The notes beneath the pieces were generated by a model, which was not told the origin of the DNA, ran no database searches, and was given only the letters and a program-made list of their open reading frames with translations. DNA of 64,000 nucleotides from Planctomycetota bacterium (GTDB taxonomy: Bacteria; Planctomycetota; MHYJ01; JACQXL01; JACQZI01). Shown here piece after piece: positions 1 to 64,000 of this stretch. A program made the position numbers and the translations under genes. Each line of letters begins with the position of its first letter. Positions within the stretch are counted from its first letter, which is position 1. The stretch covers positions 1-64,000 of the forward strand of contig JACQZI010000008.1 of the NCBI GenBank assembly GCA_016207825.1, in the 5' to 3' direction.

Positions 1-68
1 CCATTCTGCCGAAGGTCCCTATTATCGGGTGTCCCCGAATCCCGCCTCAGCGGGAGGAGCGGGGCGGG
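1..68 (+). repeat. Family R1 palindromic repeat, copy 1
   Basis: This GC-rich block begins CCATTCTGCCGAAGGTC and ends with a CGCCTCAGCGGGAGGAGCGG hairpin segment. The same block recurs at 18122-18177 (inside a transglutaminase gene) and, expanded, at 51438-51568 (inside a GH57 gene). Here it lies in an open frame that gives the same peptide (GCPRIPPQREERG) as the 51.5 kb copy. It resembles a REP/MITE-like dispersed element; the class name is an inference. Confidence 0.75.
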
Positions 69-281
69 AATGACATTTCATGTCACTTTGTCTTGAAGCC
101 GGAGACCGCGGAAGATTATAGTTCGCTCAAGAATTTAACGATAAGAAGCGGGATTTGGATGCGCTTTACCGGTAAACCTCTTGATTTTTCGATGTTTCAA
201 AGGAGAGCGGATGCGCCGCCTTTGAGCCGGATTATGGAGATGGATTTGGAGTGCTCGATGAATCCACCTGACTATATTTGA
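3..281 (+). CDS. 3' end of an unidentified frame, truncated by window start
   Basis: An open frame runs from the first bases of the window to a TGA at 279-281, with no internal stop across about 92 codons. Its first 21 or so residues are the R1 repeat read in the same frame as in the GH57 gene at 51.5 kb. The remainder, beginning around NDISCHFVLKPETAEDY and ending NPPDYI, is ordinary-looking but matches no family I recognise. It could be the C-terminus of a real gene extended by the repeat, or a decayed remnant. A TTG at 93 would give a free-standing 62-aa product, which I think less likely. About 210 bp separate it from phaE. Confidence 0.3.
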   Translation: MLPKVPIIGCPRIPPQREERGGNDISCHFVLKPETAEDYSSLKNLTIRSGIWMRFTGKPLDFSMFQRRADAPPLSRIMEMDLECSMNPPDYI

Positions 282-284
282 CTT

Positions 285-382
285 GCCGGTCACGCCCGCC
301 TGACCGTCCGCCCGGACGAGCGCCCATTCGGACGGGGATGTCCAGTCGGGCAGGCCTGCCTGCCACGGCAGACAGGCCTTAA
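285..382. repeat. GC-rich inverted repeats before the pha locus
   Basis: The stretch contains nested short palindromes built from CCCGCCTGACCG / CGGACGGG / GGCAGGCCTGCCTGCC words. The same CCCGCCTGACC...GGGCAGG word recurs at 3169-3190 and 5676-5700. It probably forms hairpins between the preceding frame and phaE. No coding potential is evident. Confidence 0.55.
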
Positions 383-413
383 CAAGAAAATTCACAGTAG
401 CCCTAAATTTTGC

Positions 414-442
414 TTGACTATTGTATACCCATTTGGTAGCAT
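414..442 (+). promoter_or_regulatory. Putative sigma70 promoter of phaE
   Basis: TTGACT (414-419) and TAGCAT (437-442) are separated by 17 bp, about 50 bp before the phaE start. The -10 matches only 4 of 6 consensus positions. The phaE ribosome site AAGGAA lies at 482-487. Confidence 0.4.
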
Positions 443-493
443 ACCTCCCTTATTGAGTGATGCTTATTTGTGTTATTATAAAAGGAAATAAAT

Positions 494-1594
494 ATGAAAT
501 CTAAAGAACCAAAGAAAAAACAAGCGGGCAAAGAAGCCCCTCAAACTCCGTTTAATAACATGAACGAGGGTATGCAATCGTGGATGGAGATGTGGAAAAA
601 ATACGCCCAGGAGATGACCGGTATAGATTCCCCGACCGCGGCTTCTTCGTTTTATCCCGCCTGGCTCAAGACCTATGACGAATTCGCCAGGCATTTCATG
701 TTTACGCCGATGAGCGGCGCCATGGGAGATATTTACCAGAAATTCGTTGATACCGCCAATATTTATACCTCGCTCTTCCATTCCTGGTCTGGTATCATGG
801 AAAACACGGATAAGCAGATTACCTCGGAGCATCTTAAATCCTTCATGAATACCTGGCTGGAAAGCCAGAAGAATATTTTCAGCCGCATGTTCGGTTTGCC
901 TCTGCCGGAGATGCCCGCGGATGTCACCGATATGAAGGAATGGGCCGAAGGGGTCAAACAATCCCTGGAAAACTGGCAGAAGATGTATAAGGAAAATTAC
1001 CAGCCGATGATGGATAACTGGCGCAAGGCTTCCGAAGACGCCCTGGAAATGATGAAGCCCGGCGTGGCGCCCGCCAAAGCCAAGGAATTTTACAATGCCT
1101 GGATAAAGGGTTATGAATCCACTTTCGGCAAGTTCCTCAAAATGCCCATGATGGGCCCTTCCCGCAACGTTTCTGATAAGATGATGAAAAGCATGGATGC
1201 TTTTATCAAGTATTGCGGCTCGACGGCTGATTTTTACATGATGATGTATAGCCCGAGCACCAGCGCGATGGAAGAGCTTTCTAAAAAGGCATCAGAACTC
1301 CTTAAAGGCGACGTAACACCTGAAAAATACAAGGAGTTTTACGAGATGCTCGTGAAAACATTTGAGGATAAATTCTACGCGCTTTTCCGCACCCCGGCTT
1401 TTGCGGATATCATGAAAAGCACCCTGGATGCTTCCCTCAATTTCCGCCGCCATCATTTCGCCGTGATGGAGGAGATATTGAAAGGCACTCCTATTATTAC
1501 CAGGAGTGAAATGGATGAAGTTTACCAGCAGCTTTATTCCTTGAAAAAACGTATTAATGAATTAGAAAAACATCTTAAGAATAAGAAGAAATAA
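494..1594 (+). CDS. phaE: Class III PHA synthase subunit PhaE
   Basis: The 366-aa product is the accessory subunit of a class III poly(3-hydroxyalkanoate) synthase. It has no catalytic residues of its own and is known to pair with PhaC to give an active, granule-associated enzyme. The sequence shows a Lys-rich start, repeated Trp/Tyr/Met-rich amphipathic helices (NAWIKGYESTFGKFLK type) and a C-terminal region ending in a short coiled-coil-like Lys tail (LKKRINELEKHLKNKKK). Length fits PhaE. The start has an AAGGAA site 7 bp upstream. The phaC start follows 17 bp after the stop, so the pair is almost certainly one operon. PhaE is poorly conserved; neighbourhood and composition carry much of this call. 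Confidence 0.85.
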   Translation: MKSKEPKKKQAGKEAPQTPFNNMNEGMQSWMEMWKKYAQEMTGIDSPTAASSFYPAWLKTYDEFARHFMFTPMSGAMGDIYQKFVDTANIYTSLFHSWSGIMENTDKQITSEHLKSFMNTWLESQKNIFSRMFGLPLPEMPADVTDMKEWAEGVKQSLENWQKMYKENYQPMMDNWRKASEDALEMMKPGVAPAKAKEFYNAWIKGYESTFGKFLKMPMMGPSRNVSDKMMKSMDAFIKYCGSTADFYMMMYSPSTSAMEELSKKASELLKGDVTPEKYKEFYEMLVKTFEDKFYALFRTPAFADIMKSTLDASLNFRRHHFAVMEEILKGTPIITRSEMDEVYQQLYSLKKRINELEKHLKNKKK

Positions 1595-1611
1595 TTAAGA
1601 GGGAGTTAAAC

Positions 1612-2703
1612 ATGGTAGATAAAGAGGCGCAAACTAAAGAGCACAAACATGCCGCTTGGATGGAGGAAATGAGGAATATACAACAGCGGTTTATGCAGGG
1701 CATTGATATTTTAACCAAACCGCTGGATATCGAAGTGGGGATGACGCCGAAAGAATTGGTTTACCAGATAGATAAGGTAAAGCTTTATCACTATATCCCA
1801 GTTAAAGAGCATCTTTATTCGCCTCCAATTTTGATTTCTTACGCCCTGGTCAATAAGCAATATATGCTGGATTTACAACCCGACCGGAGCGTGATTAAAT
1901 ATCTCCTGAACCAGGGCCATGAGCTTTTTATCATTGATTGGGGCTATCCTTCCCCGGCTGATAAATACATTACCATGGAGGATTATATTGAGGAATATCT
2001 CGGCGGTTGTGTCGACAAGGTCTGTGAATTAACCGGCGTTTCCCAGGTGACCCTGATGGGCATTTGCCAGGGCGGGACTTTTTCCATCATCTACAGCGCG
2101 CTTCATCCGGAAAAAGTAAAAAACCTGGTCACTATCGTCACTCCATTTGATTTCCATACCGATACCGGCCTTCTTAATGTCTGGTCGAAGGATATGGATA
2201 TTGATAAACTGGTGGATACGCTGGGCAATATACCGGGCGATTTCATGAATATCGGCTTTTTGATGCTTAATCCGTTCCGCCTGATGTTTGATAAGTATGT
2301 GGGTTTTGCCGAACATACGGACGATAAGGAGTTTGTCAATAACTTCATCCGGATGGAAAAATGGATATTCGATTCTCCCGACCAGGCAGGGGAGACCATC
2401 CGTAAGTTCGTCAAGGATTTATACCAGAAAAACCTCTTGAAGGAAAACAAGTTTACACTCGGTGATAATAAGGTTGATATAAAAAATATCACCATGCCGG
2501 TCTTGAATATCTTTGCAGAGTATGATAACCTCGTTCCCCCGGCCTGCTCCCGTACTTTCACGGATTATATCGGGAGCAAGGATAAGGAGATTGCCAGTTA
2601 CCCGACTGGCCATATCGGCATATTCGTGAGTTCGCGTTCGCAGAAGGAAATATGCCCGCGCCTTAGCGATTGGCTGGTTAAGCACAGCACAAAGAGCAAA
2701 TAA
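1612..2703 (+). CDS. phaC: Class III PHA synthase catalytic subunit PhaC
   Basis: The 363-aa alpha/beta-hydrolase polymerises (R)-3-hydroxyacyl-CoA into polyhydroxyalkanoate at the surface of cytoplasmic granules. The lipase-like box GICQGG puts the nucleophile at Cys152. Asp305 (FAEYDNLVPP) and His334 (PTGHIGIF) complete the expected Cys-Asp-His triad, close to the positions in Allochromatium PhaC. Length is typical of class III/IV rather than the roughly 590-aa class I. AGGGAG precedes the ATG. It is coupled to phaE upstream; a hydratase and a phasin-like gene follow, which makes a complete storage locus. Confidence 0.95.
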   Translation: MVDKEAQTKEHKHAAWMEEMRNIQQRFMQGIDILTKPLDIEVGMTPKELVYQIDKVKLYHYIPVKEHLYSPPILISYALVNKQYMLDLQPDRSVIKYLLNQGHELFIIDWGYPSPADKYITMEDYIEEYLGGCVDKVCELTGVSQVTLMGICQGGTFSIIYSALHPEKVKNLVTIVTPFDFHTDTGLLNVWSKDMDIDKLVDTLGNIPGDFMNIGFLMLNPFRLMFDKYVGFAEHTDDKEFVNNFIRMEKWIFDSPDQAGETIRKFVKDLYQKNLLKENKFTLGDNKVDIKNITMPVLNIFAEYDNLVPPACSRTFTDYIGSKDKEIASYPTGHIGIFVSSRSQKEICPRLSDWLVKHSTKSK

Positions 2704-2732
2704 TAAATTATGCGATAAGTTTAATTTTGCCC

Positions 2733-2760
2733 TTGACAAAAAGGGCGATGTTTGTATAAT
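2733..2760 (+). promoter_or_regulatory. Consensus sigma70 promoter of the PhaJ-like gene
   Basis: TTGACA (2733-2738) and TATAAT (2755-2760) are perfect consensus hexamers with a 16-bp spacer. The -10 ends only 9 bp before the ATG at 2770, so the predicted transcript start is within about 3 nt of the start codon. No Shine-Dalgarno sequence is present between them. Confidence 0.8.
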
Positions 2761-2769
2761 AATAAAAAT

Positions 2770-3177
2770 ATGAAATACGCAGACATAAAAATAGGGGACA
2801 AGGCTTCTTTTTCCAAGACCATTTCCGAAGCGGATATTTATACGTTTGCCGGGGTTTCAGGTGATTTTAACCCGGTGCATATTAACGAGGAGTTTGCCAA
2901 AAACAGCCTTTTTAAGACGCGTATCGCGCATGGCTTCCTGGTGGGGAGTTTCATTTCCACGGTTTTAGGCACCCAGCTGCCCGGCCCCAACACTATTTAC
3001 CTGGCGCAGGACCTGAAATTCAAGGCGCCGGTAAAAATCGGGGAAACGCTGACCGCGGAATGCGAGGTCCTGGAAAAGAACGACGAAAAGAAGATTCTTA
3101 AGCTTAAAACAACCGTGCGGAACCAGTCCGGAGTTCCGGTTATCGAAGGAACTGCTACGGTGATGAAACCCGCCTGA
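2770..3177 (+). CDS. MaoC-like (R)-specific enoyl-CoA hydratase (PhaJ type)
   Basis: The 135-aa single hot-dog domain is expected to hydrate trans-2-enoyl-CoA to (R)-3-hydroxyacyl-CoA, the PhaC substrate. The family motif is clear: Asp32 and His37 in GVSGDFNPVH, followed by the AHGFLVGSF helix. The frame is open further upstream to a TTG at 2752, but that TTG lies within the promoter -10 region, so ATG 2770 is chosen. No ribosome site precedes it, suggesting a leaderless mRNA. The last two codons and TGA fall in a dispersed repeat (3169-3190). Distinguishing PhaJ from another MaoC-like hydratase rests on position next to phaEC. Confidence 0.85.
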   Translation: MKYADIKIGDKASFSKTISEADIYTFAGVSGDFNPVHINEEFAKNSLFKTRIAHGFLVGSFISTVLGTQLPGPNTIYLAQDLKFKAPVKIGETLTAECEVLEKNDEKKILKLKTTVRNQSGVPVIEGTATVMKPA

Positions 3178-3190
3178 CCGGACGGGCAGG
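3169..3190. repeat. Short palindromic repeat forming the end of the hydratase gene
   Basis: CCCGCCTGACCGGACGGGC plus AGG folds as a small hairpin and recurs at 5676-5697. It supplies the final Pro-Ala codons and the TGA stop of the upstream gene. Confidence 0.65.
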
Positions 3191-3271
3191 TACGAGAAGT
3201 AAATATCAAACGAGTTGTTTTACATTTTACACTTTAATGTGTAATGTAAAAATCGGAAGGGGGTGAAAAGG

Positions 3272-3547
3272 ATGTTCGACCAACAGAAAGTTGCCCAGGA
3301 GGTTTTTAACCTGACTAAAAATTATTGGGCAACCACGATGGACATGATGTCCACGTTCCAGGAACAGAATGAGAAGATGTGGAATACTCTCCTGGACCAG
3401 GGATTAGTTGCGCAAAATGAAGGCAAAAAGATGCTTCAGGACTGGCTTAATCGGGCAAAACAAGCCCGGGAACAGTTCACCAAGACCATGGAAGATAACC
3501 TGAAAAAAGCCGAAAGCGCATTCGGTTCTTCTTCAAAGGCCAAGTAA
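3272..3547 (+). CDS. Phasin-like granule-associated protein
   Basis: The 91-aa product is short, amphipathic, all-helical and charged (AQEVFNLTKNYWATTMDMM, then KQAREQFTKTMEDNLKKAESAF). It lacks cysteines and membrane segments, as expected of phasins that coat PHA granules. A GTG at 3263 is possible, but GGAAGGGGG at 3255-3263 is correctly spaced only for ATG 3272. It follows the PhaJ-like gene by about 90 bp and is closed by a strong terminator at 3561-3594. The assignment relies on location and composition; phasins are weakly conserved. Confidence 0.65.
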   Translation: MFDQQKVAQEVFNLTKNYWATTMDMMSTFQEQNEKMWNTLLDQGLVAQNEGKKMLQDWLNRAKQAREQFTKTMEDNLKKAESAFGSSSKAK

Positions 3548-3560
3548 GATTTAATATTAG

Positions 3561-3594
3561 GGGCGTCTCGGATTTACGTCGGGACGCCCTTTTC
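3561..3594 (+). terminator. Rho-independent terminator of the pha locus
   Basis: A 10-bp stem GGGCGTCTCG / CGGGACGCCC (one G:T pair) with a short ATTTACG-type loop is followed by TTTTCTT, directly after the phasin-like gene. Confidence 0.9.
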
Positions 3595-3689
3595 TTACTT
3601 ACGCATTTCTTATAATACCCACCTGATAAGTATTCTATATTATTTGCAATAACGGGAAGTTTTGATTATACTGCTCCTGTTCTGTCTCT

Positions 3690-3781
3690 GTCATTCCCGC
3701 GAAAGCGGGAATCTATACATTCTAATATGGTCTGGATTCCCGTTGGAATTTATCCCGCACTCTGATGCGGGACGGAATGAC
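3690..3781. repeat. Family R2 MITE-like repeat, copy 1
   Basis: A 92-bp block starts GTCATTCCCGCGAAAGCGGG and ends GCGGGACGGAATGAC, giving terminal inverted repeats GTCATTCC/GGAATGAC. A second complete copy is at 36247-36342 and a partial one at 5661-5710. No ORF lies inside. It occupies most of the 272-bp gap before the AOR gene; the rest of that gap shows nothing recognisable. Confidence 0.75.
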
Positions 3782-3820
3782 GTTAAGTGAGGTGATAATA
3801 ATTATGAAAGGAGTGCATCT

Positions 3821-5635
3821 ATGTTAGGTTACGGCGGCAATATTTTAAGAATTAATCTCTCTAATGGTCAAATCACGAAATCTCCCACTCCTGAGAAATT
3901 GATAAAGGAATATATCGGCGGCCGGGGCTTTGCGGCAAAGATTCTTTATGACGAGCTAAAACCGGGGATAGATCCTTTCGGTCCTGATAATAAAGTTGTC
4001 ATTGCTTCAGGTCCGCTTTCCGGCTTGTTCGTGCCGGGGGCAGGTAAAATCACTTTTGCCTCCAAATCTCCGGCAACTAATTCTTACGGCGATAGTAATA
4101 TGGGCGGCCATCTTGCCGCTGAAATAAAATACGCCGGTTATGACGTAATTATCCTGGAAGGAACCGCTCCCAATCCTTCTTATATATACATAAATAATGA
4201 TAAAGTTGAAATCCGCGATGCCGGCAAATACTGGGGCAAAGGCGCCATTACCGTGGAAAAGATGCTTAAGGATGATTTAGGCGAGGAATTCCAGATTGCT
4301 ACCATCGGGCCGGCCGGTGAGAACAAGGTTAAGTTTGCATGCGTCTCGCACGATTTCGGCAGGCAAGCCGGCAGAACCGGCATCGGCGCGGTAATGGGGA
4401 ACAAAAATATAAAAGCCGTGGCTATCAGAGGAAGCAAATCGCTTAAAGTAGCCGATCCCAAAGGATTGCAGGCGTTGACTAAAAAAGCAATCAGGGAATG
4501 CGCCGCGCATCCCGGATTCAAGACGTGGGTGGCCCAGGGAACCGCCTCGGTGACGGTCTGGTCCAATGAACAGGGTTCTTTCCCGACCCGTAATTTCCAG
4601 AGCGGTTGGTTTAAGGATTACCAGAAAATAAGCGGCGATGTCATGCTTAAGGAAACCATCATTACCAATAAAGCCTGCTTCGGTTGCCCGACTGCCTGCG
4701 GTAAATACGCTAAAGTAACTAAAAATGGCAAGCTTTATTACGTTGAAGGGCCTGAATACGAAACAGCCGCGCTTATCGGCGGCGATTGCGCCGTTGATAA
4801 TATTACGGATTTGAGTTATGCCAACTGGCTCTGCGATGAATTGGGGCTCGATACCATCTCCGGCGGGAGCGTGGTTGCCTTTGCCATGGAATGTTACGAG
4901 AAAGGCATTATTACCAAGAAAGATACCGGCGGGGTGGAACTGAAATTCGGCGATATCAGGTCTTTTGATAAAATTATCAATATGATTGCCAAACGTGAAG
5001 GAATCGGCAATATCCTGGCTGGCGGCGTCCGTGAAGCCGCCCGTAAATTCGGCAAGGGCTCGGATAAATTCGCCATGCAGGTAAAAGGGCTTGAGATATC
5101 CGGTTACGAATCACGTAAAGCCCCGGCAATGTTGCTTGCTTATATGACCTGCGATATCGGCGCTCACCATAACCGCGCCTGGGCTATCACCCACGATATC
5201 GCCGCGGGCCGTGATAAAATAGAGGGCAAAGCGCCTAAGGTTATCGAACTCCAGCACCTGAGGCCTCTTTTCGATATGGTCGGTTGCTGCCGTTTGCAAT
5301 GGATAGAAACCGGCATGTCCCCGGAATATTACCCTAAAATGCTGAAAGCCGCAACCGGCTTGGATTACACTCTTGAGCAATTGCTTAAATGTTCGGAACG
5401 CGTCTGGAACCTTAACAGGTTGTTCCTGATACGGGAAAATAAGGATTACGGGCGCCATTTTGATTATCCTCCCGCCAGGTTTTATGAGGAAAAAGTTCCC
5501 GACGGCCCGACACAGGGCAGTATCGTTAAAAAGGAAGATATCGAACGGCTTCTCGATGAATACTACGCCTTACGCGGTTGGGATAAAAACGGTAAGCCGA
5601 CCCAGGCAAAGCTTAAAGAATTAGGCCTGGCGTAA
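3821..5635 (+). CDS. aor: Tungsten-dependent aldehyde:ferredoxin oxidoreductase
   Basis: The 604-aa cytoplasmic enzyme oxidises aldehydes to carboxylates (or reduces acids) using a tungstopterin, a [4Fe-4S] cluster and ferredoxin. The N-terminal GGNILRINLSNGQ start, the YIGGRGFAAKILYDEL segment and GGHLAAEIKYAGYD are family hallmarks. Cluster ligands are Cys286, Cys289 and Cys293 (CFGCPTAC) with the fourth at Cys489/490 (MVGCC). Length is exactly that of the family. AAAGGAG precedes the ATG. It stands alone between two repeats, so no partner fixes the substrate. AOR indicates an anaerobic lifestyle. Confidence 0.93.
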   Translation: MLGYGGNILRINLSNGQITKSPTPEKLIKEYIGGRGFAAKILYDELKPGIDPFGPDNKVVIASGPLSGLFVPGAGKITFASKSPATNSYGDSNMGGHLAAEIKYAGYDVIILEGTAPNPSYIYINNDKVEIRDAGKYWGKGAITVEKMLKDDLGEEFQIATIGPAGENKVKFACVSHDFGRQAGRTGIGAVMGNKNIKAVAIRGSKSLKVADPKGLQALTKKAIRECAAHPGFKTWVAQGTASVTVWSNEQGSFPTRNFQSGWFKDYQKISGDVMLKETIITNKACFGCPTACGKYAKVTKNGKLYYVEGPEYETAALIGGDCAVDNITDLSYANWLCDELGLDTISGGSVVAFAMECYEKGIITKKDTGGVELKFGDIRSFDKIINMIAKREGIGNILAGGVREAARKFGKGSDKFAMQVKGLEISGYESRKAPAMLLAYMTCDIGAHHNRAWAITHDIAAGRDKIEGKAPKVIELQHLRPLFDMVGCCRLQWIETGMSPEYYPKMLKAATGLDYTLEQLLKCSERVWNLNRLFLIRENKDYGRHFDYPPARFYEEKVPDGPTQGSIVKKEDIERLLDEYYALRGWDKNGKPTQAKLKELGLA

Positions 5636-5660
5636 GAGCCTGTTTCACAACCTTTTTTTT

Positions 5661-5710
5661 GTCATTTCTGCGGAAGCCCGCCTGACCGGACGGGCAGGCA
5701 GGAATCCAGG
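5661..5710. repeat. Partial R2-type repeat between AOR and CstA
   Basis: GTCATTTCTGCGGAAG..., a CCCGCCTGACCGGACGGGC hairpin and CAGGAATCCAGG combine pieces of the R2 family and the 3169-3190 word. A T8 run (5653-5660) precedes it and may end AOR transcription. Confidence 0.5.
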
Positions 5711-5780
5711 ATCCCCCGTCTGGACTATAGTGACAGAAGGGGCGTTTATTGGTTATGAAATACGCTCTAAGTTTTCGTTT

Positions 5781-7451
5781 ATGAGTATGTTACCCGTTGT
5801 GTCAATCGGGTTGCTTTTGCTCCTGGCCGGATATGTTTTTTACGGTCGGTTCCTCTCCCGCTATTTTCAGCTCGACCCAAAGGCACGCACTCCTGCCGTA
5901 GAATTAAATGATGGTGTTGATTACGTCCCGGCTGATAAATCATTGCTTTTGGGGCAGCATTTCTCGGCTATTTCCGCCGCCGGACCGGTTGTCGGGCCGA
6001 TTATGGCCGGTTTGTTATTCGGATGGCTGCCGGCAATGATATGGATTATCGTCGGTTCCATATTTATCGGCGGGGTCCATGATTTTTCCACGCTTATAGC
6101 TTCGGTCCGCCATAAGGCGCTTTCCATCGGTGAAATTGTCAAGCAGCATATCAGCAAGACCGGTTTTTTATTGTTCCTTATTTTCATCTGGTTTACACTC
6201 ATATATGTGATAATCGCGTTTGCCGATATTACGGCTAATACTTTTATGACAAAAGAAGCCGGTACGGCATACGGTCCGGCCGTAGCTATTTCATCTGTCG
6301 TATACCTGGTTTTGGGATTGGTCATGGGCGTATGTTTATACAAATTCAAGGTGCCGTTGTGGCTGGCGACCGTGATTTTTATTCCGCTGGTATTATTTTC
6401 CACCTGGGTTGGGCCAAGGCTGCCGGAAGGAATCTTTAATATATTTGCCGCACCTGGAGTAAAAGGCTGGAGTTTTATACTTTTAGTTTATTGCTTTATC
6501 GCCGCGGTTATCCCGATGTGGCTCTTGCTCCAGCCGCGCGGTTACCTGGGCGGATGCTTTTTATACGGCACTATTTTCGCCTGTTTAGTAGGGGTGTTTT
6601 TCGGTGATTTCAATATTACTTATCCGGCGTTTAACTTGAAAGGATTATCCAGCGCTTTTAACGAGACCAAATCAGTTTTTCCGGTGTTATTCATTACCGT
6701 TGCTTGCGGGGCGATTTCCGGCTTCCATGCGATTGTCGCATCCGGCACTACTTCCAAACAAATCAAATACGAAACGGATACCAAACCTGTCGGTTACGGC
6801 AGCATGATTCTGGAGGCGGTGGTTGCCATCTTTGCGCTTTCCACCATAATGTTTCTTATCCCTGACCCCGCCAACCTGAAAAAAGACCCGAGTAATATTT
6901 ATGCCAATGGCGTGGCAAGCTACGCGGGACTTCTGGGAATAGATTTCAGTATCGCTTATCCTTTTGCGCTCCTTGCTTTTTCCACTTTCGTTTATGATAC
7001 GCTGGATGTCTGCACCAGGTTAGGCAGGTATGTCTTCCAGGAATTGACCGGCTGGCGGGGTAAGATTGCCCCTTACGTAGCGACCTTAGCAACGCTCGTT
7101 ATCCCGTTTGTTTTCCTTTCCGTTACCGGCGAAAAAGCCTATAAGGTTGCCTGGGATGTTTTCGGGACAAGCAATCAGCTTCTGGCCAGCCTGACTTTAT
7201 TGGGAATTTCCGTCTGGCTCTGGCGCAAAGGGAAAAATCCTTTGGTGACATTAATCCCCATGCTTTTTATCATGGCAATGACTTTTTGGTCTTTGGCGCT
7301 TCTCATTATACCGCGCACCGGCTCCGTTTTTAGCGGGACAGGCCTTGATACGCAGGGCATGGTGATATTGGTTTCTTCTTTGATACTCTTTATCCTGGCC
7401 CTTTGCGTTATCGTGGTGACCGTTGCCGTAATTCTCCGAGGGAAAAAGTAA
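5781..7451 (+). CDS. cstA: CstA-family carbon starvation / peptide-pyruvate permease
   Basis: The product is a polytopic inner-membrane protein of about 556 aa with 13-15 hydrophobic segments. The N-terminal MLPVVSIGLLLLLAGYVFYG, the cytoplasmic ADKSLLLGQHFSAISAAGPVVGP stretch, HDFSTLIASVRHKALSIGE and TTSKQIKYETDTKPVGYG are CstA signatures. CstA proteins import peptides or pyruvate under starvation. ATG 5781 is chosen because membrane segment 1 begins there; a GTG at 5730 would add 17 atypical residues, and neither start has a convincing ribosome site. It is shorter than E. coli CstA (about 700 aa), as in the compact branch of the family. Substrate is not deducible. Confidence 0.85.
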   Translation: MSMLPVVSIGLLLLLAGYVFYGRFLSRYFQLDPKARTPAVELNDGVDYVPADKSLLLGQHFSAISAAGPVVGPIMAGLLFGWLPAMIWIIVGSIFIGGVHDFSTLIASVRHKALSIGEIVKQHISKTGFLLFLIFIWFTLIYVIIAFADITANTFMTKEAGTAYGPAVAISSVVYLVLGLVMGVCLYKFKVPLWLATVIFIPLVLFSTWVGPRLPEGIFNIFAAPGVKGWSFILLVYCFIAAVIPMWLLLQPRGYLGGCFLYGTIFACLVGVFFGDFNITYPAFNLKGLSSAFNETKSVFPVLFITVACGAISGFHAIVASGTTSKQIKYETDTKPVGYGSMILEAVVAIFALSTIMFLIPDPANLKKDPSNIYANGVASYAGLLGIDFSIAYPFALLAFSTFVYDTLDVCTRLGRYVFQELTGWRGKIAPYVATLATLVIPFVFLSVTGEKAYKVAWDVFGTSNQLLASLTLLGISVWLWRKGKNPLVTLIPMLFIMAMTFWSLALLIIPRTGSVFSGTGLDTQGMVILVSSLILFILALCVIVVTVAVILRGKK

Positions 7452-7463
7452 TCGGCCTCTTGA

Positions 7464-10292
7464 TTACTCCCCGACCTTGGTTGGCGTGGTTTTGTCCGTA
7501 TAATCGTTCACTCCCAATTGCCCCGCGTCATTGAGTCCCCATGTCCAGATGGTTCCGTCATTTTTCAATGCAATATTATGCCGGCTTCCTGCGGATATCA
7601 TTGACCAACCCGTTGAATTGCCTATTTTCGTCGGGATAAGTTTTTCCGTTCCCTCGCCGCTGTCGCCCAGTCCCAATTGCCCGTGATTATTGAATCCCCA
7701 TGCCCATAATGTCCCGTCGTTCTTGGTGGCAATGGAATGATATTCACCGGCTGAAACCTTTGCCCAGTCGGAATCCATTCCCACGCGCGTCGGCGTGTTT
7801 CTGTTTGTGATGTCGTTCAATCCCAATTGACCGTCGTTATTAAGGCCCCAGGCCCATAATGTGCCGTCTGATTTTACGGCCAGGGTATGGTATTTGCCGC
7901 CGGCAATCATATTCCAGTTATTAGCGCTTCCGACCTGGTTTGGTGATGTTCTCTCTGTCCCGCTGCCGCTCGTGCCCAGGCCCAATTGCCCGTATTCATT
8001 ATTGCCCCATGCCCATAATGTCCCGTTGGTTTTTATGGCAAGGGTGTGATAACGCCCGGCCGCTATTTTCAGCCAGTTGGTTTCACTGCCCATTTGCGCC
8101 AGAATTGTTCGCCTGGTATAATCTCCTAATCCGAGTTGTCCGTATCCGTTATAACCGCATGCCCAGATCGAGTTGTTGTTTTTCCTGATGATGGAATGCA
8201 GTTCTCCTGCCGCGATATCGAACCAATCCGTTGAAGAAGGATTCGTTATTTGTTCCGGAGATGTTTTTTCCGCTCCGCTTCCCCAGATAATAAGCCCTAA
8301 CTGGCCGTCGCTGTTATATCCCCATGACCATAACGAGCCGCCTATTTTTACGGCCATGTTATGGTAGCTCGTGGCTAATATCGTATCCCAGTTATATAAA
8401 GTGCCGATACGTGTCGGCACACTTTTATTTGTTCCGGTCCCTTTGGTTCCTAGTCCCAGCTGGCCGTCATCGTTATCTCCCCACGACCAGATGCTGTTAT
8501 TGCTGGCGATTGCCACACAGTGGGAGTATCCGGCAGAGACTTTCAGCCAACTGCCGTTTGTGGTATTGCTGGAAGTGTTGGAAGCAGCGCTGTCCCCGAA
8601 TCCGTTATACGCCTTGACGAGATAATAATAGGTGGTCAACGGTGAAAGCCCGGTATTTGAATATGAAGTTACATTGGCGTCAAGCGTGGCGATTTGGGTG
8701 TAATTCCCGCTTGACCCGATTTTACGCCATATTTTAAACCCAAGTTCATTGGAAGAATTATCAAGCCATCCCAGGTTAATTTGCGAAAGCGATATTACCG
8801 TATTGCTCAAACTTGTCGGCGCGGCCGGAATCCCTGTTGCCGGTTCGGGCAAATCGCGGTCATCGGTGTCATCAAGTCCCAGTTGCCCCGAGTCGTTTTT
8901 ACCCCAGCTTGATATGGTCTTGTTGGTTTTTAGAGCCACTGAATGATAATCTCCGGTCGTAACATCTGCCCAGTTTGTTTCCGAGCCGACTTTTGTCGGA
9001 GCGGTTCGGCTTATGGTATCGCCCAGTCCCAATTGCCCGTAGTCGTTTGCTCCCCAGGCCCATAATGAGCCGTCGGTTTTTATCGCCATCGTATATCCGC
9101 TGCTTATTGAGACGGTTGCCCAGTTCGTATCGGTTCCCACCCTGGTGGGGATGGTTCGGCTTATGGTATCGCCCAGTCCCAATTGCCCGTAGTCGTTTGC
9201 TCCCCAGGCCCAAAGCGAGCCGTCTGTTTTAACGGCAATCGTATATCCCTTGCCTGCGACGGCGCTTGCCCAATCCGTATCGGTTACTACTTTGGTTGGT
9301 TCGGTGCGGCTTAAGGTGTCGCCCAAGCCCAGCTGTCCCGAATCGTTTTTGCCCCATGCCCACAGGGTTTTATCCGTCTTTATGGCAACAGTGTAGCTTT
9401 CCCCGGCGGAAACTTTATCCCAGTCCATATCATTTCCTATTTTGGTGGGGGAGTCTTCGTCATCCGTATTTCCCTTTCCCAATTGCCCCCAATCATTTTT
9501 ACCCCATGACCAGATGCTTTTGTCGTCTTTGACGGCAAGCGAGTGGAAATCGCCGGCGCTGATTATTTTCCAATCATTGTCAGTTCCAATTTGTGTCGGC
9601 TGTGTCTTTGTTAAAGTGTCGTTGGTTCCAAGTTGTCCAAAGTCGTTCCTGCCCCATGCCCATAAGGTGCCGAGTGTTGTCAGGGCGAGCGAATGGAAAT
9701 CCCCGGCGGCTGTCTTTGACCAGTTTGAAGCACTCCCTATTTTCGTGGGACTCGTCCTGTTATTGGCATCGCCCAGCCCTAATTCGCTGTAGGAATTATT
9801 TCCCCATGCCCAGATAGTCCCGTTAGTGGAAATTGCTAGGGTGTGCCCTCCGCCGGCGGCTACTTCTAACCAGGCGTCGTAAGTGGTTGCGTTTGCCTCG
9901 TTGGAATAATTACTGTAGCCGTAAGGGTTATAACTCCTGATTTTGTAATAATAATCGGTTGAAGGCATGAGCCCGGTATCCGAATAAGATGTCACGTTCG
10001 GCCCGACCGCCGCAATCTGTGCGTAAGTTCCTCCGGGCCCGGTCTTGCGTTCTATCTTGAATCCTGTTTCATCCAAAGAGGCATCTGTCCAGGAAAGGTT
10101 AATCTGCGATGTATTGACGGCGTTTGCGGCCAGTAATAACGGTGTGTTAGGGCCCGTGAGGGCTCCACTGCTTCCGGAAGCGGTGGTATCGTCATTGTCG
10201 TTGCTTTTGTTCCAGCAGCCTTTGGCACCGGTAAAAAAGGCAAGGGCAAATGAAAGAAGGAGAGTGATTCCTATTAATACGCGGTTTTTCAT
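7464..10292 (-). CDS. RCC1-repeat / fibronectin type III surface protein
   Basis: The 942-aa exported protein begins with a signal segment (KNRVLIGITLLLSFALAFFTG) and a Cys at about residue 26 (AKGC), a poor lipobox. Order: FN3 at about 48-138, seven 50-residue RCC1 repeats (SLWAWGxNDYGQLGLGD type) at about 139-475, a second FN3 at about 490-580 and seven more RCC1 repeats to the C-terminus. The repeats should form two seven-bladed propellers. Two neighbouring repeats share nearly identical DNA 150 bp apart (9003 and 9153), indicating recent duplication or gene conversion. Partner and function are unknown; adhesion or ligand binding is a guess. It ends only 12 bp from the convergent cstA. Confidence 0.85.
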   Translation of the reverse strand: MKNRVLIGITLLLSFALAFFTGAKGCWNKSNDNDDTTASGSSGALTGPNTPLLLAANAVNTSQINLSWTDASLDETGFKIERKTGPGGTYAQIAAVGPNVTSYSDTGLMPSTDYYYKIRSYNPYGYSNYSNEANATTYDAWLEVAAGGGHTLAISTNGTIWAWGNNSYSELGLGDANNRTSPTKIGSASNWSKTAAGDFHSLALTTLGTLWAWGRNDFGQLGTNDTLTKTQPTQIGTDNDWKIISAGDFHSLAVKDDKSIWSWGKNDWGQLGKGNTDDEDSPTKIGNDMDWDKVSAGESYTVAIKTDKTLWAWGKNDSGQLGLGDTLSRTEPTKVVTDTDWASAVAGKGYTIAVKTDGSLWAWGANDYGQLGLGDTISRTIPTRVGTDTNWATVSISSGYTMAIKTDGSLWAWGANDYGQLGLGDTISRTAPTKVGSETNWADVTTGDYHSVALKTNKTISSWGKNDSGQLGLDDTDDRDLPEPATGIPAAPTSLSNTVISLSQINLGWLDNSSNELGFKIWRKIGSSGNYTQIATLDANVTSYSNTGLSPLTTYYYLVKAYNGFGDSAASNTSSNTTNGSWLKVSAGYSHCVAIASNNSIWSWGDNDDGQLGLGTKGTGTNKSVPTRIGTLYNWDTILATSYHNMAVKIGGSLWSWGYNSDGQLGLIIWGSGAEKTSPEQITNPSSTDWFDIAAGELHSIIRKNNNSIWACGYNGYGQLGLGDYTRRTILAQMGSETNWLKIAAGRYHTLAIKTNGTLWAWGNNEYGQLGLGTSGSGTERTSPNQVGSANNWNMIAGGKYHTLAVKSDGTLWAWGLNNDGQLGLNDITNRNTPTRVGMDSDWAKVSAGEYHSIATKNDGTLWAWGFNNHGQLGLGDSGEGTEKLIPTKIGNSTGWSMISAGSRHNIALKNDGTIWTWGLNDAGQLGVNDYTDKTTPTKVGE

Positions 10293-10342
10293 ACAACCGA
10301 ATAACTTTGATTCCAGCTTCTGCCGCGGGGTATTCGGGATAT

Positions 10343-12508
10343 CTATTCCGCCGGTTCTTCTTCAGCTTGCTGGCTGGTTACATATTGGTCGAGGATTGCT
10401 TTATCGTCGCTGGCAATATCCAGGTAATACGCGGCTACCGTATAACGGCCTGTCGCTTTTGATTCGCTTATCCGTACCACGCGCATCATGCAATCTATTT
10501 TCGTATGGTGTTCGGGAACTTCCACATTCAGTTTGAGGATGCTTCCGATAGCCAATAATTCCTTGGTATCAAAGGAAATGCCTCCCGCGCTGATATCCGT
10601 TGCGACCGATTTGACCGGCTTGGCGGTGAGTTCCTCAGCGCTGTCCATGGATTTTTTATATACGGTATATTCAATCGGAATCCTGGAGCGGATTCTTTGG
10701 TAAGTCCGGGGTTTTATCGCGGTTGGCTTGGATTGCGGAGCCGGTGTTGCGACCTCTTCCGGTTCAGGCTTAGTTGCCTCTTTGGGCTTTTCCTCAACTA
10801 CTTCTTCAGCCGGGGTGACCCTCAAGACTTCCTCCGGCGTGGTTACGCCCTGGCTTACCTTTTCCCAGCCGTCCAGGCGCAGGGTTTTCATTCCGTATCT
10901 TAAAGCCACCCGGCGTATATCATCCGATGACGATTTGACGAGTATTAATTTCTTTATCGCTTCATTCAAAATCATTATTTCATAAAGGGCAGTCCGGCCG
11001 TGATAGCCGGTAAAATTGCATGTCTCGCACCCTTTGCCCCGGTAAACCGTTACCTGCTTTTTAGCCCTAAGCTCCCGCGTGATTTGGGCAACCACTTCCG
11101 GCAATACGGATTTATCTTCCTCGCGGCAGTCCGGGCAGATTACCCTGACCAGGCGCTGGGCGACAAAGGCTTCGACCGATGAGGCGATTAAATACGGCTC
11201 CACCCCCATATCAATCAAACGGGTAACACCTCCGGCCGCGTCGTTTGTGTGCAAGGTGGAAAAAACCAGGTGTCCGGTCAAAGCCAGGCGGATGGTGATT
11301 TCCGCCGTCTCAAAGTCGCGCACTTCGCCGACCATGATGACGTCCGGGTCGTGGCGCAGGATACTCCGCAGTCCCATTGCGAAAGTTAGCCCGATTTCCG
11401 GGTTTACCTGTATTTGCGTGATGCCTTCCATTTCGTATTCAACCGGGTCTTCTATGGTAATGATTTTCACTTCGTTAGTATTTAGTTTATTAAGGGAACT
11501 GTAAAGGGTGGTGGTTTTGCCGCTTCCGGTCGGTCCGGTGACAAAAATGATGCCGTGCGGTTTTTCAAGCAGGTTTTCTATTACTTTGGTGTCAACCGGA
11601 TTTAAGCCCAGGTCGCTTAAGTTATGGAGGAGCGTCATGGGTAATAACCTGATGACGATGCTTTCCCCGTAGGGCGTCGGGATAATCGAGATTCTTAAAT
11701 CCAGCGTTTCCTTATCCGTCTTGACGACACAGCGCCCGTCCTGGGGGAGCCGGCGTTCCACGATATTAAGGTTGGATATAATTTTTATGCGGGAGATTAT
11801 CGCGGAGAAAAAGTTACGGATGGCCGGGGGAACATTGGCGTCAAAAAGCACGCCATCCACCCGGTAACGCAGGCGAATCTTACCACGGTATGGCTCTATA
11901 TGGATATCCGTTGCGCGGCTCTTGTGCGCTTCCAGGATAATCTGGTTGACCAGTTTTATGACGGAGGCGTCTTCAGATGATTTTTCTATTTCTTCCACCT
12001 TGTCGCTGGTGATTTCCTGGGAGACCGGAATCGCCGTGCTCTGGGTCATTATTTTCTCGATTGTGTCTGCGGCCAGGCCGTAATACTTCTTTATGGCGTC
12101 CATTACCTCAAGGCGGCTTGCCAGGGAAAGGGCGATTTCATAGCCCAGGTTTAGGCGCATTTCGTCCTTGGTCCGCAAATCGTAGGGGATGGGGGAGGCG
12201 ATGGTCAGGATATTACGTTCCAGTTTTATCGGGATAAAACGGTAATGGGCGACGAAACGGATGGGTATCTTTTTAATCAGGCTTTTATCAATGGTAAAAT
12301 CACGCAGCTTGATTAACGGGATGGAATGCTGGGATGAGATTGTTTTAAGGACATCATCTTCCTTGACCGAACGCAGGCGGCTCAAGATTAAGACCAAGGG
12401 CTCCCCTGTCTGCTCGTGCTTTTTCATTGCCTCGTTAAGGATATCCTGGGAGATTACCCCCTGCTTTAAGAGTGTTTCGCCTAATGAAAGTTCTGAAGAA
12501 TTTGCCAT
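10343..12508 (-). CDS. GspE/PilB secretion ATPase with C-terminal PilZ domain
   Basis: The 721-aa product drives type II secretion or type IV pilus assembly. Domains: MshEN-type N-terminus (1-150), the GspE core with Walker A GPTGSGKT (325-332), the Asp/His boxes (TIEDPVEYEMEG, MVGEVRDFETAEI), and a tetracysteine zinc site Cys458/461 and Cys494/497. A Pro/Glu-rich linker (565-600) leads to a PilZ domain (604-710) with R605xxxR609 and D638xSxxG643, the residues that bind c-di-GMP. A C-terminal PilZ on PilB is unusual; c-di-GMP commonly acts on the MshEN domain. No other pilus genes are nearby. Most likely this is a pilus extension or secretion motor under second-messenger control. Confidence 0.9.
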   Translation of the reverse strand: MANSSELSLGETLLKQGVISQDILNEAMKKHEQTGEPLVLILSRLRSVKEDDVLKTISSQHSIPLIKLRDFTIDKSLIKKIPIRFVAHYRFIPIKLERNILTIASPIPYDLRTKDEMRLNLGYEIALSLASRLEVMDAIKKYYGLAADTIEKIMTQSTAIPVSQEITSDKVEEIEKSSEDASVIKLVNQIILEAHKSRATDIHIEPYRGKIRLRYRVDGVLFDANVPPAIRNFFSAIISRIKIISNLNIVERRLPQDGRCVVKTDKETLDLRISIIPTPYGESIVIRLLPMTLLHNLSDLGLNPVDTKVIENLLEKPHGIIFVTGPTGSGKTTTLYSSLNKLNTNEVKIITIEDPVEYEMEGITQIQVNPEIGLTFAMGLRSILRHDPDVIMVGEVRDFETAEITIRLALTGHLVFSTLHTNDAAGGVTRLIDMGVEPYLIASSVEAFVAQRLVRVICPDCREEDKSVLPEVVAQITRELRAKKQVTVYRGKGCETCNFTGYHGRTALYEIMILNEAIKKLILVKSSSDDIRRVALRYGMKTLRLDGWEKVSQGVTTPEEVLRVTPAEEVVEEKPKEATKPEPEEVATPAPQSKPTAIKPRTYQRIRSRIPIEYTVYKKSMDSAEELTAKPVKSVATDISAGGISFDTKELLAIGSILKLNVEVPEHHTKIDCMMRVVRISESKATGRYTVAAYYLDIASDDKAILDQYVTSQQAEEEPAE

Positions 12509-12827
12509 TATAATATTCCCTTTCGTAAGTAAGCTGATTTAGCAGATTGGGCTGATTTTTGGATATTATTTGGTTCCGCTTAATCCGCTCAATCCGCGTC
12601 CTAAAAGCATTTAATATAATTATCGGCTTTTGCGTCCATTATTATACATTAATCCCCAAAGTGGTCAAGTGTTTTTTTAGGCGGGCGTAATTAAGCTTGA
12701 CTTCGCCCTGAATAATGATATTCTACCGTGAAAAGAAACAGGACAAGAGTCAACTGGTTAATTAGTTAATTGGTTGATTAGTTAATCAAAATGATATCCT
12801 TGGAATTAAACGATAATAAGGCAAAAC
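12509..12827. other. Intergenic region between gspE and ung
   Basis: This 319-bp gap holds dispersed words of the GCTGATTTAGCAGATT / CGCTTAATCCGCTCAATCC type near 12533-12600 (related words at 15928-15955), a likely ung promoter (12697-12724) and a low-complexity tract of GTTAATTAGTTAATTGGTT type at 12756-12788. No additional gene is apparent. Confidence 0.5.
12697..12724 (+). promoter_or_regulatory. Putative promoter of ung
   Basis: TTGACT (12697-12702) and TATTCT (12719-12724) are separated by 16 bp, about 100 bp upstream of ung. Confidence 0.4.
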
Positions 12828-13544
12828 ATGAGCGATATGAGTTCTGAAATCAAATTGCATCCTTCCTGGCTTAGTCTGCTCAAAGATGAATTTGAGAAAG
12901 CCTATATGAAGGAATTAAAGCAATTCCTGGTGAAGGAAAAAGAGCGGAAGAAAGTGATATTCCCGCCGGGGAAACTGATTTTTAACGCGTTTAATTCAAC
13001 GCCATTCGACTCGGTTAAAGTGGTTATTCTGGGGCAGGACCCTTATCACGGACCTAAGCAGGCACACGGATTGTGTTTCTCCGTCCTGCCGGACGTGCCT
13101 TTGCCTCCGTCGCTGGTGAATATATTCGAAGAGATTCACCAGGATTTGGGCGTTCCGATACCGGACCATGGGTATCTCCAATCCTGGGCAGGGCAGGGAG
13201 TATTATTGCTCAACGCGATATTGACGGTTGAACGGAACCGTGCCGGCTCCCATCAAGGGCATGGCTGGGAGCAGTTTACCGACCGGGCGATTCAATTGTT
13301 AAATGAACGGCGCGAGGGGCTGGCCTTTTTATTATGGGGCAGTTACGCGCAGAAGAAGGGTGAGTTTATTGACCGGCAGAAACATTTGGTATTGGAAGCG
13401 CCGCATCCCTCGCCGCTCTCGGCACACCGTGGTTTCTTCGGCAACCGGCATTTTTCCCAGGCGAACGATTATCTGGCTAAACAAGGGCAAACCCCGATTG
13501 ATTGGCAACTGCCCCCGTTAAGCCAATTGCAGAATGCTGGTTAA
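12828..13544 (+). CDS. ung: Uracil-DNA glycosylase, family 1
   Basis: The 238-aa enzyme removes uracil from DNA to start base-excision repair. The water-activating motif GQDPYHG places the catalytic Asp at 71. The leucine-loop motif [13 protein letters not shown] gives His193, and [17 protein letters not shown] matches the family. Length is standard. A second ATG at 12837 would trim three residues; the ribosome site is weak for both. It is single-standing, with its own promoter upstream, just before an AT-rich accessory block. Confidence 0.96.
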
Positions 13545-13659
13545 TAATCCTAATTCAGCTGATTTTTCTAGTCAAAATATTAGGGGAGTGGTTAATTTAA
13601 GTTGTTAGTTATCAGTTATTAGTTAACTCGGCGTCTCCGGAATTATATTGGTGTGAGAT

Positions 13660-13896
13660 ATGAAATATCTAGTTGTTTTATTGAATCATTTAGATTGGAT
13701 TATCGAATTGTTTTGTGGGGTTTATCTTTTGCTTGTGATATATAGGGTTTTACCCAGAAAGCCGAAAGACCCGAAGGCAATAGATTTATGGCTTAAGAAA
13801 TACGGAACATTAATGAAAATATTTGCTTTATTTCTGATAATACTTGGAATACTTCATTTTTTAAAGCAGTGTTTCGATATAAAGATAATTCCTTAA
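13660..13896 (+). CDS. Small two-helix membrane protein
   Basis: The 78-aa protein has two hydrophobic segments (about 4-26 and 52-70) separated by a basic loop (RVLPRKPKDPKAIDLWLKKYG), predicting a hairpin in the inner membrane. A GGTGTGAG ribosome site precedes the ATG. It is followed after 13 bp by the CPFCG protein, so the two may be co-transcribed. No family is recognised. The region is clearly more AT-rich than ung upstream, consistent with recent acquisition. Confidence 0.6.
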   Translation: MKYLVVLLNHLDWIIELFCGVYLLLVIYRVLPRKPKDPKAIDLWLKKYGTLMKIFALFLIILGILHFLKQCFDIKIIP

Positions 13897-13909
13897 AAAA
13901 GAAGAAACT

Positions 13910-14380
13910 ATGAAACAAACTTATTGTTGCGCTAATTTTCGGAAATACGTAAAAAAGAATAAGATAAAGCGGATTAAAAGCAAGCGTAGCTTTTCATTAT
14001 GGGCTGTTCCCAAAGCATTTGAATTATATCACTGCCCGTTTTGTGGAAAGTATAACGGGAAAGGTGATATCCATATTGATTTCGTGGCATTGCCTGTAAA
14101 GCAAAGGGAAGATGCTTTAAAGAAACTAAAACCTTTCCTCAAGACTAAAAAAGGGAAATATTGCTGTGGTAGATTTAAGGATGCGGTAAAGGAAGAAGAA
14201 TTTATCTCTGCATATAGGTATGGGAAAGGTATTGAGGAAACCTCATGGGTTATCCCGGGATTTTATCATTTATATTTCTGTCCGTTTTGCGGAACTTATA
14301 TCAAAGGACGCGGTTATGGCGTCCCTCCCGAACCATACAAAAAGGCTGACAGAGAAAAGCTAATAACGTTTGTTTCGTAA
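13910..14380 (+). CDS. Tandem-duplicated CPFCG zinc-binding-like protein
   Basis: The 156-aa basic protein consists of two homologous halves (about 1-75 and 76-156). Each half starts with a YCC-x(2)-F element (TYCCANF, KYCCGRF), continues to an aromatic W-x-hydrophobic-P segment and ends with a CPFCG knuckle (YHCPFCGKYNG, YFCPFCGTYIKG). Each half therefore carries a CC pair plus CxxC, suggesting one zinc per half. There is no signal peptide or membrane segment. I do not recognise a named family. Adjacent to the small membrane protein in an AT-rich accessory block; a role in nucleic-acid or toxin biology would be speculation. Confidence 0.6.
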   Translation: MKQTYCCANFRKYVKKNKIKRIKSKRSFSLWAVPKAFELYHCPFCGKYNGKGDIHIDFVALPVKQREDALKKLKPFLKTKKGKYCCGRFKDAVKEEEFISAYRYGKGIEETSWVIPGFYHLYFCPFCGTYIKGRGYGVPPEPYKKADREKLITFVS

Positions 14381-14449
14381 AGGATGGCGGAACCGTCTCT
14401 GATTCCCTAAAGCATAATAAAAAGTTGCTGTGTCACTGGATATTAAGAT

Positions 14450-15310
14450 ATGGATGCTAAAAAAGAGGTTAAAATTACTGATATAGATAAATACTTCCAG
14501 GAGTGGTTAGAACAATATATCAAGTGTTACGCAATTGGGCTTACAAAAATACAAAGCAACAAGAATATATCTGATTCGGTTTTGCTAGGCTCCGGCACTT
14601 TAATTAAAACACAGAATACTTATGGCATTCTTACTGCTCAACACGTAGCGGCCACCCTTAAAGATTCTAATGAATTAGGCCTTATTATATCAGAAATTGA
14701 GCATCGTCATATTGTTTTTATAAAGGATATTCTTGAAGTTGCTAAACCACTTGATTTATCAGATTATTCCCAAGGGCCTGATTTAGCGGTTATAATTTTA
14801 CCACCAGAGGCAATCGGTACATTAAAAGCAAAAAAATCATTCTTTGATATATCCTATAAACGAGAAAAAAGGCTAAAAGAAGCCGTAAATTATGAAGAAG
14901 GAGTATGGTTTATTTGTGGTTTTCCTGAGGAGTATACAAAAAAAGTATCTTCAACGCAGGGATATAATTATGCAAAAGAGTTTTATTGTATATGTGGCGA
15001 AACCCCTATACACCCAATACAAAAAGAACATATTAATGGTGATTATGATTTTGTAGAAGGCGGGGTTAATTATAATGTTGATAAAACATTACCTGGTAGT
15101 TGGTGTGGTATAAGCGGTGGTGGATTATGGCATTTGTTACTTAAAGAACAAGAAAACGGGTCTATTAATGTTGATGACACTATTTTGTCTGGCGTGATTT
15201 TCTATCAAACAGAAAAGAAAGAAAATAAGCGTTATATTAAGTGTCATGGTCACTATAGTATTTACGAAAAGGTCTATAAAGCAATAATACAAAAGTATTC
15301 CGATGGATAA
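14450..15310 (+). CDS. Trypsin-like serine protease fold protein
   Basis: The 286-aa cytoplasmic-looking protein (no signal peptide) has a recognisable chymotrypsin-type order of catalytic residues: His65 in LTAQHVAA, Asp111 in GPDLAVIIL and Ser222 in GISGGGLW. The spacing fits a two-barrel trypsin fold. Composition is AT-rich, like the preceding two genes. Intracellular trypsin-like proteins of this size occur as stand-alone proteases and as effectors in phage-defence islands; nothing here fixes which. The repeat array at 15333 starts about 20 bp after its stop codon. Confidence 0.65.
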   Translation: MDAKKEVKITDIDKYFQEWLEQYIKCYAIGLTKIQSNKNISDSVLLGSGTLIKTQNTYGILTAQHVAATLKDSNELGLIISEIEHRHIVFIKDILEVAKPLDLSDYSQGPDLAVIILPPEAIGTLKAKKSFFDISYKREKRLKEAVNYEEGVWFICGFPEEYTKKVSSTQGYNYAKEFYCICGETPIHPIQKEHINGDYDFVEGGVNYNVDKTLPGSWCGISGGGLWHLLLKEQENGSINVDDTILSGVIFYQTEKKENKRYIKCHGHYSIYEKVYKAIIQKYSDG

Positions 15311-15332
15311 TGTCTACTACATCTCACTCTCT

Positions 15333-15772
15333 TATCCACTCCCTGCCATGGGGTAGGATAGTGGGTGCCGGACTCATAGATACAGAGTACTATCCGGTAG
15401 GATACGGGATACTCTGGGGATATTACAGCTATACAGACGGCGTATCCCTGCATCACCGGATACCTATCCCAAGATTACAGAGTATATATCCTATGATTAG
15501 TAATGCCATATCCGTAGATGGCTAATGGCGTATCCCAAGATTACTAAGTATGTATCTGTAGATGACTAATACCGTATCCTGATATTACAGGGTACATATC
15601 TATGGATTAGTGACGGCATATCCGTAGATAACAGGATACCTATCCCTATATTACTAATAGTGTATCCGTAGATAACCCATAGCCTATCCCAATACTACTA
15701 ACGGGATATCCGTAGATTACAGAGTATATAGGGGTAGATATGGAGTAGGGTAGGAGTGGGGTATCCCCACCC
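15333..15772. repeat. 22-bp-period degenerate tandem array A
   Basis: Thirteen consecutive units start with TATC(C/T) at exactly 22-bp steps: 15443, 15465, 15487, 15509, 15531, 15553, 15575, 15597, 15619, 15641, 15663, 15685 and 15707. Further diverged units in phase extend to 15333 on the left (TATCC at 15333, TAGAT at 15377, TATTA at 15421) and 15751 on the right. The consensus is TATCC-N3-GATTACTAA followed by a variable tail of about 5 nt. Many units alternate GTAGAT and CAAGAT-like cores, giving a partial 44-bp super-period. No two units are identical. 22 is not a multiple of 3, so this is not a coding repeat. Confidence 0.92.
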
Positions 15773-15784
15773 CCAAAAAAGCCA

Positions 15785-15903
15785 ACTGCACCAAAAAGGC
15801 AGTTTTAACGCAATATAACGAGGATTCAGCCTGTTTTTGGATTTATTCAGATTTTTCACTGCACCAAAAACTCACTTTTGTGTGCACTTAACTGCACCAA
15901 AAA
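15785..15903. repeat. Three direct copies of ACTGCACCAAAAA
   Basis: ACTGCACCAAAAA occurs at 15785-15797, 15858-15870 and 15891-15903 within 120 bp, immediately after array A. The first copy is also part of a small inverted repeat AACTGC...GCAGTT. No gene overlaps. Confidence 0.7.
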
Positions 15904-15971
15904 CCATGTTTTTTGGGTATTTTGTAAGCTGATTAAGCAGATTTAGCTGATTAACCCTTTGTCCTCTGATA

Positions 15972-15989
15972 AATCTGTGTAATCTGTGG
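15972..15989. repeat. Dispersed AATCTGTGTAATCTGTGG word
   Basis: The same 17-18 nt word recurs at 49786-49802 and, as an inverted pair, at 61621-61677. It is a short interspersed word of unknown role. The stretch around it (15904-16057) otherwise shows only related words and a small GCCGGCAAGGCGGG-type palindrome. Confidence 0.6.
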
Positions 15990-16057
15990 CTTATATTGAG
16001 AATGGCATCAAATATACCTGCCTCGCCGGCAAGGCGGGTGCATTTTTATACCCATAG

Positions 16058-16123
16058 TTCCCTTTTTCAGTTGACAAAGTTCCCTTTTTGAGTTGACAAA
16101 GTATCGTGCTACAGTTGGCGCCC
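16058..16123. repeat. 22-bp tandem repeat with TTGACAAAG, possible transposon-end remnant
   Basis: Two 22-bp units differing at one position (TTCCCTTTTT-C/G-AGTTGACAAAG) start at 16058 and 16080, and a third diverged unit at 16102 keeps CAGTTGGC. Repeated transposase-binding sites of about this size are known at IS21-family ends, so this may be a solo IS end. No istA/istB is present. The unit also contains TTGACA, but no downstream -10 or gene on this strand supports a promoter. Confidence 0.5.
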
Positions 16124-16235
16124 ATTAGGAATAATGGTTATTTCCGTCCCCTTAAATTAGGCGTGGCGGTTGGAAGATATTATCTGCGTAGAGTAGAAAA
16201 GATTAGCCACAGAGGCACAGAGAACACAGAGGGGA

Positions 16236-17555
16236 TTATTTGGTTTCTTCTAGGCCGAATTTAAAGAATTCGTAAATATCGTCTAAGGCATGTGACCATT
16301 GGAGATTAAAATAACCTCCGGAAGTTGTGAGTTTTTTAATATTTGAGCCGTCAGCATTCATCGTGTAAATATTACAAGCGATTCTTTCATTAGTCTCTTT
16401 GTTTATTACTTCTCTTGAAGAAGTGAAAGCTATTTTAGTCCCGTCCGGGCTCCATGTCGGTGAAGAATCGGTTCCACTATCCGTTAATTTCGTTATTTTT
16501 TTAGTGGCGACGTTTAATATATAAATATTTCCTTCTAGATGATGCCAGTCCGGAAAACCAGTAATGCCCGGCATAGCGGAAATATCTTTTTCTTTTCCGC
16601 AGACAAAGGCGATTTTGGAGCCGTCCGGATTCCAGGCAGGGTAAAATAGGCTTTTAAGTTCGTCGTTGCTTTCCAATAATAATTCCTCCTTACCCCAATT
16701 TAAGCCGGCTTTGTTTAGACGGAATTTATCCAGATTGCTGAAATATGAAACATAAACAAATTCATCACGGTTTCGGTTCCATGATAAAAAGTATTTTTCT
16801 GGTGTCATATCAGCGGAGGATAATATTTGTTCACGCATTATCTCCTCTTTTTCAGCTAAATCTAATTTTTGAATCTCTCGTTCCATAATAAATATAATAT
16901 GGCTTTCTTCATGCGGAGACCAGGCAAGATAACTTATCTTTTCCATAAAACCTTTTTTCCTAATGACTTCTTTATTAGAACCATTTATATCCATACAAGA
17001 GATTTCATAATCATGTAAATCTTCTTTTTTCGTAACAAAGGCGATTTTAGTGGCTTTGCCGTTCCAGACCGGCGAGAAGTGTTCGTAACCGTCATCTGTC
17101 AGCTTTTTTTCGCTGCCATCAAGGTTTACCAGATAGATATCATTTTCCATGCCTGCGGTACATAGGATGCCCGGTGTGCCGATAAGTGGGTAGAAACTTT
17201 TTAATAGAAGCTTTAATCTGTTCTTGATTTCCGGATTATCCTTTTGTAAATATTGCTTGACGGTTAGCGCTAATGATTGCAATTCTTTTTTTATATCAGG
17301 TGAGTGATTAGAGCGATATTGCTTAATTAGGTTTTTCCCATAGGCTTGCAGGGCTTCCTGCGCCTTTTCCCGCGTTTCCCAATCGTCGCTTCCGAGCTGG
17401 GAGATTAGTAGTGAGTAGTCAGTAGTGAGGGGTGAGGATTTAATTTCTTCGCTATCTACTCGATGCTCGCTACTCGGTGCTGGTTCTGTCGTGCCGCATC
17501 CAATCACCCCGACCAGCATTAATAAAGCTGATATGATTTTTATTCCTGTTCCCAT
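16236..17555 (-). CDS. TolB/PD40-type beta-propeller lipoprotein
   Basis: The 439-aa protein carries a lipobox (LVGVIGC, Cys20) and so is a predicted lipoprotein. Residues about 45-110 form a charged helical segment. From about 125, four or more PD40/WD40-like repeats (DGSEKKLTDDGYEHFSPVWNGKATKIAF; SPTWSPDGTKIAFTS; NADGSNIKKLTTSGG) build a TolB-like propeller. It lacks the TolB N-terminal domain. Near the N-terminus, codons for SSPLTTDYSLLISQL are made of repetitive ACTACTCACTACT-type DNA found elsewhere between genes, so this linker may derive from an inserted word repeat. Specific ligand unknown. Confidence 0.8.
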   Translation of the reverse strand: MGTGIKIISALLMLVGVIGCGTTEPAPSSEHRVDSEEIKSSPLTTDYSLLISQLGSDDWETREKAQEALQAYGKNLIKQYRSNHSPDIKKELQSLALTVKQYLQKDNPEIKNRLKLLLKSFYPLIGTPGILCTAGMENDIYLVNLDGSEKKLTDDGYEHFSPVWNGKATKIAFVTKKEDLHDYEISCMDINGSNKEVIRKKGFMEKISYLAWSPHEESHIIFIMEREIQKLDLAEKEEIMREQILSSADMTPEKYFLSWNRNRDEFVYVSYFSNLDKFRLNKAGLNWGKEELLLESNDELKSLFYPAWNPDGSKIAFVCGKEKDISAMPGITGFPDWHHLEGNIYILNVATKKITKLTDSGTDSSPTWSPDGTKIAFTSSREVINKETNERIACNIYTMNADGSNIKKLTTSGGYFNLQWSHALDDIYEFFKFGLEETK

Positions 17556-17685
17556 GGCTTCCTTATTATAATTTGTTATATTTTAATTTAAAATCCCTGT
17601 TAAGTCAAGCGGTTTTTGGGGTTATCGTTTGTCACGGTGGGGACCGGACAACTGATTACCCACGCACCACCATGGGGTGCGGGTT

Positions 17686-20600
17686 TTACTGCTTGAAGGT
17701 GATGGTTATTTCCCGCTCTTCTTCCCGCGCGATGCGGTTCACGAATTCGCGGAATTCCTTGTAGTCCTTTGCCGGGATGCGCCTGGTTTTAAGCGTTATC
17801 TTTTCCGTAAATACAATCCGCTCATTATCACCTTCGTTCGCGGCTGGCGTGATTTCATACGTAATCTTAAATGTCCCGAATTTGGTCGCCAGCTCCACTT
17901 TTCCCGGAAGCGATTTTACCTGGGCATCCAAAGGCAGGATGAATTCATTGCGGATGGAATCCTCATAAGGGAATTTGTTAATCGGCAATAATAAATCAAA
18001 CTTCCTTTCCGATAGGGCAGTCAGCCCGTAAAGCCCCTGCGGAGCGATGGGTAAATCCCGCCCTGTTTTAGGAGGGAAGAGAACCGCTTTAAAAGATAAA
18101 TCCTTGGTGCCTTCTTTTGCCCCATTCTGCCGAAGGTCCCCATTATCGGGTGTCCCCGAAGCAAAGCGGAGCGGGGCCTGGGCTAATTTCGGGATATTCG
18201 CATCAACCGTAACCGAAGGAGGGGTTTCCAGTTCACCCAGAGCAGATGTCTTTACCGAATTCACCGTGGTCCCGCCGTAAAGGTTGCCCAGCATTCTTTC
18301 CATTATCAGGCTGCTTTTAGCCGGGTTAAAGAAATAATACCTTATCTCGCCCCCTCGCTCGCCTTTAAAGAGCATCTTCATATTAAGCCGCGCATTGCCT
18401 TTTTTGTCAAGCCGGATGGTGTTAATTTCTCTGCGGCTGTTATCTTCCGGGGCTAACGGAGGTATTTCTTTTATCGCGCCGCCGGTTTCATTCAAGACCA
18501 GTACCTTGGAATCCGTATCCGCTGCCGGGACCGTGCCCATGGCGTTAAAGACGGCTGTTCCATCCAGCCAGAGTTCCTGCCCGTTTTCAAGCTGGACGTA
18601 AGAGATGCAGTGGTTAAAATGTTCCACCATGGGGAGTGTTAGGTCATCTTTGCCTTTCGATTCTTCGGCGTAAATCAAAACCGGGTAGGCGGTTATTCCC
18701 ATATCGTTCAGAAAGACGTTAATCATGGTTGCTTTGTCTTTGCAATCGCCGAAGCGCCGGGCGAATATGGTAGAGGCGCGGTAGGGCTTCCAGCCGTGGA
18801 TTCCGTATTCCCAGGCGACGTATCTTATTTCGCTTATGACATAGGTATAAACCACCCAGATTTTCGCCTCAATTGGTGCGTTCGGCTTGATATAGGGTTT
18901 AAGGGTATCGCGCATTTCATCCGTTATATCATACTGCCGTTTTATCAGGTTCCAATACCATTTGCCGAATTCTTTCCAGCCTTTTTCACCGGCCGGGTAA
19001 GAAGAAACCTCCAGGCGCGGCGCGGTTTCTTCCAATGGCGGCATCAAAGGCTCGGGTGTAAATCCGGAGAGGTTAGTAAGTTCCCATAGGTAGATGGTCT
19101 TGCCTTCTTCCTTAATGATTTTCGATTGATTTTCCGGCAGGGGTGAATTTTTCAAGTTAAAGTAAATGGGTTTATCCGGCGGGGCAATCAGTATGTAGCC
19201 TGCCTTATAAGCCGGGTTGGTTTTGGTGAAATAAAAAGAATCGCCGAAGTAATCTCCGAAAAACCCCACCTGGGTATCATCGCGGCGGTATTCCAAATCT
19301 ATAAGGGCATTTTCTTCCAGCGGCGGCAAATCCATGGCGTATCCGCCCTGGTAGGTCGCATCAGCGCGCCGTCCATCCGGATAAATCACCCGTGCAGTGA
19401 GCATCTTGATTCTTTGCCGTTCGGGATTGTAGGAAAGCGTGACTTTCTGGAAATCCTTGATGCCTTTTTCGTTGAGTATCCGGATAATCTGGTGGATATA
19501 TTTACGGCAGGTGCCGTCTTTGTTAATCTTGTTTACGGATTGGTTAAGGAGGAAATATGCGGAGCCTTCCAGATCCGTTGGTTTTTCTTTGGATTGTTCC
19601 CGCTCTTGGAGGATGGTTTCCAGCCCAATCTTATAAGGCGTTTCGAAAGATTCTGATGAGCTTTCCACCCATTCCATATAGCGTTGTAACCACAGGTAAT
19701 TCGGGTTTACCAGGAGCGCCTTTGCCCAGGAAACCCTGGCTTCGTCAATATTGCCGAGCTGCCGGAGATATTGCCCCTCCAGCCCAAGCGCGAGGTAATT
19801 ATCCGGGCAAAGCTCCAAGGCCTTCCTGGTTTCCTTGAGTGCTTTTTCATTATCATTCAAGCCTTCCATTATTTTGGCGCGCGCTATATAGGATTCAACC
19901 GGGGATAAGCCCAGCCAGATGGAAACATCGTGCAGTTGTAAAGCCTGTGCCAAGTGTCCCCTTTTTACCAGGATATCAATCATGCCGTTCCGGGCTATGA
20001 AATCGGTGTAATCCACGTTCCGTAGGATATGCTGGTAGATAAGGAAAGCCTCATCCAGACGGTTGGTATTTAAAAGCCAGAGGGCGTAATCGTATTGGAG
20101 CGGAAGGTAATCCGGATTTTTCACGGATAATGATTTCAGGTTGGAGAGCTTTTCGTTTTCAAATCTTTTCGCCTCGAACCATTTTATTTCCAGGTGCCTG
20201 GCTGGTGTAAAATCAGGATTTACCTTTACCGCGCGGTCGAGGTAATCGCGTGTCTTAGTGAGGTTCTTCATGGAGTAAAAATAATATTCGGCAAGGCCGG
20301 TAAGCGCCTGGAGGTGTTCTGGTGAGAGTCCCACGGTCATTTCCATGAGTTCCCGGTAGGCGTTTTCATCCTTTTCCGAGGGCGAAAGCGTTTCATCCTT
20401 AAGCGATTTCGCCAGGTAGTAATAATAATATGCCTGGTTTAAAGAAGCGCGGGCGGTATGGAGAAACGCTTCCCTTTCCGCCGGTTTGTGCCGGTCAGAA
20501 TCCGAGCGCGCCTGGTGTATGATGCCGGCATAGAAAGAATAACCGGCCTTTTCCGGGTAGCGCCGGGAGATTTTTTCCAGGTATTCCAGGGCGCTTTCCG

Positions 20601-21594
20601 TTAAACGCGGTTTCTTGCGGGTGGGATTTTCCGGCAGTAGAATATCCTTTATTTCTTCCTCGCGCGAGGCGTATTTTAAGCCTGTTAACGGTGCTCCATC
20701 CGCAGAGGTTATCCTTAAGCGGAAACCGCGCCCGTAACCGGTGGAAGAGGCTTTTACCAGTATTTCATTCCATCCTTTTTCGAGTGTTCCCGCGGCAATA
20801 TTCTGGTCAAGTGTGGCGCGTGCACGCTGGATATCATTGTAATACAATAAAGTTTCGTTAAGCCAGAGCTTGATTCCTTCCTCGCAGGCAATCCGGAAAT
20901 TTACCGGCCTGGTTTCTTCGGAAAAGACGTAGGTGAGCGCATAGGCAATGTAATTATCGTTCGGGCTCAAATAATTTGAAAGGTTCATATAACCGCCTGA
21001 AATATCGTTTAGGGATATATGGCGCCAGGAGACGCTCTTTTTCCTGCCGTCGTAGCTTGCATTTAAGTCTATGGCGTTTTCCGGCTGGTAGGGTGTGTTG
21101 AAGCCGGAGCCGTTTTCGTTATCAAAGGGGCCGATAACCTGCCAACTGTTGACAAAGCCGAGTTCAGAGAATTTTTCCCTGCCTTGGGCGGTGTCGTTGG
21201 TTTTGCAGCATAAGATAGCGAGGTAATATTTTACCCAGGAGGAAAATTCCGGCAGGGTCTGGTATTTTTCAACTTTGGAGAGGAGTTTTACGGCGTCTTT
21301 GAACCGGTAATTTTCCGAATAAAGCCCGACCAGTTTATGGAGGTATGCCTCGCTTATTGCCGTATAGAGTTTCTTGTCGTCGCCTTTTACTATTTCCTGT
21401 TCCTTTAACAATTCCATCAATGCCTGGCTAAGGTAATCGATTGATTCCTCAAAATCGCCCCGGCTTTCGGCAGCCAGGATCTTTTCATCCGTTTTATTTA
21501 GGAAGGAAAGCGTGTTGTCGGATTGCGGCCAGGACGGCGAGAGACAGATTAAGAAGAGGAAGACAATCGCTAATTTGATGTTTTTAAGGCGCAT
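17686..21594 (-). CDS. TPR / DUF3857 / transglutaminase-like exported protein
   Basis: The 1302-aa protein begins with a cleavable signal peptide (AIVFLFLICLSPSWPQ). Residues about 30-640 hold helical and TPR repeats (NPDFTPARHLEIKWFEAKRF; CPDNYLALGLEGQYLRQLG). DUF3857 occupies about 700-860, followed by a transglutaminase-like domain with the triad Cys951 (FGDCKDKATM), His992 (VEHFNHC) and Asp1011 (LWLDGTA). The C-terminal part is beta-rich. A family R1 repeat lies in frame at about residues 1140-1158. Start is ATG 21594, two bp after the ffh stop, with GGGG inside the end of ffh, so translation is probably coupled. Substrate is unknown. Confidence 0.85.
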   Translation of the reverse strand: MRLKNIKLAIVFLFLICLSPSWPQSDNTLSFLNKTDEKILAAESRGDFEESIDYLSQALMELLKEQEIVKGDDKKLYTAISEAYLHKLVGLYSENYRFKDAVKLLSKVEKYQTLPEFSSWVKYYLAILCCKTNDTAQGREKFSELGFVNSWQVIGPFDNENGSGFNTPYQPENAIDLNASYDGRKKSVSWRHISLNDISGGYMNLSNYLSPNDNYIAYALTYVFSEETRPVNFRIACEEGIKLWLNETLLYYNDIQRARATLDQNIAAGTLEKGWNEILVKASSTGYGRGFRLRITSADGAPLTGLKYASREEEIKDILLPENPTRKKPRLTESALEYLEKISRRYPEKAGYSFYAGIIHQARSDSDRHKPAEREAFLHTARASLNQAYYYYYLAKSLKDETLSPSEKDENAYRELMEMTVGLSPEHLQALTGLAEYYFYSMKNLTKTRDYLDRAVKVNPDFTPARHLEIKWFEAKRFENEKLSNLKSLSVKNPDYLPLQYDYALWLLNTNRLDEAFLIYQHILRNVDYTDFIARNGMIDILVKRGHLAQALQLHDVSIWLGLSPVESYIARAKIMEGLNDNEKALKETRKALELCPDNYLALGLEGQYLRQLGNIDEARVSWAKALLVNPNYLWLQRYMEWVESSSESFETPYKIGLETILQEREQSKEKPTDLEGSAYFLLNQSVNKINKDGTCRKYIHQIIRILNEKGIKDFQKVTLSYNPERQRIKMLTARVIYPDGRRADATYQGGYAMDLPPLEENALIDLEYRRDDTQVGFFGDYFGDSFYFTKTNPAYKAGYILIAPPDKPIYFNLKNSPLPENQSKIIKEEGKTIYLWELTNLSGFTPEPLMPPLEETAPRLEVSSYPAGEKGWKEFGKWYWNLIKRQYDITDEMRDTLKPYIKPNAPIEAKIWVVYTYVISEIRYVAWEYGIHGWKPYRASTIFARRFGDCKDKATMINVFLNDMGITAYPVLIYAEESKGKDDLTLPMVEHFNHCISYVQLENGQELWLDGTAVFNAMGTVPAADTDSKVLVLNETGGAIKEIPPLAPEDNSRREINTIRLDKKGNARLNMKMLFKGERGGEIRYYFFNPAKSSLIMERMLGNLYGGTTVNSVKTSALGELETPPSVTVDANIPKLAQAPLRFASGTPDNGDLRQNGAKEGTKDLSFKAVLFPPKTGRDLPIAPQGLYGLTALSERKFDLLLPINKFPYEDSIRNEFILPLDAQVKSLPGKVELATKFGTFKITYEITPAANEGDNERIVFTEKITLKTRRIPAKDYKEFREFVNRIAREEEREITITFKQ
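18122..18177. repeat. Family R1 palindromic repeat, copy 2 (inside a gene)
   Basis: CCATTCTGCCGAAGGTCCCC...TATCGGGTGTCCCCGAA...GCGGAGCGGGGC matches the window-start copy. It lies in the opposite orientation to the host gene but keeps its frame, encoding PLRFASGTPDNGDLRQNG between two beta-rich segments. Confidence 0.85.
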
Positions 21595-21596
21595 GG

Positions 21597-22922
21597 TTAT
21601 TTCCCCAATCCTTTAAACCTTCCCATGAGCTTGCCCATTTTCCCGGCGTTGCCCATGTCTTTCATCATTTTCTGCATTTCCCTGAATTGCTTGAGGAGGC
21701 TGTTGACCTGGGCGACCGAGGTGCCGGAGCCGCGGGCAATGCGCGCTCTCCGGGAGCCGCTGATGATTTCCGGGTTATTACGCTCTTCTTTAGTCATGGA
21801 TTGGACAATCGCCTCGACCCGTTTCATCTCTTTATCGTCTATTTGGTTGACCGCGCCGCCCATTCCGGGAATCATTGCCAGGAGGTCTTTTAACGGTCCC
21901 ATTTTCTTTATCTGCTGGAGCTGGTCGAGGAAATCCTGCAAGGTTAATTCCTGCTTCCGGATTTTTTCCTCAAGCTCCTTGGCGCGTTCCATATCCACGT
22001 TTGCCTGGGCTTTTTCAACCAGAGTGACGATATCGCCCATCCCGAGTATCCTGGAAGCCATGCGGTCCGGGTGGAATTCCTCAAAGTTATCCATTTTCTC
22101 TCCGATGCCGACGAATTTAATCGGCTTGCCGGTAACGGCCTTGACGGAAAGCGCCGCGCCGCCACGCGCATCACCATCCAGCTTGGTTAATATGATTCCG
22201 TTAAGTGAGAGCTGTTTATCGAATTCCGCCGCGCTTTTAACCGCGTCCTGGCCGGTCATGGCATCGGATACCAGGAAGATATTATTAGGCTTTATGCGGA
22301 CGGCGATTTGCTTGAGTTCATCCATCAGTTCTTTATCTATATGGAGCCGGCCGGCGGTATCTACGATGACCGTATCGCGGTTGGTTTCCCTGGCGGTATT
22401 GACGGCTTTTTCACAGAGTTTCGGAGGGAAACCGCCGGGCTCGGAATAAACCGGCAACTTTAACTGGGCGCCGAGTGTTTTAATCTGTTCGATAGCGGCC
22501 GGGCGCTGGATATCCGCCGCGACGAGGAGCGGGGTCTTTCCTTTTTTTACCAGATACTGTGCGAGTTTCGCGCAGGTGGTGGTCTTGCCGGAGCCCTGTA
22601 GCCCCGCCATCATGATTATGGTCGGTCCCGCAGGATTAAAGTTTATGGAATAATCCGGAGGGCCCATGAGGCGCGCCATTTCATCATAGACTATTTTAAC
22701 TATCTGCTGGCCTGGGGAAATGCTCTGGATGACTTCCTGCCCGACGGCACGTTTGGTTACGGCATCTATAAAATCCTTGGCTACCTTGTAATTGACATCG
22801 GCTTCCAGAAGCGCCATGCGCACTTCGCGCATACCATCCTGGATATTTTTTTCGGTTAGTTTTCCCCGGCCGGTGAGTTTGCGGAATGTTGCTTGGAGTT
22901 TTTCGGTAATTGATTCAAACAT
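21597..22922 (-). CDS. ffh: Signal recognition particle protein Ffh
   Basis: The 441-aa GTPase binds signal sequences of nascent membrane and secreted proteins and the SRP RNA (encoded here at 45.7 kb). The N domain is followed by the G domain with GLQGSGKTT (about 107-115), DTAGRLH and TKLDGDARGG. The Met-rich M domain at the C-terminus (QFREMQKMMKDMGNAGKMGKLM) follows the SRP-RNA-binding segment SGSRRARIARGSGTS. Length is typical. It is preceded by the PpiD-like chaperone gene (32-bp gap) and overlaps no gene; all three minus-strand genes form an export-related operon. Confidence 0.97.
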   Translation of the reverse strand: MFESITEKLQATFRKLTGRGKLTEKNIQDGMREVRMALLEADVNYKVAKDFIDAVTKRAVGQEVIQSISPGQQIVKIVYDEMARLMGPPDYSINFNPAGPTIIMMAGLQGSGKTTTCAKLAQYLVKKGKTPLLVAADIQRPAAIEQIKTLGAQLKLPVYSEPGGFPPKLCEKAVNTARETNRDTVIVDTAGRLHIDKELMDELKQIAVRIKPNNIFLVSDAMTGQDAVKSAAEFDKQLSLNGIILTKLDGDARGGAALSVKAVTGKPIKFVGIGEKMDNFEEFHPDRMASRILGMGDIVTLVEKAQANVDMERAKELEEKIRKQELTLQDFLDQLQQIKKMGPLKDLLAMIPGMGGAVNQIDDKEMKRVEAIVQSMTKEERNNPEIISGSRRARIARGSGTSVAQVNSLLKQFREMQKMMKDMGNAGKMGKLMGRFKGLGK

Positions 22923-22954
22923 ATAGGCAGCCGTCCCGATGATTCGGGATTAAA

Positions 22955-24883
22955 TCACTTTTTGTTTTCTTGTTCCTGAGGTGCCGGAGGAGGCATCATG
23001 TTGTTTACCAGGGCTTTTATTTCCGCCCGCCATTTTTCGTTGAAGTCATCGCTTCGCTTGGTCATCCATTCGTTTTCCAGGGACGGCTTCTGGGTATCAA
23101 AATCTTCACCGGCCGGCGGGCGTTTGGCATTTACCTGGACCAGGTAATAAATGCCTTTGCTTTCTATAATCGTATAATCGCCTGTTTCCATCAGCAGGGC
23201 TTTATCCAGGAAGTATGCGTCTATTTCTTCGTGCTCCGGTACGACCTGGTCTCTTTTCACCCAGGAAGACTTGTTTGTCGGCGTGCCTTTGGCTTTTAAG
23301 ATATCTTCAAAGAGCCGTATTTTGATTTCTGTTTCAATCTTCTTTTTTTCCTCGTCTGTTTTGCCTGTAATAGCTGAAGATTCTTCCGTAAAAGACGAGG
23401 TGATTTTAGTCTGCAGTTCCTTGCAATCGTTTTCCGCCGCCTGTTTTGATTTCATCTTTACAATGTCGCGGGTGACTTTTTCTTTGATGGCCATGGTAAA
23501 AGGCGGGTTGTAGGTGACTTTCTTTTCCAGCACTTTAAAGATAAGCTGTCCTTTGCCGCAATCTACCGGGTCGGAGATGATGTCTTTCTCGAAAGCGAAG
23601 ACCTGCTCGGCAAAAGCCGGTGAACCGCCCATGGTTTCGGTGATTTCGTTAACGCGGTCCTGGCTGAAAAAGCCGGTCTTTTCGTAGGACAGGCCGAATT
23701 CCTTGGCGATAGCCTCCAGGTCAACCGGTTTTTGCTTGATTAAGAGGATATCGATACGCTGTTTGATTTCCGATATTTTATCTATAGCCGCCCCTTTGGC
23801 TTCGAGTTCTTTCCACTTGGATTTTATTTCATCCTGGACTTCTTCGAATTTTTTATGGGTTATGGTCGGAGTGATTGGGGTTGAATCGGTTATCTTGAAT
23901 TCATCAAGGTTTTTATCGTAATAGTTTTTGATTTCTTCGGGCGTCGGTTCGCGGACGGTTTCTTTAAGCTTAGTATAATCGGCGATGACGTATTCCGCCT
24001 GGATTTTATCCGGCACGACGTAAGTGGGCATATTATCCCTGAAATACTTTTCCAGTTCCTCGGGTGATTCTATCTTGACTTTGGATTTGTAATCATCCGG
24101 GTCAAATGCCGCCCATTTAATTTTCGCCTCTTCGTTATTCAGGATATACTGGCTGAAAAGGTCCTGAAGCGAGGGGAATTCGCCTTCCTGGCGGAAGCCG
24201 GAGAGCTTCAAGGCTTTTATCCATTCTTCGATCGTCTTTTCGAAGCCGGCCTGGGTTAATTGTATTTCGCGGTCGACGGAAAAGCGGTAATAATCAATGC
24301 TGAACTGGTTGGTGTTCGGGTCGCGGAAAAACGGCAGCCCGGAAGATATAAAACCCTGTATTTCTTCATCAGAGACCTGGATGCCGAGCCTGTCCGCCGT
24401 TGCAGCCAGGACGGCGATTGTTTTGGCAAGGCTTTCAGAATATTTATTCGGTTTATCATTCCACCATTCTTCATAATCTGCAAGATTAAACGGCGCGATA
24501 TTAAGCATGGTAAATGCTTTTTGAAAGTATGCTTCCTGCCAGCTTTTATATTGCCGTTTTATGCTTTCTTCTCCGTCTTTTTGCTCATCCCACCATTTTT
24601 GGAACCTGGTCTCGCTGAAATGGGGCGCTCTTGCAAACATGTAAGGGTTTCTGGAAATATAGCCGGAGATATATCTGTTAAGATTATACCACCGGATTTC
24701 AATGCTTTTAAGTTCGCTTTCGGATATTTCTCTGCCGTAGATGGTGCCGGGCGGATTTTCATCCTGTCCGGCCATGTTTATAAGCTGGGGCGAGATGCCG
24801 AATGCCAGGGCGGTTACGATTGCCAGGATAATAAACGCCTTGCGTTCGTGCTTCTGGAAGAACTTTCGGAAATCTCTTAACAT
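22955..24883 (-). CDS. Membrane-anchored SurA/PpiD-like chaperone
   Basis: The 642-aa protein has a short cytoplasmic start, one membrane anchor (about 15-33, AFIILAIVTALAFGIS) and a long periplasmic part, the topology of PpiD. The N-terminal helical chaperone segment (ISESELKSIEIRWYNLNRYI; LGIQVSDEEIQGFISSGLPFF) and the C-terminal helices (ALLMETGDYTIIESKGIYYLVQV) fit SurA_N_3 proteins. The central parvulin domain (around 380-460) is degenerate, so isomerase activity is doubtful. It lies upstream of ffh in the same orientation, fitting a role with newly exported proteins. Confidence 0.75.
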   Translation of the reverse strand: MLRDFRKFFQKHERKAFIILAIVTALAFGISPQLINMAGQDENPPGTIYGREISESELKSIEIRWYNLNRYISGYISRNPYMFARAPHFSETRFQKWWDEQKDGEESIKRQYKSWQEAYFQKAFTMLNIAPFNLADYEEWWNDKPNKYSESLAKTIAVLAATADRLGIQVSDEEIQGFISSGLPFFRDPNTNQFSIDYYRFSVDREIQLTQAGFEKTIEEWIKALKLSGFRQEGEFPSLQDLFSQYILNNEEAKIKWAAFDPDDYKSKVKIESPEELEKYFRDNMPTYVVPDKIQAEYVIADYTKLKETVREPTPEEIKNYYDKNLDEFKITDSTPITPTITHKKFEEVQDEIKSKWKELEAKGAAIDKISEIKQRIDILLIKQKPVDLEAIAKEFGLSYEKTGFFSQDRVNEITETMGGSPAFAEQVFAFEKDIISDPVDCGKGQLIFKVLEKKVTYNPPFTMAIKEKVTRDIVKMKSKQAAENDCKELQTKITSSFTEESSAITGKTDEEKKKIETEIKIRLFEDILKAKGTPTNKSSWVKRDQVVPEHEEIDAYFLDKALLMETGDYTIIESKGIYYLVQVNAKRPPAGEDFDTQKPSLENEWMTKRSDDFNEKWRAEIKALVNNMMPPPAPQEQENKK

Positions 24884-25008
24884 AAGAAGAGCATAGTATC
24901 AGTTTTTTAGGCTATGTCAAGAAAATCATTACAGGATAACTTTAATGTGATTTTCAGTAGTGAGCATTAAAACTCACCGCAAGATTATTGACGTGCTAAA
25001 ATGAGAAA

Positions 25009-25045
25009 GGAGCGTTCCCCCGGCTTTATGTCGGGGGAACGCTCC
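25009..25045 (-). terminator. Terminator of gdhA
   Basis: A 14-bp perfect stem GGAGCGTTCCCCCG / CGGGGGAACGCTCC with an 8-9 nt loop lies 16 bp after the gdhA stop. On the minus strand it is followed by TTTCTCATTTT. Confidence 0.9.
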
Positions 25046-25060
25046 TTAAGTTGAATGGGT

Positions 25061-26693
<1,633 letters not shown>

Positions 26694-26721
26694 TTGTAAA
26701 TACCAAATTTTATGGTATACT
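26694..26721 (+). promoter_or_regulatory. Promoter of the radical SAM gene
   Basis: TTGTAA (26694-26699) and TATACT (26716-26721) are separated by 16 bp. The -10 ends 27 bp before ATG 26749, which rules out translation from the upstream in-frame start at 26620. Confidence 0.55.
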
Positions 26722-26748
26722 GTCAGCCAAACTTTAAAAATAAGCTAT

Positions 26749-28065
26749 ATGAAGATACTCTTGATTTCCCCGAGCATAGCGCCCGACATAAAAACACCCG
26801 GCGGTTTGATGATACCGCAGTTATCCTTACATATATTGGAGGGGCTTACGCCCCCGGAGTATAATGTAAAAATGCTGGAAGAAGAAACCACTGATATAAA
26901 CCTTGATGAGGAATGCGACCTGGTGGGGATAAGCTGCATGACGGCAAATGCCCCCAGGGCATATAATCTTGCCCGGGAATTCAGGAAGCGTGGTAAAAAG
27001 GTGGTTTTGGGAGGCGTTCATCCGACGCTTTTGCCTGATGAGGCGCTTGGCTATGCCGATTCGGTTGTTATCGGTGAGGCAGAAGGCGTTTGGGAAGAGG
27101 TGCTGAAGGATTTCAAGAACGGCCGTTTGCAAAAGACATATCATCATCCAAAACCCACTCTGGAGCGATATATCCCGCTTAAGTACAGGAAAGAAACCAA
27201 GAAGCGATTGTTTAACGTCATTCCGGTAATGACCACACGGGGGTGTCCCTATAGTTGTGAGTTTTGCTGCGTTTCCGATATATTCGGGAAGGAAATCCGG
27301 CATGCGCCCGTAAAGAATGTCGTCCGCGATATCGAAGATTCCAAAGGCAAGATTTATATATTCCTTGATGATAATATCATAGGAAAGCCCAATTATGCCA
27401 AAGAACTTTTCAGGGCGATAAAGTCTTATAAAATCAAGTGGGTTGGACAGGCGTCTATTTCCTTTGTCCATGATACGGAGCTTATGAAACTGGCGGCGGA
27501 AAGCGGATGTGCCGCCTTGTTTTTTGGGTTGGAGAGCGTTTCTGAAACACAATTAAAATCGATGCGCAAATCAATCAAGGAAATAAAGGGGATAGAAAAT
27601 GCCATAAAGACCATAAAAGGATTCGGCATCCATTTCCACGCGTCCATGGTATTCGGTTTTGACAGCGATACGAAAGCGATATTCCAGGAAACGCTTAACT
27701 TCCTGGAAAGGAATAAAATCGGGACGGCTTCTTTTAACGTCTTAACGCCTTACCCCGGAACGCGGACATATGAGAAACTGAAGAGCGAAGGGCGTTTACT
27801 TACTATGGACTGGAAATATTATGATCATTCCACCGTTGTTTTTAAGCCGAAGAATATGACTCCTTATGAGCTCCAGACCGGAGCAATGTGGGTTAAAAAA
27901 GAGTTTACAAGGACGTCTTCGGTATTAAGAAGGTTTTCGGGAAACCTGTCCCATCCCATTTTATATCTTGCCATGAATCTCGGCATCAGGAAAAACGTCA
28001 GGACGGATGCGGAAAGGCTGCCAGAGTTGGCATCGAAACTGTTCGGGGCTAAAATAGGGCTGTAG
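26749..28065 (+). CDS. B12-binding-domain radical SAM protein
   Basis: The 438-aa protein combines an N-terminal cobalamin-binding-like Rossmann domain (1-140: ILLISPSIAPD, GISCMTANAPRAY, VVLGGVHPTLLPDEAL) with a radical SAM barrel. The cluster cysteines are Cys166, Cys170 and Cys173 (RGCPYSCEFCC). The DxHxxG cobalamin loop is absent, which is common in this branch. Such proteins (BchE/HpnJ-like, often with DUF4070) methylate or rearrange lipids, tetrapyrroles or peptides. It is monocistronic here, so the substrate cannot be inferred. Confidence 0.85.
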   Translation: MKILLISPSIAPDIKTPGGLMIPQLSLHILEGLTPPEYNVKMLEEETTDINLDEECDLVGISCMTANAPRAYNLAREFRKRGKKVVLGGVHPTLLPDEALGYADSVVIGEAEGVWEEVLKDFKNGRLQKTYHHPKPTLERYIPLKYRKETKKRLFNVIPVMTTRGCPYSCEFCCVSDIFGKEIRHAPVKNVVRDIEDSKGKIYIFLDDNIIGKPNYAKELFRAIKSYKIKWVGQASISFVHDTELMKLAAESGCAALFFGLESVSETQLKSMRKSIKEIKGIENAIKTIKGFGIHFHASMVFGFDSDTKAIFQETLNFLERNKIGTASFNVLTPYPGTRTYEKLKSEGRLLTMDWKYYDHSTVVFKPKNMTPYELQTGAMWVKKEFTRTSSVLRRFSGNLSHPILYLAMNLGIRKNVRTDAERLPELASKLFGAKIGL

Positions 28066-28167
28066 CTTTTCGTTGACATTTTAAGGGCTATTTATTAAAA
28101 TAAAAGCACAAGTTCAGTAAGATTGTTTCACACATTGAGAATTGTAAATAAAAAAGGAGAAAAGTAT

Positions 28168-28881
28168 ATGAGGAAATTAACACTGCTGTTAATGGTAAGC
28201 ATCGGGGCAGTTCTAATGTCCTTATCGGTAAAGACCGTTTATTTGCATTCTGAAGGTGCTGACGCGGATGACAAGAAATTGGCATGCGACATGAAGCCCA
28301 ACGAGATGGTTGTTTATTGCGAGAAGTGCACCAAGTTTTTAAAGTGTTACAGTTGCGCGCAGTGTAAGAAACAATTCGATAAGGAACAGAAAGAAAAGAA
28401 AAGCGAAGTAAGCGGCAAGCCCAGCTATATGTTTTTTGAGGATGAAGTGACTTTCGGAAAATGTCCGACCTGCAGCGGTAAACTGACTGCTACAGAACTA
28501 TTGGACAAAAACGGAAAATGTATTCTGTGCGGAGATAAGCCCAAGAAGCAAAAAACCTGCATAAAAAGTGTTTATGCCTGTCTGGATCATTCTGAACAGG
28601 AATTCCTTTCAGCGGGTAAATGTTCCGTTGAAGTCAAGGATAAAGACGACAAGCCTAAGAAATGCGGCAAGGGCTTTGTGGTAAAATATATTAGCCGGGC
28701 TAAAATTGTGATGGCTTATATGTGCATATGCGGTGATTCACAACCGGTGGCCCCTCAAGCAAATACCAAGTGTGCAAAGTGCGGGGCGGATAATGCCAGC
28801 CGCACCGGAACACTGGTGTGCGAAAAGTCCAAAGAATTTCCCCATGTGAATCCAAAGGAATGGGAGAAAAAGAATAAATAA
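28168..28881 (+). CDS. Secreted cysteine-rich (zinc-ribbon-like) protein
   Basis: The 237-aa protein starts with a signal peptide (LTLLLMVSIGAVLMSLSV) and has at least six CxxC knuckles (CEKCTKFLKCYSCAQC, CPTCSG, CILCGD, CICGD, CAKCGAD), arranged as consecutive zinc ribbons in a Lys-rich background. None is a CxxCH haem site. AAAAGGAG lies upstream of ATG 28168; an earlier start at 28123 would add a non-signal extension and is rejected. Function is unknown; metal binding outside the cytoplasm is inferred. A terminator follows. Confidence 0.7.
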   Translation: MRKLTLLLMVSIGAVLMSLSVKTVYLHSEGADADDKKLACDMKPNEMVVYCEKCTKFLKCYSCAQCKKQFDKEQKEKKSEVSGKPSYMFFEDEVTFGKCPTCSGKLTATELLDKNGKCILCGDKPKKQKTCIKSVYACLDHSEQEFLSAGKCSVEVKDKDDKPKKCGKGFVVKYISRAKIVMAYMCICGDSQPVAPQANTKCAKCGADNASRTGTLVCEKSKEFPHVNPKEWEKKNK

Positions 28882-28904
28882 ACCCGATAAGATTGGTAAA
28901 AAAC

Positions 28905-28943
28905 ACCCCGCTTCGGATTAGTTATCCGGGCGGGGTTTTTTAT
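28905..28943. terminator. Bidirectional terminator between convergent genes
   Basis: ACCCCGC...CGGAT / ATCCG...GCGGGGT forms a strong stem followed by TTTTTTATT on the plus strand and by an A-run (T-run on minus). It can close both the cysteine-rich gene and the acyl-CoA dehydrogenase gene. Confidence 0.9.
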
Positions 28944-28961
28944 TGTGTAGCGGTCAATATT

Positions 28962-30131
28962 TTATTTGCCTCTACGGGATGACTCCTTGATAAGTTCCAG
29001 GGCAACTATTTCACGCTGTATCTGGTTTGTGCCTTCGTATATCTGGGTGATCTTGGCGTCCCGCATCATCTTTTCCACAGGATATTCCTTCATATAGCCG
29101 TATCCGCCGAAGACCTGGACCGCATCGGTCGTGACTTTCATGGCGACATCGGAGGTGAAATATTTTGCCATGGCAGAAAGCGCGCTCATATTGGGATGTT
29201 TGGCATCCACCGCGCGTGCTGCGGCGTAAACGAGTTGTTTGGCTGCCTGCACCTGGGTTGCCATATCCGCTAAGAGGAACTGCAATCCCTGGAAAGAGAT
29301 GATTGGCTGCCCGAACTGTTTGCGTTCGCGCGCGTATTTGACGGCTTCTTCAAGGGCACCTTCGGCAATACCCAAAGCTTGGGCGGCTACGCCCGGGCGG
29401 GTATTGTCAAACGTGCGCATGGTGACGAAGAACCCCTGCCCTTCCTTGCCGAGCATCTGTGATTTGTGGACTTTGCAGTTTTCGAATACGAGTTCGCGTG
29501 TGGCTGAAGCGCGGATGCCCATTTTATTTTCTTTCTTGCCGAAGTTGAATCCGGGCATGCCTTTTTCCAGGATGAATGCGGTGGCGCCCCTGGGCCCTTT
29601 GGTTTTATCAGTAATGGCAACGACCGAATATGTTTCCGCTTCGCCTCCGTTAGTTATCCATTGTTTGGTGCCGTTAAGTAGGTAATAATCTCCGTCTTTG
29701 GTTGCCGTGGTTTTTATCCCGCCCGCGTCGCTTCCGGCATTGGGTTCGGTCAGTCCGAATGCGGCGAGCTTTTTCCCCGCGGCGATATCAGGCAGGTATT
29801 TCTTTTTCTGCTCGTCATTGCCGTAAAGGATGATAGGAAATGTGCCCAAGGCTGTCCCGGCATAACCGAGCGCGATGCCTGAGCAGACTTTGCTCAACTC
29901 TTCGGTAATGATGCACATATCCATCACTTTTCCGCCGGTGCCGCCGTATTCCTCAGGGATGAAGGCGCCGAAAAGACCGGCTTCTGCCAGCACTTTCATG
30001 ATGGGCCAGGGGAATTCGCCGGTTTCGTCATACTTGGCGCGGACAGGTTTCATCTTTTCTTCGGCTATTTCGCGCGCCAACTGGCGCATGGCGACTTGTT
30101 CTTCTGTCAGGAAATCGTTTGTTTCAAACAT
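28962..30131 (-). CDS. Acyl-CoA dehydrogenase
   Basis: The 389-aa flavoenzyme oxidises acyl-CoA to trans-2-enoyl-CoA. [15 protein letters not shown] is the FAD/substrate signature and the catalytic Glu lies in [13 protein letters not shown] near the C-terminus. [23 protein letters not shown] is strongly conserved. Length and features match short-chain/butyryl-CoA dehydrogenases. GGAGG sits 6 bp from the ATG. No etfAB is adjacent. It could feed enoyl-CoA to the PhaJ-like hydratase at 2.8 kb, though nothing links the two loci directly. Chain-length preference cannot be read from the sequence. Confidence 0.93.
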
Positions 30132-30222
30132 AGTAACCTCCGTTAATTAGTTGATTAGTTAATTAAAAGATGGAGGAGTAAAATACACGAAATACGTAAA
30201 GATGGCAAGTTTTTTTGTAATT

Positions 30223-31791
30223 TTATTCCCACTCAATAGTAGAAGGTGGTTTGGAGGTGGTATCAAAGACGACCCTGTTGATACCGCGTACCTCGCTGGT
30301 GATGCGCGATGAGATGGTGGTAATGAGTTCGTAGGGGAGCCTTGCCCAATCTGCGGTCATTCCGTCCGTGGATTCGACCGCCCTGATAACGGCCGTGTTT
30401 TCGTATGTGCGTTCGTCGCCCATCACGCCGACCGAGCTTATCGGCAAGAGCACGGCAAAGTATTGCCAGAGGCGCCTAATTGGGGATCCGCTGGATAGGC
30501 AGATGTCATTCCAACAACTCCGTTCGATTTCTTCCCGGACGATGGCATCGGCTTTTCTCAAGACTGCTAGTCTTTCCGCGGTGACCTCGCCGACAATCCT
30601 GACGCCTAGGCCGGGGCCGGGGAACGGTTGCCGGTTGATTATGCGTTTGGGGAAGCTTAAGACACGGGCGATTTCCCTGACTTCGTCTTTGAACAAGTAT
30701 TTCAATGGTTCAATCAGTTTGAATGGCATGTTTTTCGGGAGGCCTCCGACATTGTGATGGCTTTTTATCTTGGCAGTCGGTCCTCCCCAGGCAGAGACGC
30801 TTTCTATTACGTCCGGATAAAGCGTGCCTTGGACGAGGTAATCGACTTTGCCGAGCTTTTTGGCCATCCGGTTGAATACGGAGATGAATTCATGCCCGAT
30901 GATATGCCGCTTTTTCTCAGGGTCGGTCACGCCCTTAAGTTTCGTGACGAAGCTTTTAACCGCGTCAACCACGATAAGCTTAAGCTTAAAATGGCGGGCG
31001 ATATTATTTTTGACTTCTTCTTTCTCATCCTGCCTTAGGAGGCCGTTATCCACAAAGATGCAGGTGAGGTTTTTGCCGATAGCTTTATTGATTAATACCG
31101 CGGCGACGGATGAGTCAATTCCTCCTGACAAACCGCAGACAACTTTCTTATTACCGACTTCTTTTCTAACTTTTGTAATCGTTTCCTTGGCATAGGATTC
31201 CATCCGCCAGTTGCCGGAGCATTTACATATATTATATAGGAAGTTCTTGAATACTTTTTTACCGAGCGGAGTATGGGTGACTTCCGGGTGGAACTGGACG
31301 CCCCAGAAGGGGAGTTTCCTATGGCAGGCGGCGGCATAAGGCGAATTGGCGGTGCGGGCTATGGTTTTAAAGTCCAAAGACATTTTGCTTACTTGGTCGC
31401 CGTGGCTCATCCAGACTGTCATTTCATTTGGCAATCCTTTTAAGAGGTCGGTTTTATCGGTTACCTTTAGATATGTTCTCCCGTATTCGCGCGATGGGGC
31501 GGATGACACTTTGCCGCCTAAGAGCAGCGCGCCAAGTTGCATTCCGTAGCAGATGCCTAAGACTGGCACGCCGGAAAAGAATATTTTCCTGTCTATCCGT
31601 GGAGCGCCCTTGGCATAGACGCTTGCCGGTCCTCCGGAAAGGATAATGCCTTTTAAGCCGGGGCACATTATTTTTTCAAGCGGGGCGTTAAAGGGGAGTA
31701 TTTCGCAGTAGACATTATGCTCACGCACCCGCCGGGCAATCAGCTGGCTGTATTGCGCGCCGAAATCAAGGACAATTACTGTTTCCTGCAT
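30223..31791 (-). CDS. guaA: GMP synthase (glutamine-hydrolysing)
   Basis: The 522-aa enzyme converts XMP to GMP. Class I amidotransferase domain (1-195): oxyanion Cys81 in GICYGMQ and the HPEVTHT His-Glu pair. ATP-pyrophosphatase domain from about 205: P-loop GLSGGIDSS. The C-terminal dimer domain ends KPPSTIEWE, the invariant GuaA terminus. Length is standard. It is divergent from the methyltransferase gene, with a 58-bp spacer. A guaB is not in the window. Confidence 0.97.
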   Translation of the reverse strand: MQETVIVLDFGAQYSQLIARRVREHNVYCEILPFNAPLEKIMCPGLKGIILSGGPASVYAKGAPRIDRKIFFSGVPVLGICYGMQLGALLLGGKVSSAPSREYGRTYLKVTDKTDLLKGLPNEMTVWMSHGDQVSKMSLDFKTIARTANSPYAAACHRKLPFWGVQFHPEVTHTPLGKKVFKNFLYNICKCSGNWRMESYAKETITKVRKEVGNKKVVCGLSGGIDSSVAAVLINKAIGKNLTCIFVDNGLLRQDEKEEVKNNIARHFKLKLIVVDAVKSFVTKLKGVTDPEKKRHIIGHEFISVFNRMAKKLGKVDYLVQGTLYPDVIESVSAWGGPTAKIKSHHNVGGLPKNMPFKLIEPLKYLFKDEVREIARVLSFPKRIINRQPFPGPGLGVRIVGEVTAERLAVLRKADAIVREEIERSCWNDICLSSGSPIRRLWQYFAVLLPISSVGVMGDERTYENTAVIRAVESTDGMTADWARLPYELITTISSRITSEVRGINRVVFDTTSKPPSTIEWE

Positions 31792-31811
31792 AAGAAGCCA
31801 ATCTATTTTTC

Positions 31812-31839
31812 TTGAATAGTAGCAGGTTTTATATATAAT
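31812..31839 (+). promoter_or_regulatory. Promoter of the methyltransferase gene
   Basis: TTGAAT (31812-31817) and TATAAT (31834-31839) have a 16-bp spacer. The -10 ends 10 bp before ATG 31850, with no ribosome site between, again suggesting a leaderless or very short-leader transcript. Confidence 0.65.
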
Positions 31840-31849
31840 TCCAACTATT

Positions 31850-32458
31850 ATGTCAGTAAAAATCGGATTATTTTTCTTCCGCCACAGGCACCTGCTTTAT
31901 GTGCCTTTCGTGCTGGTTATTTTCTTTTTTGATAAGCCGTATAATGCATTCATGAAACCGTATGAAGATCCGGCGGTAACATGGTCTGTCGGGGGCGGGC
32001 TGCTTTTGCTAGGCGTTATTTTGCGGTTTTTCGGAATCAGGTATTGCGGCAAGCGCACTGTTTATAAAAGGGAGGAAGGCAAATGGCTTACCCTGACCGG
32101 ACCTTACAGCCATATGAGGAATCCGCTATATCACAGTAATTTATTAATCGGGTGCGGATTGATTGCAATCGGGAAACTTTTGTGGCTTATTCCTGTTTTT
32201 GTAGTGGTCGGTTATATTTATTACCACTTTGTGGTATTATACGAAGAATCACGTTTAAGCATGCAATTCGGCGAGAAATACGCCGATTTCTGTAAGAATG
32301 TCCCACGCTGGATTCCCCGCCTGACTGCTTACCGCGCCGGGGAAGGAGATGTAAAGCTCAATCCGTGGTCCGAGGTGTTCGGGGCGGAAAAATGGCGCTT
32401 CTTGGCGGTTGCCGTTATCGTTGGGCTGATTAGCTGCAAGGATTATTTTACTAAATAA
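31850..32458 (+). CDS. Isoprenylcysteine methyltransferase-like membrane protein
   Basis: The 202-aa integral membrane protein has four or five hydrophobic segments. GPYSHMRNPLYHSNLL and VVLYEESRLSMQFGEKYADFCKNVPRWIPRL are the SAM-binding and catalytic signatures of the ICMT/PEMT family (RNPLY...EE...RFG..Y..Y). Bacterial members modify lipids or thiols; the substrate here is unknown. The start lies right after a consensus -10. A final hydrophobic stretch (WRFLAVAVIVGLISC) ends the protein. It stands alone, divergent from guaA. Confidence 0.8.
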   Translation: MSVKIGLFFFRHRHLLYVPFVLVIFFFDKPYNAFMKPYEDPAVTWSVGGGLLLLGVILRFFGIRYCGKRTVYKREEGKWLTLTGPYSHMRNPLYHSNLLIGCGLIAIGKLLWLIPVFVVVGYIYYHFVVLYEESRLSMQFGEKYADFCKNVPRWIPRLTAYRAGEGDVKLNPWSEVFGAEKWRFLAVAVIVGLISCKDYFTK

Positions 32459-32555
32459 TGAATCTGAACCCCGATGTATTGTCGGTATAAAGCGGTTATA
32501 ATAACATCTCCCTGTTTTGTATGGCGATGTCTAACAACCGCTAAAGGAGGATTAT

Positions 32556-32759
32556 ATGGCAGTTGCAAGAGTGACACAGATAGTGAGTTCATCCCCAAAA
32601 GGCATTAATGAGGCGATTGAAGAAGGCATGAAGAGGGCCTCCAAGACACTGCGCGGTATTACCGGATTGGAAGTAACCAAGATTAATGCCAAAGTGGAAA
32701 AAGGCAAAATCGTGGAATACCGTGTCCACATGAGCATTACATTTGTCCTGGAAGGATAA
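32556..32759 (+). CDS. Dodecin-family protein
   Basis: The 67-aa protein has the beta-alpha-beta-beta dodecin fold signature: RVTQIVSSSPKGINEAIEEGMKRASKTL, then GLEVTKINAKVEKGKIVEYRVHMSITFVL. Dodecins form dodecamers that store flavin or other ligands. The flavin-stacking Trp of classical dodecins (aligned near Gly37 in RGITGLEV) is missing and no other Trp exists, so ligand binding may differ. AAAGGAGG precedes the ATG with ideal spacing. A TATAAT at 32497-32502 is a possible -10 without a clear -35. Confidence 0.85.
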   Translation: MAVARVTQIVSSSPKGINEAIEEGMKRASKTLRGITGLEVTKINAKVEKGKIVEYRVHMSITFVLEG

Positions 32760-32829
32760 ACCGGTTTAACTTGTTTATAATGGGGTAGCCTGCCGGTTAA
32801 GGCGGATAAAATCCATACTAAAATAACCT

Positions 32830-33909
32830 ATGAAGATTCTTATCCTATCGGGAATGCTGGAGTACCGTGGTGTGGGGTTATATACCCTATACCTGGCGGA
32901 AGAACTGAAAAAGCGCGGGCATAATCTTCAAGTGGTCACTGCCGGCGGCAAGTTGGTGGATGAATTTAAATCACGTAAGATTCAGGTTAAAGAATACCCT
33001 TCTTTGCTTAAGACCGTTGACGGTTTGTTTTTCTGCGCGGAACTCGTTAAGGAGCTTAATAGTAACTATCCTGATATTATCCACATGCATTTTTCCCACA
33101 ACCGTTTGGCCGGTTTAGCAGGTTCGCTGTCACAACGGATGAAACGGCCGTATCTGGTGACGGTTCCTAATATACAATTGCTTACCCGTAAGCTTAAGAT
33201 AAACAAGAAGTGGATAAAAAATATAATTACAACCACGGAATCCGCACGGGAGCACCTGGTTAACGATTTGAAAACACCCAAAGAATTGATAGAGGTTATT
33301 TACGCCGGCATAGATTCCAGCCGGATTAAGTCGGTCGAGGTGCCGAAAGAGAAAAACGGGAAAAGGATTATCGGTATTATAGGTCCCCTGGAGAAATGGC
33401 GCGGGCACCAGTATTTCCTGGAAGCGGGTAAGTGGCTGGTGGAAAATAATTATGACGTCCAATTTTTAATTATCGGCGAGGGTTCGCTTGAAGACGAATT
33501 AAGGCGTATGGTTGTTAAGATGGGACTGCAGAAAAAAGCGGTATTTATCCCATCCATGGATTCATATTACCGGGTGTTGCCGATGGTGGATATCTTTGTT
33601 TTCCCGATACGCCGTATGGGTGTGGGTATAACCTTGCTGGAAGCCATGGCGCTGGAAAAACCGGTGATAGTTTCCGGCATAAGCGATATTTATACGCTGG
33701 TCAAAGACGGCGAGACCGGTTATTATATACCGCCGGATAACGCCGATGCCATAAAGGAAAAAATTATCCATATTTTCAATAACCAAGAAGAGGCTTTAAG
33801 GATAGGGCAGCAGGCGCGTATCTTTATTAAGGATAATTTTACCTCACAAAAGATGGCAGACCAGACAATAGAACTCTACGAAAAAGCATTGGAAAAGGTT
33901 AGCGTATAG
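32830..33909 (+). CDS. Family 4 glycosyltransferase (GT-B fold)
   Basis: The 359-aa protein has an N-terminal acceptor domain (GVGLYTLYLAEELKKRGHNLQVV; IIHMHFSHNRLAGLAG) and a C-terminal donor domain with GIIGPLEKWRGHQYFLEAGKWL, IIGEGSLEDELRRMV and the EX7E-like VGITLLEAMALEKPVIVSG, typical of GT4 retaining enzymes. No membrane anchor is visible, so it probably acts at the cytoplasmic face on a lipid or surface glycan. It is convergent with plsC (11-bp gap). The nucleotide-sugar donor cannot be predicted. Confidence 0.88.
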   Translation: MKILILSGMLEYRGVGLYTLYLAEELKKRGHNLQVVTAGGKLVDEFKSRKIQVKEYPSLLKTVDGLFFCAELVKELNSNYPDIIHMHFSHNRLAGLAGSLSQRMKRPYLVTVPNIQLLTRKLKINKKWIKNIITTTESAREHLVNDLKTPKELIEVIYAGIDSSRIKSVEVPKEKNGKRIIGIIGPLEKWRGHQYFLEAGKWLVENNYDVQFLIIGEGSLEDELRRMVVKMGLQKKAVFIPSMDSYYRVLPMVDIFVFPIRRMGVGITLLEAMALEKPVIVSGISDIYTLVKDGETGYYIPPDNADAIKEKIIHIFNNQEEALRIGQQARIFIKDNFTSQKMADQTIELYEKALEKVSV

Positions 33910-33920
33910 GCTACGTCCGA

Positions 33921-34514
33921 TTACTTTAGGTTAGTAACCCGCTCATAAAGTTTCCTGCAGATTTCATCCGGCGATTCATTCTCTCCCGGAATAATCGGCT
34001 TTCCGTAAATGACGCGGATGGGATAGCGCCGTTTCGGGAACTTGCTTGTCCTAGGCCAAGATTCAAACGCCCCCGTGATGCGCGCTGGTATAATCGGAAC
34101 GCCGGCTTTGAGAGATATGGTGATTAAGCCCGGCTTAAACGGCCTGAGCGTTCCGTCAGAGGTGCGTGTGCCTTCCGGAAAGACGATAAACACTTTGCCT
34201 TCAGTGAGATAATCAATGGTTTTCCTGATGCCCTCCGAGTTAAACTTGCGCCGTTCCAAAGCCACGGCGTTAAGCGAACTGATTAAGGTTTTGAAAAACC
34301 AGTTGACTTCAAATAGTTCCTGCCGGGCAAGGAAATGAAGATGGCGCGGCGACCCGAAACCCAATATGGCCGGGTCCAGATAACTTTGGTGATTGGAGGC
34401 GATGATGGCGCCGCCTTTCTTCGGGATATTCCGGTTGCCGAAATATCTGGCGCCGTGGAAAATAAGCATCCAGCGCACGACAAAGATGCAGAACGTGTAA
34501 AATAAGTTATTCAT
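33921..34514 (-). CDS. plsC: 1-acyl-sn-glycerol-3-phosphate acyltransferase
   Basis: The 197-aa membrane-associated acyltransferase converts lysophosphatidate to phosphatidate. The HX4D motif is NHQSYLD, the second motif is VFPEGTRTSDG and the third is KAGVPIIPARI. The N-terminus is one hydrophobic segment. The gene start overlaps the end of cmk by 8 bp, a very common cmk-plsC arrangement, so translation is probably coupled. Confidence 0.92.
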   Translation of the reverse strand: MNNLFYTFCIFVVRWMLIFHGARYFGNRNIPKKGGAIIASNHQSYLDPAILGFGSPRHLHFLARQELFEVNWFFKTLISSLNAVALERRKFNSEGIRKTIDYLTEGKVFIVFPEGTRTSDGTLRPFKPGLITISLKAGVPIIPARITGAFESWPRTSKFPKRRYPIRVIYGKPIIPGENESPDEICRKLYERVTNLK

Positions 34515-35184
34515 TTGGGTCGCACGATTCTCGGGTTAGTTTTAATAATTTCGCCACCACCCCTTGGATTGAAAGCCTGGTCGTATCCACCCTAATGGCG
34601 CCTTTTGCCTTTCTTAACGGTGCGAGTTTCCTGGTCGTATCGCGCTTATCCCGCGCCTTTATTTCCTTCAATACTTTATCGTAGGAATCTTTTATCCCTT
34701 TTCCCTTTAGTTCTTTATAACGGCGCAGGGCACGCTCCTTTGCCGTGGCGTCAAGATAGAATTTAATCCGGGCATCCGGGAAAACTACGCTGCCCAAGTC
34801 CCTACCTTCGCCGACGATTGAATGGGTCTTTCCAATTCGGCGCTGTATCTTCAGCATGGCGCGCCTGACCAGAGGCAGTTCCGCAAATCGGTAAACATTA
34901 TTGGTGATATGTGGTTTACGTATTTCCCTGGTCAGGTTTTTCCCATTAAGTAAAACCTCTTGGGAAGCTTTGCCTTCCTTAAACAATATGCGTATGGACT
35001 TTAAGAGCTTTGTCAGTCTTACAGCGTCATCGGCGGTGATTTTATTCTTTAACGCCCGGTAAGTTATGACGCGGTAAAGCGCGCCGGTATCAAGATAGTG
35101 GTAGCCTAATTTCTTTGCCAGTAATCTCGCCACCGTGCTTTTGCCTGTCCCTGCCGGGCCGTCTATGGTGATAATCATAGCCAT
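34507..35184 (-). CDS. cmk: Cytidylate kinase
   Basis: The 225-aa kinase phosphorylates CMP and dCMP. P-loop GPAGTGKST (about 8-16), the CMP-binding YLDTGALYRVITYRAL, and GEGRDLGSVVFPDARIKFYLDA are family signatures. GRDLGSVVF replaces the more usual GRDIGTVVF. It is the first gene of the minus-strand pair with plsC and is divergent from moxR by 72 bp. Confidence 0.95.
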   Translation of the reverse strand: MAMIITIDGPAGTGKSTVARLLAKKLGYHYLDTGALYRVITYRALKNKITADDAVRLTKLLKSIRILFKEGKASQEVLLNGKNLTREIRKPHITNNVYRFAELPLVRRAMLKIQRRIGKTHSIVGEGRDLGSVVFPDARIKFYLDATAKERALRRYKELKGKGIKDSYDKVLKEIKARDKRDTTRKLAPLRKAKGAIRVDTTRLSIQGVVAKLLKLTRESCDPNE

Positions 35185-35219
35185 ATAGTATAATTAAAAT
35201 TATTTCTAAGGCAAAATAT

Positions 35220-35249
35220 TTGACAATATGTTATTAAAGCAAGTATATT
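35220..35249 (+). promoter_or_regulatory. Promoter of moxR
   Basis: TTGACA (35220-35225) and TATATT (35244-35249) are separated by 18 bp. The -10 ends 7 bp before ATG 35257, so the predicted start of transcription coincides with the start codon. Confidence 0.6.
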
Positions 35250-35256
35250 AAATAAC

Positions 35257-36237
35257 ATGAGCGATATAGAAATCGTCCGCGGGTATATCGATAAGTTGAA
35301 AGCGTTAAAAACCGAAATCAGCAAGGTGATTGTAGGCAACCGCGAAGTGATTGACCAGGTTCTCGTTTCCGTTTTAGCCGGTGGCCACGTGCTTCTGGAA
35401 GGCGTGCCCGGAATCGGCAAGACGCTTCTCGTTAAAACTATAGCCAGATGCCTGAACCTCAAGTTCTCGCGGATACAGTTTACGCCCGACCTTATGCCGG
35501 CGGATATAACTGGTACGAACCTGGTGATTGAAAACGAAAAAGGGCAGAAGGTCTTCCAGTTCCAAAAAGGTCCGATATTCGGCAATATCATATTGGCGGA
35601 TGAAATAAACCGCGCCACCCCGAAAACGCAATCCGCACTGCTTGAAGCGATGCAGGAAAACGCAGTGACCATTGCCGGCACGCGTTACCAGCTCGACCAG
35701 CCTTTCTTTGTGCTGGCGACCCAGAATCCGATAGAGATGGAAGGGACCTACCCTTTGCCGGAAGCACAGCTTGACCGCTTCTTCTTTAAGACGATTGTGG
35801 AAAACCCGCGCGTGGCGGATTTGGAAGAGATAATGACGCGCACGACCGGCGGGGCGGATATCGCCGTTCAAACGGTTTTTAAAGCAGAGGAAGTCTTGGC
35901 ATTGAGGAAACTTATTCTCGAGGTGCCGGTGGCATCGCACCTCAAAAATTATATCGCCCGCCTGATTCAGTCAACGCATCCCGGCTCACCCGATGCCGTC
36001 GAATTGGTCAAGAAATATGTCCGTTACGGCTCAAGCCCGCGCGGGGCGCAGGCGATTGTCTTGGCCGGAAAAATCAATGCGCTAGTCGAAGGGCGTTACA
36101 ACCTGGCAATGGACGATATCAAAAAAGTCGCCGTGCCGGCTTTACGGCACCGCCTGATACTTAATTTCGAAGGCGAAGCCAAAGCAGTGAAAACGGATAA
36201 GGTCATTATCGATTTGCTAGAACACACCAAGCCTTAA
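35257..36237 (+). CDS. MoxR-type AAA+ ATPase
   Basis: The 326-aa ATPase has Walker A GVPGIGKTLL, Walker B ILADEINRA, sensor ATQNPIEMEGTYPLPEAQLDRF and the C-terminal lid (AVPALRHRLILNFEGEA). MoxR ATPases act as chaperones, often with VWA and DUF58 proteins, in assembly of metal or membrane complexes. Here no such partners follow: the next gene is convergent lgt after a dispersed repeat. There is no ribosome site; a leaderless start is likely. Confidence 0.92.
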   Translation: MSDIEIVRGYIDKLKALKTEISKVIVGNREVIDQVLVSVLAGGHVLLEGVPGIGKTLLVKTIARCLNLKFSRIQFTPDLMPADITGTNLVIENEKGQKVFQFQKGPIFGNIILADEINRATPKTQSALLEAMQENAVTIAGTRYQLDQPFFVLATQNPIEMEGTYPLPEAQLDRFFFKTIVENPRVADLEEIMTRTTGGADIAVQTVFKAEEVLALRKLILEVPVASHLKNYIARLIQSTHPGSPDAVELVKKYVRYGSSPRGAQAIVLAGKINALVEGRYNLAMDDIKKVAVPALRHRLILNFEGEAKAVKTDKVIIDLLEHTKP

Positions 36238-36246
36238 GTTATATGC

Positions 36247-36342
36247 GTCATTCCTGCTTACGCAGGAATCCAGCCTTCCGATATCCATCTTGTAATAGCC
36301 CCGATTTTGGCTGGGATGGATTCCCGCTTTCGTGGGAATGAC
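36247..36342. repeat. Family R2 MITE-like repeat, copy 2
   Basis: A 96-bp block starts GTCATTCCTGCTTACGCAGG and ends CCCGCTTTCGTGGGAATGAC. It matches the 3690-3781 copy in terminal inverted repeats and in the internal GGATTCCCG word. It lies between convergent moxR and lgt and could act as a terminator. Confidence 0.75.
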
Positions 36343-36377
36343 AGGAAAATAATTCCAAGGTTTATAGATAATAGGAG

Positions 36378-37433
36378 TTAAGTAGCAGGAACTTCTTTTG
36401 CCGGCTTCCTGAAGAGATAAATAAGAAATGCTGTTGCGACAATAATCACGCCGAGGCTTATAAGCTGCGAGTCTGTCAAACCCAATAAAACACCGTCTTT
36501 ATCGCCTCTCCAGAATTCAATGGTGAACCTGCCAGTGCTGTAGAGAAGCATTAATAAACCAAGGACTAATCCCTGACGGGGCTTCTTATTAAAAACTATT
36601 GCTAAGAAAGCAAAAAGCACGACGCAAAAGATAGCCTCAAATACCTGGGTCGGGTATACCGGCAGGCTGCAAAGCGCATCGGAAGAAATCAGGCGTTCGT
36701 TTAATTGATGGGCAAAAACTGGATTGTTTACCGGAAGTGAATCTGCCGTGGCGTTAAGGTTCGGAAAACAAATGCCCAATCTGCTCCCTTCTGCCAATTT
36801 GCCGAAACAGCAACCATTGAGGAGGCACCCGATTCTGCCGAAAGCGAGTCCCAAAGCAACGGATGGGGAAACGATATCAGCTATTTTCAGTATGCTTATC
36901 TTTTTCTTCCAGATATAGTACAAACTCGCAGGCGTTGCCAGTATCAGACCACCGTAAAAAACCAACCCGCCTTTCCAGATGGCGAAAAGTGAGAAGTCAT
37001 AATCCGTGTGATTAAAAATGACCTGTATTATCCTGCCTAAAATGATTGCCGAGACGATTGAAAGCGGCAGTAACCAGGCAAAGCGGTTAAAAGTTATTTT
37101 CTTCTTTTTCCATATCATGATGGCAAAAGGGATGAACCAGCCGGTGATAACCCCGATAAGGCTTAAGTCACCGTCAAAGATGTTTAATATATTCCACGAG
37201 CCCTGATGAGTGAATTCAGAACTGAATATGATAATGTAGGCGATACGGGCGCCGATGATGCCGGCAATCATGGCGATGATGCCGAAATCGAAGATGATTT
37301 CCGGATTAAGCCCTTCCCTCTTGGCGCGCGCGCTTGCTACCCAGATGCCGGCCAGAAAACCGAGCATTATCATAAAGCCGTAGGAGTAGATGGGCAATCC
37401 TAAAATCGGTATTTTCCAAAGTTGTGGATACAT
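36378..37433 (-). CDS. lgt: Prolipoprotein diacylglyceryl transferase
   Basis: The 351-aa polytopic membrane enzyme transfers diacylglycerol to the lipobox Cys of lipoproteins (two lipoproteins are encoded in this window). The N-terminal PILGLPIYSYGFMIMLGFLAG, GARIAYII and FGRIGCLLNGCCFG signatures identify it. The usual GRIGN-x-INGE is replaced by GRIGCLLNGCC, a variant seen in several non-proteobacterial Lgt homologues. It is longer than E. coli Lgt (291 aa), with an extra loop around 230-260. No ribosome site is evident at the ATG. Confidence 0.88.
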   Translation of the reverse strand: MYPQLWKIPILGLPIYSYGFMIMLGFLAGIWVASARAKREGLNPEIIFDFGIIAMIAGIIGARIAYIIIFSSEFTHQGSWNILNIFDGDLSLIGVITGWFIPFAIMIWKKKKITFNRFAWLLPLSIVSAIILGRIIQVIFNHTDYDFSLFAIWKGGLVFYGGLILATPASLYYIWKKKISILKIADIVSPSVALGLAFGRIGCLLNGCCFGKLAEGSRLGICFPNLNATADSLPVNNPVFAHQLNERLISSDALCSLPVYPTQVFEAIFCVVLFAFLAIVFNKKPRQGLVLGLLMLLYSTGRFTIEFWRGDKDGVLLGLTDSQLISLGVIIVATAFLIYLFRKPAKEVPAT

Positions 37434-37546
37434 AAATTATATAGTTACAGATTTCAGATTAGTTAACTTTAACTTATACCCTGTAACATCTCGGAGAGTA
37501 TATCAAATCCCTATCTTAATGCAATAAAATAATTAGGATATTCCGC

Positions 37547-37574
37547 TTGACTTTTCCGTTTTACATGATAGTAT
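37547..37574 (+). promoter_or_regulatory. Putative promoter of a small membrane protein gene
   Basis: TTGACT (37547-37552) with TAGTAT (37569-37574), 16-bp spacer, lies 30 bp upstream of ATG 37605. Confidence 0.4.
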
Positions 37575-37604
37575 ATTATAAATCAGTAAAGCGTTAAAGG
37601 CACT

Positions 37605-37853
37605 ATGGAAAATATTCTCATAACAATTTTTATAACAACAGCACTTATATGGAACATAGGGTATTTTTTCTTTATTTTTCCTGGAAGTGAAGAAGAAAGG
37701 AAAATTCAACTATTTCAATTGTCTCGTGTTTTGATAAGCTATAAAGCAAAAAGAAAGAGCAGTAGGTTTGATATGGCTATATATAGAATTTCTTTGGTAA
37801 ATTTATATATTGCCGTATTATCTGGAGTTGCTTTAGTTATATTCTTGTGGTAA
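37605..37853 (+). CDS. Small two-helix membrane protein
   Basis: The 82-aa product has a hydrophobic N-terminus (LITIFITTALIWNIGYFFFIF), a basic middle (SYKAKRKSSRFD) and a hydrophobic C-terminus (LYIAVLSGVALVIFLW). It is AT-rich relative to its neighbours and matches no family I know. A plausible promoter precedes it. The ribosome site is weak (TTAAAGG, 10 bp upstream). Confidence 0.5.
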   Translation: MENILITIFITTALIWNIGYFFFIFPGSEEERKIQLFQLSRVLISYKAKRKSSRFDMAIYRISLVNLYIAVLSGVALVIFLW

Positions 37854-37978
37854 TTTGAGTGATTTCATCCTCATTTTCCTAATCCCCTCCTCCCAAAAAA
37901 AATCCGCTCCCCGCCCGACAGGGCGAGGCTCGCCCTGATATATCGGGACGGCTGTGCTTCTGTGGTTATACCTAGTTA

Positions 37979-38836
37979 TTACTTATCCAGCTCTTCCAGT
38001 TTCTTCAACTCCTCCGCCTTAATGGTGAATTCGTGTTCCTTTGCCGGGAACGCCTTGCTCCTGACTTCCTGCTTATAAGTCTTGAAGGCGTCCAGAAGGA
38101 TGGGAGCGATATTGGCGTATTTTTTCACGAACTTAGGGGTGAAGCACTGGTATAAGCCGATGAGGTCGTGGACGATAATCAGCTGTCCATCGCATCCGGG
38201 GCCGCCGCCGATCCCGAAAACGAGGCAGGAGACATTCTTTTTTATGTGCATGGAGACCTTGGTCGGGACGCATTCCAGCAATATCCCCAAGACGCCGGCT
38301 TTTTCCAATGCCTTGGCGTCTTCCACCATTAGCCGCGCGGATTCGGCGCTTTTTCCCTGCACCTTGAATCCGCCCAGCATGGAGCTTGATTGCGGGGTCA
38401 GTCCGATATGCCCGATGACCGGGATTCCGGCATTGACAATTGCCTTGACTGTTTCTGCCACGCGCACGCCGCCTTCCAGTTTTATCGCGTCGCATCCGGC
38501 TTCTTTCATAAACCTGCCGGCGTTATAGACGGCTTCCTGCGGGCTGACCTGGTAAGAAAGGAAGGGCATATCGCCGATGAGGAAAGCCGTGGGCGCGCCG
38601 CGCCGCACTGCCTTGGTGTGCTCAATCTGGATATCCATAGTCGCCGGGAGCGTGCTGGAATGCCCGTAGACGACCATGCTGGCGGAATCGCCCACCAGAA
38701 TCATTTCCATCCCGGCTTCTTCCATAAGCTGGGCGGTAGGGAAATCGTAACAGGTAAGCCAGGAAATAATCTCGCCTTTTTCGCGCATCTCGTAAAGGTG
38801 TGGGATGGTTATCTTTTGCCTTGTTTCTTCTGTCAT
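37979..38836 (-). CDS. panB: 3-methyl-2-oxobutanoate hydroxymethyltransferase
   Basis: The 285-aa enzyme makes ketopantoate for CoA synthesis using methylene-tetrahydrofolate. Metal-binding VGDSASMVVYGHSSTLPATM, GAPTAFLIGDMPFLSY, AIKLEGG and GHIGLTPQS are PanB hallmarks. Length is standard and AAAAGGAG lies 8 bp from the ATG. No panC or panD is adjacent. CoA demand for acyl-CoA chemistry elsewhere in the window is consistent but not evidence of linkage. Confidence 0.96.
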   Translation of the reverse strand: MTEETRQKITIPHLYEMREKGEIISWLTCYDFPTAQLMEEAGMEMILVGDSASMVVYGHSSTLPATMDIQIEHTKAVRRGAPTAFLIGDMPFLSYQVSPQEAVYNAGRFMKEAGCDAIKLEGGVRVAETVKAIVNAGIPVIGHIGLTPQSSSMLGGFKVQGKSAESARLMVEDAKALEKAGVLGILLECVPTKVSMHIKKNVSCLVFGIGGGPGCDGQLIIVHDLIGLYQCFTPKFVKKYANIAPILLDAFKTYKQEVRSKAFPAKEHEFTIKAEELKKLEELDK

Positions 38837-38909
38837 ATGTTTCTCCTTTTATTAAAACAACAGGATTTAGATGATTAATCTGATAAATCCGTTTAATCCC
38901 GTTGTAAAA

Positions 38910-39428
38910 TTATCTGTCGAAGTATATACTTTTCCCCGTGGCGGAAATCGGGATGCCGATGACTAAATCCGCGTCAATCAGCTTCATCTGCCGCGCCAGG
39001 ACGCCCACCCGGTATATTATGCGGTTATCGGCATTCAAGATTCCGGCGGTTTTAACGGCGCTTCCCAGGGCGATTCCCAAATCGAGCAAGCGGTAGGCGC
39101 AGTGGGGGCCTTTGAATTCCGGTCCCTCTTTAGCCGCGGTCAATTCCTTGCATTCCTTGAAACCGCAGGCGCCGCAATTTAAGCCGACTGTTTTAGCGTC
39201 CTTGAGCCCGACCAAGAGCACCGCGGCGGAATCACTGATGTTTTTGCCATCGCGGTCAAAGTTTTTCTTGCCGGTCTTGGCGCCGTAGGCAAGCATTGCA
39301 TCGGCAAGCTTAGAGAGCTTGTCACCTTCCACGATTTCCAGCTTGACAAAATCCTGCCCGGCGGCTTTCGGGGCGGTCCGGGCGGCTACCGCCATGAGTT
39401 CCGCAATAGTTTTAAGATATTCTTTCAT
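38910..39428 (-). CDS. DUF2148 ferredoxin-like domain protein
   Basis: The 172-aa protein carries a compact cysteine cluster LNCGACGFKECKEL (CxxC plus a further Cys) and another Cys in GPHCAYRLLDLGIALGSAVK. The C-terminal RVGVLARQMKLIDADLVIGIPISATGKSIYFDR is the usual DUF2148 ending. These proteins occur mainly in anaerobes and are thought to bind an iron-sulfur cluster; their function is unknown. It sits 3 bp downstream of the PAS protein gene on the same strand, with GTGGAG before the ATG, so the two probably share a transcript. Confidence 0.85.
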   Translation of the reverse strand: MKEYLKTIAELMAVAARTAPKAAGQDFVKLEIVEGDKLSKLADAMLAYGAKTGKKNFDRDGKNISDSAAVLLVGLKDAKTVGLNCGACGFKECKELTAAKEGPEFKGPHCAYRLLDLGIALGSAVKTAGILNADNRIIYRVGVLARQMKLIDADLVIGIPISATGKSIYFDR

Positions 39429-39431
39429 GAT

Positions 39432-40349
39432 TTACTCCACTTTATAACCCCAGATTTCTTTTAAGGGGATTTCGATCGGCTCATTGGTTTCGATTGTCTG
39501 TATGATAATGCAATCGTTTTTTATTTCCTTCAAGGTGCCTGCCCAGTAAAGCGCCGATAGCATACGGGTAAAAGGCAATTCCTTTTTGAGGACGACGATA
39601 TTTTTACCGACCACGGATTGTGGAATATAAAAGCGGCAATTGTTTATTTCATCCAGACATTTTTCTTTCTGGCTCAATTGGGCTTTTATGAGTGCCATTT
39701 CCTCTTTTATTTTGGAGCATTCATCGTCCGAGTGGCTTTTTGCAAGGGCTATTTCTTTTTCTAGTTTTCCAAGCTTGGATAGTTCTCCATTTGCTTTTTC
39801 GATTTCCTGGCTTAGCCGGGTGTTCTCTTTTTTTAGGTGGTCAACCAGAGGATTAGAGCCCAGGTAAGTGGTGCCCAGATAGGTGCCGGCGATGGCAAGG
39901 CCGGTTACTAAGATTAGGATGGACAGGTTTACGAACATCCTAATAGAATTTCTCTTTTCTTGTCTCTTACGTTCGCCGATGTTCTTGGCGATTCCGATAG
40001 TCCCGACAATATGGTTGCTATCGTCCCTGAGGTAGCTTAAGGTTGTACTGGCATGAAACATCTTGCCTTCTTTAGTTTTAAGCCTGATATTATAATCAAC
40101 CAACGATCCTTTTTCTTTAAGCGCGGATTCTACCTGTTTGCGATCCGGCGGGTTGAAATAAAACATACTGATAGGTTTTCCCAGGACTTCGTCCCGCGAG
40201 TATCCCAAGAAGATTTCTGCGCCTTTATTAAATTCGATGGCTTTCCCGTGCTCATCCCCGACTACGATGATATCACGGGAATCATCCAGGATGCTTTCCA
40301 GAAGCTTCAACCTTTCTTCCAGATGTTGCGTTTGGTTTTTCGGTTCCAT
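39432..40349 (-). CDS. PAS-domain membrane protein with coiled coil, no kinase
   Basis: The 305-aa protein has an N-terminal PAS domain (about 12-130; DDSRDIIVVGDEHGKAIEFN...GYSRDEVLGKP) with its PAC segment (GTIGIAKNIGERKRQEK), one membrane segment (about 140-160), a heptad-rich coiled coil (170-240) and a small beta-rich C-terminal domain (LPFTRMLSALYWAGTLKEI...). The PAS domain precedes the membrane segment, so it is probably cytoplasmic. No histidine kinase, GGDEF or receiver domain is present, so output is unknown. AAGGAGGT precedes the ATG. It is followed immediately by the DUF2148 gene. Confidence 0.75.
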   Translation of the reverse strand: MEPKNQTQHLEERLKLLESILDDSRDIIVVGDEHGKAIEFNKGAEIFLGYSRDEVLGKPISMFYFNPPDRKQVESALKEKGSLVDYNIRLKTKEGKMFHASTTLSYLRDDSNHIVGTIGIAKNIGERKRQEKRNSIRMFVNLSILILVTGLAIAGTYLGTTYLGSNPLVDHLKKENTRLSQEIEKANGELSKLGKLEKEIALAKSHSDDECSKIKEEMALIKAQLSQKEKCLDEINNCRFYIPQSVVGKNIVVLKKELPFTRMLSALYWAGTLKEIKNDCIIIQTIETNEPIEIPLKEIWGYKVE

Positions 40350-40438
40350 GGTTATTACCTCCTTTTTATAAGTAAGAAAACTCCCTCCTTAGACGCAACT
40401 TCTCAAGATGTTAAACGGGTTTCTTGCTTACGGATTAT

Positions 40439-41665
40439 TTATTCTGAAATATCAGCAAATTTTACTTTATAGCCCAGTTCAAGGAGTCTTTTCATGTGCT
40501 CATCACATTTCAGGACTTTTTTATAGAGGACATCGCCCAGCACTTCTGCTTTTGATTCCCTGTCTTCCTTGGGCAGGAAATAAGCCATAATGGTGTCGTC
40601 CGAGCAGCATGAGCCGTCGCTTTCGTATTTAAAGGTCATGTCATATCCCTTGCTCAGGACTTTCACGGCATTATCAAACCAGTCGTAATCCTTGCGGCCT
40701 AAATCAGTATTGATGATAATATGTGCCGTCAGGGATATTCCCTTGATTTTGGATGCTTTTAATAGATTCTTGCAGACGATAAACTTTTCCGCATTAATAG
40801 CATTGCCGAGGTTTATTTCGCGTATTACGCAGGTGCCGTCTTTGCGCTGGTATTCTTTAAGCAGGTTTAGCAAGACACGGAATTGGATAAGGTTATGGAG
40901 TCCGAGAAAACATGATATCTTGAAGGAAATAGACGGGATATCCTGGCAATAATATGATGCGGCGGCAATGGTTGCCCAACTGGGGTTAAGGAAGAAATTG
41001 GAGCCGGTTTCCAAAGCGGTCCTGGTGATGCTATCGAGATATACCAGGTGGTTATCGTTGGCGACTTCCACGCCGCAGAGGTTTCCAAAGGGCGTTCCCA
41101 TATTAGCCATGAGCAATTGTTTCACGCCGCTTCCGGCATCGATTGTTTCCAACTTGGCTCCGGTGACTTTTTGAATGCGGTTAAAGCGGTATTCCGGCAG
41201 AGGAGTGCCCAAGAGACTCGATGAGCAGAATTTGGCGCCCATTATGTTCTCGCACATGGCGAGCGTTGCCAGTAAATCGCCTCCGTAAACATAGTCATCC
41301 GTCAAGGGCATCACGGAAATCATTTCATTCGGCATAAAGACATCGCCTTTTTCCACGGCGCGTTTAAAGCAATTATGGGTAATCCGGCATCCCTGCCACG
41401 CCGAAACCTGGGAAGTGGCCACGGCTTTCTTGGTGACTTTAAGTTTGTGTTCTTTAAGATAGTCGCTTGCCTTGGGCATTTTACCGGCGAACCTTTCGGC
41501 GTCATTAAGATAATTCACAAAACCCTGCTTTTCCGCCATGGCTTTCCTGAATTTATAATCGCGTTTTTCTTCCATGGTCTTGGCTATTTTTTTGTCTCCG
41601 CCGTAGGATGCTTTTAGTTTGTCTATGGCTTTTATTTCCTGCTTTGTCAGGTACGGTATTTTCAT
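40439..41665 (-). CDS. Unidentified conserved-looking 408-aa cytoplasmic protein
   Basis: I do not recognise this family. The protein is full length with a good ribosome site (AAGGAG, 8 bp before the ATG) and no signal peptide or membrane helix. Conspicuous segments: a Lys-rich helical start, WQGCRITHNCFKRAVEKGD, MPLTDDYVYGGDLLATL, CENIMGAKFCSSSLLGTPL, GTPFGNLCGVEVANDNHLVYLDS, and near the end SDGSCCSDDTIMAYFLP. Ten or more cysteines are scattered, and GG/DD turns suggest an enzyme with a TIM-barrel-like or mutase-like architecture. It lies 11 bp upstream of tpiA's stop side on the same strand and is probably co-transcribed with tpiA. Confidence 0.6.
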   Translation of the reverse strand: MKIPYLTKQEIKAIDKLKASYGGDKKIAKTMEEKRDYKFRKAMAEKQGFVNYLNDAERFAGKMPKASDYLKEHKLKVTKKAVATSQVSAWQGCRITHNCFKRAVEKGDVFMPNEMISVMPLTDDYVYGGDLLATLAMCENIMGAKFCSSSLLGTPLPEYRFNRIQKVTGAKLETIDAGSGVKQLLMANMGTPFGNLCGVEVANDNHLVYLDSITRTALETGSNFFLNPSWATIAAASYYCQDIPSISFKISCFLGLHNLIQFRVLLNLLKEYQRKDGTCVIREINLGNAINAEKFIVCKNLLKASKIKGISLTAHIIINTDLGRKDYDWFDNAVKVLSKGYDMTFKYESDGSCCSDDTIMAYFLPKEDRESKAEVLGDVLYKKVLKCDEHMKRLLELGYKVKFADISE

Positions 41666-41676
41666 GTGATATCTCC

Positions 41677-42444
41677 TTATTTAGCTTTGTTTTTATAATT
41701 AAGGATGATCTGGCTGAAAGAATCAGATTTTAAACTGGCGCTGCCAACCAGCGCTCCGTCCACATCAGGCTGGGCGGATATTTCTGCAATATTTTCCGCT
41801 TTCACACTGCCACCATACAAAATCCGGATGTTTTTGGCAACAATTTCATTAAATATTGAAGTGATAAATTTACGGATGAAAGAATGCATTTCCTGGGCTT
41901 GCTGAGGGGTGGCTGTTTTGCCCGTTCCGATTGCCCAGACCGGTTCATAAGCGATGATGACTTTCTGTATATTGTCTTGAATGATTCCGTCAAGTCCTTC
42001 TTCCAGTTGACGCCTGATAACGCTTTCTGTTTTTCCTTCCTGCCGTTCTTCTAAGAGTTCTCCGACGCAGAAGATAGCGGTTAAGCCGGTTTTAAGAGCG
42101 GCTTTGATTTTATTGTTAATCATGGTGTCTGTTTCGCCCATTTGATGGCGGCGTTCGGAATGGCCTATAATGATGTAGTCGCATCCGATATCTTTAAGCA
42201 TGGCAGGGGATACTTCTCCGGTAAAAGCACCTTCGTCTTTCCAGTAGCAGTTCTGGGCGCCGAGCTTGATGTTCGTGCTGTCAATCATTGCTTTTACGGG
42301 AGCCAGGTAGGGAAAAGGCGGGCAGACGCCGATTTCTATATCAGTTATTTTGGAGAGGTTCGTTTTTAGGAAAGTAACCAGTTCGGTGGCTTGTTTTAGA
42401 TTGGTAAACATTTTCCAGTTTCCGATAATGGCAGGTGTTCTCAT
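41677..42444 (-). CDS. tpiA: Triosephosphate isomerase
   Basis: The 255-aa glycolytic TIM-barrel enzyme interconverts DHAP and glyceraldehyde-3-phosphate. GNWKM (10-14) contains the catalytic Lys; GHSERR contains the electrophilic His; AYEPVWAIGTG carries the base Glu; the phosphate loop is ILYGGSVK. AAGGAG precedes the ATG. The 408-aa unidentified gene follows in the same direction after 11 bp. Confidence 0.97.
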   Translation of the reverse strand: MRTPAIIGNWKMFTNLKQATELVTFLKTNLSKITDIEIGVCPPFPYLAPVKAMIDSTNIKLGAQNCYWKDEGAFTGEVSPAMLKDIGCDYIIIGHSERRHQMGETDTMINNKIKAALKTGLTAIFCVGELLEERQEGKTESVIRRQLEEGLDGIIQDNIQKVIIAYEPVWAIGTGKTATPQQAQEMHSFIRKFITSIFNEIVAKNIRILYGGSVKAENIAEISAQPDVDGALVGSASLKSDSFSQIILNYKNKAK

Positions 42445-42535
42445 AATTAAGCTCCTTCTATGTTACATGTTTCAAGTTAGAAGTTTCAAGTCATTAAATT
42501 TGTAACTTATAACTTTTAACCTGAAACTCAAAGAA

Positions 42536-42622
42536 CGGAGAGGGTGGGATTCGAACCCACGGTGGAGTTGCCCCCACACATGCTCTCCAGGCATGCCCGT
42601 TCAACCGCTCCGGCACCTCTCC
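42536..42622 (-). tRNA. tRNA-Ser (GGA anticodon)
   Basis: Reverse complement gives acceptor GGAGAGG pairing with CCTCTCC, discriminator G, a long variable arm (class II) and anticodon loop CTGGAGA, anticodon GGA reading UCC/UCU. The T-loop GGGTTCGAATCCC is canonical. CCA is not encoded. Confidence 0.95.
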
Positions 42623-42623
42623 A

Positions 42624-42704
42624 AAATTTAAAGTTACAAGTTTCAGGTTAGAGGTTTCAGGTTATTAAACTTGTAACTTATAACGTTTAACCTGAAACTT
42701 TAGT
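42624..42704. repeat. Near-palindromic tRNA spacer repeat
   Basis: The spacer carries GTTTCAGGTTAGAGGTTTCAGG...TAACTTATAACGTTTAACCTGAAAC, ends of which are inverted copies. A closely similar element lies before the first tRNA (42467-42530), and a looser TTCAAATG...TTTGAACC version follows the second (42806-42882). The shared structure suggests repeated insertion or RNA-processing hairpins. Confidence 0.6.
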
Positions 42705-42707
42705 CAT

Positions 42708-42798
42708 CGGAGAGGGTGGGATTCGAACCCACGCGCCCCGATTACCGGGGCAACCCGCTTTCGAGGCGGGCCCGTTATGACCACTTCGGTACCTCTCC
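42708..42798 (-). tRNA. tRNA-Ser (CGA anticodon)
   Basis: The reverse complement has GGAGAGG/CCTCTCC acceptor, discriminator G, class II long arm (CCCCGGTAATCGGGG hairpin) and anticodon loop CTCGAAA, anticodon CGA reading UCG. Acceptor and T arms match the preceding tRNA-Ser, indicating shared ancestry. Confidence 0.95.
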
Positions 42799-42888
42799 CG
42801 AAGAAAAGTTCAAATGTTCCATGGTTCAAGGGTTTAAGAGATAATCATTTAAACTTTTGAACCGTTAAACTCTTAAACTTTAATAAAA

Positions 42889-42962
42889 CGCGCCCGGTGT
42901 GATTCGAACACACAGCCTTCTGATTCGTAGTCAGGCACTCTATCCAGTTGAGCTACGGGCGC
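42889..42962 (-). tRNA. tRNA-Arg (ACG anticodon)
   Basis: The reverse complement has acceptor GCGCCCG/CGGGCGC, discriminator G, D-loop AGCTCAACTGGATAGAGT and anticodon loop CTACGAA, anticodon ACG. A34 must be edited to inosine by TadA to read CGU/CGC/CGA, and tadA lies immediately upstream on the same strand. Confidence 0.96.
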
Positions 42963-43005
42963 TTTTAATATAAGTTAATTAGAGGTTGTTGATAAAGTTA
43001 ATTCA

Positions 43006-43479
43006 CTAATTCACTGATCCCTTTATTCGCTTCTTTCGAAAGAACTCTTTTAAAATATCCTGGCATTCTTCCTTAAGGATGTTGGAAATCACTTCAATCC
43101 GGTGATTTAACCTCTTATCCGAAACAATGTTAAATATCGAGCCGCATCCTCCGGCTTTGGGGTCGTCCGTCCCGTAAATAATTCTTTTTACACGGGCCTG
43201 AACCAGGGCGGCCGCGCACATTAAACATGGTTCCATGGTTACATATATATCGGCTCCCTCCAGCCGCCAGTTATCCAAGAAGCTTGCCGCCTGGGTAACC
43301 GCAATCATTTCTGCATGAGCCGTTGGATCTTTAAGTGTTTCCTTCTGGTTATAAGCCCTTCCGATAATTCTCCCTTTATGGACGATTACCGCGCCGACCG
43401 GCACCTCATCTTTTTCCAGCGCTTTCTGCGCCTCTTTCAGGCATTCCTTTATATAGTATTCGTGATTGGGTTCTTTCAT
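43006..43479 (-). CDS. tadA: tRNA adenosine(34) deaminase
   Basis: The 157-aa zinc enzyme converts A34 to inosine in tRNA-Arg(ACG). Zinc ligands and proton shuttle are His55 and Glu57 (AHAEMIAV) with Cys85 and Cys88 (PCLMC); the VPVGAVIV and GTDDPKAGGCGS segments match TadA rather than cytidine deaminases. It is located 43 bp upstream of its presumed substrate tRNA gene on the same strand, an arrangement that could place both on one transcript. The ribosome site is weak. Confidence 0.95.
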   Translation of the reverse strand: MKEPNHEYYIKECLKEAQKALEKDEVPVGAVIVHKGRIIGRAYNQKETLKDPTAHAEMIAVTQAASFLDNWRLEGADIYVTMEPCLMCAAALVQARVKRIIYGTDDPKAGGCGSIFNIVSDKRLNHRIEVISNILKEECQDILKEFFRKKRIKGSVN

Positions 43480-43526
43480 TTAAAGGGCTATTATAATTTT
43501 AAAGTGACTCTTCTGTCAAAATAATC

Positions 43527-43555
43527 TTGATTAAACGATTTCTGGTATATATAAT
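43527..43555 (+). promoter_or_regulatory. Promoter of the P-type ATPase gene
   Basis: TTGATT (43527-43532) and TATAAT (43550-43555) have a 17-bp spacer, about 40 bp before ATG 43598. Confidence 0.7.
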
Positions 43556-43597
43556 AAACTATTTGCGATAAGCATAATTTTGAAAGGCTGTTATAGA

Positions 43598-45694
43598 ATG
43601 GAAGAAACTAAAATAACAAATATCACCATGTCGGTGGAAGGGATGCATTGCCCGTCTTGCGCGGCTAATATCGAGCGGTCAATCGAGCATCTGTCCGGCG
43701 TGGTTAAAGCCTCTGTTAACTTTGCCAGTTCGGAGGTAGCCGTCCAGTATGACCCGCAACGGGTGGATATGGACCAGATAAAAAAGGCGGTTGCCAAGCC
43801 GGGCTATAAGGTAAGGGAATCCGTTTGGGCTAAAAGCAAGACTTTCTGGCAGGAACGAAAGTTCTTTATTCAAATGGTTGTTACCGGGCTTTTGGTTATT
43901 GCTTCCTGGGCATTTATGCATAGCAACCCTTTGGCTTCTAAAATCACGGCGATGGTTGCTGTCATTGCCGGCGGATATTCGGTTTTTATAGAAGCGGTGC
44001 GGGTATTATTAATACCGGATTTAGGCGTGAGCGTCCTTATCAGCATTGCTTCGATTGCGGCCGTCGCGGTAGGTGCTTACACGGAAGCCGCCATGGTAAT
44101 TCTTATCATGTTAGTCGGGGAAACCTTAGAACATGTTGCCGTCAGGAAGACGCATCAGGCAATCGCCAAGTTGATGCAACTGGCGCCGAGTAATGCCCTG
44201 GTCAAGCGCGGAGACAAAGAAGAAGAAGTCGCCGTGGAAGATGTTCATATAGATGATATCGTGATCATAAAACCGGGTGGCCGCATTCCGGTTGACGGGA
44301 TTATTGCACAGGGAGAAGGGCTGGTTAATCAGTCGATGCTTACCGGGGAAGCGATTCCCGCCTCCAAAGCAGTGGGCGATAAAGTCTACGCGGGAACCCT
44401 TAATGAAGGCAATGCTTTTGAGATAAAGGTGAGCCAGGTCGGAGAAGGAACTAAGCTGGCGCATATAAAGAGATTGGTTTTGCAGGCGGAGATGGAGAAA
44501 TCACCGATACAGAGATTAGCCGACCGGTTTGCCCGTTATTTTATACCGGTGGTGTTTTTAATCGCGCTGGTTATTTTTTTGATGAGCGACCCGTCCGAAA
44601 GGATTTTTAAAGTGATAACCGTTTTTGTGGCGGCCTGCCCGTGCGCAATGGTCCTGGCCGCGCCGACCGCGGTTGTCGCCGGATTAGGGAATGCCGCCAA
44701 GAAGGGCATCCTGATTAAAGGCGGGCAATATCTGGAAACATTCGGCCATCTTCACACGCTTTTAATGGATAAGACCGGAACCCTGACCGAAGGCAAGATT
44801 AAAGTGACCGATATAAAGACGTTGAATAATCATTCCGAAAAAGATATAATTTACCATGCCGCAATCGCCGAGAAACGTTCCGAGCATCCGATTGCAAAAG
44901 CGGTGCTTAATTACGCGAATGAGAAAAAAATGGATATCCCCGACCCGGTTATGTTCGAAGTCCACAAAGGCATGGGCGTAACGGCTAAGATGTCCGACGA
45001 GGTCGCGGTGGGCAACCGGGCTTTGATGAAATCCAGGAATATTTCCGTCAGTCCTGAAACAGAGAAAATGATGGAAGCACTGGAAAAAACAGGGAAAACT
45101 GTTTTAATGGTATCGATAAAAGGCGTCTTGGCCGGGTTGGTTGCCGTGGCCGATACATTGAGGAGCGACGCCGAAGCGATTATAAAAAATATCCGGAAGG
45201 CCGGCGTCAAGCGGATTGCGCTCCTGACCGGCGATAACGCGCGCACCGCGGAATACATTGCCAAACAGGCAGGGATTGATGAATGGTACAGCGATTTGAT
45301 GCCTGAGGATAAAATCGCCAAGCTAAAAGAGATAAAACAATCCGGCGTGAAAACTGGAATGATCGGCGATGGGATAAACGATGCGCCGTCTTTGGCGGCG
45401 GCTGATGTCGGGATTGCCATGGGGACAATCGGCTCGGAAGTGGCGATTGAAGCGGCGGATGTCAGCCTGATGAGAGATGATTTATCCATGGTGCCGGTGG
45501 CCATAAAATTGAGCCGCCGCGTTTGGAATACGATAATACAGAATTTCGTGTTTTCCATCGCGTATAATATCGGGATGATAACATTAATCGGGTTTGCCGT
45601 GCACGACCATTCAGGGATAACACTAGGCGCGGTTTTACACCAGCTGAGTTGTTTGCTAGTAGTAGCCAGTTCCCTGCGCCTGTTGCGGGGATAG
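43598..45694 (+). CDS. Heavy-metal P1B-type ATPase
   Basis: The 698-aa inner-membrane pump has an N-terminal HMA domain with GMHCPSCA (Cys18, Cys21), then two helices, the actuator loop (SMLTGEAIPASK), membrane motif CPCAM, phosphorylation site DKTGTLTEG, ATP-binding SEHPIAKA and GDGINDAPSL. CPC is shared by Cu and Zn/Cd/Pb pumps; the last helix (LHQLSCLLVVASSLRLL) resembles the zinc/cadmium branch more than CopA, but the metal is uncertain. A TTG at 43580 could add six residues; ATG 43598 is chosen with the promoter at 43527. It is monocistronic, with no regulator adjacent. Confidence 0.92.
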   Translation: MEETKITNITMSVEGMHCPSCAANIERSIEHLSGVVKASVNFASSEVAVQYDPQRVDMDQIKKAVAKPGYKVRESVWAKSKTFWQERKFFIQMVVTGLLVIASWAFMHSNPLASKITAMVAVIAGGYSVFIEAVRVLLIPDLGVSVLISIASIAAVAVGAYTEAAMVILIMLVGETLEHVAVRKTHQAIAKLMQLAPSNALVKRGDKEEEVAVEDVHIDDIVIIKPGGRIPVDGIIAQGEGLVNQSMLTGEAIPASKAVGDKVYAGTLNEGNAFEIKVSQVGEGTKLAHIKRLVLQAEMEKSPIQRLADRFARYFIPVVFLIALVIFLMSDPSERIFKVITVFVAACPCAMVLAAPTAVVAGLGNAAKKGILIKGGQYLETFGHLHTLLMDKTGTLTEGKIKVTDIKTLNNHSEKDIIYHAAIAEKRSEHPIAKAVLNYANEKKMDIPDPVMFEVHKGMGVTAKMSDEVAVGNRALMKSRNISVSPETEKMMEALEKTGKTVLMVSIKGVLAGLVAVADTLRSDAEAIIKNIRKAGVKRIALLTGDNARTAEYIAKQAGIDEWYSDLMPEDKIAKLKEIKQSGVKTGMIGDGINDAPSLAAADVGIAMGTIGSEVAIEAADVSLMRDDLSMVPVAIKLSRRVWNTIIQNFVFSIAYNIGMITLIGFAVHDHSGITLGAVLHQLSCLLVVASSLRLLRG

Positions 45695-45720
45695 AGTTAG
45701 TTCTTTATTGTTATAGAAAT

Positions 45721-45997
45721 TGGCCGCGCTAAGCGGGGCGTTAGCGGTGCCCTGTACCTGCAATCCGCTGCAGCAGGGCTGAATACTCTTTTGCGGTTTG
45801 CATTGCGGGTAATTCTTTATTCGTAAGTGGCGATGAAGGCCGGGTCCTATGCAATAGGACGGACACTAACCCCGCCAGATCCGGAAGGAAGCAACGGTAA
45901 CTGTTTTGTCCCATGTGCCGTAGGTTCACCTGACTGGAGCTAACTGCGCTTAAAGGTTATCCGTGATCGAAACAAAAAAGGGTTGCGCGGCCATTTT
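45721..45997 (+). ncRNA. ffs: Signal recognition particle RNA, long bacterial form
   Basis: The conserved apical domain GCCAGATCCGGAAGGAAGC...ACGGTAA (about 45875-45902) is the Ffh-binding hairpin. The 5' part contains GCGGTGCCCTGTACCTGCAATCC typical of long SRP RNAs with an Alu-like domain. The ends pair: TGGCCGCGC (45721-45729) with GCGCGGCCA (45985-45993), followed by TTTTT. About 275 nt, as in Bacillus-type SRP RNA. Location just before dnaX is the classic arrangement. The protein partner ffh is at 21.6 kb. Confidence 0.92.
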
Positions 45998-46020
45998 TAA
46001 TTAAGTTATAGGTTGATTCT

Positions 46021-47739
46021 ATGAGTTATACAGTTATTGCAAGACGTTATCGCCCTCAGACTTTTGAAGAAGTGGTCGGGCAGTCCGCAGTGGCCACTAC
46101 TTTACAGAATGCGATAAAGGAAAACAAGGTTTCTCATGCCTACATCTTCGCCGGCGAGCGCGGGGTCGGCAAGACTTCGATGGCGAGAATCTTGGCTAAG
46201 GCACTTAATTGCAAAGCCGGGCCGGCCATTAACCCTTGCAATAAATGCGCTTCTTGTAAGGATATTTCCGAAGGCAATGACCCTGATGTTATTGAAATTG
46301 ATGCGGCTTCCCAAACCAAGATTGACGATGTTCGTGTTTTGCAGGAAGGGGTCGGTTATGTCCCATTAAGGGGCAGGTATAAGATCTATATTATGGACGA
46401 GGCTCATCAGCTTTCCAAAAGCGCTTTTAATGCCCTTCTTAAAACCATAGAAGAACCTCCTCCTCATGTCAAGTTTATTTTCGCCACGACCGAACCGCAT
46501 AAACTTCCGGAAACGATTATTTCGCGTTGTCAGAGATTTAATTTCCGGCGTATCGCCCCGAAGGATATCTATGAACATCTGGGAAAAATATGCCTTAAGG
46601 AAAAAGCTCCTTGTGACAAAAACTCGCTGGTGATGATTGCCCAAATGGCTAACGGTTCGATGCGCGATGCCGAAAGCGTTCTTGACCAGTTGATTTCGTT
46701 CGGCGGAGGAAAAGTTTCCGCTGGCGATATGGAGTCACTTCTCGGTACGGTTTCGCTTGGCGAGATGCTCGATATCTTTAACGCAATCTATGAAAAAGAC
46801 CTTAATAAGATAATCACAATCGTGGATAATACGTTTAGCCAGGGCAAGGACATGTCGGTTTTTATCAATCAAATAGTGGAACATCTTTGGAAGCTCGTCC
46901 TTGTCAAAGTCAACCCGAAAGATTCTTCTTTGGTTGAGCATGAAATCATCAAGGATAAGGAATTATACGAGAAACAAGCCGTCCTTTTCAGCGTGGCGAC
47001 ACTTTTGGATTATATACAGGCTTTATCCGATATCAGATGGCGTTTGAGGGAGACATCCAACGTGAGGGTTATGATAGAATTTACGCTTTTAAAAATGTCT
47101 CATCAGGGAATACATACCGAGCAATCATGCAACCTTACCGTAGTTCCCGAGAATGTTAAACCGGCGCATCAGTCTGCCGATAGAATTGCGCCAAAGGCTA
47201 ATCCAGTGCAAAAACCGGATGCGGATAAACATAAAATTGACGAAGTTTCCAATGCGGTTTTAAAAGAAGATCCAAAACAGGATGCCCATGCCGTCAATCC
47301 GGATGAAATTAGCGGGTTGTGGGGTAATGTTATGGAGGAAATAAAAAAGGCAAACCTGAAGGTGCACGCTTATTTGAAAGTCGCCCGGTTTATCAAAGCG
47401 GATAATCAGGAAATAGTCATCGGTTTCCCTCCGCAGTGCAGTTTCCATCGCCAGATGTTTGATAAAACGGAAAATAAAAAAGTGGTTGGTGAATATTTTA
47501 ATAAAGTTACCGGTCTTAACCTGCCCGTGACCATGATAATGTTGAAGGAAGACCAGGTTAACCAGTTAAAAGAGTTGGATACTCCTGTGGTGCCGCCCGA
47601 GGAGAATGCTATTTTAAATGAGAACGAAAAGACATCATCAGACCAGGCGAATCAGACACTGGCGAATGATTTGCTGAATAATCCGATTATCCGGAAGATA
47701 CAGGAAGAATTCAGCGCGCGGGTTATTAAAACTGAATAA
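46021..47739 (+). CDS. dnaX: DNA polymerase III subunit gamma/tau
   Basis: The 572-aa clamp-loader ATPase has Walker A GERGVGKTS (about 43-51), a zinc module (CNKCASCKD), Walker B IMDEAHQLS and sensor 1 FIFATTEPHKLP. The clamp-loader C-domain continues to about 370, followed by a charged linker and a C-terminal domain (KVHAYLKVARFIKADNQEIVIGF). I see no obvious slippery A-run hairpin for a gamma frameshift. It starts 24 bp after the SRP RNA terminator; the ribosome site is weak. Confidence 0.96.
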   Translation: MSYTVIARRYRPQTFEEVVGQSAVATTLQNAIKENKVSHAYIFAGERGVGKTSMARILAKALNCKAGPAINPCNKCASCKDISEGNDPDVIEIDAASQTKIDDVRVLQEGVGYVPLRGRYKIYIMDEAHQLSKSAFNALLKTIEEPPPHVKFIFATTEPHKLPETIISRCQRFNFRRIAPKDIYEHLGKICLKEKAPCDKNSLVMIAQMANGSMRDAESVLDQLISFGGGKVSAGDMESLLGTVSLGEMLDIFNAIYEKDLNKIITIVDNTFSQGKDMSVFINQIVEHLWKLVLVKVNPKDSSLVEHEIIKDKELYEKQAVLFSVATLLDYIQALSDIRWRLRETSNVRVMIEFTLLKMSHQGIHTEQSCNLTVVPENVKPAHQSADRIAPKANPVQKPDADKHKIDEVSNAVLKEDPKQDAHAVNPDEISGLWGNVMEEIKKANLKVHAYLKVARFIKADNQEIVIGFPPQCSFHRQMFDKTENKKVVGEYFNKVTGLNLPVTMIMLKEDQVNQLKELDTPVVPPEENAILNENEKTSSDQANQTLANDLLNNPIIRKIQEEFSARVIKTE

Positions 47740-47772
47740 TGATTTTGGCTTGATAAAAGATAGGAGGGGAAA

Positions 47773-48105
47773 ATGATACCTGGAATGGGAGGAATGAATT
47801 TAGGGAAAATGATGAAACAGGCACAGGAAATGCAAAAGCAGATGGGAAAAATCCAGGAGGAGCTTAAAGAACGCGTGGTCGAAGCTTCTTCCGGCGGCGG
47901 AATGGTCACGGTTAATGTGAACGGGCAGCAGGAACTCTTAGCGATTAAAATAAACCCGGAAGTGGTAAATAAAGATGATGTCAGTATGCTGGAGGATCTT
48001 ATTACCGCGGCCGTTAATGAAGGCATGGTTAAAGCAAAGGAGCTGGCTAACGAGGAAATGAAAAAGGTCACGGGCGGAATGGGTTTGCCGCCGGGGTTGT
48101 TTTAA
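47773..48105 (+). CDS. ybaB: YbaB/EbfC nucleoid-associated protein
   Basis: The 110-aa protein has a Met/Gly-rich N-terminus, an amphipathic helix (KMMKQAQEMQKQMGKIQEEL) and the VVEASSGGGMVTVNVNGQQELLAIKINPEVV sheet that defines the family. It binds DNA as a dimer. AGGAGGGG precedes the ATG. dnaX-ybaB is conserved in bacteria; recR usually follows but is absent here and replaced by a repeat-rich accessory block. Confidence 0.95.
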   Translation: MIPGMGGMNLGKMMKQAQEMQKQMGKIQEELKERVVEASSGGGMVTVNVNGQQELLAIKINPEVVNKDDVSMLEDLITAAVNEGMVKAKELANEEMKKVTGGMGLPPGLF

Positions 48106-48111
48106 GCCCCA

Positions 48112-48285
48112 AATCCCCTCCCTGCCCGCCACTTCGTTCCAAGCCCGACAGGCACGGGCTGGCGGGTGGCAGGCGGGTACGAAGAGGGGTAGCCGCCGTA
48201 GGCGAGGACCCACATGGGCACAGTGTTGCCTCGCCTTTGGCGGGGGTGTGTAAATCAAACCCTGCCTTTTAGGCAGGCGCAATAT
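48112..48285. repeat. GC-rich compound palindromic repeats after ybaB
   Basis: This stretch contains nested hairpins built from CCCGCCAC, GCCCGACAGGCACGGGC, GGCGGGTGGCAGGCGGGT and GCCTGCCTTTTAGGCAGGC-type words. It combines several dispersed word types seen elsewhere (for example 37902-37955). No reliable coding frame. The next 150 bp up to array B show nothing recognisable. Confidence 0.55.
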
Positions 48286-48442
48286 GATGAGAAATTAAAA
48301 ATTAATTAAATGAGATTGCGGACAAAAAGGGCAGGGTAGGACTTCCCGAAAACAAATATAATGAACCTATTATGCAATGTAATGAAGAATCAGCAAAACA
48401 GGGGGGAGGATACCTCTGCGGGCGCTACCCCTCGCGAATTCG

Positions 48443-48706
48443 GGTATGACCCCAAACGGACTAAGATACTACCTCAAATGGATGGAGATGCGGTCTCTAA
48501 CGGATAGAGATATGGAGTTTAATGGATAGAGATATGACCCTGAACGGACGAAGATACGGGTTGCAATGGACTAAATTGGGGGGTGTTAAGAATGCAGATA
48601 TGGGGTCAAACTAACCCGGATATGGGTCTGAAAGGATGGAGATATAGCCCTGATAGGATGAAGATACGGATTTGAAGGGCTGGCGATATGGTCTTGGTGC
48701 GATTAA
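48443..48706. repeat. 22-bp-period degenerate tandem array B
   Basis: Twelve units begin at exact 22-bp steps (48443, 48465, 48487, 48509, 48531, 48553, 48575, 48597, 48619, 48641, 48663, 48685). Ten have GAT at positions 1-3 and most read GATA(T/C)GG. The consensus is GATATGG-N-CCTGAA-N-GGATGGA. Units are not identical; conservation is concentrated in the GATA block and the AA-N-GGA block. The plus strand is purine-rich. It has the same period as array A but a different consensus. The start codon of the following small HTH frame lies inside the last unit. Confidence 0.92.
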
Positions 48707-48951
48707 ATCAGGGGGTTCCTGGACAAACTCTATCCTGTCTTGAGGCGGAGATAAAAAAGGCTATCAGGATAAGAGGTTATCGTTACCGGCTCAGGCTACA
48801 GACGATATTTTATTCGCTTAAAGGCTGGACGGTCGAAAGGATTTCCGGACATTTTGATATCCCGGAACGAACAGTCTATAAATGGCGTAAGATTTATAAA
48901 GAGAAAGGATTAGAGGGATTGCGCGGTAAATACTTTTCGCGCAGGTTATGA
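48688..48951 (+). CDS. Orphan helix-turn-helix protein (IS630-like N-terminus)
   Basis: The 87-aa product contains a homeodomain-like HTH (RLRLQTIFYSLKGWTVERIS followed by GHFDIPERTVYKWRKIYKEK and GLEGLRGK), the arrangement of the DNA-binding N-terminus of IS630/Tc1-type transposases and related regulators. The catalytic DDE part is missing and a stop follows at 48949-48951, so it is either a truncated transposase or a stand-alone DNA-binding protein. The ATG lies within the last unit of array B, so the array is its direct upstream region. No ribosome site is evident. Confidence 0.5.
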   Translation: MVLVRLNQGVPGQTLSCLEAEIKKAIRIRGYRYRLRLQTIFYSLKGWTVERISGHFDIPERTVYKWRKIYKEKGLEGLRGKYFSRRL

Positions 48952-49024
48952 TTCACCGCAAAGGCGCAAAGAATGCAGAGAAAAATACTAAATAAGATGT
49001 TTTCAGAGTCAGAATGATAATATT

Positions 49025-49795
49025 ATGAGAGAAGATGATTTTAAACCGAAAGTTAAGAAATTTCTAAAGGGCTTAGGAATAGATGTGCGGGATATTCCGT
49101 CACAAGGAAATGGCAAAACACCTGATTTCAGTGCTAAAAGCAATAATGATTCATATACTATAGAATTGAAAATAAAAGGTGATGATGTTGAAGAAACAGG
49201 TAGAGAAAAAGAAGTATTAGAGAGAGGAGAAATACTTGAAAAATCTATTCCAATAGAGCCAAGAAATACATTGTCCGGTATTGTTGATGATGGTGTTAAG
49301 CAGATGAAATTCCACGACCGCGATAATAAAACCTATCATATCTTATGGATCCATTCTGCGGGGCAAGACCCGAAGTTACATTACGAGCGGTTTAAATCAA
49401 CATTATTTGGAACAGGGACTTTTTTTAGCACTGGTAAAGAAACAATGATTTGTTACTACTTTAATGAAAGTGCTTTTTATAAGCACAGAAATTCGTTAGA
49501 TGGCGTTATTCTTTCAGTCAGTGACCAGTGTCAACTTTGTGTGAATACTTTATCTTCTCGGAAAGACAAGTTTAGACAGTCAGATTTATATAAGAATTTG
49601 TCTAATGCTCTTCTTGATCCGGATGCAGAGGAAGACACAGAGGAAGGTATTATGATAGCTGATTGTGATATCGATAGAAAACATCAGGGAGATGTTGTTA
49701 AATATCTGCAAAAGAAATATAACTTGTCTTCTTTGGTACCTGCGGTACTGGAGCAATATTCTTGTGTAAGTGCTATTCCTAATAGATCTGTGTAA
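49025..49795 (+). CDS. Putative PD-(D/E)XK nuclease-like protein
   Basis: The 256-aa protein has a plausible PD-(D/E)XK core near its N-terminus: Pro-Asp in TPDFSAK, then YTIELKIK (E-x-K) 12 residues on, preceded by GIDVRDIPSQGNGK. The rest is unrecognised; DGVKQMKFHDRDNKTYHILWIHSAGQ resembles a second strand-helix element. The gene is AT-rich compared with flanking housekeeping genes. Its last codons and TAA stop are provided by the dispersed ATCTGTGTAATCTGTGG word (49786-49802). It is close to array B (320 bp). Restriction or mobile-element function is possible but unproven. Confidence 0.55.
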   Translation: MREDDFKPKVKKFLKGLGIDVRDIPSQGNGKTPDFSAKSNNDSYTIELKIKGDDVEETGREKEVLERGEILEKSIPIEPRNTLSGIVDDGVKQMKFHDRDNKTYHILWIHSAGQDPKLHYERFKSTLFGTGTFFSTGKETMICYYFNESAFYKHRNSLDGVILSVSDQCQLCVNTLSSRKDKFRQSDLYKNLSNALLDPDAEEDTEEGIMIADCDIDRKHQGDVVKYLQKKYNLSSLVPAVLEQYSCVSAIPNRSV

Positions 49796-49802
49796 TCTGT
49801 GG
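49786..49802. repeat. Dispersed ATCTGTGTAATCTGTGG word at a gene end
   Basis: This word supplies the stop codon of the nuclease-like gene and abuts the GH57 gene start. Other copies: 15972-15989 and 61621-61677. Confidence 0.6.
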
Positions 49803-49810
49803 CTGGCATT

Positions 49811-52072
49811 ATGAAAAAGAAAGTTAATTTTATATTCTGTTTGCACAATCACCAGCCGGTTGGTAATTTTGATGATGTCTTTGAGGCTAATTACCGCCAG
49901 GCATACGAGCCGTTTATCAAGCTGGTTCAGCAATACCCTGAAATAAAACTGTCGCTCCATTACAGCGGTTCTCTTTTAGAGTGGATAGATAATACGCACC
50001 CAAAATTCATCACGGATATCAAATCTATGGTTAAATCCGGGCAGGTGGAGATAATGGGCGGCGGGGCATGCGACCCAATTCTAACTATGCTTCCCGATGA
50101 GGATAAAACCGGGCAGATAACTTATTTTTCCGATTACCTTAAAGAGTTATTCGGCACCAGACCGCAAGGGATGTGGCTTGCGGAAAGGGTTTGGGAACAG
50201 TACCTGGCGAAATATATTGCCGGTGCCGGATTAAAGTATACGGTTGTGGATGATTTCCATTTCCGTTCTGCAGGGATTAACCAGCATAAGCTTGACGGAT
50301 TTTTCCTTACCGAAGAGGCGGGCAGTCTCGTCAATATTTTCCCCGGTTCGGAGAAGTTGCGTTATGTCATTCCTTTCGGCGATCCCTCGGCCACGATTGA
50401 AATCCTTAAACAGTCCGCTTCGGAAGAAGGCGATAAAATAGTGGTTTACGCGGATGACGGCGAGAAATTCGGTTCCTGGCCCACGACCTATGAGCATTGT
50501 TACCAGAATAAATGGCTGGAACGGTTTTTCCGGGAGCTAAAGGAAAATGCCGACTGGATAAATTTCATCACCTTCAGTGATGCCATAGAGAAAATCAAGC
50601 CGCGGGGAAAAGTGTATCTCCCGGATTGTTCTTACCGGGAAATGACCGAATGGGCTTTGCCTGCGGAAACACTGGTCGGTTACGATGATTTGATGGAGAA
50701 AATAAAACAATGCGGCTTATACGATAAATCATTCGGTTTTATCAAGGGCGGTTTCTGGCGCAATTTCAAAGTCAAATATCCGGAAATAAACCTGATGCAT
50801 TCTAAAATGTACGAGGTGAGCGAAGAAGTAAGAGAATTGGATAAGAAATCACCGGATTACAGGAAAGCGCGCGAAGCGCTTTACCACGGGCAGTGTAATT
50901 GCCCTTACTGGCATGGCGTCTTCGGCGGATTTTACCTGCCGCATCTGAGGCATAGCATTTATAAATATCTTATCAAAGCCGAGAAGTATGTTAATAACAA
51001 GCAACTAACAACTAATAACTTACAATTGAAAGAGGCAGACTTTGACTGTGACGGTTATCCGGAAATCAAGATGTTTAATAAGGATTTATGCTGTTATTTC
51101 AAGCCTCATCAGGGAGGGGCGATGTACGAATTTGATATCGTGGAAAAGGAATTTAATCCTCTGGCCACCGTGACCAGGCGTCAGGAGGCGTATCATTACA
51201 AGATTATGAAGGCCCAGAGCATAAAGGCGGTTAGCCAGACGACAACCATTCATGACCTGGTTATTTCCAAGGAAAAAGGGCTGGAAAATCTGCTTTATTA
51301 CGATGCCTACCCGCGGATGAGCTTGCTGGACCATTTCTTCAGCCTTGATTGCAAGCTGGAGGATGTTTCCAAGTCGCATTATTGCGAGGAAGGCAATTTT
51401 ATAAATGCCGATTACTCCGCAAAAACGCCGTCCGGCCCCATTCTGCCGAAGGTCTCTACCCCCATACGGGAACTCCCTATTATTCGGGGTGCCCCCGAAC
51501 CCCGCCCCGGCGGGGGGAGCGGGGTTATCGGGTGTCCTCGAATTCCGCCTCAGCGGGAGGAGCGGGGCAAAGAGAAACAGCTCACTTTTTCCTGCCAGGG
51601 AAAATTGAATAGAGCGGACAAGGAATACCCGGTAAAATTGGTTAAATTAATCAGCCTTCTTAATCCGCCCAAAATAGGGCTTGATATTGCCTATCAAATA
51701 ACCAATAGCGGCGAGGAAGATATTGAGGTTGTATTCGGGGTGGAATTCAATCTTTCAATGCTTGCCGGCAATGCCCATGATAGGTTTTACTATTCGGCTG
51801 AAAAAGATGATATTGGCCGTCTGGTTTCGATTGGGGAGTTAGCCAGGCAGAAACTCTTTGGCATTAAGGATTGGTACCAGAAAATAGATATTGGGTTTAG
51901 CTTTGATAAACCGGCAGACATCTGGTATTTCCCGGTGCAGAGCGTTTCGCAATCCGAAGGCGGATTTGAATTGATTTACCAGAATTCCGTCATTATCCCG
52001 CACTGGAAGGTTAAATTAATGTCTGGCCGGTCATGGTCCGTAAAACTGCTTAAAACGGTCTCGTTTCTATAG
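49811..52072 (+). CDS. GH57 alpha-glucan enzyme with in-frame repeat insertions
   Basis: The 753-aa cytoplasmic enzyme acts on alpha-glucans (4-alpha-glucanotransferase/amylase type). From an upstream-extended numbering starting at the GTG 49799: FCLHNHQP opening motif, GGGACDPIL, nucleophile Glu129 in WLAERVWE and acid/base Asp at about 220 in YADDGEKFG; the C-terminal half fits the DUF1925/1926 beta-domains of this family. Two segments look foreign: NNKQLTTNNLQL (about 399-410), encoded by an ACTAACAACTAATAAC-type tract, and residues 547-590, encoded by the R1 repeat. Both keep the frame. ATG 49811 is the likely start, without a clear ribosome site. Confidence 0.85.
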   Translation: MKKKVNFIFCLHNHQPVGNFDDVFEANYRQAYEPFIKLVQQYPEIKLSLHYSGSLLEWIDNTHPKFITDIKSMVKSGQVEIMGGGACDPILTMLPDEDKTGQITYFSDYLKELFGTRPQGMWLAERVWEQYLAKYIAGAGLKYTVVDDFHFRSAGINQHKLDGFFLTEEAGSLVNIFPGSEKLRYVIPFGDPSATIEILKQSASEEGDKIVVYADDGEKFGSWPTTYEHCYQNKWLERFFRELKENADWINFITFSDAIEKIKPRGKVYLPDCSYREMTEWALPAETLVGYDDLMEKIKQCGLYDKSFGFIKGGFWRNFKVKYPEINLMHSKMYEVSEEVRELDKKSPDYRKAREALYHGQCNCPYWHGVFGGFYLPHLRHSIYKYLIKAEKYVNNKQLTTNNLQLKEADFDCDGYPEIKMFNKDLCCYFKPHQGGAMYEFDIVEKEFNPLATVTRRQEAYHYKIMKAQSIKAVSQTTTIHDLVISKEKGLENLLYYDAYPRMSLLDHFFSLDCKLEDVSKSHYCEEGNFINADYSAKTPSGPILPKVSTPIRELPIIRGAPEPRPGGGSGVIGCPRIPPQREERGKEKQLTFSCQGKLNRADKEYPVKLVKLISLLNPPKIGLDIAYQITNSGEEDIEVVFGVEFNLSMLAGNAHDRFYYSAEKDDIGRLVSIGELARQKLFGIKDWYQKIDIGFSFDKPADIWYFPVQSVSQSEGGFELIYQNSVIIPHWKVKLMSGRSWSVKLLKTVSFL
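51438..51568. repeat. Family R1 repeat, expanded copy 3 (inside GH57 gene)
   Basis: The 131-bp block starts CCATTCTGCCGAAGGTC and ends CGCCTCAGCGGGAGGAGCGG plus GG, like the window-start copy, but has an extra internal palindromic segment (CCATACGGGAACTCCC...CGCCCCGGCGGGGGGAGCGG). It is 131 bp including the expansion, yet the host frame stays open. Confidence 0.85.
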
Positions 52073-52128
52073 ACGCGCTTTTAACCCGTTGCCTTTAAAC
52101 AGCATATCTATCTTACCCTATAAAAGCC

Positions 52129-52157
52129 TTGACACAGGTGGTAATCTAAGATAAAAT
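52129..52157 (+). promoter_or_regulatory. Promoter of the nusA-infB operon
   Basis: TTGACA (52129-52134) and TAAAAT (52152-52157) are separated by 17 bp, 34 bp before the nusA ATG. Confidence 0.75.
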
Positions 52158-52191
52158 ACCCGTCAATAATTATTTGAGGATGATTTGATAT

Positions 52192-53316
52192 ATGAACGGT
52201 GAATTATTGAGATTAGTTGATAGCATTCATCGTGATAAAGGCATTGACAAAGAAGTGCTTTTTCAAGGGATAGAGTCTGCCTTGTTGTCCGCGGCGCGTA
52301 AATATTGCCGCAAGTCCAAAGAATTGGAAGTAACAATAGACCGGAAAAAAGGCAATATTGTTGCTAAGGACGAGAACGGTCCGATTGATCCTGCTTTTCT
52401 CGGTAGGGTAGCCGCACAGGCTGCCAAGCAGGTTATTATCCAGAAAATAAAAGAAGCAGAAAGCGATATTATATTTACGGAAATGGCTGATAAGCAGGGA
52501 AATATCATTACCGGGACCGTTCAGAGGATTGAGCATAACAATATAATCGTGACTTTCGGCAAGGTTGAAGGCGTTCTTATGAAGAACGATCAAATCCCGG
52601 GCGAAAATTACCGGGCGGGTGACCGGGTTAAGGCGCTCGTCTTGAATATCAAGAAAGACGGTTCAAAAGTTTATCTTGTCCTGACCAGAAGCCATCCTGA
52701 TTTTATCAGGCGCCTTTTTGAGTTGGAAGTCCCGGAGATTTCTGACAAAACCGTTGAAATAAAAGGCATCGTCCGTGAAGCCGGTTTCCGCACGAAACTG
52801 GCGGTTAGTTCGTCCAATCCAAAGGTTGATGCCGTCGGCGCCTGTGTCGGAGTGCGCGGCCGCCGGATTAAAAATATCCTGGAAGAAGTCTACGGGGAAA
52901 AAATAGATATCATTAAGTGGGAAGAAAGCCCTGAACTTATGATTAAAAACGCCATGAAGCCGGCCGAGGTGGAAGCGGTCGAGGTTGTACCGCAAACCAG
53001 GAAGGCGAGCGTTTTTGTGAGACCCGACCAGCTTTCCCTGGCTATCGGCAAGAAAGGGCAGAATATCCGGCTCGTCTGCAAACTTGCCAGATGGGATATT
53101 GATGTCGTGGGTATTGGCGATACTTCCGCAACCGAGGTTCCGGCGGAAGCCTCTTGCGAAAAACCAGAAGGAGAAGCAGAAGCTGTTCCTGAAGGACCAG
53201 CCGCGGCGGAAGCCAAACCAGAAGAACCCGTTCCTGAAGCACCCGTTCAAAGCGATGATTCCCCTAAAGGGATTGAAGAAACAAAGGAAAAGCCCGTGGA
53301 AGAGAAAGAAGGCTAA
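52192..53316 (+). CDS. nusA: Transcription elongation/termination factor NusA
   Basis: The 374-aa RNA polymerase-binding factor has the NusA N-terminal domain (1-105), S1 domain (about 106-175; GTVQRIEHNNIIVTFGKVEG), KH1 (VGVRGRRIKNILEEVYGEKID) and KH2 (DQLSLAIGKKGQNIRLVCKLARW). It lacks the two acidic C-terminal repeats of E. coli NusA but has a Glu/Pro-rich tail (about 312-374). Usual rimP upstream is absent. It is followed 7 bp later by infB, the standard nusA-infB operon. Confidence 0.96.
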   Translation: MNGELLRLVDSIHRDKGIDKEVLFQGIESALLSAARKYCRKSKELEVTIDRKKGNIVAKDENGPIDPAFLGRVAAQAAKQVIIQKIKEAESDIIFTEMADKQGNIITGTVQRIEHNNIIVTFGKVEGVLMKNDQIPGENYRAGDRVKALVLNIKKDGSKVYLVLTRSHPDFIRRLFELEVPEISDKTVEIKGIVREAGFRTKLAVSSSNPKVDAVGACVGVRGRRIKNILEEVYGEKIDIIKWEESPELMIKNAMKPAEVEAVEVVPQTRKASVFVRPDQLSLAIGKKGQNIRLVCKLARWDIDVVGIGDTSATEVPAEASCEKPEGEAEAVPEGPAAAEAKPEEPVPEAPVQSDDSPKGIEETKEKPVEEKEG

Positions 53317-53323
53317 AAAATAA

Positions 53324-55624
53324 ATGAAAGTTTCCGAATTGGCAAAAGAATTGGGTTTGAGCTCCAAGGATTTGATTGCCCAGGCTAAGGAAAATAATAT
53401 AAAAATAAAGAGCGCCGTTTCCGCGGTCGATGATGAAACGGCGGCAAAGCTGCGCACCGTGTTGGGTAAAAAAACAGCTTCGGCTAAACCGGTCGAGAAG
53501 ACAGCCCATCTTAAAAAAGAAAAGAAACCCAGGGCGAAACCCAAAACCAAAGCAAAAACAACCGAAGCGCCGGCTCCGGTCGTAAAAAACGAAATAGCGG
53601 CAAAACAAGAAATAGAAGAAGCAAAAAAGACCGTTGTTTCTTTGATTGATAAGCCGGCTCATACGGAAAAAGAAGTCCGGGCGTTAAGGCCTCATGAGCT
53701 CGAGGAAAAAGAGATCGAGGAAACCGGCAAAGAAAAACGGCGGCTGAAACTTTTCACCAAATCATCCACTTTTAAGCAGGCGATACTGGAAGGCAAAACA
53801 ACCGTTTTCCAGTCCGGCTCCGCTCTTCCTTCAATCAAAAAACCAGTTGTGCCGGTCAAGAAAACTCCGGAAAGAAAGATAGTCGTATCCTTGCCCGTTA
53901 CGGTCCGGGAGATTTCGGAGAAAATAGGCGTCAAGGCTAACCAGCTTATCGGGAAATTGATGAACCATAAAATAATGCTGAATGTCAACGATTCGCTTAG
54001 CGAAGACGCGCTTATTTTAATCGGGCTGGAATTAAATTACGAAATAGAAATAAGGAAAGAAAAAGACGTCTTTAAGGATGTCGTCAAGATAGAGGATGAA
54101 AAAGCGGAAAATCTGGTTGCGCGTCCTCCGGTGGTCGTTATTATGGGGCACGTTGATCACGGCAAAACCACGTTGCTTGATAAAATCAGGTCGGCTGATG
54201 TGGCTGCGCACGAAGCCGGAGAAATCACCCAGCATCTGGGCGCTTACCAGACCACGGTCAATAACCGCAAGATAACTTTTCTTGATACGCCGGGACATGA
54301 GGCGTTTACCAATATGCGCGCCCGCGGCGCGAATGTTACGGATATCGCGGTCCTGGTTGTGGCGGCCGATGACGGCGTCATGCCCCAGACCGAAGAGGCG
54401 ATAAGCCATCTTAAAGCCGCCAAGGTGCCCGTGATTGTCGCCATAAATAAAATAGATAAAAAAGAAGCAAACCTGATTAAGGTGAAACAGCAGCTTGCCT
54501 CGGCCGAGCTCATTTCAGAAGAATGGGGCGGCAAGACCATTTTTGCCGAGGTTTCCGCCGTGACCGGGCAGGGCGTTAAAGAGCTTTTGGAAATGTTGTT
54601 GCTCCAGGCGGATATGCTCGAATTAAAAGCGAATCCCAAAAGGAAAGCGGTCGGCACGGTTTTGGAATCCAGATTAACCGAAAACTACGGTCCCTGGGCA
54701 ACCGTGCTTATTCAGAACGGCACGCTTCATAAAGGCGATGCCGTGCTTTGCGGCGCCACTTACGGGAAAATACGCTCGCTTTATGATGATAAGCTTAACC
54801 AGATATCCGAAGCGTCTCCGGCCACGCCGGTCGGAATAACCGGACTGGAAGCTTTGCCGGAGGTCGGCGACAAGCTCTATGCGATGGAAGATGTTAAAAC
54901 AGCCAAGGAAAAAGCCGAAGAAATACAGGAAGAGCGAAAGCTTTCCAAAGCGGTTCCTGCCAAACACCTGACTATGGAAAACCTTTTCAGCCAGCTGGAA
55001 GCCGGTAAGACAAAGGAATTTCGTATTATCCTTAAAACGGATGTGAAAGGTTCTTTGGAAGTCCTGAACAATCTTCTTTCGACTCTTTCAAATGATGAAG
55101 TCAAAATAAGCGTCATCCATAGCGGGGTGGGCGGAATCACGGAATCGGATATCCTGCTGGCGGATGCTTCGGATGCAATTGTCGTCGGGTTTAATATAAT
55201 AGCCGATGATAAAAATAAAGCCCTGGCGCAGGACCGGGGAGTCCAGCTTAAATCCTACGATATAATATATCATCTTATAGAGGATATGAAACTTGCTTTG
55301 GAAGGCATGTTGAAGCCGGAAAAGGTCGAGGTCGTGACCGCACATCTAACAGTCAGGAGCCTTTTTAAAATATCCCGTTTCGGGACGATTGCCGGCTGCA
55401 TGGTGGCGGATGGTAAAATAGAACGTTCCAATCTGGTGCGGCTCAAAAGGGGAGGGCAAATCCTTTTTGAGGGTAAAATCGATTCCCTTAAACGCTTTAA
55501 GGATGATGTCCGCGAAGTCGCCCAGGGTTATGAATGCGGTGTAAAACTTGCCGGTTTTGATGATATTCAAGTCGGCGATGTCATAGAATCTTACCGCATC
55601 GAGGAAAAATCCCGTAAGCTCTGA
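53324..55624 (+). CDS. infB: Translation initiation factor IF-2
   Basis: The 766-aa GTPase places initiator tRNA on the ribosome. The N-terminal IF2_N module (VSELAKELGLSSKDLIAQAKEN) is followed by a Lys/Ala/Pro-rich linker, a second IF2_N (about 185-235) and the G domain with GHVDHGKTTL (about 275-284), DTPGHEAF and NKID. C-terminal IF-2 domains end LAGFDDIQVGDVIESYRIEE. Length is at the short end of the family owing to the brief linker. It belongs to the nusA-infB-rbfA operon. Confidence 0.97.
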   Translation: MKVSELAKELGLSSKDLIAQAKENNIKIKSAVSAVDDETAAKLRTVLGKKTASAKPVEKTAHLKKEKKPRAKPKTKAKTTEAPAPVVKNEIAAKQEIEEAKKTVVSLIDKPAHTEKEVRALRPHELEEKEIEETGKEKRRLKLFTKSSTFKQAILEGKTTVFQSGSALPSIKKPVVPVKKTPERKIVVSLPVTVREISEKIGVKANQLIGKLMNHKIMLNVNDSLSEDALILIGLELNYEIEIRKEKDVFKDVVKIEDEKAENLVARPPVVVIMGHVDHGKTTLLDKIRSADVAAHEAGEITQHLGAYQTTVNNRKITFLDTPGHEAFTNMRARGANVTDIAVLVVAADDGVMPQTEEAISHLKAAKVPVIVAINKIDKKEANLIKVKQQLASAELISEEWGGKTIFAEVSAVTGQGVKELLEMLLLQADMLELKANPKRKAVGTVLESRLTENYGPWATVLIQNGTLHKGDAVLCGATYGKIRSLYDDKLNQISEASPATPVGITGLEALPEVGDKLYAMEDVKTAKEKAEEIQEERKLSKAVPAKHLTMENLFSQLEAGKTKEFRIILKTDVKGSLEVLNNLLSTLSNDEVKISVIHSGVGGITESDILLADASDAIVVGFNIIADDKNKALAQDRGVQLKSYDIIYHLIEDMKLALEGMLKPEKVEVVTAHLTVRSLFKISRFGTIAGCMVADGKIERSNLVRLKRGGQILFEGKIDSLKRFKDDVREVAQGYECGVKLAGFDDIQVGDVIESYRIEEKSRKL

Positions 55625-55718
55625 TTAACCCCGGCTGAAAACCGCCTTTAGGTTCAATATGATGACAGGAACAGTATCCTTCAGGTTTTTTCCCAATTAA
55701 CTAAAGAGTATACTTACT

Positions 55719-56075
55719 ATGCTTACCAGGAGATTAGAAAGAGCTGCAAAAGAATTCCAGAGGGAAATAAGCCTGATTATCCTTAAAGAACTGGCTGATC
55801 CGCGGGTCGGGTTTGTCACCGTTACCAGGGTGGTTCCGGCTTCCGACCTTAAATCCGCAAAGGTTTATGTCTCGGTGATAGGAGATGCCGCTAAAAGGAA
55901 AGAATCGATTGACTGCCTTAACCACGCGCGCGGTTATATCCAGAATTTTATAGGGAATTCCATGAAACTGAAAGATATCCCCAAGCTGTTATTTTTATAC
56001 GACGAGGACCTTGAAAAACAGCTCGAATTAAACAAAATAATCGAGGAGCTCGAAGAAAAGGAGAAAAAAACATGA
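55719..56075 (+). CDS. rbfA: Ribosome-binding factor A
   Basis: The 118-aa KH-fold protein helps mature the 30S subunit. RLERAAKEFQREISLIILKELADPRVGFVTVTRVVPASDLKSAKVYVSV is the family signature, followed by HARGYIQNFIGNSMKLKDIPKLLFLYDED. Its stop overlaps the next start (ATGA), indicating translational coupling with the HEAT lipoprotein gene. Confidence 0.95.
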   Translation: MLTRRLERAAKEFQREISLIILKELADPRVGFVTVTRVVPASDLKSAKVYVSVIGDAAKRKESIDCLNHARGYIQNFIGNSMKLKDIPKLLFLYDEDLEKQLELNKIIEELEEKEKKT

Positions 56076-56854
56076 AAAACTGCCTGATATTGTCGACGAT
56101 GGCTGCCTTGGTTTTATTGGTTGCCGGCTGTTCCGAATCAAAACTGGAGAAAATAGAAAAAGACATACGCGATTTGGGGAGCACCGTTACCACCGGCACG
56201 CGGGATGCGGTCATGAAAAAAATAGTCAAGGAATACAAAGACGATGAAGACGCCATTAACGCCCTTTTCAAGCATATGAAAAACAATAAGGATTCCTGCA
56301 CTAGGCGCAATTGCGCGCTGACATTGGCGAAAATGGGCGTTGAGGACGCGGAAAAGCCGATTCGCGAGATGATGTTCAATGACAAAAGCGATAAGAACCG
56401 CGCCTTTGCCGTGGAAGCGATGGCAATCCTTAAAAAAGAAAATGCCATCCCCGATCTGATAAAGGTTTTGAAGGATGATAAAGATACCGCGCCGCGCGAT
56501 AAGGCAAAAGAACTTTTGGGCAGTAAAAAACTCGCTCCGGCCGCCTGCGAACAGCTTATCCCTTACCTGACTGACCCGGATATCAATATGCGCCAGCAGG
56601 CACAGTCGGCATTGGTTGCCATGGAAAAAACAGCCATTCCTCCGTTATTAAAAGTCCTTAATTCCACTGATAACAAAGACCTTATTTTGAATATCTTCCA
56701 GATGTTCGCTAAAATCGGCGATACCTCGGTCGTAGCAGATATGAAAGTGGTTATGGGGAAATTCCCTGCCTGGGAAGATGCCGACCAGCGTAAAAAGAGT
56801 GATTTTTATAAACAGCTGGAATTATATTACAACAAGCTTTATACGATGAAATAA
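56072..56854 (+). CDS. HEAT-repeat lipoprotein
   Basis: The 260-aa protein starts with a lipoprotein signal (LVLLVAGC, Cys20). It is otherwise made of five or so HEAT/PBS-lyase-like helical repeats (ALTLAKMGVEDAEKPIREMMF; AFAVEAMAILKKENAIPDLIKVL; QSALVAMEKTAIPPLLKVL), a scaffold for protein binding. The start overlaps rbfA by 4 bp with AAAAGGAG upstream. Insertion of an envelope lipoprotein between rbfA and rph is unusual; its partner is unknown. Confidence 0.8.
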   Translation: MKNCLILSTMAALVLLVAGCSESKLEKIEKDIRDLGSTVTTGTRDAVMKKIVKEYKDDEDAINALFKHMKNNKDSCTRRNCALTLAKMGVEDAEKPIREMMFNDKSDKNRAFAVEAMAILKKENAIPDLIKVLKDDKDTAPRDKAKELLGSKKLAPAACEQLIPYLTDPDINMRQQAQSALVAMEKTAIPPLLKVLNSTDNKDLILNIFQMFAKIGDTSVVADMKVVMGKFPAWEDADQRKKSDFYKQLELYYNKLYTMK

Positions 56855-56875
56855 CCCGGAAAAGAAAGGAATTTA

Positions 56876-57592
56876 ATGCGTTTAGATAACAGGAAGTTCG
56901 ACGAATTAAGGCCCCTTAAAATAACCCGTAATTTTATCTCATCCGCCGCGGGCTCGGCTTTCATAGAGTTCGGCAATACCAAGGTCTTGTGCACCGCTTC
57001 GGTCGATTTAAAAGTGCCTGATTTCCTAAAAGATTCCGGCAAGGGCTGGGTCACCGCCGAATACGGGATGCTCCCGGCTTCCACTCCCCAGCGCAAGGCG
57101 CGTGAAGCGAGGCTCGGAAGGGTGGACGGCAGAACCCACGAAATCCAGCGGCTTATCGGCCGGGCAATGCGCGCGGTCATAGATTTGGAATTGCTTGTCG
57201 ATAAAACAGTCTGGATAGATTGCGATGTCATCCAGGCGGATGGGGGCACGCGCACCGCCGGCATTACCGGCGCCTTTATCGCGGTTCATGACGCGCTCCA
57301 AAGCTTGGTCAAGCAAAGGCTCCTGGTAAAAAATCCCATTAAGGCATACCTCGCGGCAATCAGCGTCGGCAAGGTCAAAGGCGAATTACTCCTGGATTTA
57401 TGCTACGAGGAAGACAGCCGCGCCGAGGTCGATATGAACGTGGTCATGACGGAAAAAGGCGGGCTCGTGGAAATACAAGGAACAGCAGAGCAAAAGCCGT
57501 TCAGCGACAATGAACTTACCGAACTGCTTACCCTGGCGAAAAAAGGATTGAATAATATCTTCGCTATACAGCATAAAATGCTGGAGGCTTGA
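56876..57592 (+). CDS. rph: Ribonuclease PH
   Basis: The 238-aa phosphorolytic 3'-exonuclease trims tRNA 3' ends; encoded CCA is absent in the tRNAs here. FGNTKVLCTASVD, GWVTAEYGMLPAST, GRTHEIQRLIGRAMRAVID and QADGGTRTAGITGAF are family signatures. AAAGGA lies before the ATG. It closes the nusA operon. Confidence 0.97.
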   Translation: MRLDNRKFDELRPLKITRNFISSAAGSAFIEFGNTKVLCTASVDLKVPDFLKDSGKGWVTAEYGMLPASTPQRKAREARLGRVDGRTHEIQRLIGRAMRAVIDLELLVDKTVWIDCDVIQADGGTRTAGITGAFIAVHDALQSLVKQRLLVKNPIKAYLAAISVGKVKGELLLDLCYEEDSRAEVDMNVVMTEKGGLVEIQGTAEQKPFSDNELTELLTLAKKGLNNIFAIQHKMLEA

Positions 57593-57629
57593 TAGTTACA
57601 AAGATAATATAACGTGATGCTGTTCTTAA

Positions 57630-57776
57630 GTCCCCTCTAATAAGAGGGCGCCCCCGACGTTGTCGGGGGACTCCCTATCGTCCCGCAGAGCGAAGCGGAG
57701 CGGGGGATTTAGGGGTGTGTTTACCCATTGATTTTGGTTTGACACACCCCCTGCCCCCTCTTGATAGAGGGGAGTC
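57630..57776. repeat. Compound inverted repeat between rph and ruvC
   Basis: Contains CCCCTCTAATAAGAGG, CCCCCGACGTTGTCGGGGG, a GCAGAGCGAAGCGGAGCGGG segment resembling the end of R1 copy 2, and a long ACACCCC...CCCCTCTTGATAGAGGGG arm pairing with earlier CCCCTCT words. It probably terminates the preceding operon. Confidence 0.6.
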
Positions 57777-57785
57777 ATAAATAAG

Positions 57786-58253
57786 ATGCGTATATTAGGA
57801 ATTGACCCGGGCACACGCGTAGTCGGCTATGGTCTGGTGGAAAGAAACGGCAATAAAGCTACTGTTATAGATTACGGCATCATTAAGGTCTCCGGGACTC
57901 TCGCGCTTCCCAAACGCTTGAATGAAATCTACGACAGCCTGCAGGCCTTGTATAAGCAATTGAAGCCCGATGCGGTCGTGGTGGAGAATATCTTTTACGC
58001 GCGCGATGTCAGGGCGACCATAAAAATGGGGGAGGCGCGCGGAGTGATTCTTTTATCCGCCGCTAAGCAAGGGCTGGCGATTTACGAATATACCCCGGCT
58101 GAAATCAAGAAATCCGTTACCGGAAACGGCCGGGCGGATAAAAGCCAGGTCCAGCGCATGGTCCAGCATTTATTCTGCCTGAAAACCCCTCCCAAGCCAT
58201 TGGATGCCTCGGATGCATTGGCAATCGCTTTGTGCTATATCTACCGGTCTTGA
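57786..58253 (+). CDS. ruvC: Holliday junction endonuclease RuvC
   Basis: The 155-aa RNase H-fold nuclease resolves Holliday junctions. Catalytic acids: Asp7 (GIDPGT), Glu in VVENIF, and the Asp pair in LDASDALAIAL. Length is slightly below the usual 160-175 aa. GGGGAG lies 14 bp upstream, at the edge of the inverted repeat. ruvA and ruvB are not adjacent. Confidence 0.95.
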   Translation: MRILGIDPGTRVVGYGLVERNGNKATVIDYGIIKVSGTLALPKRLNEIYDSLQALYKQLKPDAVVVENIFYARDVRATIKMGEARGVILLSAAKQGLAIYEYTPAEIKKSVTGNGRADKSQVQRMVQHLFCLKTPPKPLDASDALAIALCYIYRS

Positions 58254-58262
58254 AGAATACTT

Positions 58263-58356
58263 TGCCACAGAGGCACAGAGTTCACGGAGAATGAATTTAT
58301 ATAAAACTTGAAGAGATAGAATTAATTTCCTCAGTGTTCTCTGTGTCTCTGTGGTG
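58263..58356. repeat. Inverted CCACAGAGGCACAGAG words flanking a 40-bp loop
   Basis: GCCACAGAGGCACAGAG (about 58264-58280) and CTCTGTGTCTCTGTGG (58338-58353) are inverted copies, forming a hairpin between ruvC and the convergent gene. A single copy is at 16206-16221 and a variant at 48952-48976. Confidence 0.65.
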
Positions 58357-58359
58357 AAT

Positions 58360-58890
58360 TTAATCCCTCGGGATGGTGAGTTCCTTCTCGCATTTATAGC
58401 ACGGGAATTTTACCCCGCCGTTAAAAAGAATCATATTGTATCTGGTCTCGCATTGGGGACAGGTGATTAATCGTTTTTCCTGGTAGGTAATTACCTCGGC
58501 CAATTGTGTTTTATTTAAGTAGCCTTTTTTTATCATTATTTCGCCAAGCCGCAGGAAATAATCTTTGGCAAGTTCCAGTTGGACTCTTAAGCATTCTTCC
58601 ACCTGGGGGAGTGTCACATAGCCGAGCTTTATCGCAATCCGACCGAAGATATTATCCTCTCCCATCTGCCGCCGCTGGATGGACATTGCCTCCATGTTGC
58701 GTTTCTGTATTTTGAGGATATCTGAAACCTCATCTTCCGTTAAATAGCCCTGTTCCATAATGACCACGCCCAGTGGCTTCCAGTTGGGAAGCCCATGCTG
58801 TATTTCTATGCATTTATCCAGTGTTTCCTGGCTGACCTTTCCGGTTTTCAGGGCGATTTCGCCGAATGCCAAATCTACTTTTTCAGCCAT
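58360..58890 (-). CDS. MshEN-like repeat protein with zinc ribbon
   Basis: The 176-aa cytoplasmic protein contains three repeats of the MshEN/GspE N-terminal type (FGEIALKTGKVSQETLDKCI; LGVVIMEQGYLTEDEVSDIL; GEIMIKKGYLNKTQLAEVI) and ends in a four-cysteine ribbon (CPQC...CYKC). It resembles the N-terminus of the GspE/PilZ protein at 10.3 kb but has no ATPase. MshEN domains can bind c-di-GMP, but key residues cannot be confirmed here. Its start overlaps the end of the Nudix gene by 16 bp, so they are co-transcribed. Confidence 0.7.
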   Translation of the reverse strand: MAEKVDLAFGEIALKTGKVSQETLDKCIEIQHGLPNWKPLGVVIMEQGYLTEDEVSDILKIQKRNMEAMSIQRRQMGEDNIFGRIAIKLGYVTLPQVEECLRVQLELAKDYFLRLGEIMIKKGYLNKTQLAEVITYQEKRLITCPQCETRYNMILFNGGVKFPCYKCEKELTIPRD

Positions 58891-59393
58891 AACATCAATC
58901 CTATAATGGTTTTAGCGTCAACTATTTTACCCTTTTTGAGTAAATTCTCTATTTGGGCGCGGGAAAATATCCCGGTTTTTATATTCTCGTCTTCATCCGG
59001 CACGGCATAGGTTGGGGAGAGCTTTTTCGCCAGGTAAAGATGGAGTATTTCGGAAGAATATCCCGGGCAGGGATAAAAGCGGGATAATTTACGGAAGGAT
59101 TCGGCTTTAAATCCGGTTTCCTCGGCAAGCTCCCTTTTGGCGCAGTCAAGCGGCTTTTCTCCCTTGCCGAGCGTCCCGGCGGGCAGTTCCCAAAGTTCCT
59201 GGCGGGCGGAATAGCGGAACTGCTTTACCAGGATGATTTTGCCGTCGTTGGTTTGGGTGATAATGACCACCGCGCCCGGATGGACCACGTTCTCTCTCTT
59301 AAAAGATTTGCCGTTATAAGAGATTACTGCTTGGCGGAGGGAGAAGAGGCTTCCTTTGTAAATATCCCGCTCGGTCTTTATTGCATACTTCAT
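58875..59393 (-). CDS. Nudix hydrolase, ADP-ribose pyrophosphatase type
   Basis: The 172-aa enzyme has a complete Nudix box (GTLGKGEKPLDCAKRELAEETG, split here as GTLGKGEKPLD and CAKRELAEETG). FRYSARQELWELPAG just before it, and PCPGYSSEILHLYLA after it, are typical of ADP-ribose pyrophosphatases. ATG 59393 is preferred; the frame is open further upstream but the added residues are unlike the family. The 58360 gene overlaps its 3' end. Confidence 0.88.
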   Translation of the reverse strand: MKYAIKTERDIYKGSLFSLRQAVISYNGKSFKRENVVHPGAVVIITQTNDGKIILVKQFRYSARQELWELPAGTLGKGEKPLDCAKRELAEETGFKAESFRKLSRFYPCPGYSSEILHLYLAKKLSPTYAVPDEDENIKTGIFSRAQIENLLKKGKIVDAKTIIGLMLWLKK

Positions 59394-59475
59394 GCGGAAT
59401 ATATTAAACATAAAGAGGCGGGGGATTGTCAATATATTTAGAAAACTGTTACGTAATAGGGGGAGTGGGTTAATG

Positions 59476-59510
59476 AAATGAAAAGGGGCGATACCTTTCG
59501 GAATCGCCCC
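59476..59510 (-). terminator. Minus-strand rho-independent terminator
   Basis: Stem GGGGCGAT / ATCGCCCC with a TTTCGG-type loop, followed on the minus strand by CTTTTCATTT. It ends a minus-strand transcript coming from around 59.6-59.8 kb, supporting the small frame at 59587-59745. Confidence 0.8.
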
Positions 59511-59586
59511 CCAAAACTCATCGCTTTTACACCCGCCTCTACTTGTTGCCATCATTCAGGCGTCCCTGCCGAAATGCAGGGATGGC

Positions 59587-59745
59587 TTACACCTGTGATA
59601 CCTTTACTTCCAAGAACAACTGCGGAACGTCCTTGTAAAAGGGCCCGTTATCCTTGCGTAGTAGAACGGAGTCCCGATTCTCGGGGACGAAGTCCAAGTG
59701 AGAAGCACCGCCCGGAGTAAAGCGATTCAGTTTTAGCCCTATCAA
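59587..59745 (-). CDS. Possible small protein or gene remnant upstream of Nudix
   Basis: A 63-codon open stretch on the minus strand ends at TAA 59587-59589 and reads like protein: MIGLKLNRFTPGGASHLDFV, then PENRDSVLLRKDNGPFYKD and VPQLFLEVKVSQV from a TTG at 59745. No ATG is in frame and a TAG lies 30 codons or so upstream of the TTG-proximal region, so it is either a 52-aa protein or the tail of a decayed gene. The PENRDS part is encoded by a GTCCCCGAGAATCGGGAC palindrome like other dispersed repeats. A terminator lies 75 bp downstream. Confidence 0.3.
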   Translation of the reverse strand: MIGLKLNRFTPGGASHLDFVPENRDSVLLRKDNGPFYKDVPQLFLEVKVSQV

Positions 59746-59795
59746 TATGAATCTAATAAACTTTGGAACGGCTAAAGACTTCGCACCCTCCCAGA

Positions 59796-60010
59796 CAGAT
59801 GAAAATACCCCCCGCTACCCATCCCCCCTAGCCTACCCCTATCCGGGGTATGCCGAGCGCGAAAAGGGAGTATATAGAATTTCTATTTAAGGGGAACAAA
59901 AATAGTTATGCCCTCCTTACAGGGTATCACCACCCCCTCTACCCACCTCCCCTATACCCCCCTCCCTACCCCCATTCGGGGTGAGTAGAAAAACCGGAAT
60001 AGGGGGTGCG
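59796..60010. other. C-rich unexplained intergenic tract
   Basis: The stretch is rich in CTACCC/CCTACCCC/CCCCTCC words on the plus strand, with TATCCGGGGTA and TATAGAATTTCTA palindromes. Its words resemble the right edge of array A (GGGTAGGAGTGGGG) but I could not find a 22-bp period. The remaining bases up to 60121 show nothing recognisable. Confidence 0.5.
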
Positions 60011-60121
60011 ACGGTAAAACGAATCCCCGTCTTTGCGCTTGGGTGGCTAAAGCTCGTATATTGATTTCTACTTCAATATAATTAAGTTTATCAGGCAGGT
60101 GCCGCGGAAAGAGTCAATGAT

Positions 60122-61624
60122 TTACCTCTCCAGTAATTCCCTCGGCCGGTTAATGGTCTTGCAGAATTCTTCCTCGCCGGCAAAATACGCCCCAGTCGCA
60201 TCCGGCTTGGCATCCAGGAATAAAATAAAATCAAGCTCTTTTGCCGGGGTGTCTTTCTCCGTTACATACTTCCGCGCAATCTCCACTGCCGGCATGGTGT
60301 TCCTGCCCATCACCCGCTTGGTCTTGAAATCAATTATTCCTTCATAGGATAACCAAACCACCTGAGTGCACACCAGCTTGGTGCGGTCATCGAAATCAAA
60401 GTTAAAGTCATAGGGTTTCCCCAGGTTTTCAAAGGCCCTGGTAATGGCTAACCCGATTTCCTCTTTAGTCGCTTTGGGCCTTAATACCGCCACATAATCC
60501 GCATGCATGGAGTGCTCCAAGGTATTCAAAACCACGCCTTCGCTCAGAGCCTCTATGATCGTATAAGTATGCCCGTCAGCGGATTTTTTAAGGTATGCCT
60601 CCAGGTGCTTTTGGATAGCCGGGTTTTCCGTTCCGCCCAAAGGCTTGAGGTCGTCTATCGTTCCGATATATAATGCCGCGTGCGGCCAGAAACCGGGCAG
60701 GAACGGATTGGATAAAAACCAGTTGCGCCTTTCCAGCAAAATATCTCCGGGCTTTAATTTTGTCTTCAGCTCAGCGATTTGTTCCATGGAGATAAAAGGT
60801 TCACGGTCGGTGAGCTTGGTGTCTCCCAAGAAAGTGGCGATAACGGATTGCCCGTCGTAAATATCGCTTGATAATGCGTCATTGGTGTTTTGGACTGTTT
60901 GCTTAATCAGGTTATCAAGATGGGTATCGGTTTCTCTTGGAATGGTTCTGCCGATATAAAATCCGGCAAGGAGCACGATAAAATGGGTCATGAACATCCC
61001 GGCGACCATGGCGCGCTTGGAGATTTTCTCGCTGCCCACCCGGTTTAACATCCAGTGGAATAATAAATAAGAGCTTCCGATGACCGTGCCGGTTGCCGGG
61101 ATTAAGGCGATGCTTAAGAATATGGTATTTAGCTCGGCAAAGACGTCGCGCCTGAATCCAAGAGAAAGTATCATAATCCCCGCCCAGATGACGGATAACG
61201 AAGTGAGCTTTTCTATAATGCCCGGCTTTTCCTTTGAGTAGGAAGCAATCAGGATAAGATGGGTGGTAAAAACCGAAGGCACCATCGTAATCCACCAGAT
61301 ACGCCAGACGATTGTATGCACCATCCAGTTTGTCCAGACGAGCATGAAGAAGCTTACCTGCGAAGCGAGAATGGCGAGTATCCCGATAGTAAGCAGGAAA
61401 GAACGCCTTTTGGAGATGCTGACCTGGATTCCGGCCAGGAACGCCCCGGCGACAAACCCGATAAAGGTCATGACAAGGCGTGTAAGCAAGCGGTCTATGG
61501 ACTGTCTTAATATCGCTTCCAGGAGCAGTATCACGCAGGCGATAAGCGATATCCATAAAATCTTTACCAGAAATCCCGGGAATCTTGGCTTTTTAGTTAA
61601 TTCTATATTCATGTTTCTAACCAC
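60122..61624 (-). CDS. Membrane protein with YiiX-type permuted papain-like domain
   Basis: The 500-aa protein has six or seven membrane helices in residues 15-230 and a C-terminal cysteine amidase/peptidase-like domain. In that domain LKPGDILLERR, WPHAALYIG (His) and TKLVCTQVVW (Cys) form the permuted NlpC/P60 signature of YiiX/YaeF (C92) proteins, expected to cleave lipid- or peptide-amide bonds. Fusion to a multispan membrane domain is uncommon. Function unknown. Upstream is an inverted repeat and lemA on the same strand. Confidence 0.75.
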   Translation of the reverse strand: MVRNMNIELTKKPRFPGFLVKILWISLIACVILLLEAILRQSIDRLLTRLVMTFIGFVAGAFLAGIQVSISKRRSFLLTIGILAILASQVSFFMLVWTNWMVHTIVWRIWWITMVPSVFTTHLILIASYSKEKPGIIEKLTSLSVIWAGIMILSLGFRRDVFAELNTIFLSIALIPATGTVIGSSYLLFHWMLNRVGSEKISKRAMVAGMFMTHFIVLLAGFYIGRTIPRETDTHLDNLIKQTVQNTNDALSSDIYDGQSVIATFLGDTKLTDREPFISMEQIAELKTKLKPGDILLERRNWFLSNPFLPGFWPHAALYIGTIDDLKPLGGTENPAIQKHLEAYLKKSADGHTYTIIEALSEGVVLNTLEHSMHADYVAVLRPKATKEEIGLAITRAFENLGKPYDFNFDFDDRTKLVCTQVVWLSYEGIIDFKTKRVMGRNTMPAVEIARKYVTEKDTPAKELDFILFLDAKPDATGAYFAGEEEFCKTINRPRELLER

Positions 61625-61677
61625 AGATTACACAGATTTCACGAATTATTTTTTTCATTATCTGTGTAATCCGTGGC
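61621..61677. repeat. Inverted CCACAGATTACACAGAT pair between genes
   Basis: CCACAGATTACACAGAT (61621-61637) and ATCTGTGTAATCCGTGG (61660-61676) are inverted copies around a 22-nt AT loop. The right arm abuts the lemA stop (TAG, 61677-61679), the left arm the start of the YiiX-like gene. It may act as a terminator-like hairpin. Confidence 0.7.
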
Positions 61678-62237
61678 TATATATTAACTTTCACAGCGTT
61701 CCGGACGGCATCGTCTTCCACTTCAAAGAAATCTTCTGCTTTGAATCCGAACATACCGGCAATGATGCTGGAAGGGAACATCTGGACTTTATTATTATAA
61801 TCGCGGATATTCCCGTTAAAGAAACGCCTCGCCGCGGCAATTTTATCCTCGGTATCCACCAGCTCCTGCTGGAGTTTCAGGAAGTTTTCATTCGCCTTGA
61901 GCTCTGGGTATCTTTCGGAGACGGCAAAGAGCGTTTTGAGGGTCCCGATCATGGCATTCTCATCCACGGACTGGCTGGAGTAACGGCCGTTGTTGGCGAA
62001 CGCCTTGTTACGAGCCTCGGTCACTTTTTCAAAGACTTCTTTCTCGTGAGCAGCATAGCCCTTGACGGTTTCGACCAGGTTTGGGATAAGGTCGTAGCGC
62101 CGCTTCATCTGGACATCGATATCCGCCCATGATTCCTTGATGTGGTTTTTGAGGGAGACCAGGCTGTTGTAGATGGCAATCAGGATAATTAGTAAAACCA
62201 GGAAAACACCGCCTAGGGCAATGATAGGTATGGGCAT
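61677..62237 (-). CDS. lemA: LemA family protein
   Basis: The 186-aa protein has an N-terminal membrane anchor (LGGVFLVLLIILIAIYNSLVSLK) and a helical bundle with SWADIDVQMKRRYDLIPNLVETVKGY and the terminal FFNGNIRDYNNKVQMFPSSIIAGMFGFK signature. LemA proteins are widespread and poorly understood; they often lie beside membrane or DUF3137 partners, and one such candidate is the 62684 gene. Confidence 0.93.
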   Translation of the reverse strand: MPIPIIALGGVFLVLLIILIAIYNSLVSLKNHIKESWADIDVQMKRRYDLIPNLVETVKGYAAHEKEVFEKVTEARNKAFANNGRYSSQSVDENAMIGTLKTLFAVSERYPELKANENFLKLQQELVDTEDKIAAARRFFNGNIRDYNNKVQMFPSSIIAGMFGFKAEDFFEVEDDAVRNAVKVNI

Positions 62238-62273
62238 AATTCAGCTCCTTTTACAGTTTTTAGTTGTTAGTGG

Positions 62274-62639
62274 TCAGTTGTTAGATTTTTGTAACGAGTT
62301 AATAAGTCCTTGAAGCAATTTGCCTATTTCGTCGATTTCATGCTCAAGTATTTCGATTTCGTTATCATTAAAATAATCGAGTTTATGAGATAGTTTTATT
62401 ATAGTAACAACCTCGTATTGCGAGCGCAGAGCGATATAGAGAAACTGGATAAATTCTTTCCTGGTTTTACATCCGGAGCCTTCCGCTATATTGAGCGGGA
62501 TTGATGTTGCCGCGCGTCTTAACTGGGATGTAATTCCATAGATTTCCTCTTTCGGGAAGTTCTTGGTTTTATCATAAATCTTTACGCAAAATTCCATTGA
62601 CTTTTGCCAGACTATTAATTTCTCGAATCTGTAACCCAT
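62274..62639 (-). CDS. Four-helix-bundle protein (23S rRNA IVS / Avd-like family)
   Basis: The 121-aa protein begins GYRFEKLIVWQKSMEFCVKI and continues with FPKEEIYGITSQLRRAATSIPLNIAEGSG, the defining motif of the S23/IVP four-helix family. Members are often encoded within intervening sequences of 23S rRNA genes, and the DGR accessory protein Avd shares this fold. Here it stands between lemA and a DUF3137-like gene, and no rRNA, reverse transcriptase or variable-repeat gene is visible. The start is supported by AGGGAG 10 bp upstream. Confidence 0.85.
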   Translation of the reverse strand: MGYRFEKLIVWQKSMEFCVKIYDKTKNFPKEEIYGITSQLRRAATSIPLNIAEGSGCKTRKEFIQFLYIALRSQYEVVTIIKLSHKLDYFNDNEIEILEHEIDEIGKLLQGLINSLQKSNN

Positions 62640-62683
62640 TTTATTCTCCCTAAAACTAACAACTAATGTCTATATACTAACGA

Positions 62684-63343
62684 CTATTTCCCTTCTTCCA
62701 ATACATAGTGCGGTGTTTTCTTGTAAAACTCCATGGCAAAATCGTAAAGCTTTCTGTATTCAGCTGGTTTTATGGTTTTGTGCATATAAAAAGCCAGGTG
62801 GCTGTTCTTTATTTCTATGGCCGGGGTTTTGCCGTAGTTCATTAAGAATTCCATCATCTGCGGATGGATGATATCATAGGCGAATTTCTTATCGCTGGAT
62901 TTGACGTAAAACCGGCTGCTGAATTCCCTACTCTCGAAATCTATATCGTCAAATCCGATAGCCCCGGCAAACTTATCCAGGAAGTTTTCCGTCCGGATAA
63001 AAAGATAATCAAACTTTTCCTTTATGGTAAGCACGCAGACGGAATTGCTGTGCGTGGTCCGGTTTTTCCCCGAACCGGTGATATATTTATAATAGAAGAT
63101 ATCCACATAGCAATTTTCCTTGTTACCGGAGATAATATGATTGGCTCTTCTGGAGTCTCCAATAGTGAATAGGCTGATATCTCCGTATGTCCCGTCTTTT
63201 CCGTATGTTGATTGCATGTAAGTCAGCCCGAGTTCTTCGGCTAACGACATCATTTCCTTGCGGCGTTTGGCTTCAAAGTAGAATACCAGGATAGTAATCC
63301 CGATAGCACCTACGATGAGAAAGATAATAAAAAATCCTTCCAT
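62684..63343 (-). CDS. Membrane-anchored DUF3137-like protein
   Basis: The 219-aa protein has one N-terminal helix (FFIIFLIVGAIGITILVFYF) and a soluble domain with SLFTIGDSRRANHIISGN, YVDIFYYKYITGSGKNRTTHS and FLMNYGKTPAIEIKNSHLAFYM. The pattern resembles DUF3137 partners of LemA, although I cannot confirm the family. It is upstream of the four-helix gene and lemA on the same strand, so the three probably form one operon. Confidence 0.6.
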   Translation of the reverse strand: MEGFFIIFLIVGAIGITILVFYFEAKRRKEMMSLAEELGLTYMQSTYGKDGTYGDISLFTIGDSRRANHIISGNKENCYVDIFYYKYITGSGKNRTTHSNSVCVLTIKEKFDYLFIRTENFLDKFAGAIGFDDIDFESREFSSRFYVKSSDKKFAYDIIHPQMMEFLMNYGKTPAIEIKNSHLAFYMHKTIKPAEYRKLYDFAMEFYKKTPHYVLEEGK

Positions 63344-63445
63344 ATTGAGAGTGATTTTAAGCGATAAACAGAGCTAAGGCAAGAAAATCATTACATGATA
63401 TCTTTCCGCCATAGGCGGATCCGCCTTCGGCGGAAATCCTGTTGT

Positions 63446-64000
63446 TTAGGTATTGCAGAGGGCTGGGCGTTCGAATACTTTTCTGCCTGAGGAGCACAGT
63501 TCCTCTATGATATCAAGCACCTCTTTAGGGGTTTTGGCTTCGAATATTCTTACCCTTAACGGCTGGACATTGCGGATTGCCTTGGTATACCAGTGGAAGA
63601 ATTTACGGAAGACATAGACGCTGGATTCTTCACCGTGCTCTTTGATGCACAGCTCAAAGTGTTTTATCATTAGAGTAGTGATTTCTTCAAGGCAAGGGCG
63701 TTGCGGGACGGTGCCGTCACGGAGGTAGTCGTCGATTTCCTTGAATATCCAGGGATTGCCGAAAGAGCCGCGGGCAATCAGGAGACCGTCGCAACCGGTT
63801 TCATCCAGCATCTTTTTTGCGAGTGTCGCGGAAAGGACATCTCCGCTCGCAATGACTGGAATCTTAAGAGTTTGTTTTACTTTCCTGATGATATCGTAAT
63901 CCACCCTTCCGGCGTATTGCTGTTCCCTGGTGCGCCCGTGGATAAAGAGCGCCTTGATTCCGGAATCCTCTGCCTGGCGCGCGATATCAAGGGCGTTTAT
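63446..64000 (-). CDS. dus: tRNA-dihydrouridine synthase, truncated by window end
   Basis: The visible 184 C-terminal residues belong to a flavoenzyme reducing uridine in tRNA D-loops. Seen: ALFIHGRTREQQYAGRVDYD (catalytic-domain strand), IPVIASGDV, GCDGLLIARGSFGNPWIF and the helical domain (FRKFFHWYTKAIRNVQPLR). GTG at 63904 is an internal codon, not the start; the frame continues to the window edge, so the N-terminus is outside. It resembles DusB. Confidence 0.9.
   Translation of the reverse strand: MNALDIARQAEDSGIKALFIHGRTREQQYAGRVDYDIIRKVKQTLKIPVIASGDVLSATLAKKMLDETGCDGLLIARGSFGNPWIFKEIDDYLRDGTVPQRPCLEEITTLMIKHFELCIKEHGEESSVYVFRKFFHWYTKAIRNVQPLRVRIFEAKTPKEVLDIIEELCSSGRKVFERPALCNT

Follow-up and report, generated by a model that had tools for sequence, protein, structure and literature searches.

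Degenerate 22-bp arrays in a Planctomycetota chromosome look like an undescribed DNA element, probably structural or a mobile satellite

The matS, Noc and SlmA sites occur in tens per chromosome at a spacing of tens of kb, and each consists of one short motif with a known protein. The arrays described here resemble these sites in number and spacing scale, but they share a period, a length and a G/C end instead of one motif. REP and BIME elements are dispersed, extragenic and palindromic, and lie mostly downstream of genes, between convergent or co-directional ORFs (PMC3733652, PMC2817692). Dispersal, extragenic location, a palindrome and 3′ and convergent placement are common to both. However, REPs have a consensus and a GTAG or CGTC tag, whereas the arrays have a 22-bp period and mostly unrelated units, and their G/C palindromes vary in sequence and flank the arrays instead of constituting the element.

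Borg repeats, found in Methanoperedens-associated elements, form scattered arrays with unique units, and the unit lengths of the intergenic ones are often not divisible by three; unit length varies, the repeats are perfect with a bias towards A, and roughly half of them fall within ORFs (PMC9879509). The arrays described here are likewise scattered and intergenic, mostly with a unit of their own, and their unit length is not a multiple of three. In contrast to Borg repeats, they have one fixed period, degenerate units and a near-neutral base composition, and they lie on chromosomal contigs. According to a survey of satellites in prokaryotes, most species have few of them, and Leptospira interrogans and Methanocella conradii are the only ones with dispersed non-coding families of long repeats (PMC6749651). 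Those families are also non-coding tandem arrays moved around the genome, but each keeps a similar repeat and several repeat lengths occur (37, 45, 46 and 69), whereas here one period carries many unit sequences. A literature search, with most subscription journals outside its scope, found no earlier description of 22-bp bacterial arrays. What makes the arrays look new is the outcome of this search together with the set of features that they combine, rather than any known mechanism.

The window is a stretch of 64,000 nucleotides from a Planctomycetota bacterium (contig JACQZI010000008.1, positions 1 to 64,000). Arrays A and B in the window have the following parts.

15336..15364, no strand: imperfect G/C inverted repeat at the left end of array A (z -2.17)
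15426..15755, plus strand: core of array A, 15 in-phase 22-bp units by unit profile
15443 to 15728, plus strand: strongest part of array A, inside the 15-unit core
15756..15770, no strand: perfect G/C palindrome GTGGGGTATCCCCAC, then CCCC, at the right end of array A
15798..15841, plus strand: outer flank of array A, resembling by eye the outer flank of the array at contig 7:176114-176421 of the same genome
48400..48433, no strand: G/C-run block (AGGGGGGAGGATACCTCTGCGGGCGCTACCCCTC) at the left end of array B
48438..48723, minus strand: array B, 13 in-phase 22-bp units with a minus-strand consensus like CRTATCTCTATCCRTTA

As a first, sequence-only reading had claimed, array A has 13 units in a row that start with TATC(C/T), exactly 22 bp apart, from 15443 to 15707. 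The autocorrelation and shuffle test proposed in that reading placed the period far outside chance: the lag-22 identity of 15333-15772 is 0.50, compared with 0.253 +/- 0.024 in 1000 dinucleotide shuffles, in which the highest identity at any lag was 0.365. The 44-bp layer that it described is real. Within the core, identity rises from 0.57 at lag 22 to 0.63 at lag 44 and stands at 0.64 for lag 110, and the units, with a consensus of roughly TATCC-x-tAGATtACtaA-xxgca, are partly paired. The units run head-to-tail without the unique spacers of a CRISPR, and an Rfam scan of array A returned no family, which fits the earlier statement that it matches no CRISPR, rRNA or IS structure.

The palindrome GTGGGGTATCCCCAC is an end feature of the kind present at most arrays; as a single-strand hairpin, its stability is not above that of shuffles (z -0.55). 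On the left, 15328-15357 recurs inverted beside another array of the same genome (contig 22:42004-42444). The contig 7 array, whose outer flank looks alike, has units unrelated to those of array A. About 300 bp from array A, at 16056-16102, are two near-identical 22-bp copies (AGTTCCCTTTTTCAGTTGACAA), which may resemble an IS21-type end.

Array A is one member of a chromosome-wide set of non-coding 22-bp arrays. We examined 1.19 Mb of G000, the genome that contains the window, 0.94 Mb of G003, which belongs to another family of this order, and 0.1 Mb of G001, which shares its genus with G000. The scan for further 22-bp-periodic arrays suggested by the sequence-only reading yielded array B and dozens more in the sampled stretches. 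In the period census, lag l and lag 2l both had to reach at least 48% identity over 88 bp, for periods of 10-44. It found 29 arrays of 22 bp in G000 and 29 in G003. Among periods that are not multiples of 3, there were zero matches except at 22, at its double 44, and three at 10 (G003). The census is a sample of about 41% of G000 and 35% of G003, both draft genomes, under one scoring scheme. At a mean-score threshold of 0.48 there are 30 loci in G000 and 29 in G003, that is 25 and 31 per Mb; linear extrapolation gives roughly 75-90 per genome. Several thresholds were picked with the data in view; fine choices of this kind affect neither the period census nor the phase result below.

Across these arrays, spacing is conserved and sequence is not. 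We profiled the 56 arrays with a score of at least 0.55. They contain 5138 mismatches to each array's own consensus, and the phase changes internally in only two of the 56, both times near the array edge. Because mismatches share ancestry, the figure of 5138 overstates the number of independent events, and seven paralogous pairs therefore matter. These pairs differ by 424 substitutions and 8 gap events, several of the gaps lying outside the arrays or compensating each other. Neutral bacterial DNA has roughly one indel per 5-20 substitutions. Arrays with internal indels are also detected by the lag scan, because the disturbance caused by a phase shift is short. The strict period with loose sequence noted at array A thus holds for the family, as does the view that spacing is conserved and simple slippage is not the cause.

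The consensus units of the 56 arrays are mostly unrelated to each other, except for paralogous copies and a few related families. The number of units is tight, with a median of 13.5 and a 10-90% range of 11-17. A run of at least 5 G or C is present at the richer end of 91% of arrays, compared with 9% of single 145-bp background windows, an expectation that is roughly doubled by picking the richer of two ends. These runs are often palindromic, for example GGGGGTAGTACCCCC, and their sequence varies between arrays. Of 28 local matches to the pattern GGGGN{1,8}TACCCCC, 21 fall no more than 150 bp from an array. The flank motif CCTTATAAATCAAGATGATACAAAT had its four best matches in 0.79 Mb sampled all at arrays, but it was rejected as a general flank motif; since most arrays have no clear copy, it marks a subfamily at most.

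The earlier proposal that 22 bp represents two DNA turns is numerically plausible, but a direct test revealed no 11-bp pattern or sequence motif common to all units. Early matches at lags 11, 33 and 55 arose only because the scans averaged lags l and 2l. With no shared 11-bp pattern, there is no support for recognition of a common bend.

The arrays are intergenic. An ORF of at least 90 codons covers more than half of only 7 of the 56, and one strand is stop-free in 1 of 53, so a coding repeat was rejected. Neighbouring genes are convergent at 21 arrays and divergent at 6, compared with 74 and 107 in background gaps of at least 150 bp (P = 4e-4). No gene family is clearly enriched beside the arrays, and the idea of a cognate gene next to each array was dropped for this reason.

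The distribution of the arrays is non-random, as expected of chromosome-organising sites. With arrays less than 1.5 kb apart merged, 38 gaps average 32 kb and have a CV of 0.46, compared with 0.89 for random intergenic placement (P = 5e-5, threshold 0.48), an evenness that depends partly on the merging and on the score threshold. At thresholds of 0.46, 0.50 and 0.55 the P values are 5e-5, 1.5e-4 and 0.016, showing that this test is somewhat sensitive to threshold choices. Against a uniform-placement null, both genomes reach significance individually at a threshold of 0.48 (P = 0.003 and 0.0002), whereas G000 by itself falls short of it at 0.52 (P = 0.11). Along contig 3 of G003 the palindrome switches sides irregularly, so there is no obvious polarity.

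The even spacing recurs in G000 and G003 although array positions have changed. Positions mostly differ between the two genomes: of 8 orthologous genes that have a G000 array no more than 300 bp away, 2 also have one that close in G003 (P = 0.03), which is only weak evidence for conserved positions between families.

The G/C palindrome allowed us to follow the family into other genomes. Matches to the palindrome pattern and to its reversed control number 59 and 9 in G000, 66 and 8 in G003, 42 and 5 in G007 (another genus of G003's family), and 12 and 5 in the incomplete G001. Overlapping matches inflate some of these counts; the contrast with other genomes does not depend on them. The two remaining families of the order, represented by G002, G004 and G006, showed no excess, and relatives in the class and phylum generally showed none either. 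In the third genus, G007, the palindrome predicts 22-bp arrays: an array (score at least 0.47 in the cut-out) is present at 15 of the 17 distinct palindrome sites that could be read, one of them about 1.3 kb from its own palindrome. None of 25 further palindrome-search loci (L185-L209), which come from more distant relatives as far as listed, has an array of this strength.

We tentatively favour the reading that the array family is a phased scaffold acting at the DNA level, read by helical phasing, by the G/C end or by both, and most likely architectural. Each element consists of about 13-14 direct units of exactly 22 bp, with a G/C palindrome or G/C-run block at an end. A putative DNA-binding, DNA-wrapping or DNA-bridging protein would recognise it through helical phase and/or the G/C end, not through unit sequence. 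A binding platform for a multimeric protein, as first suggested for array A, is a possible role of this kind; the likeliest would be the organisation of domains or supercoils. Action at the DNA level is suggested by the exclusion of coding and by RNA folding, which is weak and does not differ between the strands. An architectural role would account for elements that hold on to phase, size and spacing but not to sequence. In favour of the scaffold, 22 is the sole recurrent non-coding period in two genomes, and it is joined by the rarity of phase changes and gaps among many substitutions, the tight unit number, an even spacing that recurs at mostly different positions in the two genomes, the convergent preference, the G/C runs and the palindrome that predicts arrays in a third genus. 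More tentative still is the fuller version, in which structural elements about 30 kb apart are recognised by helical phase, with drifting sequence and a fixed period, as a satellite-like architecture of the bacterial chromosome.

Several results count against the scaffold: no gene family is clearly enriched near the arrays, the units share neither a motif nor an 11-bp pattern, the evenness depends partly on merging and threshold, and a selfish element would be just as likely to be dispersed and to occupy safe 3′ sites. The array and its G/C palindrome could be a MITE-like mobile satellite, copied by a putative enzyme and tolerated at gene 3′ ends; we regard this, the main rival, as a serious possibility, though a somewhat doubtful one. 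Even spacing would then come from target immunity or purging, and the period from the binding sites of the copying enzyme. With target immunity, such an element explains dispersal and placement about as well as architecture does. As in transposable elements and MITEs, there are dispersed homologous copies: some arrays are paralogous over 380-570 bp at 88-93% identity, in either orientation and with the G/C end included. The turnover of positions between G000 and G003 and the convergent, 3′ placement also agree with mobility. However, no target-site duplication or terminal repeat was found by eye in the seven paralogous pairs, and their copy boundaries vary. Several arrays have another one no more than 0.5 kb away, a closeness that simple immunity would rule out, and most copies have no common unit sequence.

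The phased-scaffold reading must also be compared with transcription of the array into an RNA of 22-nt repeats that ends at the palindrome and serves as a guide, sponge or scaffold. A G/C palindrome at an end agrees with such an RNA, as does the gene on the far side, whose 3′ end points at the array in 38 of 52 cases. We nevertheless consider it unlikely. Array A has no promoter excess and no terminator as well as no Rfam family, and folding relative to column-permuted arrays is weak and equal on the two strands (z about -0.6 and -0.7). No unit had a clear match outside arrays among the matches listed. The 22-nt RNA templates proposed earlier for array A are not supported, given the lack of a promoter excess there and of strand-specific folding.

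Neutral minisatellites born from replication slippage are more improbable again. When arrays were read unit by unit, middle units were by eye more alike than end units, as in concerted evolution, and some arrays have higher-order repeats; unequal exchange predicts both. But slippage predicts many periods, with unit length free between loci as in VNTRs, whereas only 22 recurs outside the multiples of 3 apart from the three at 10. Indels are almost absent, and G/C ends and even spacing are left unexplained. Near-perfect two-copy duplications of 16-40 bp are nearly absent, numbering three in all, two of them of 22 bp; this was also too few for newborn 22-bp duplications to serve as a birth signature.

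An iteron-type replication origin or plasmid-like centromere, both among the earlier suggestions, would fit direct repeats of about two helical turns, but is highly improbable because of copy number: the chromosomal contigs carry about 25-31 loci per Mb. Most of these loci have a unit of their own, and no gene family stands out clearly next to them.

A non-coding element that keeps its period while its sequence changes, and that recurs at even intervals along a chromosome, is without counterpart among the bacterial repeats that we found described. If the array family is architectural, it offers a natural system for testing how bacteria organise 30-kb domains. If the family is selfish, it represents a mobile element of an unusual kind, with a 22-bp phase maintained from copy to copy. 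Under either reading, a whole class of conserved DNA can escape homology searches based on sequence.

Other features were observed in the window and the scanned stretches. An 87-aa ORF at 48688-48951, with a helix-turn-helix-like sequence by eye, starts inside the end of array B. A large protein with internal repeats is encoded at 7464-10292, with a 150-bp DNA repeat at 9002-9325; it is related to RCC1-like proteins, which also occur near arrays in G003. At L040:14530-14600, a 16S rRNA gene seems by eye to have an A-rich insertion in its 3′ part. A scan with DnaX matched only distant proteins, most of them from Firmicutes. Separate 21-bp arrays are present at L022:1682, L031:8551, L041:1098 and L056:18207. 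Several 21-bp arrays lie just upstream of paralogous genes of about 230 aa of the MPKKDYMPDPDGDFNIWQ type, and others probably encode heptad repeats. Of 22 arrays with this 21-bp period, 11 lie near a G or C run. In G003, 21-bp and 22-bp arrays directly adjoin each other at contig 3:32429-33170 and 61137-61901 and at contig 12:12148-13389.

Follow-up and report, generated by a model that had tools for sequence, protein, structure and literature searches.

A 22-bp tandem array at the start of an IS630-type HTH gene belongs to a dispersed family of arrays in an order of Planctomycetota

The degenerate repeat that we call array B is a genuine tandem array and a member of a dispersed family of 22-bp arrays. 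Across relatives in the same order, we observed arrays of fixed pitch in association with genes for small helix-turn-helix (HTH) proteins that have been under purifying selection, as well as array-only copies and duplicated modules of array plus gene. We think it reasonably likely that array B is an instance of a dispersed array element, some copies of which encode an HTH protein that probably coats the array.

Array B and its HTH gene

Array B occupies positions 48443-48706 (+ strand) of the window, the whole stretch of 64,000 nucleotides that was analysed, and consists of 12 units of exactly 22 bp with the consensus GATATGGCCTTGAACGGATGAA, in which a conserved block and a variable block can be distinguished. 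A sequence-only reading of the window had described twelve exact 22-bp steps with a strict period and a loose sequence. Both points were borne out: there are zero indels over the whole interval, and the mean pairwise identity of the units is 55%. The motifs that it had proposed hold for the consensus and are not a universal rule, GATA(T/C)GG at the unit start being exact in 6 of the 12 units and GATA(T/C) present in 9, and the second block, AANGGA, being found in 7 units rather than in all. Self-identity of the array was about 0.59-0.60 at lag 22 and 0.55 at lag 44, and the top period other than multiples of 22 scored 0.32. When the array was subjected to 1,000 first-order Markov shuffles (best of periods 12-60), the maximum reached was 0.43 against the 0.59 observed. 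Only two arrays, A (0.57) and B (0.60), were prominent in a lag-22 scan of the window, and the next score was 0.38. A coding repeat was considered and rejected on inspection, because the 22-bp step changes the reading frame with each unit and the units contain stop triplets.

A second copy of array B was found on contig C7. The two copies align without a gap, with 208 of 324 positions identical (64%), and identity in the flanks of the alignment is at chance level (0.23 and 0.32). Their consensus sequences are the same but for three positions, and the conservation of their columns is correlated (rho 0.50, p=0.018). By this alignment array B is slightly longer than had been claimed, reaching from about 48399 to 48722 when a G-rich distal edge at 48399-48435 (+) (GGGGGGAGGATACC...GCGGGCGCTACCCCT), which is kept in the C7 copy, is included. 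No HTH gene was found near the C7 copy. Around array B itself, comparison with relatives returned matches to conserved neighbours only.

The HTH ORF adjoining array B, P0001, spans 48688-48951 (+) and encodes 87 aa. Its ATG at 48688 does lie within the final unit of the array, as the sequence-only reading had it, but this arrangement is peculiar to B among the 19 modules with an upstream array, because in the other 18 the array and the matched gene are 84-506 bp apart. The first ~10 codons of P0001 are array-derived DNA. The start of the ORF is probably a fusion that followed a deletion, because the HTH-less C7 copy has the same array end that encodes these residues. Array B looks like a decayed member of the family, one which has lost its leader and hairpin.

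P0001 matches PF13384 (HTH_23) in Pfam at 1.9e-13; its N-terminal match to the NCBIfam IS630 model NF033545 (1.4e-6, first 47 of 299 positions) falls far under the curated cut-off of that model. In the family alignment A1, both the IS630 model (E<=0.01) and HTH_23 were matched by 15/15 members, HTH_33 by 5/15 and the NCBIfam Cbp1 model, weakly, by 1/15 (E 0.0086). A profile search with A1 gave 2lvs as the nearest solved chain (E 1.6e-4), which we take to be the CRISPR-repeat-binding protein Cbp2, and the PAI domain of Sleeping Beauty as the second-nearest structure (E 0.029). HTH relatives in the order fall into two size classes, of ~80-115 aa with one HTH and of 145-175 aa with two, and the proteins stop after their HTH domain(s). 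They resemble IS630 and Tc1-mariner transposases in having an N-terminal HTH of the IS630 type. Unlike IS630 transposases they are missing the C-terminal catalytic domain (DDE_3, PF13358), which is absent from genomes G000 and G003 and represented in G007 by a single fragment, and no full IS630 element was found as a source within the same genomes. Judging by these matches, P0001 corresponds to the DNA-binding portion of an IS630-type transposase minus its catalytic domain.

Four pairs of HTH genes gave dN/dS values of 0.15-0.27, and therefore purifying selection has acted on these proteins; C7_177k, one of the genes in these pairs, now carries an internal stop. The predicted structure of P0001 alone had a mean pLDDT of 52 and was left unused. 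PADLOC returned no defence match for P0001, for its relatives L060 and L088, or for a 256-aa ORF 3' of the HTH gene (window 49025-49795), which has no match in Pfam or PHROGs either. Viral contigs queried with the C10_193k protein yielded no confirmed relatives.

Association, pitch and dispersal of 22-bp arrays

Searching the 9 genomes of the order with A1 gave 40 HTH matches, in 6 genomes. An array with a top period of 22 or 44 adjoins 27 of the 40, as against 3 of 59 control tiles, which were drawn from the surroundings of the modules and of the window and not from random places; all 3 positive tiles are arrays without a recognisable HTH gene. By genome, matches with an array numbered 11/15 in G000, 9/11 in G003, 6/9 in G007, 1/2 in G001, 0/2 in G005 and 0/1 in G004, where the one match is weak, and no array was seen at 13 of the 40. 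An array was accepted if its top period was 22 or 44 and the better of its lag-22 and lag-44 identities was at least 0.55. On these grounds 27 of the 36 modules examined were kept; L085, with a top period of 12 (a microsatellite), was left out, and L087 (0.54) lies just below the limit. Lack of a conserved 22-bp phase in relatives had been named beforehand as a result that would refute the idea of array B as the binding region of the HTH protein, and the idea survived, given the 22/44-bp arrays at these 27 matches. In a sample of 294 genomes from the phylum, an HTH match at 1e-12 was obtained in 5, of which 3 are within the order; the five loci in the two genomes outside it (L104-L108) have no 22-bp array. 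A scan of genome contigs with P0001 returned 2 loci, neither with a 22-bp array.

The 27 HTH-linked arrays contain 5-18 units each and have a fixed polarity, lying upstream of the gene in 19 modules and downstream in 8. The 8 downstream-array modules are all of the one-HTH type and, where the N-terminus is present, have an MPYP-like start (M-P/S-Y/H/F-P). Many arrays are bordered by edges that were judged by eye to be G/C-rich and palindrome-like (GGGGTA...TACCCC). Immediately 5' of the gene, several 2-HTH modules have an additional short group of 22-bp repeats containing TTGAC or TTGCG, and when the leaders were summed, 22 was the best of the 28 periods from 12 to 39 (496, with 426 for the runner-up). 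We regard these gene-proximal repeats as a better candidate operator than the array. No resemblance between them and the array units was found in 16 modules (mean rank 7.4, expected 8.5). Nor was a common partner gene found beside 16 modules, the exceptions being one G003 pair and a few weak or partial matches. In G003, a ~310-aa protein with three HTH_17 (excisionase-like) domains is encoded beside two related HTH-array modules (L138:1176-2105 and L100:3164-4207).

Array A, at 15444-15731 (+), is a second element of the same kind as B in the window, with a 22/44-bp period and a self-identity of about 0.56-0.57 at lag 22 and 0.63 at lag 44. It is adjoined by a G/C-rich palindromic edge at 15742-15775 (+) (GGAGTAGGGTAGGAGTGGGGTATCCCCACCCCC), which is similar to the edges at other arrays. 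Its leader, at 15758-16098 (+), was found by BLASTN to be 77% identical to a leader on contig C17 that precedes an intact 2-HTH gene. TRF detected in the leader of array A short 22-bp repeats (AGTTCCCTTTTTCAGTTGACAA, 16056-16102, +) that are a candidate operator, with lag 22 ranking first among 28 periods. No HTH match was found near array A, whose own HTH gene is missing.

Compared at the level of sequence, the pitch of the arrays is constant while their units differ between modules. The 27 arrays comprise 299 units with 1,416 substitutions relative to consensus, and only 2 units fit better off register. Since a 22-bp lattice was used to collect the arrays, an indel could have shortened an array, a point addressed in part by searching past the ends, where 1 off-lattice unit copy, near an end, was found within 250 bp of the 27 arrays. 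The conserved columns of a unit lie together in clusters (k=1 power, p=0.0005 in 26 arrays and 0.0065 in the upstream family), the near-duplicate G3C1 having been omitted from this test and from the dyad test. An 11-bp sub-period of conservation was not significant (p=0.10). Palindromic units were rejected as a general feature, with 1 of 26 arrays clear in column shuffles (p=0.005) and a weak pooled Stouffer value of 2.0. In G000, further tandem arrays with a period of 42 or 21 were seen (L152:1110, L158:13238, L155:5683 and L164:17926), which may be coding repeats or else form a sister class whose pitch is 21 bp.

The most uniform arrays, with lag-22 identity of up to 0.95, are near-perfect repeats. 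Array uniformity is higher where the HTH gene is intact than where it is broken or missing (16 vs 9 arrays, medians 0.76 vs 0.63, one-sided p=0.008). An exception to this trend is a very uniform orphan array on contig C12 of G003 (L136, about 3900-4195), whose unit is that of G3C18. This array has no HTH gene and lies directly 3' of an ORF that, judged by eye, resembles ParB.

Arrays of period 22 or 44 numbered 6 in 336 kb sampled from G000 and 6 in 148 kb from G003, and none was found in 113 kb from G004, the stretches having been picked by contig number and their lengths counted in non-N bases. Many array-only loci turned up in these stretches, which were taken irrespective of HTH genes, and they contradict the notion that nearly all arrays come with an HTH gene. 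Because such array-only copies exist, there are more arrays than HTH genes, and since many stand alone, an array is more than just a promoter region for an adjoining HTH gene; in this respect the earlier view of array B, which stood as far as the 22-bp phase in relatives is concerned, was not borne out. In G003, a module of ~870 bp comprising array and gene is present at two places with unrelated flanks, and two more copies of its array, elsewhere in G003, end alike on the distal side and lack an HTH gene. These four copies sharing a distal end represent a dispersed intergenic element whose ends are defined and whose array has no spacers. Inspection by eye of the ends of the G003 copies revealed neither terminal inverted repeats nor target duplications, and the putative mobility is read from the dispersed copies.

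Several other dispersed sequences were observed. L163 and L166 of G000 have a leader in common with the HTH module of contig C34 (L086/L098), with 70-79% identity, and their arrays may be array-only relatives of C34; in L166 a 230-aa ORF of unknown family occupies the position of the HTH gene. At nine loci of the window's genome (L051-L059, on contigs C32, C35, C31, C24, C17, C10, C8, C42 and C11), a stretch identical over up to 139-140 bp has nine endpoints, mostly contig ends, with a common terminus (...CAACAGAGCA) that is followed by GGG in 8/9. We take it to be the probable terminus of an insertion element present in multiple copies, at which the assembly breaks; on C32 and C17 it lies directly against an array or the G-rich edge of one. 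A short dispersed repeat at 51435-51572 of the window has many matches in G000 and G001.

As regards specificity, the unit pattern of C10_193k, searched genome-wide in G000 with <=3 mismatches, has 9 sites, all inside its own array. The G3C18 unit was found in G003 in its own array, in the HTH-less C12 array and at two further places, one of which is the related G3C33 array. Such a genome-wide distribution does not look like that of a scattered regulon. In close pairs of modules the units resemble each other in step with their HTHs, with a unit similarity of 0.98 at 91% HTH identity and 0.78 at 74%, but this does not hold across the whole set. Over all 171 pairs of 19 modules, the Spearman rho between unit and HTH similarity is 0.13 (p=0.09), and the Mantel r of 0.51 (p=2e-4), or 0.32 (p=0.0014) minus two recent duplicates, rests on few pairs. 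C10_193k and C7_177k have HTHs that are 89% identical and gene-proximal repeats that are nearly so, but an array similarity of only 0.42; this mismatch argues that the target of the HTH may be the gene-proximal repeats instead of the array.

Proposed mechanism and rival explanations

The mechanism that we propose infers binding, filament formation, mobility and function from sequence. In this reading the element is an intergenic tandem 22-bp array with G/C-rich edges, present in part of one bacterial order, and some copies add a gene for a small protein that has a single HTH domain or a pair of them, of the IS630/Tc1-mariner type, and no catalytic domain. This protein would bind the conserved block, with one molecule (2-HTH) or one dimer (1-HTH) per 22 bp; a bipartite domain of the IS630/Tc1 type would fit about one unit. 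Contact between neighbouring proteins would cover the array with a regular filament, and pitch would be kept despite sequence drift because such a filament would need a fixed 22-bp step. The short 22-bp repeats by the gene would serve autoregulation, and the coated array may hold, silence or help copy the element.

We judge it unlikely that the HTH protein is an autoregulated transcription factor and the array merely a long operator before its gene. An operator would explain why the array lies upstream, in fixed orientation, in 19/27 modules, why 22-bp repeats with TTGAC motifs are found close to the start codon, and why the one tested unit pattern, that of C10_193k, is confined to its own array in G000. 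However, the array is downstream of the gene in 8/27 modules and numerous arrays stand without a neighbouring HTH gene; in addition, 12-18 sites across 300-400 bp greatly exceed the needs of an operator, and both whole modules and array-only copies are dispersed. The arrays could also be neutral minisatellites that arose by slippage and decay and came to lie near HTH genes through joint accumulation in intergenic or mobile DNA. Their frequency in the G000 and G003 samples would fit this, as would the unrelated units at most loci and the near-perfect repetition in some arrays, which resembles recent amplification. We nevertheless consider neutrality quite improbable, as it accounts poorly for a single period, 22 bp or its double, in all 27 HTH-linked arrays, for nearly zero indels against 1,416 substitutions, for the clustering of conserved columns within the unit, for the gapless 64% identity and nearly identical consensus of B and its C7 copy, and for the arrayless G004 sample.

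ParR/parC works by cooperative assembly on tandem sites, and this precedent, along with the array-only copy just 3' of a gene that is ParB-like by eye, could point to a nucleoid or segregation platform of the host, in which the arrays would be centromere- or anchor-like and the HTH protein a domesticated architectural protein. Against this, each genome holds numerous different units and proteins, flanking genes are not shared, no common motor NTPase neighbour of the kind that accompanies a partition centromere (parC/parS type) was found across 16 modules, and A1 matches are missing from 3/9 genomes of the order; we therefore hold such a platform to be very unlikely. It is hardly credible that the arrays encode guide RNAs of the CRISPR or TIGR type, with the variable block as a short spacer, even though units of 22/44 bp with conserved and variable blocks, repeats that are locus-specific and a single adjoining gene recall such systems. 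The most uniform arrays wholly lack variable spacers, the Pfam matches of 8 proteins around arrays A and B include neither a Cas protein nor the Nop-domain protein of TIGR-Tas, the neighbours of 16 modules have no partner in common, and the adjoining protein is a DNA-binding transposase domain. The identical repeats with unrelated spacers, accompanied by cas genes, that characterise CRISPR were not found at these arrays, in which the 22-bp units are contiguous. Having weighed these alternatives, we favour the reading of array B as one copy of a dispersed and probably protein-coated array element.

Comparison with known systems

Among open-licence PMC papers, no title or abstract describing HTH-linked 22-bp arrays was found. 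The closest in form to the array element is BrickBuilt, a minisatellite-MITE of Porphyromonas gingivalis. As described in PMC4596501, it is a dispersed intergenic element built on a spacerless 23-nt tandem repeat, with a leader and a tail, 19 copies per genome and a narrow host range; its copies have a single repeat sequence in common and short inverted repeats at their termini, with no transposase remnant (PMC4596501). The array element is likewise a spacerless tandem array within a dispersed intergenic element with defined ends. It differs from BrickBuilt in its 22-bp pitch, in units that vary by element, in inverted ends that were not recognised and in that some copies encode a DNA-binding protein. 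In REPIN-RAYT (PMC3116915), the REPINs consist of paired palindromes, and the RAYT protein belongs to the tyrosine transposases. The array element shares with this system small dispersed extragenic elements and a transposase-derived gene beside some of them, but its arrays are long and made of direct repeats, and its protein is an IS630-type HTH that lacks a catalytic domain.

Cbp1 and Cbp2 are small archaeal HTH proteins that bind CRISPR repeats and so coat the array, and Cbp1 acts on CRISPR arrays, in which the spacers are unrelated (PMC10883916). In a similar way, a small HTH protein goes here with a repeat array, which it would coat if our inference is right; unlike the arrays of Cbp1, the 22-bp arrays occur without CRISPR and without spacers. 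TIGR arrays have 8-12-nt repeats that are locus-specific and 9-nt spacers (PMC12045711), but the diverse spacers that alternate with repeats in TIGR-Tas are absent from the uniform arrays described here.

Degenerate tandem repeats in bacteria are usually regarded as neutral debris. A pitch that is kept across unrelated sequences beside one protein family offers a testable case of selection on the repeat step. If the HTH proteins bind the arrays, they would provide many natural protein-array pairs of varied specificities for studying recognition by IS630/Tc1 domains, and a way to ask how the DNA-binding domain of a transposase turns into a satellite-binding protein.

At the eukaryotic centromere, CENP-B links a transposase-derived DNA-binding domain to fast-evolving satellite arrays, the alpha satellite. 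Unlike CENP-B and alpha satellite, the arrays described here are small and many per bacterial chromosome, and the binding of protein to array is putative. We suggest, tentatively and as a possibility only, that they form a bacterial satellite-DNA system in which a catalytically dead protein of the IS630/Tc1 type maintains private tandem arrays, fast-changing in sequence at a constant 22-bp pitch, and the repeat step, not the sequence, is selected. If this is true, autonomous (HTH-encoding) and non-autonomous (array-only) copies coexist in one genome, and the system is a bacterial counterpart of CENP-B and its satellite DNA.
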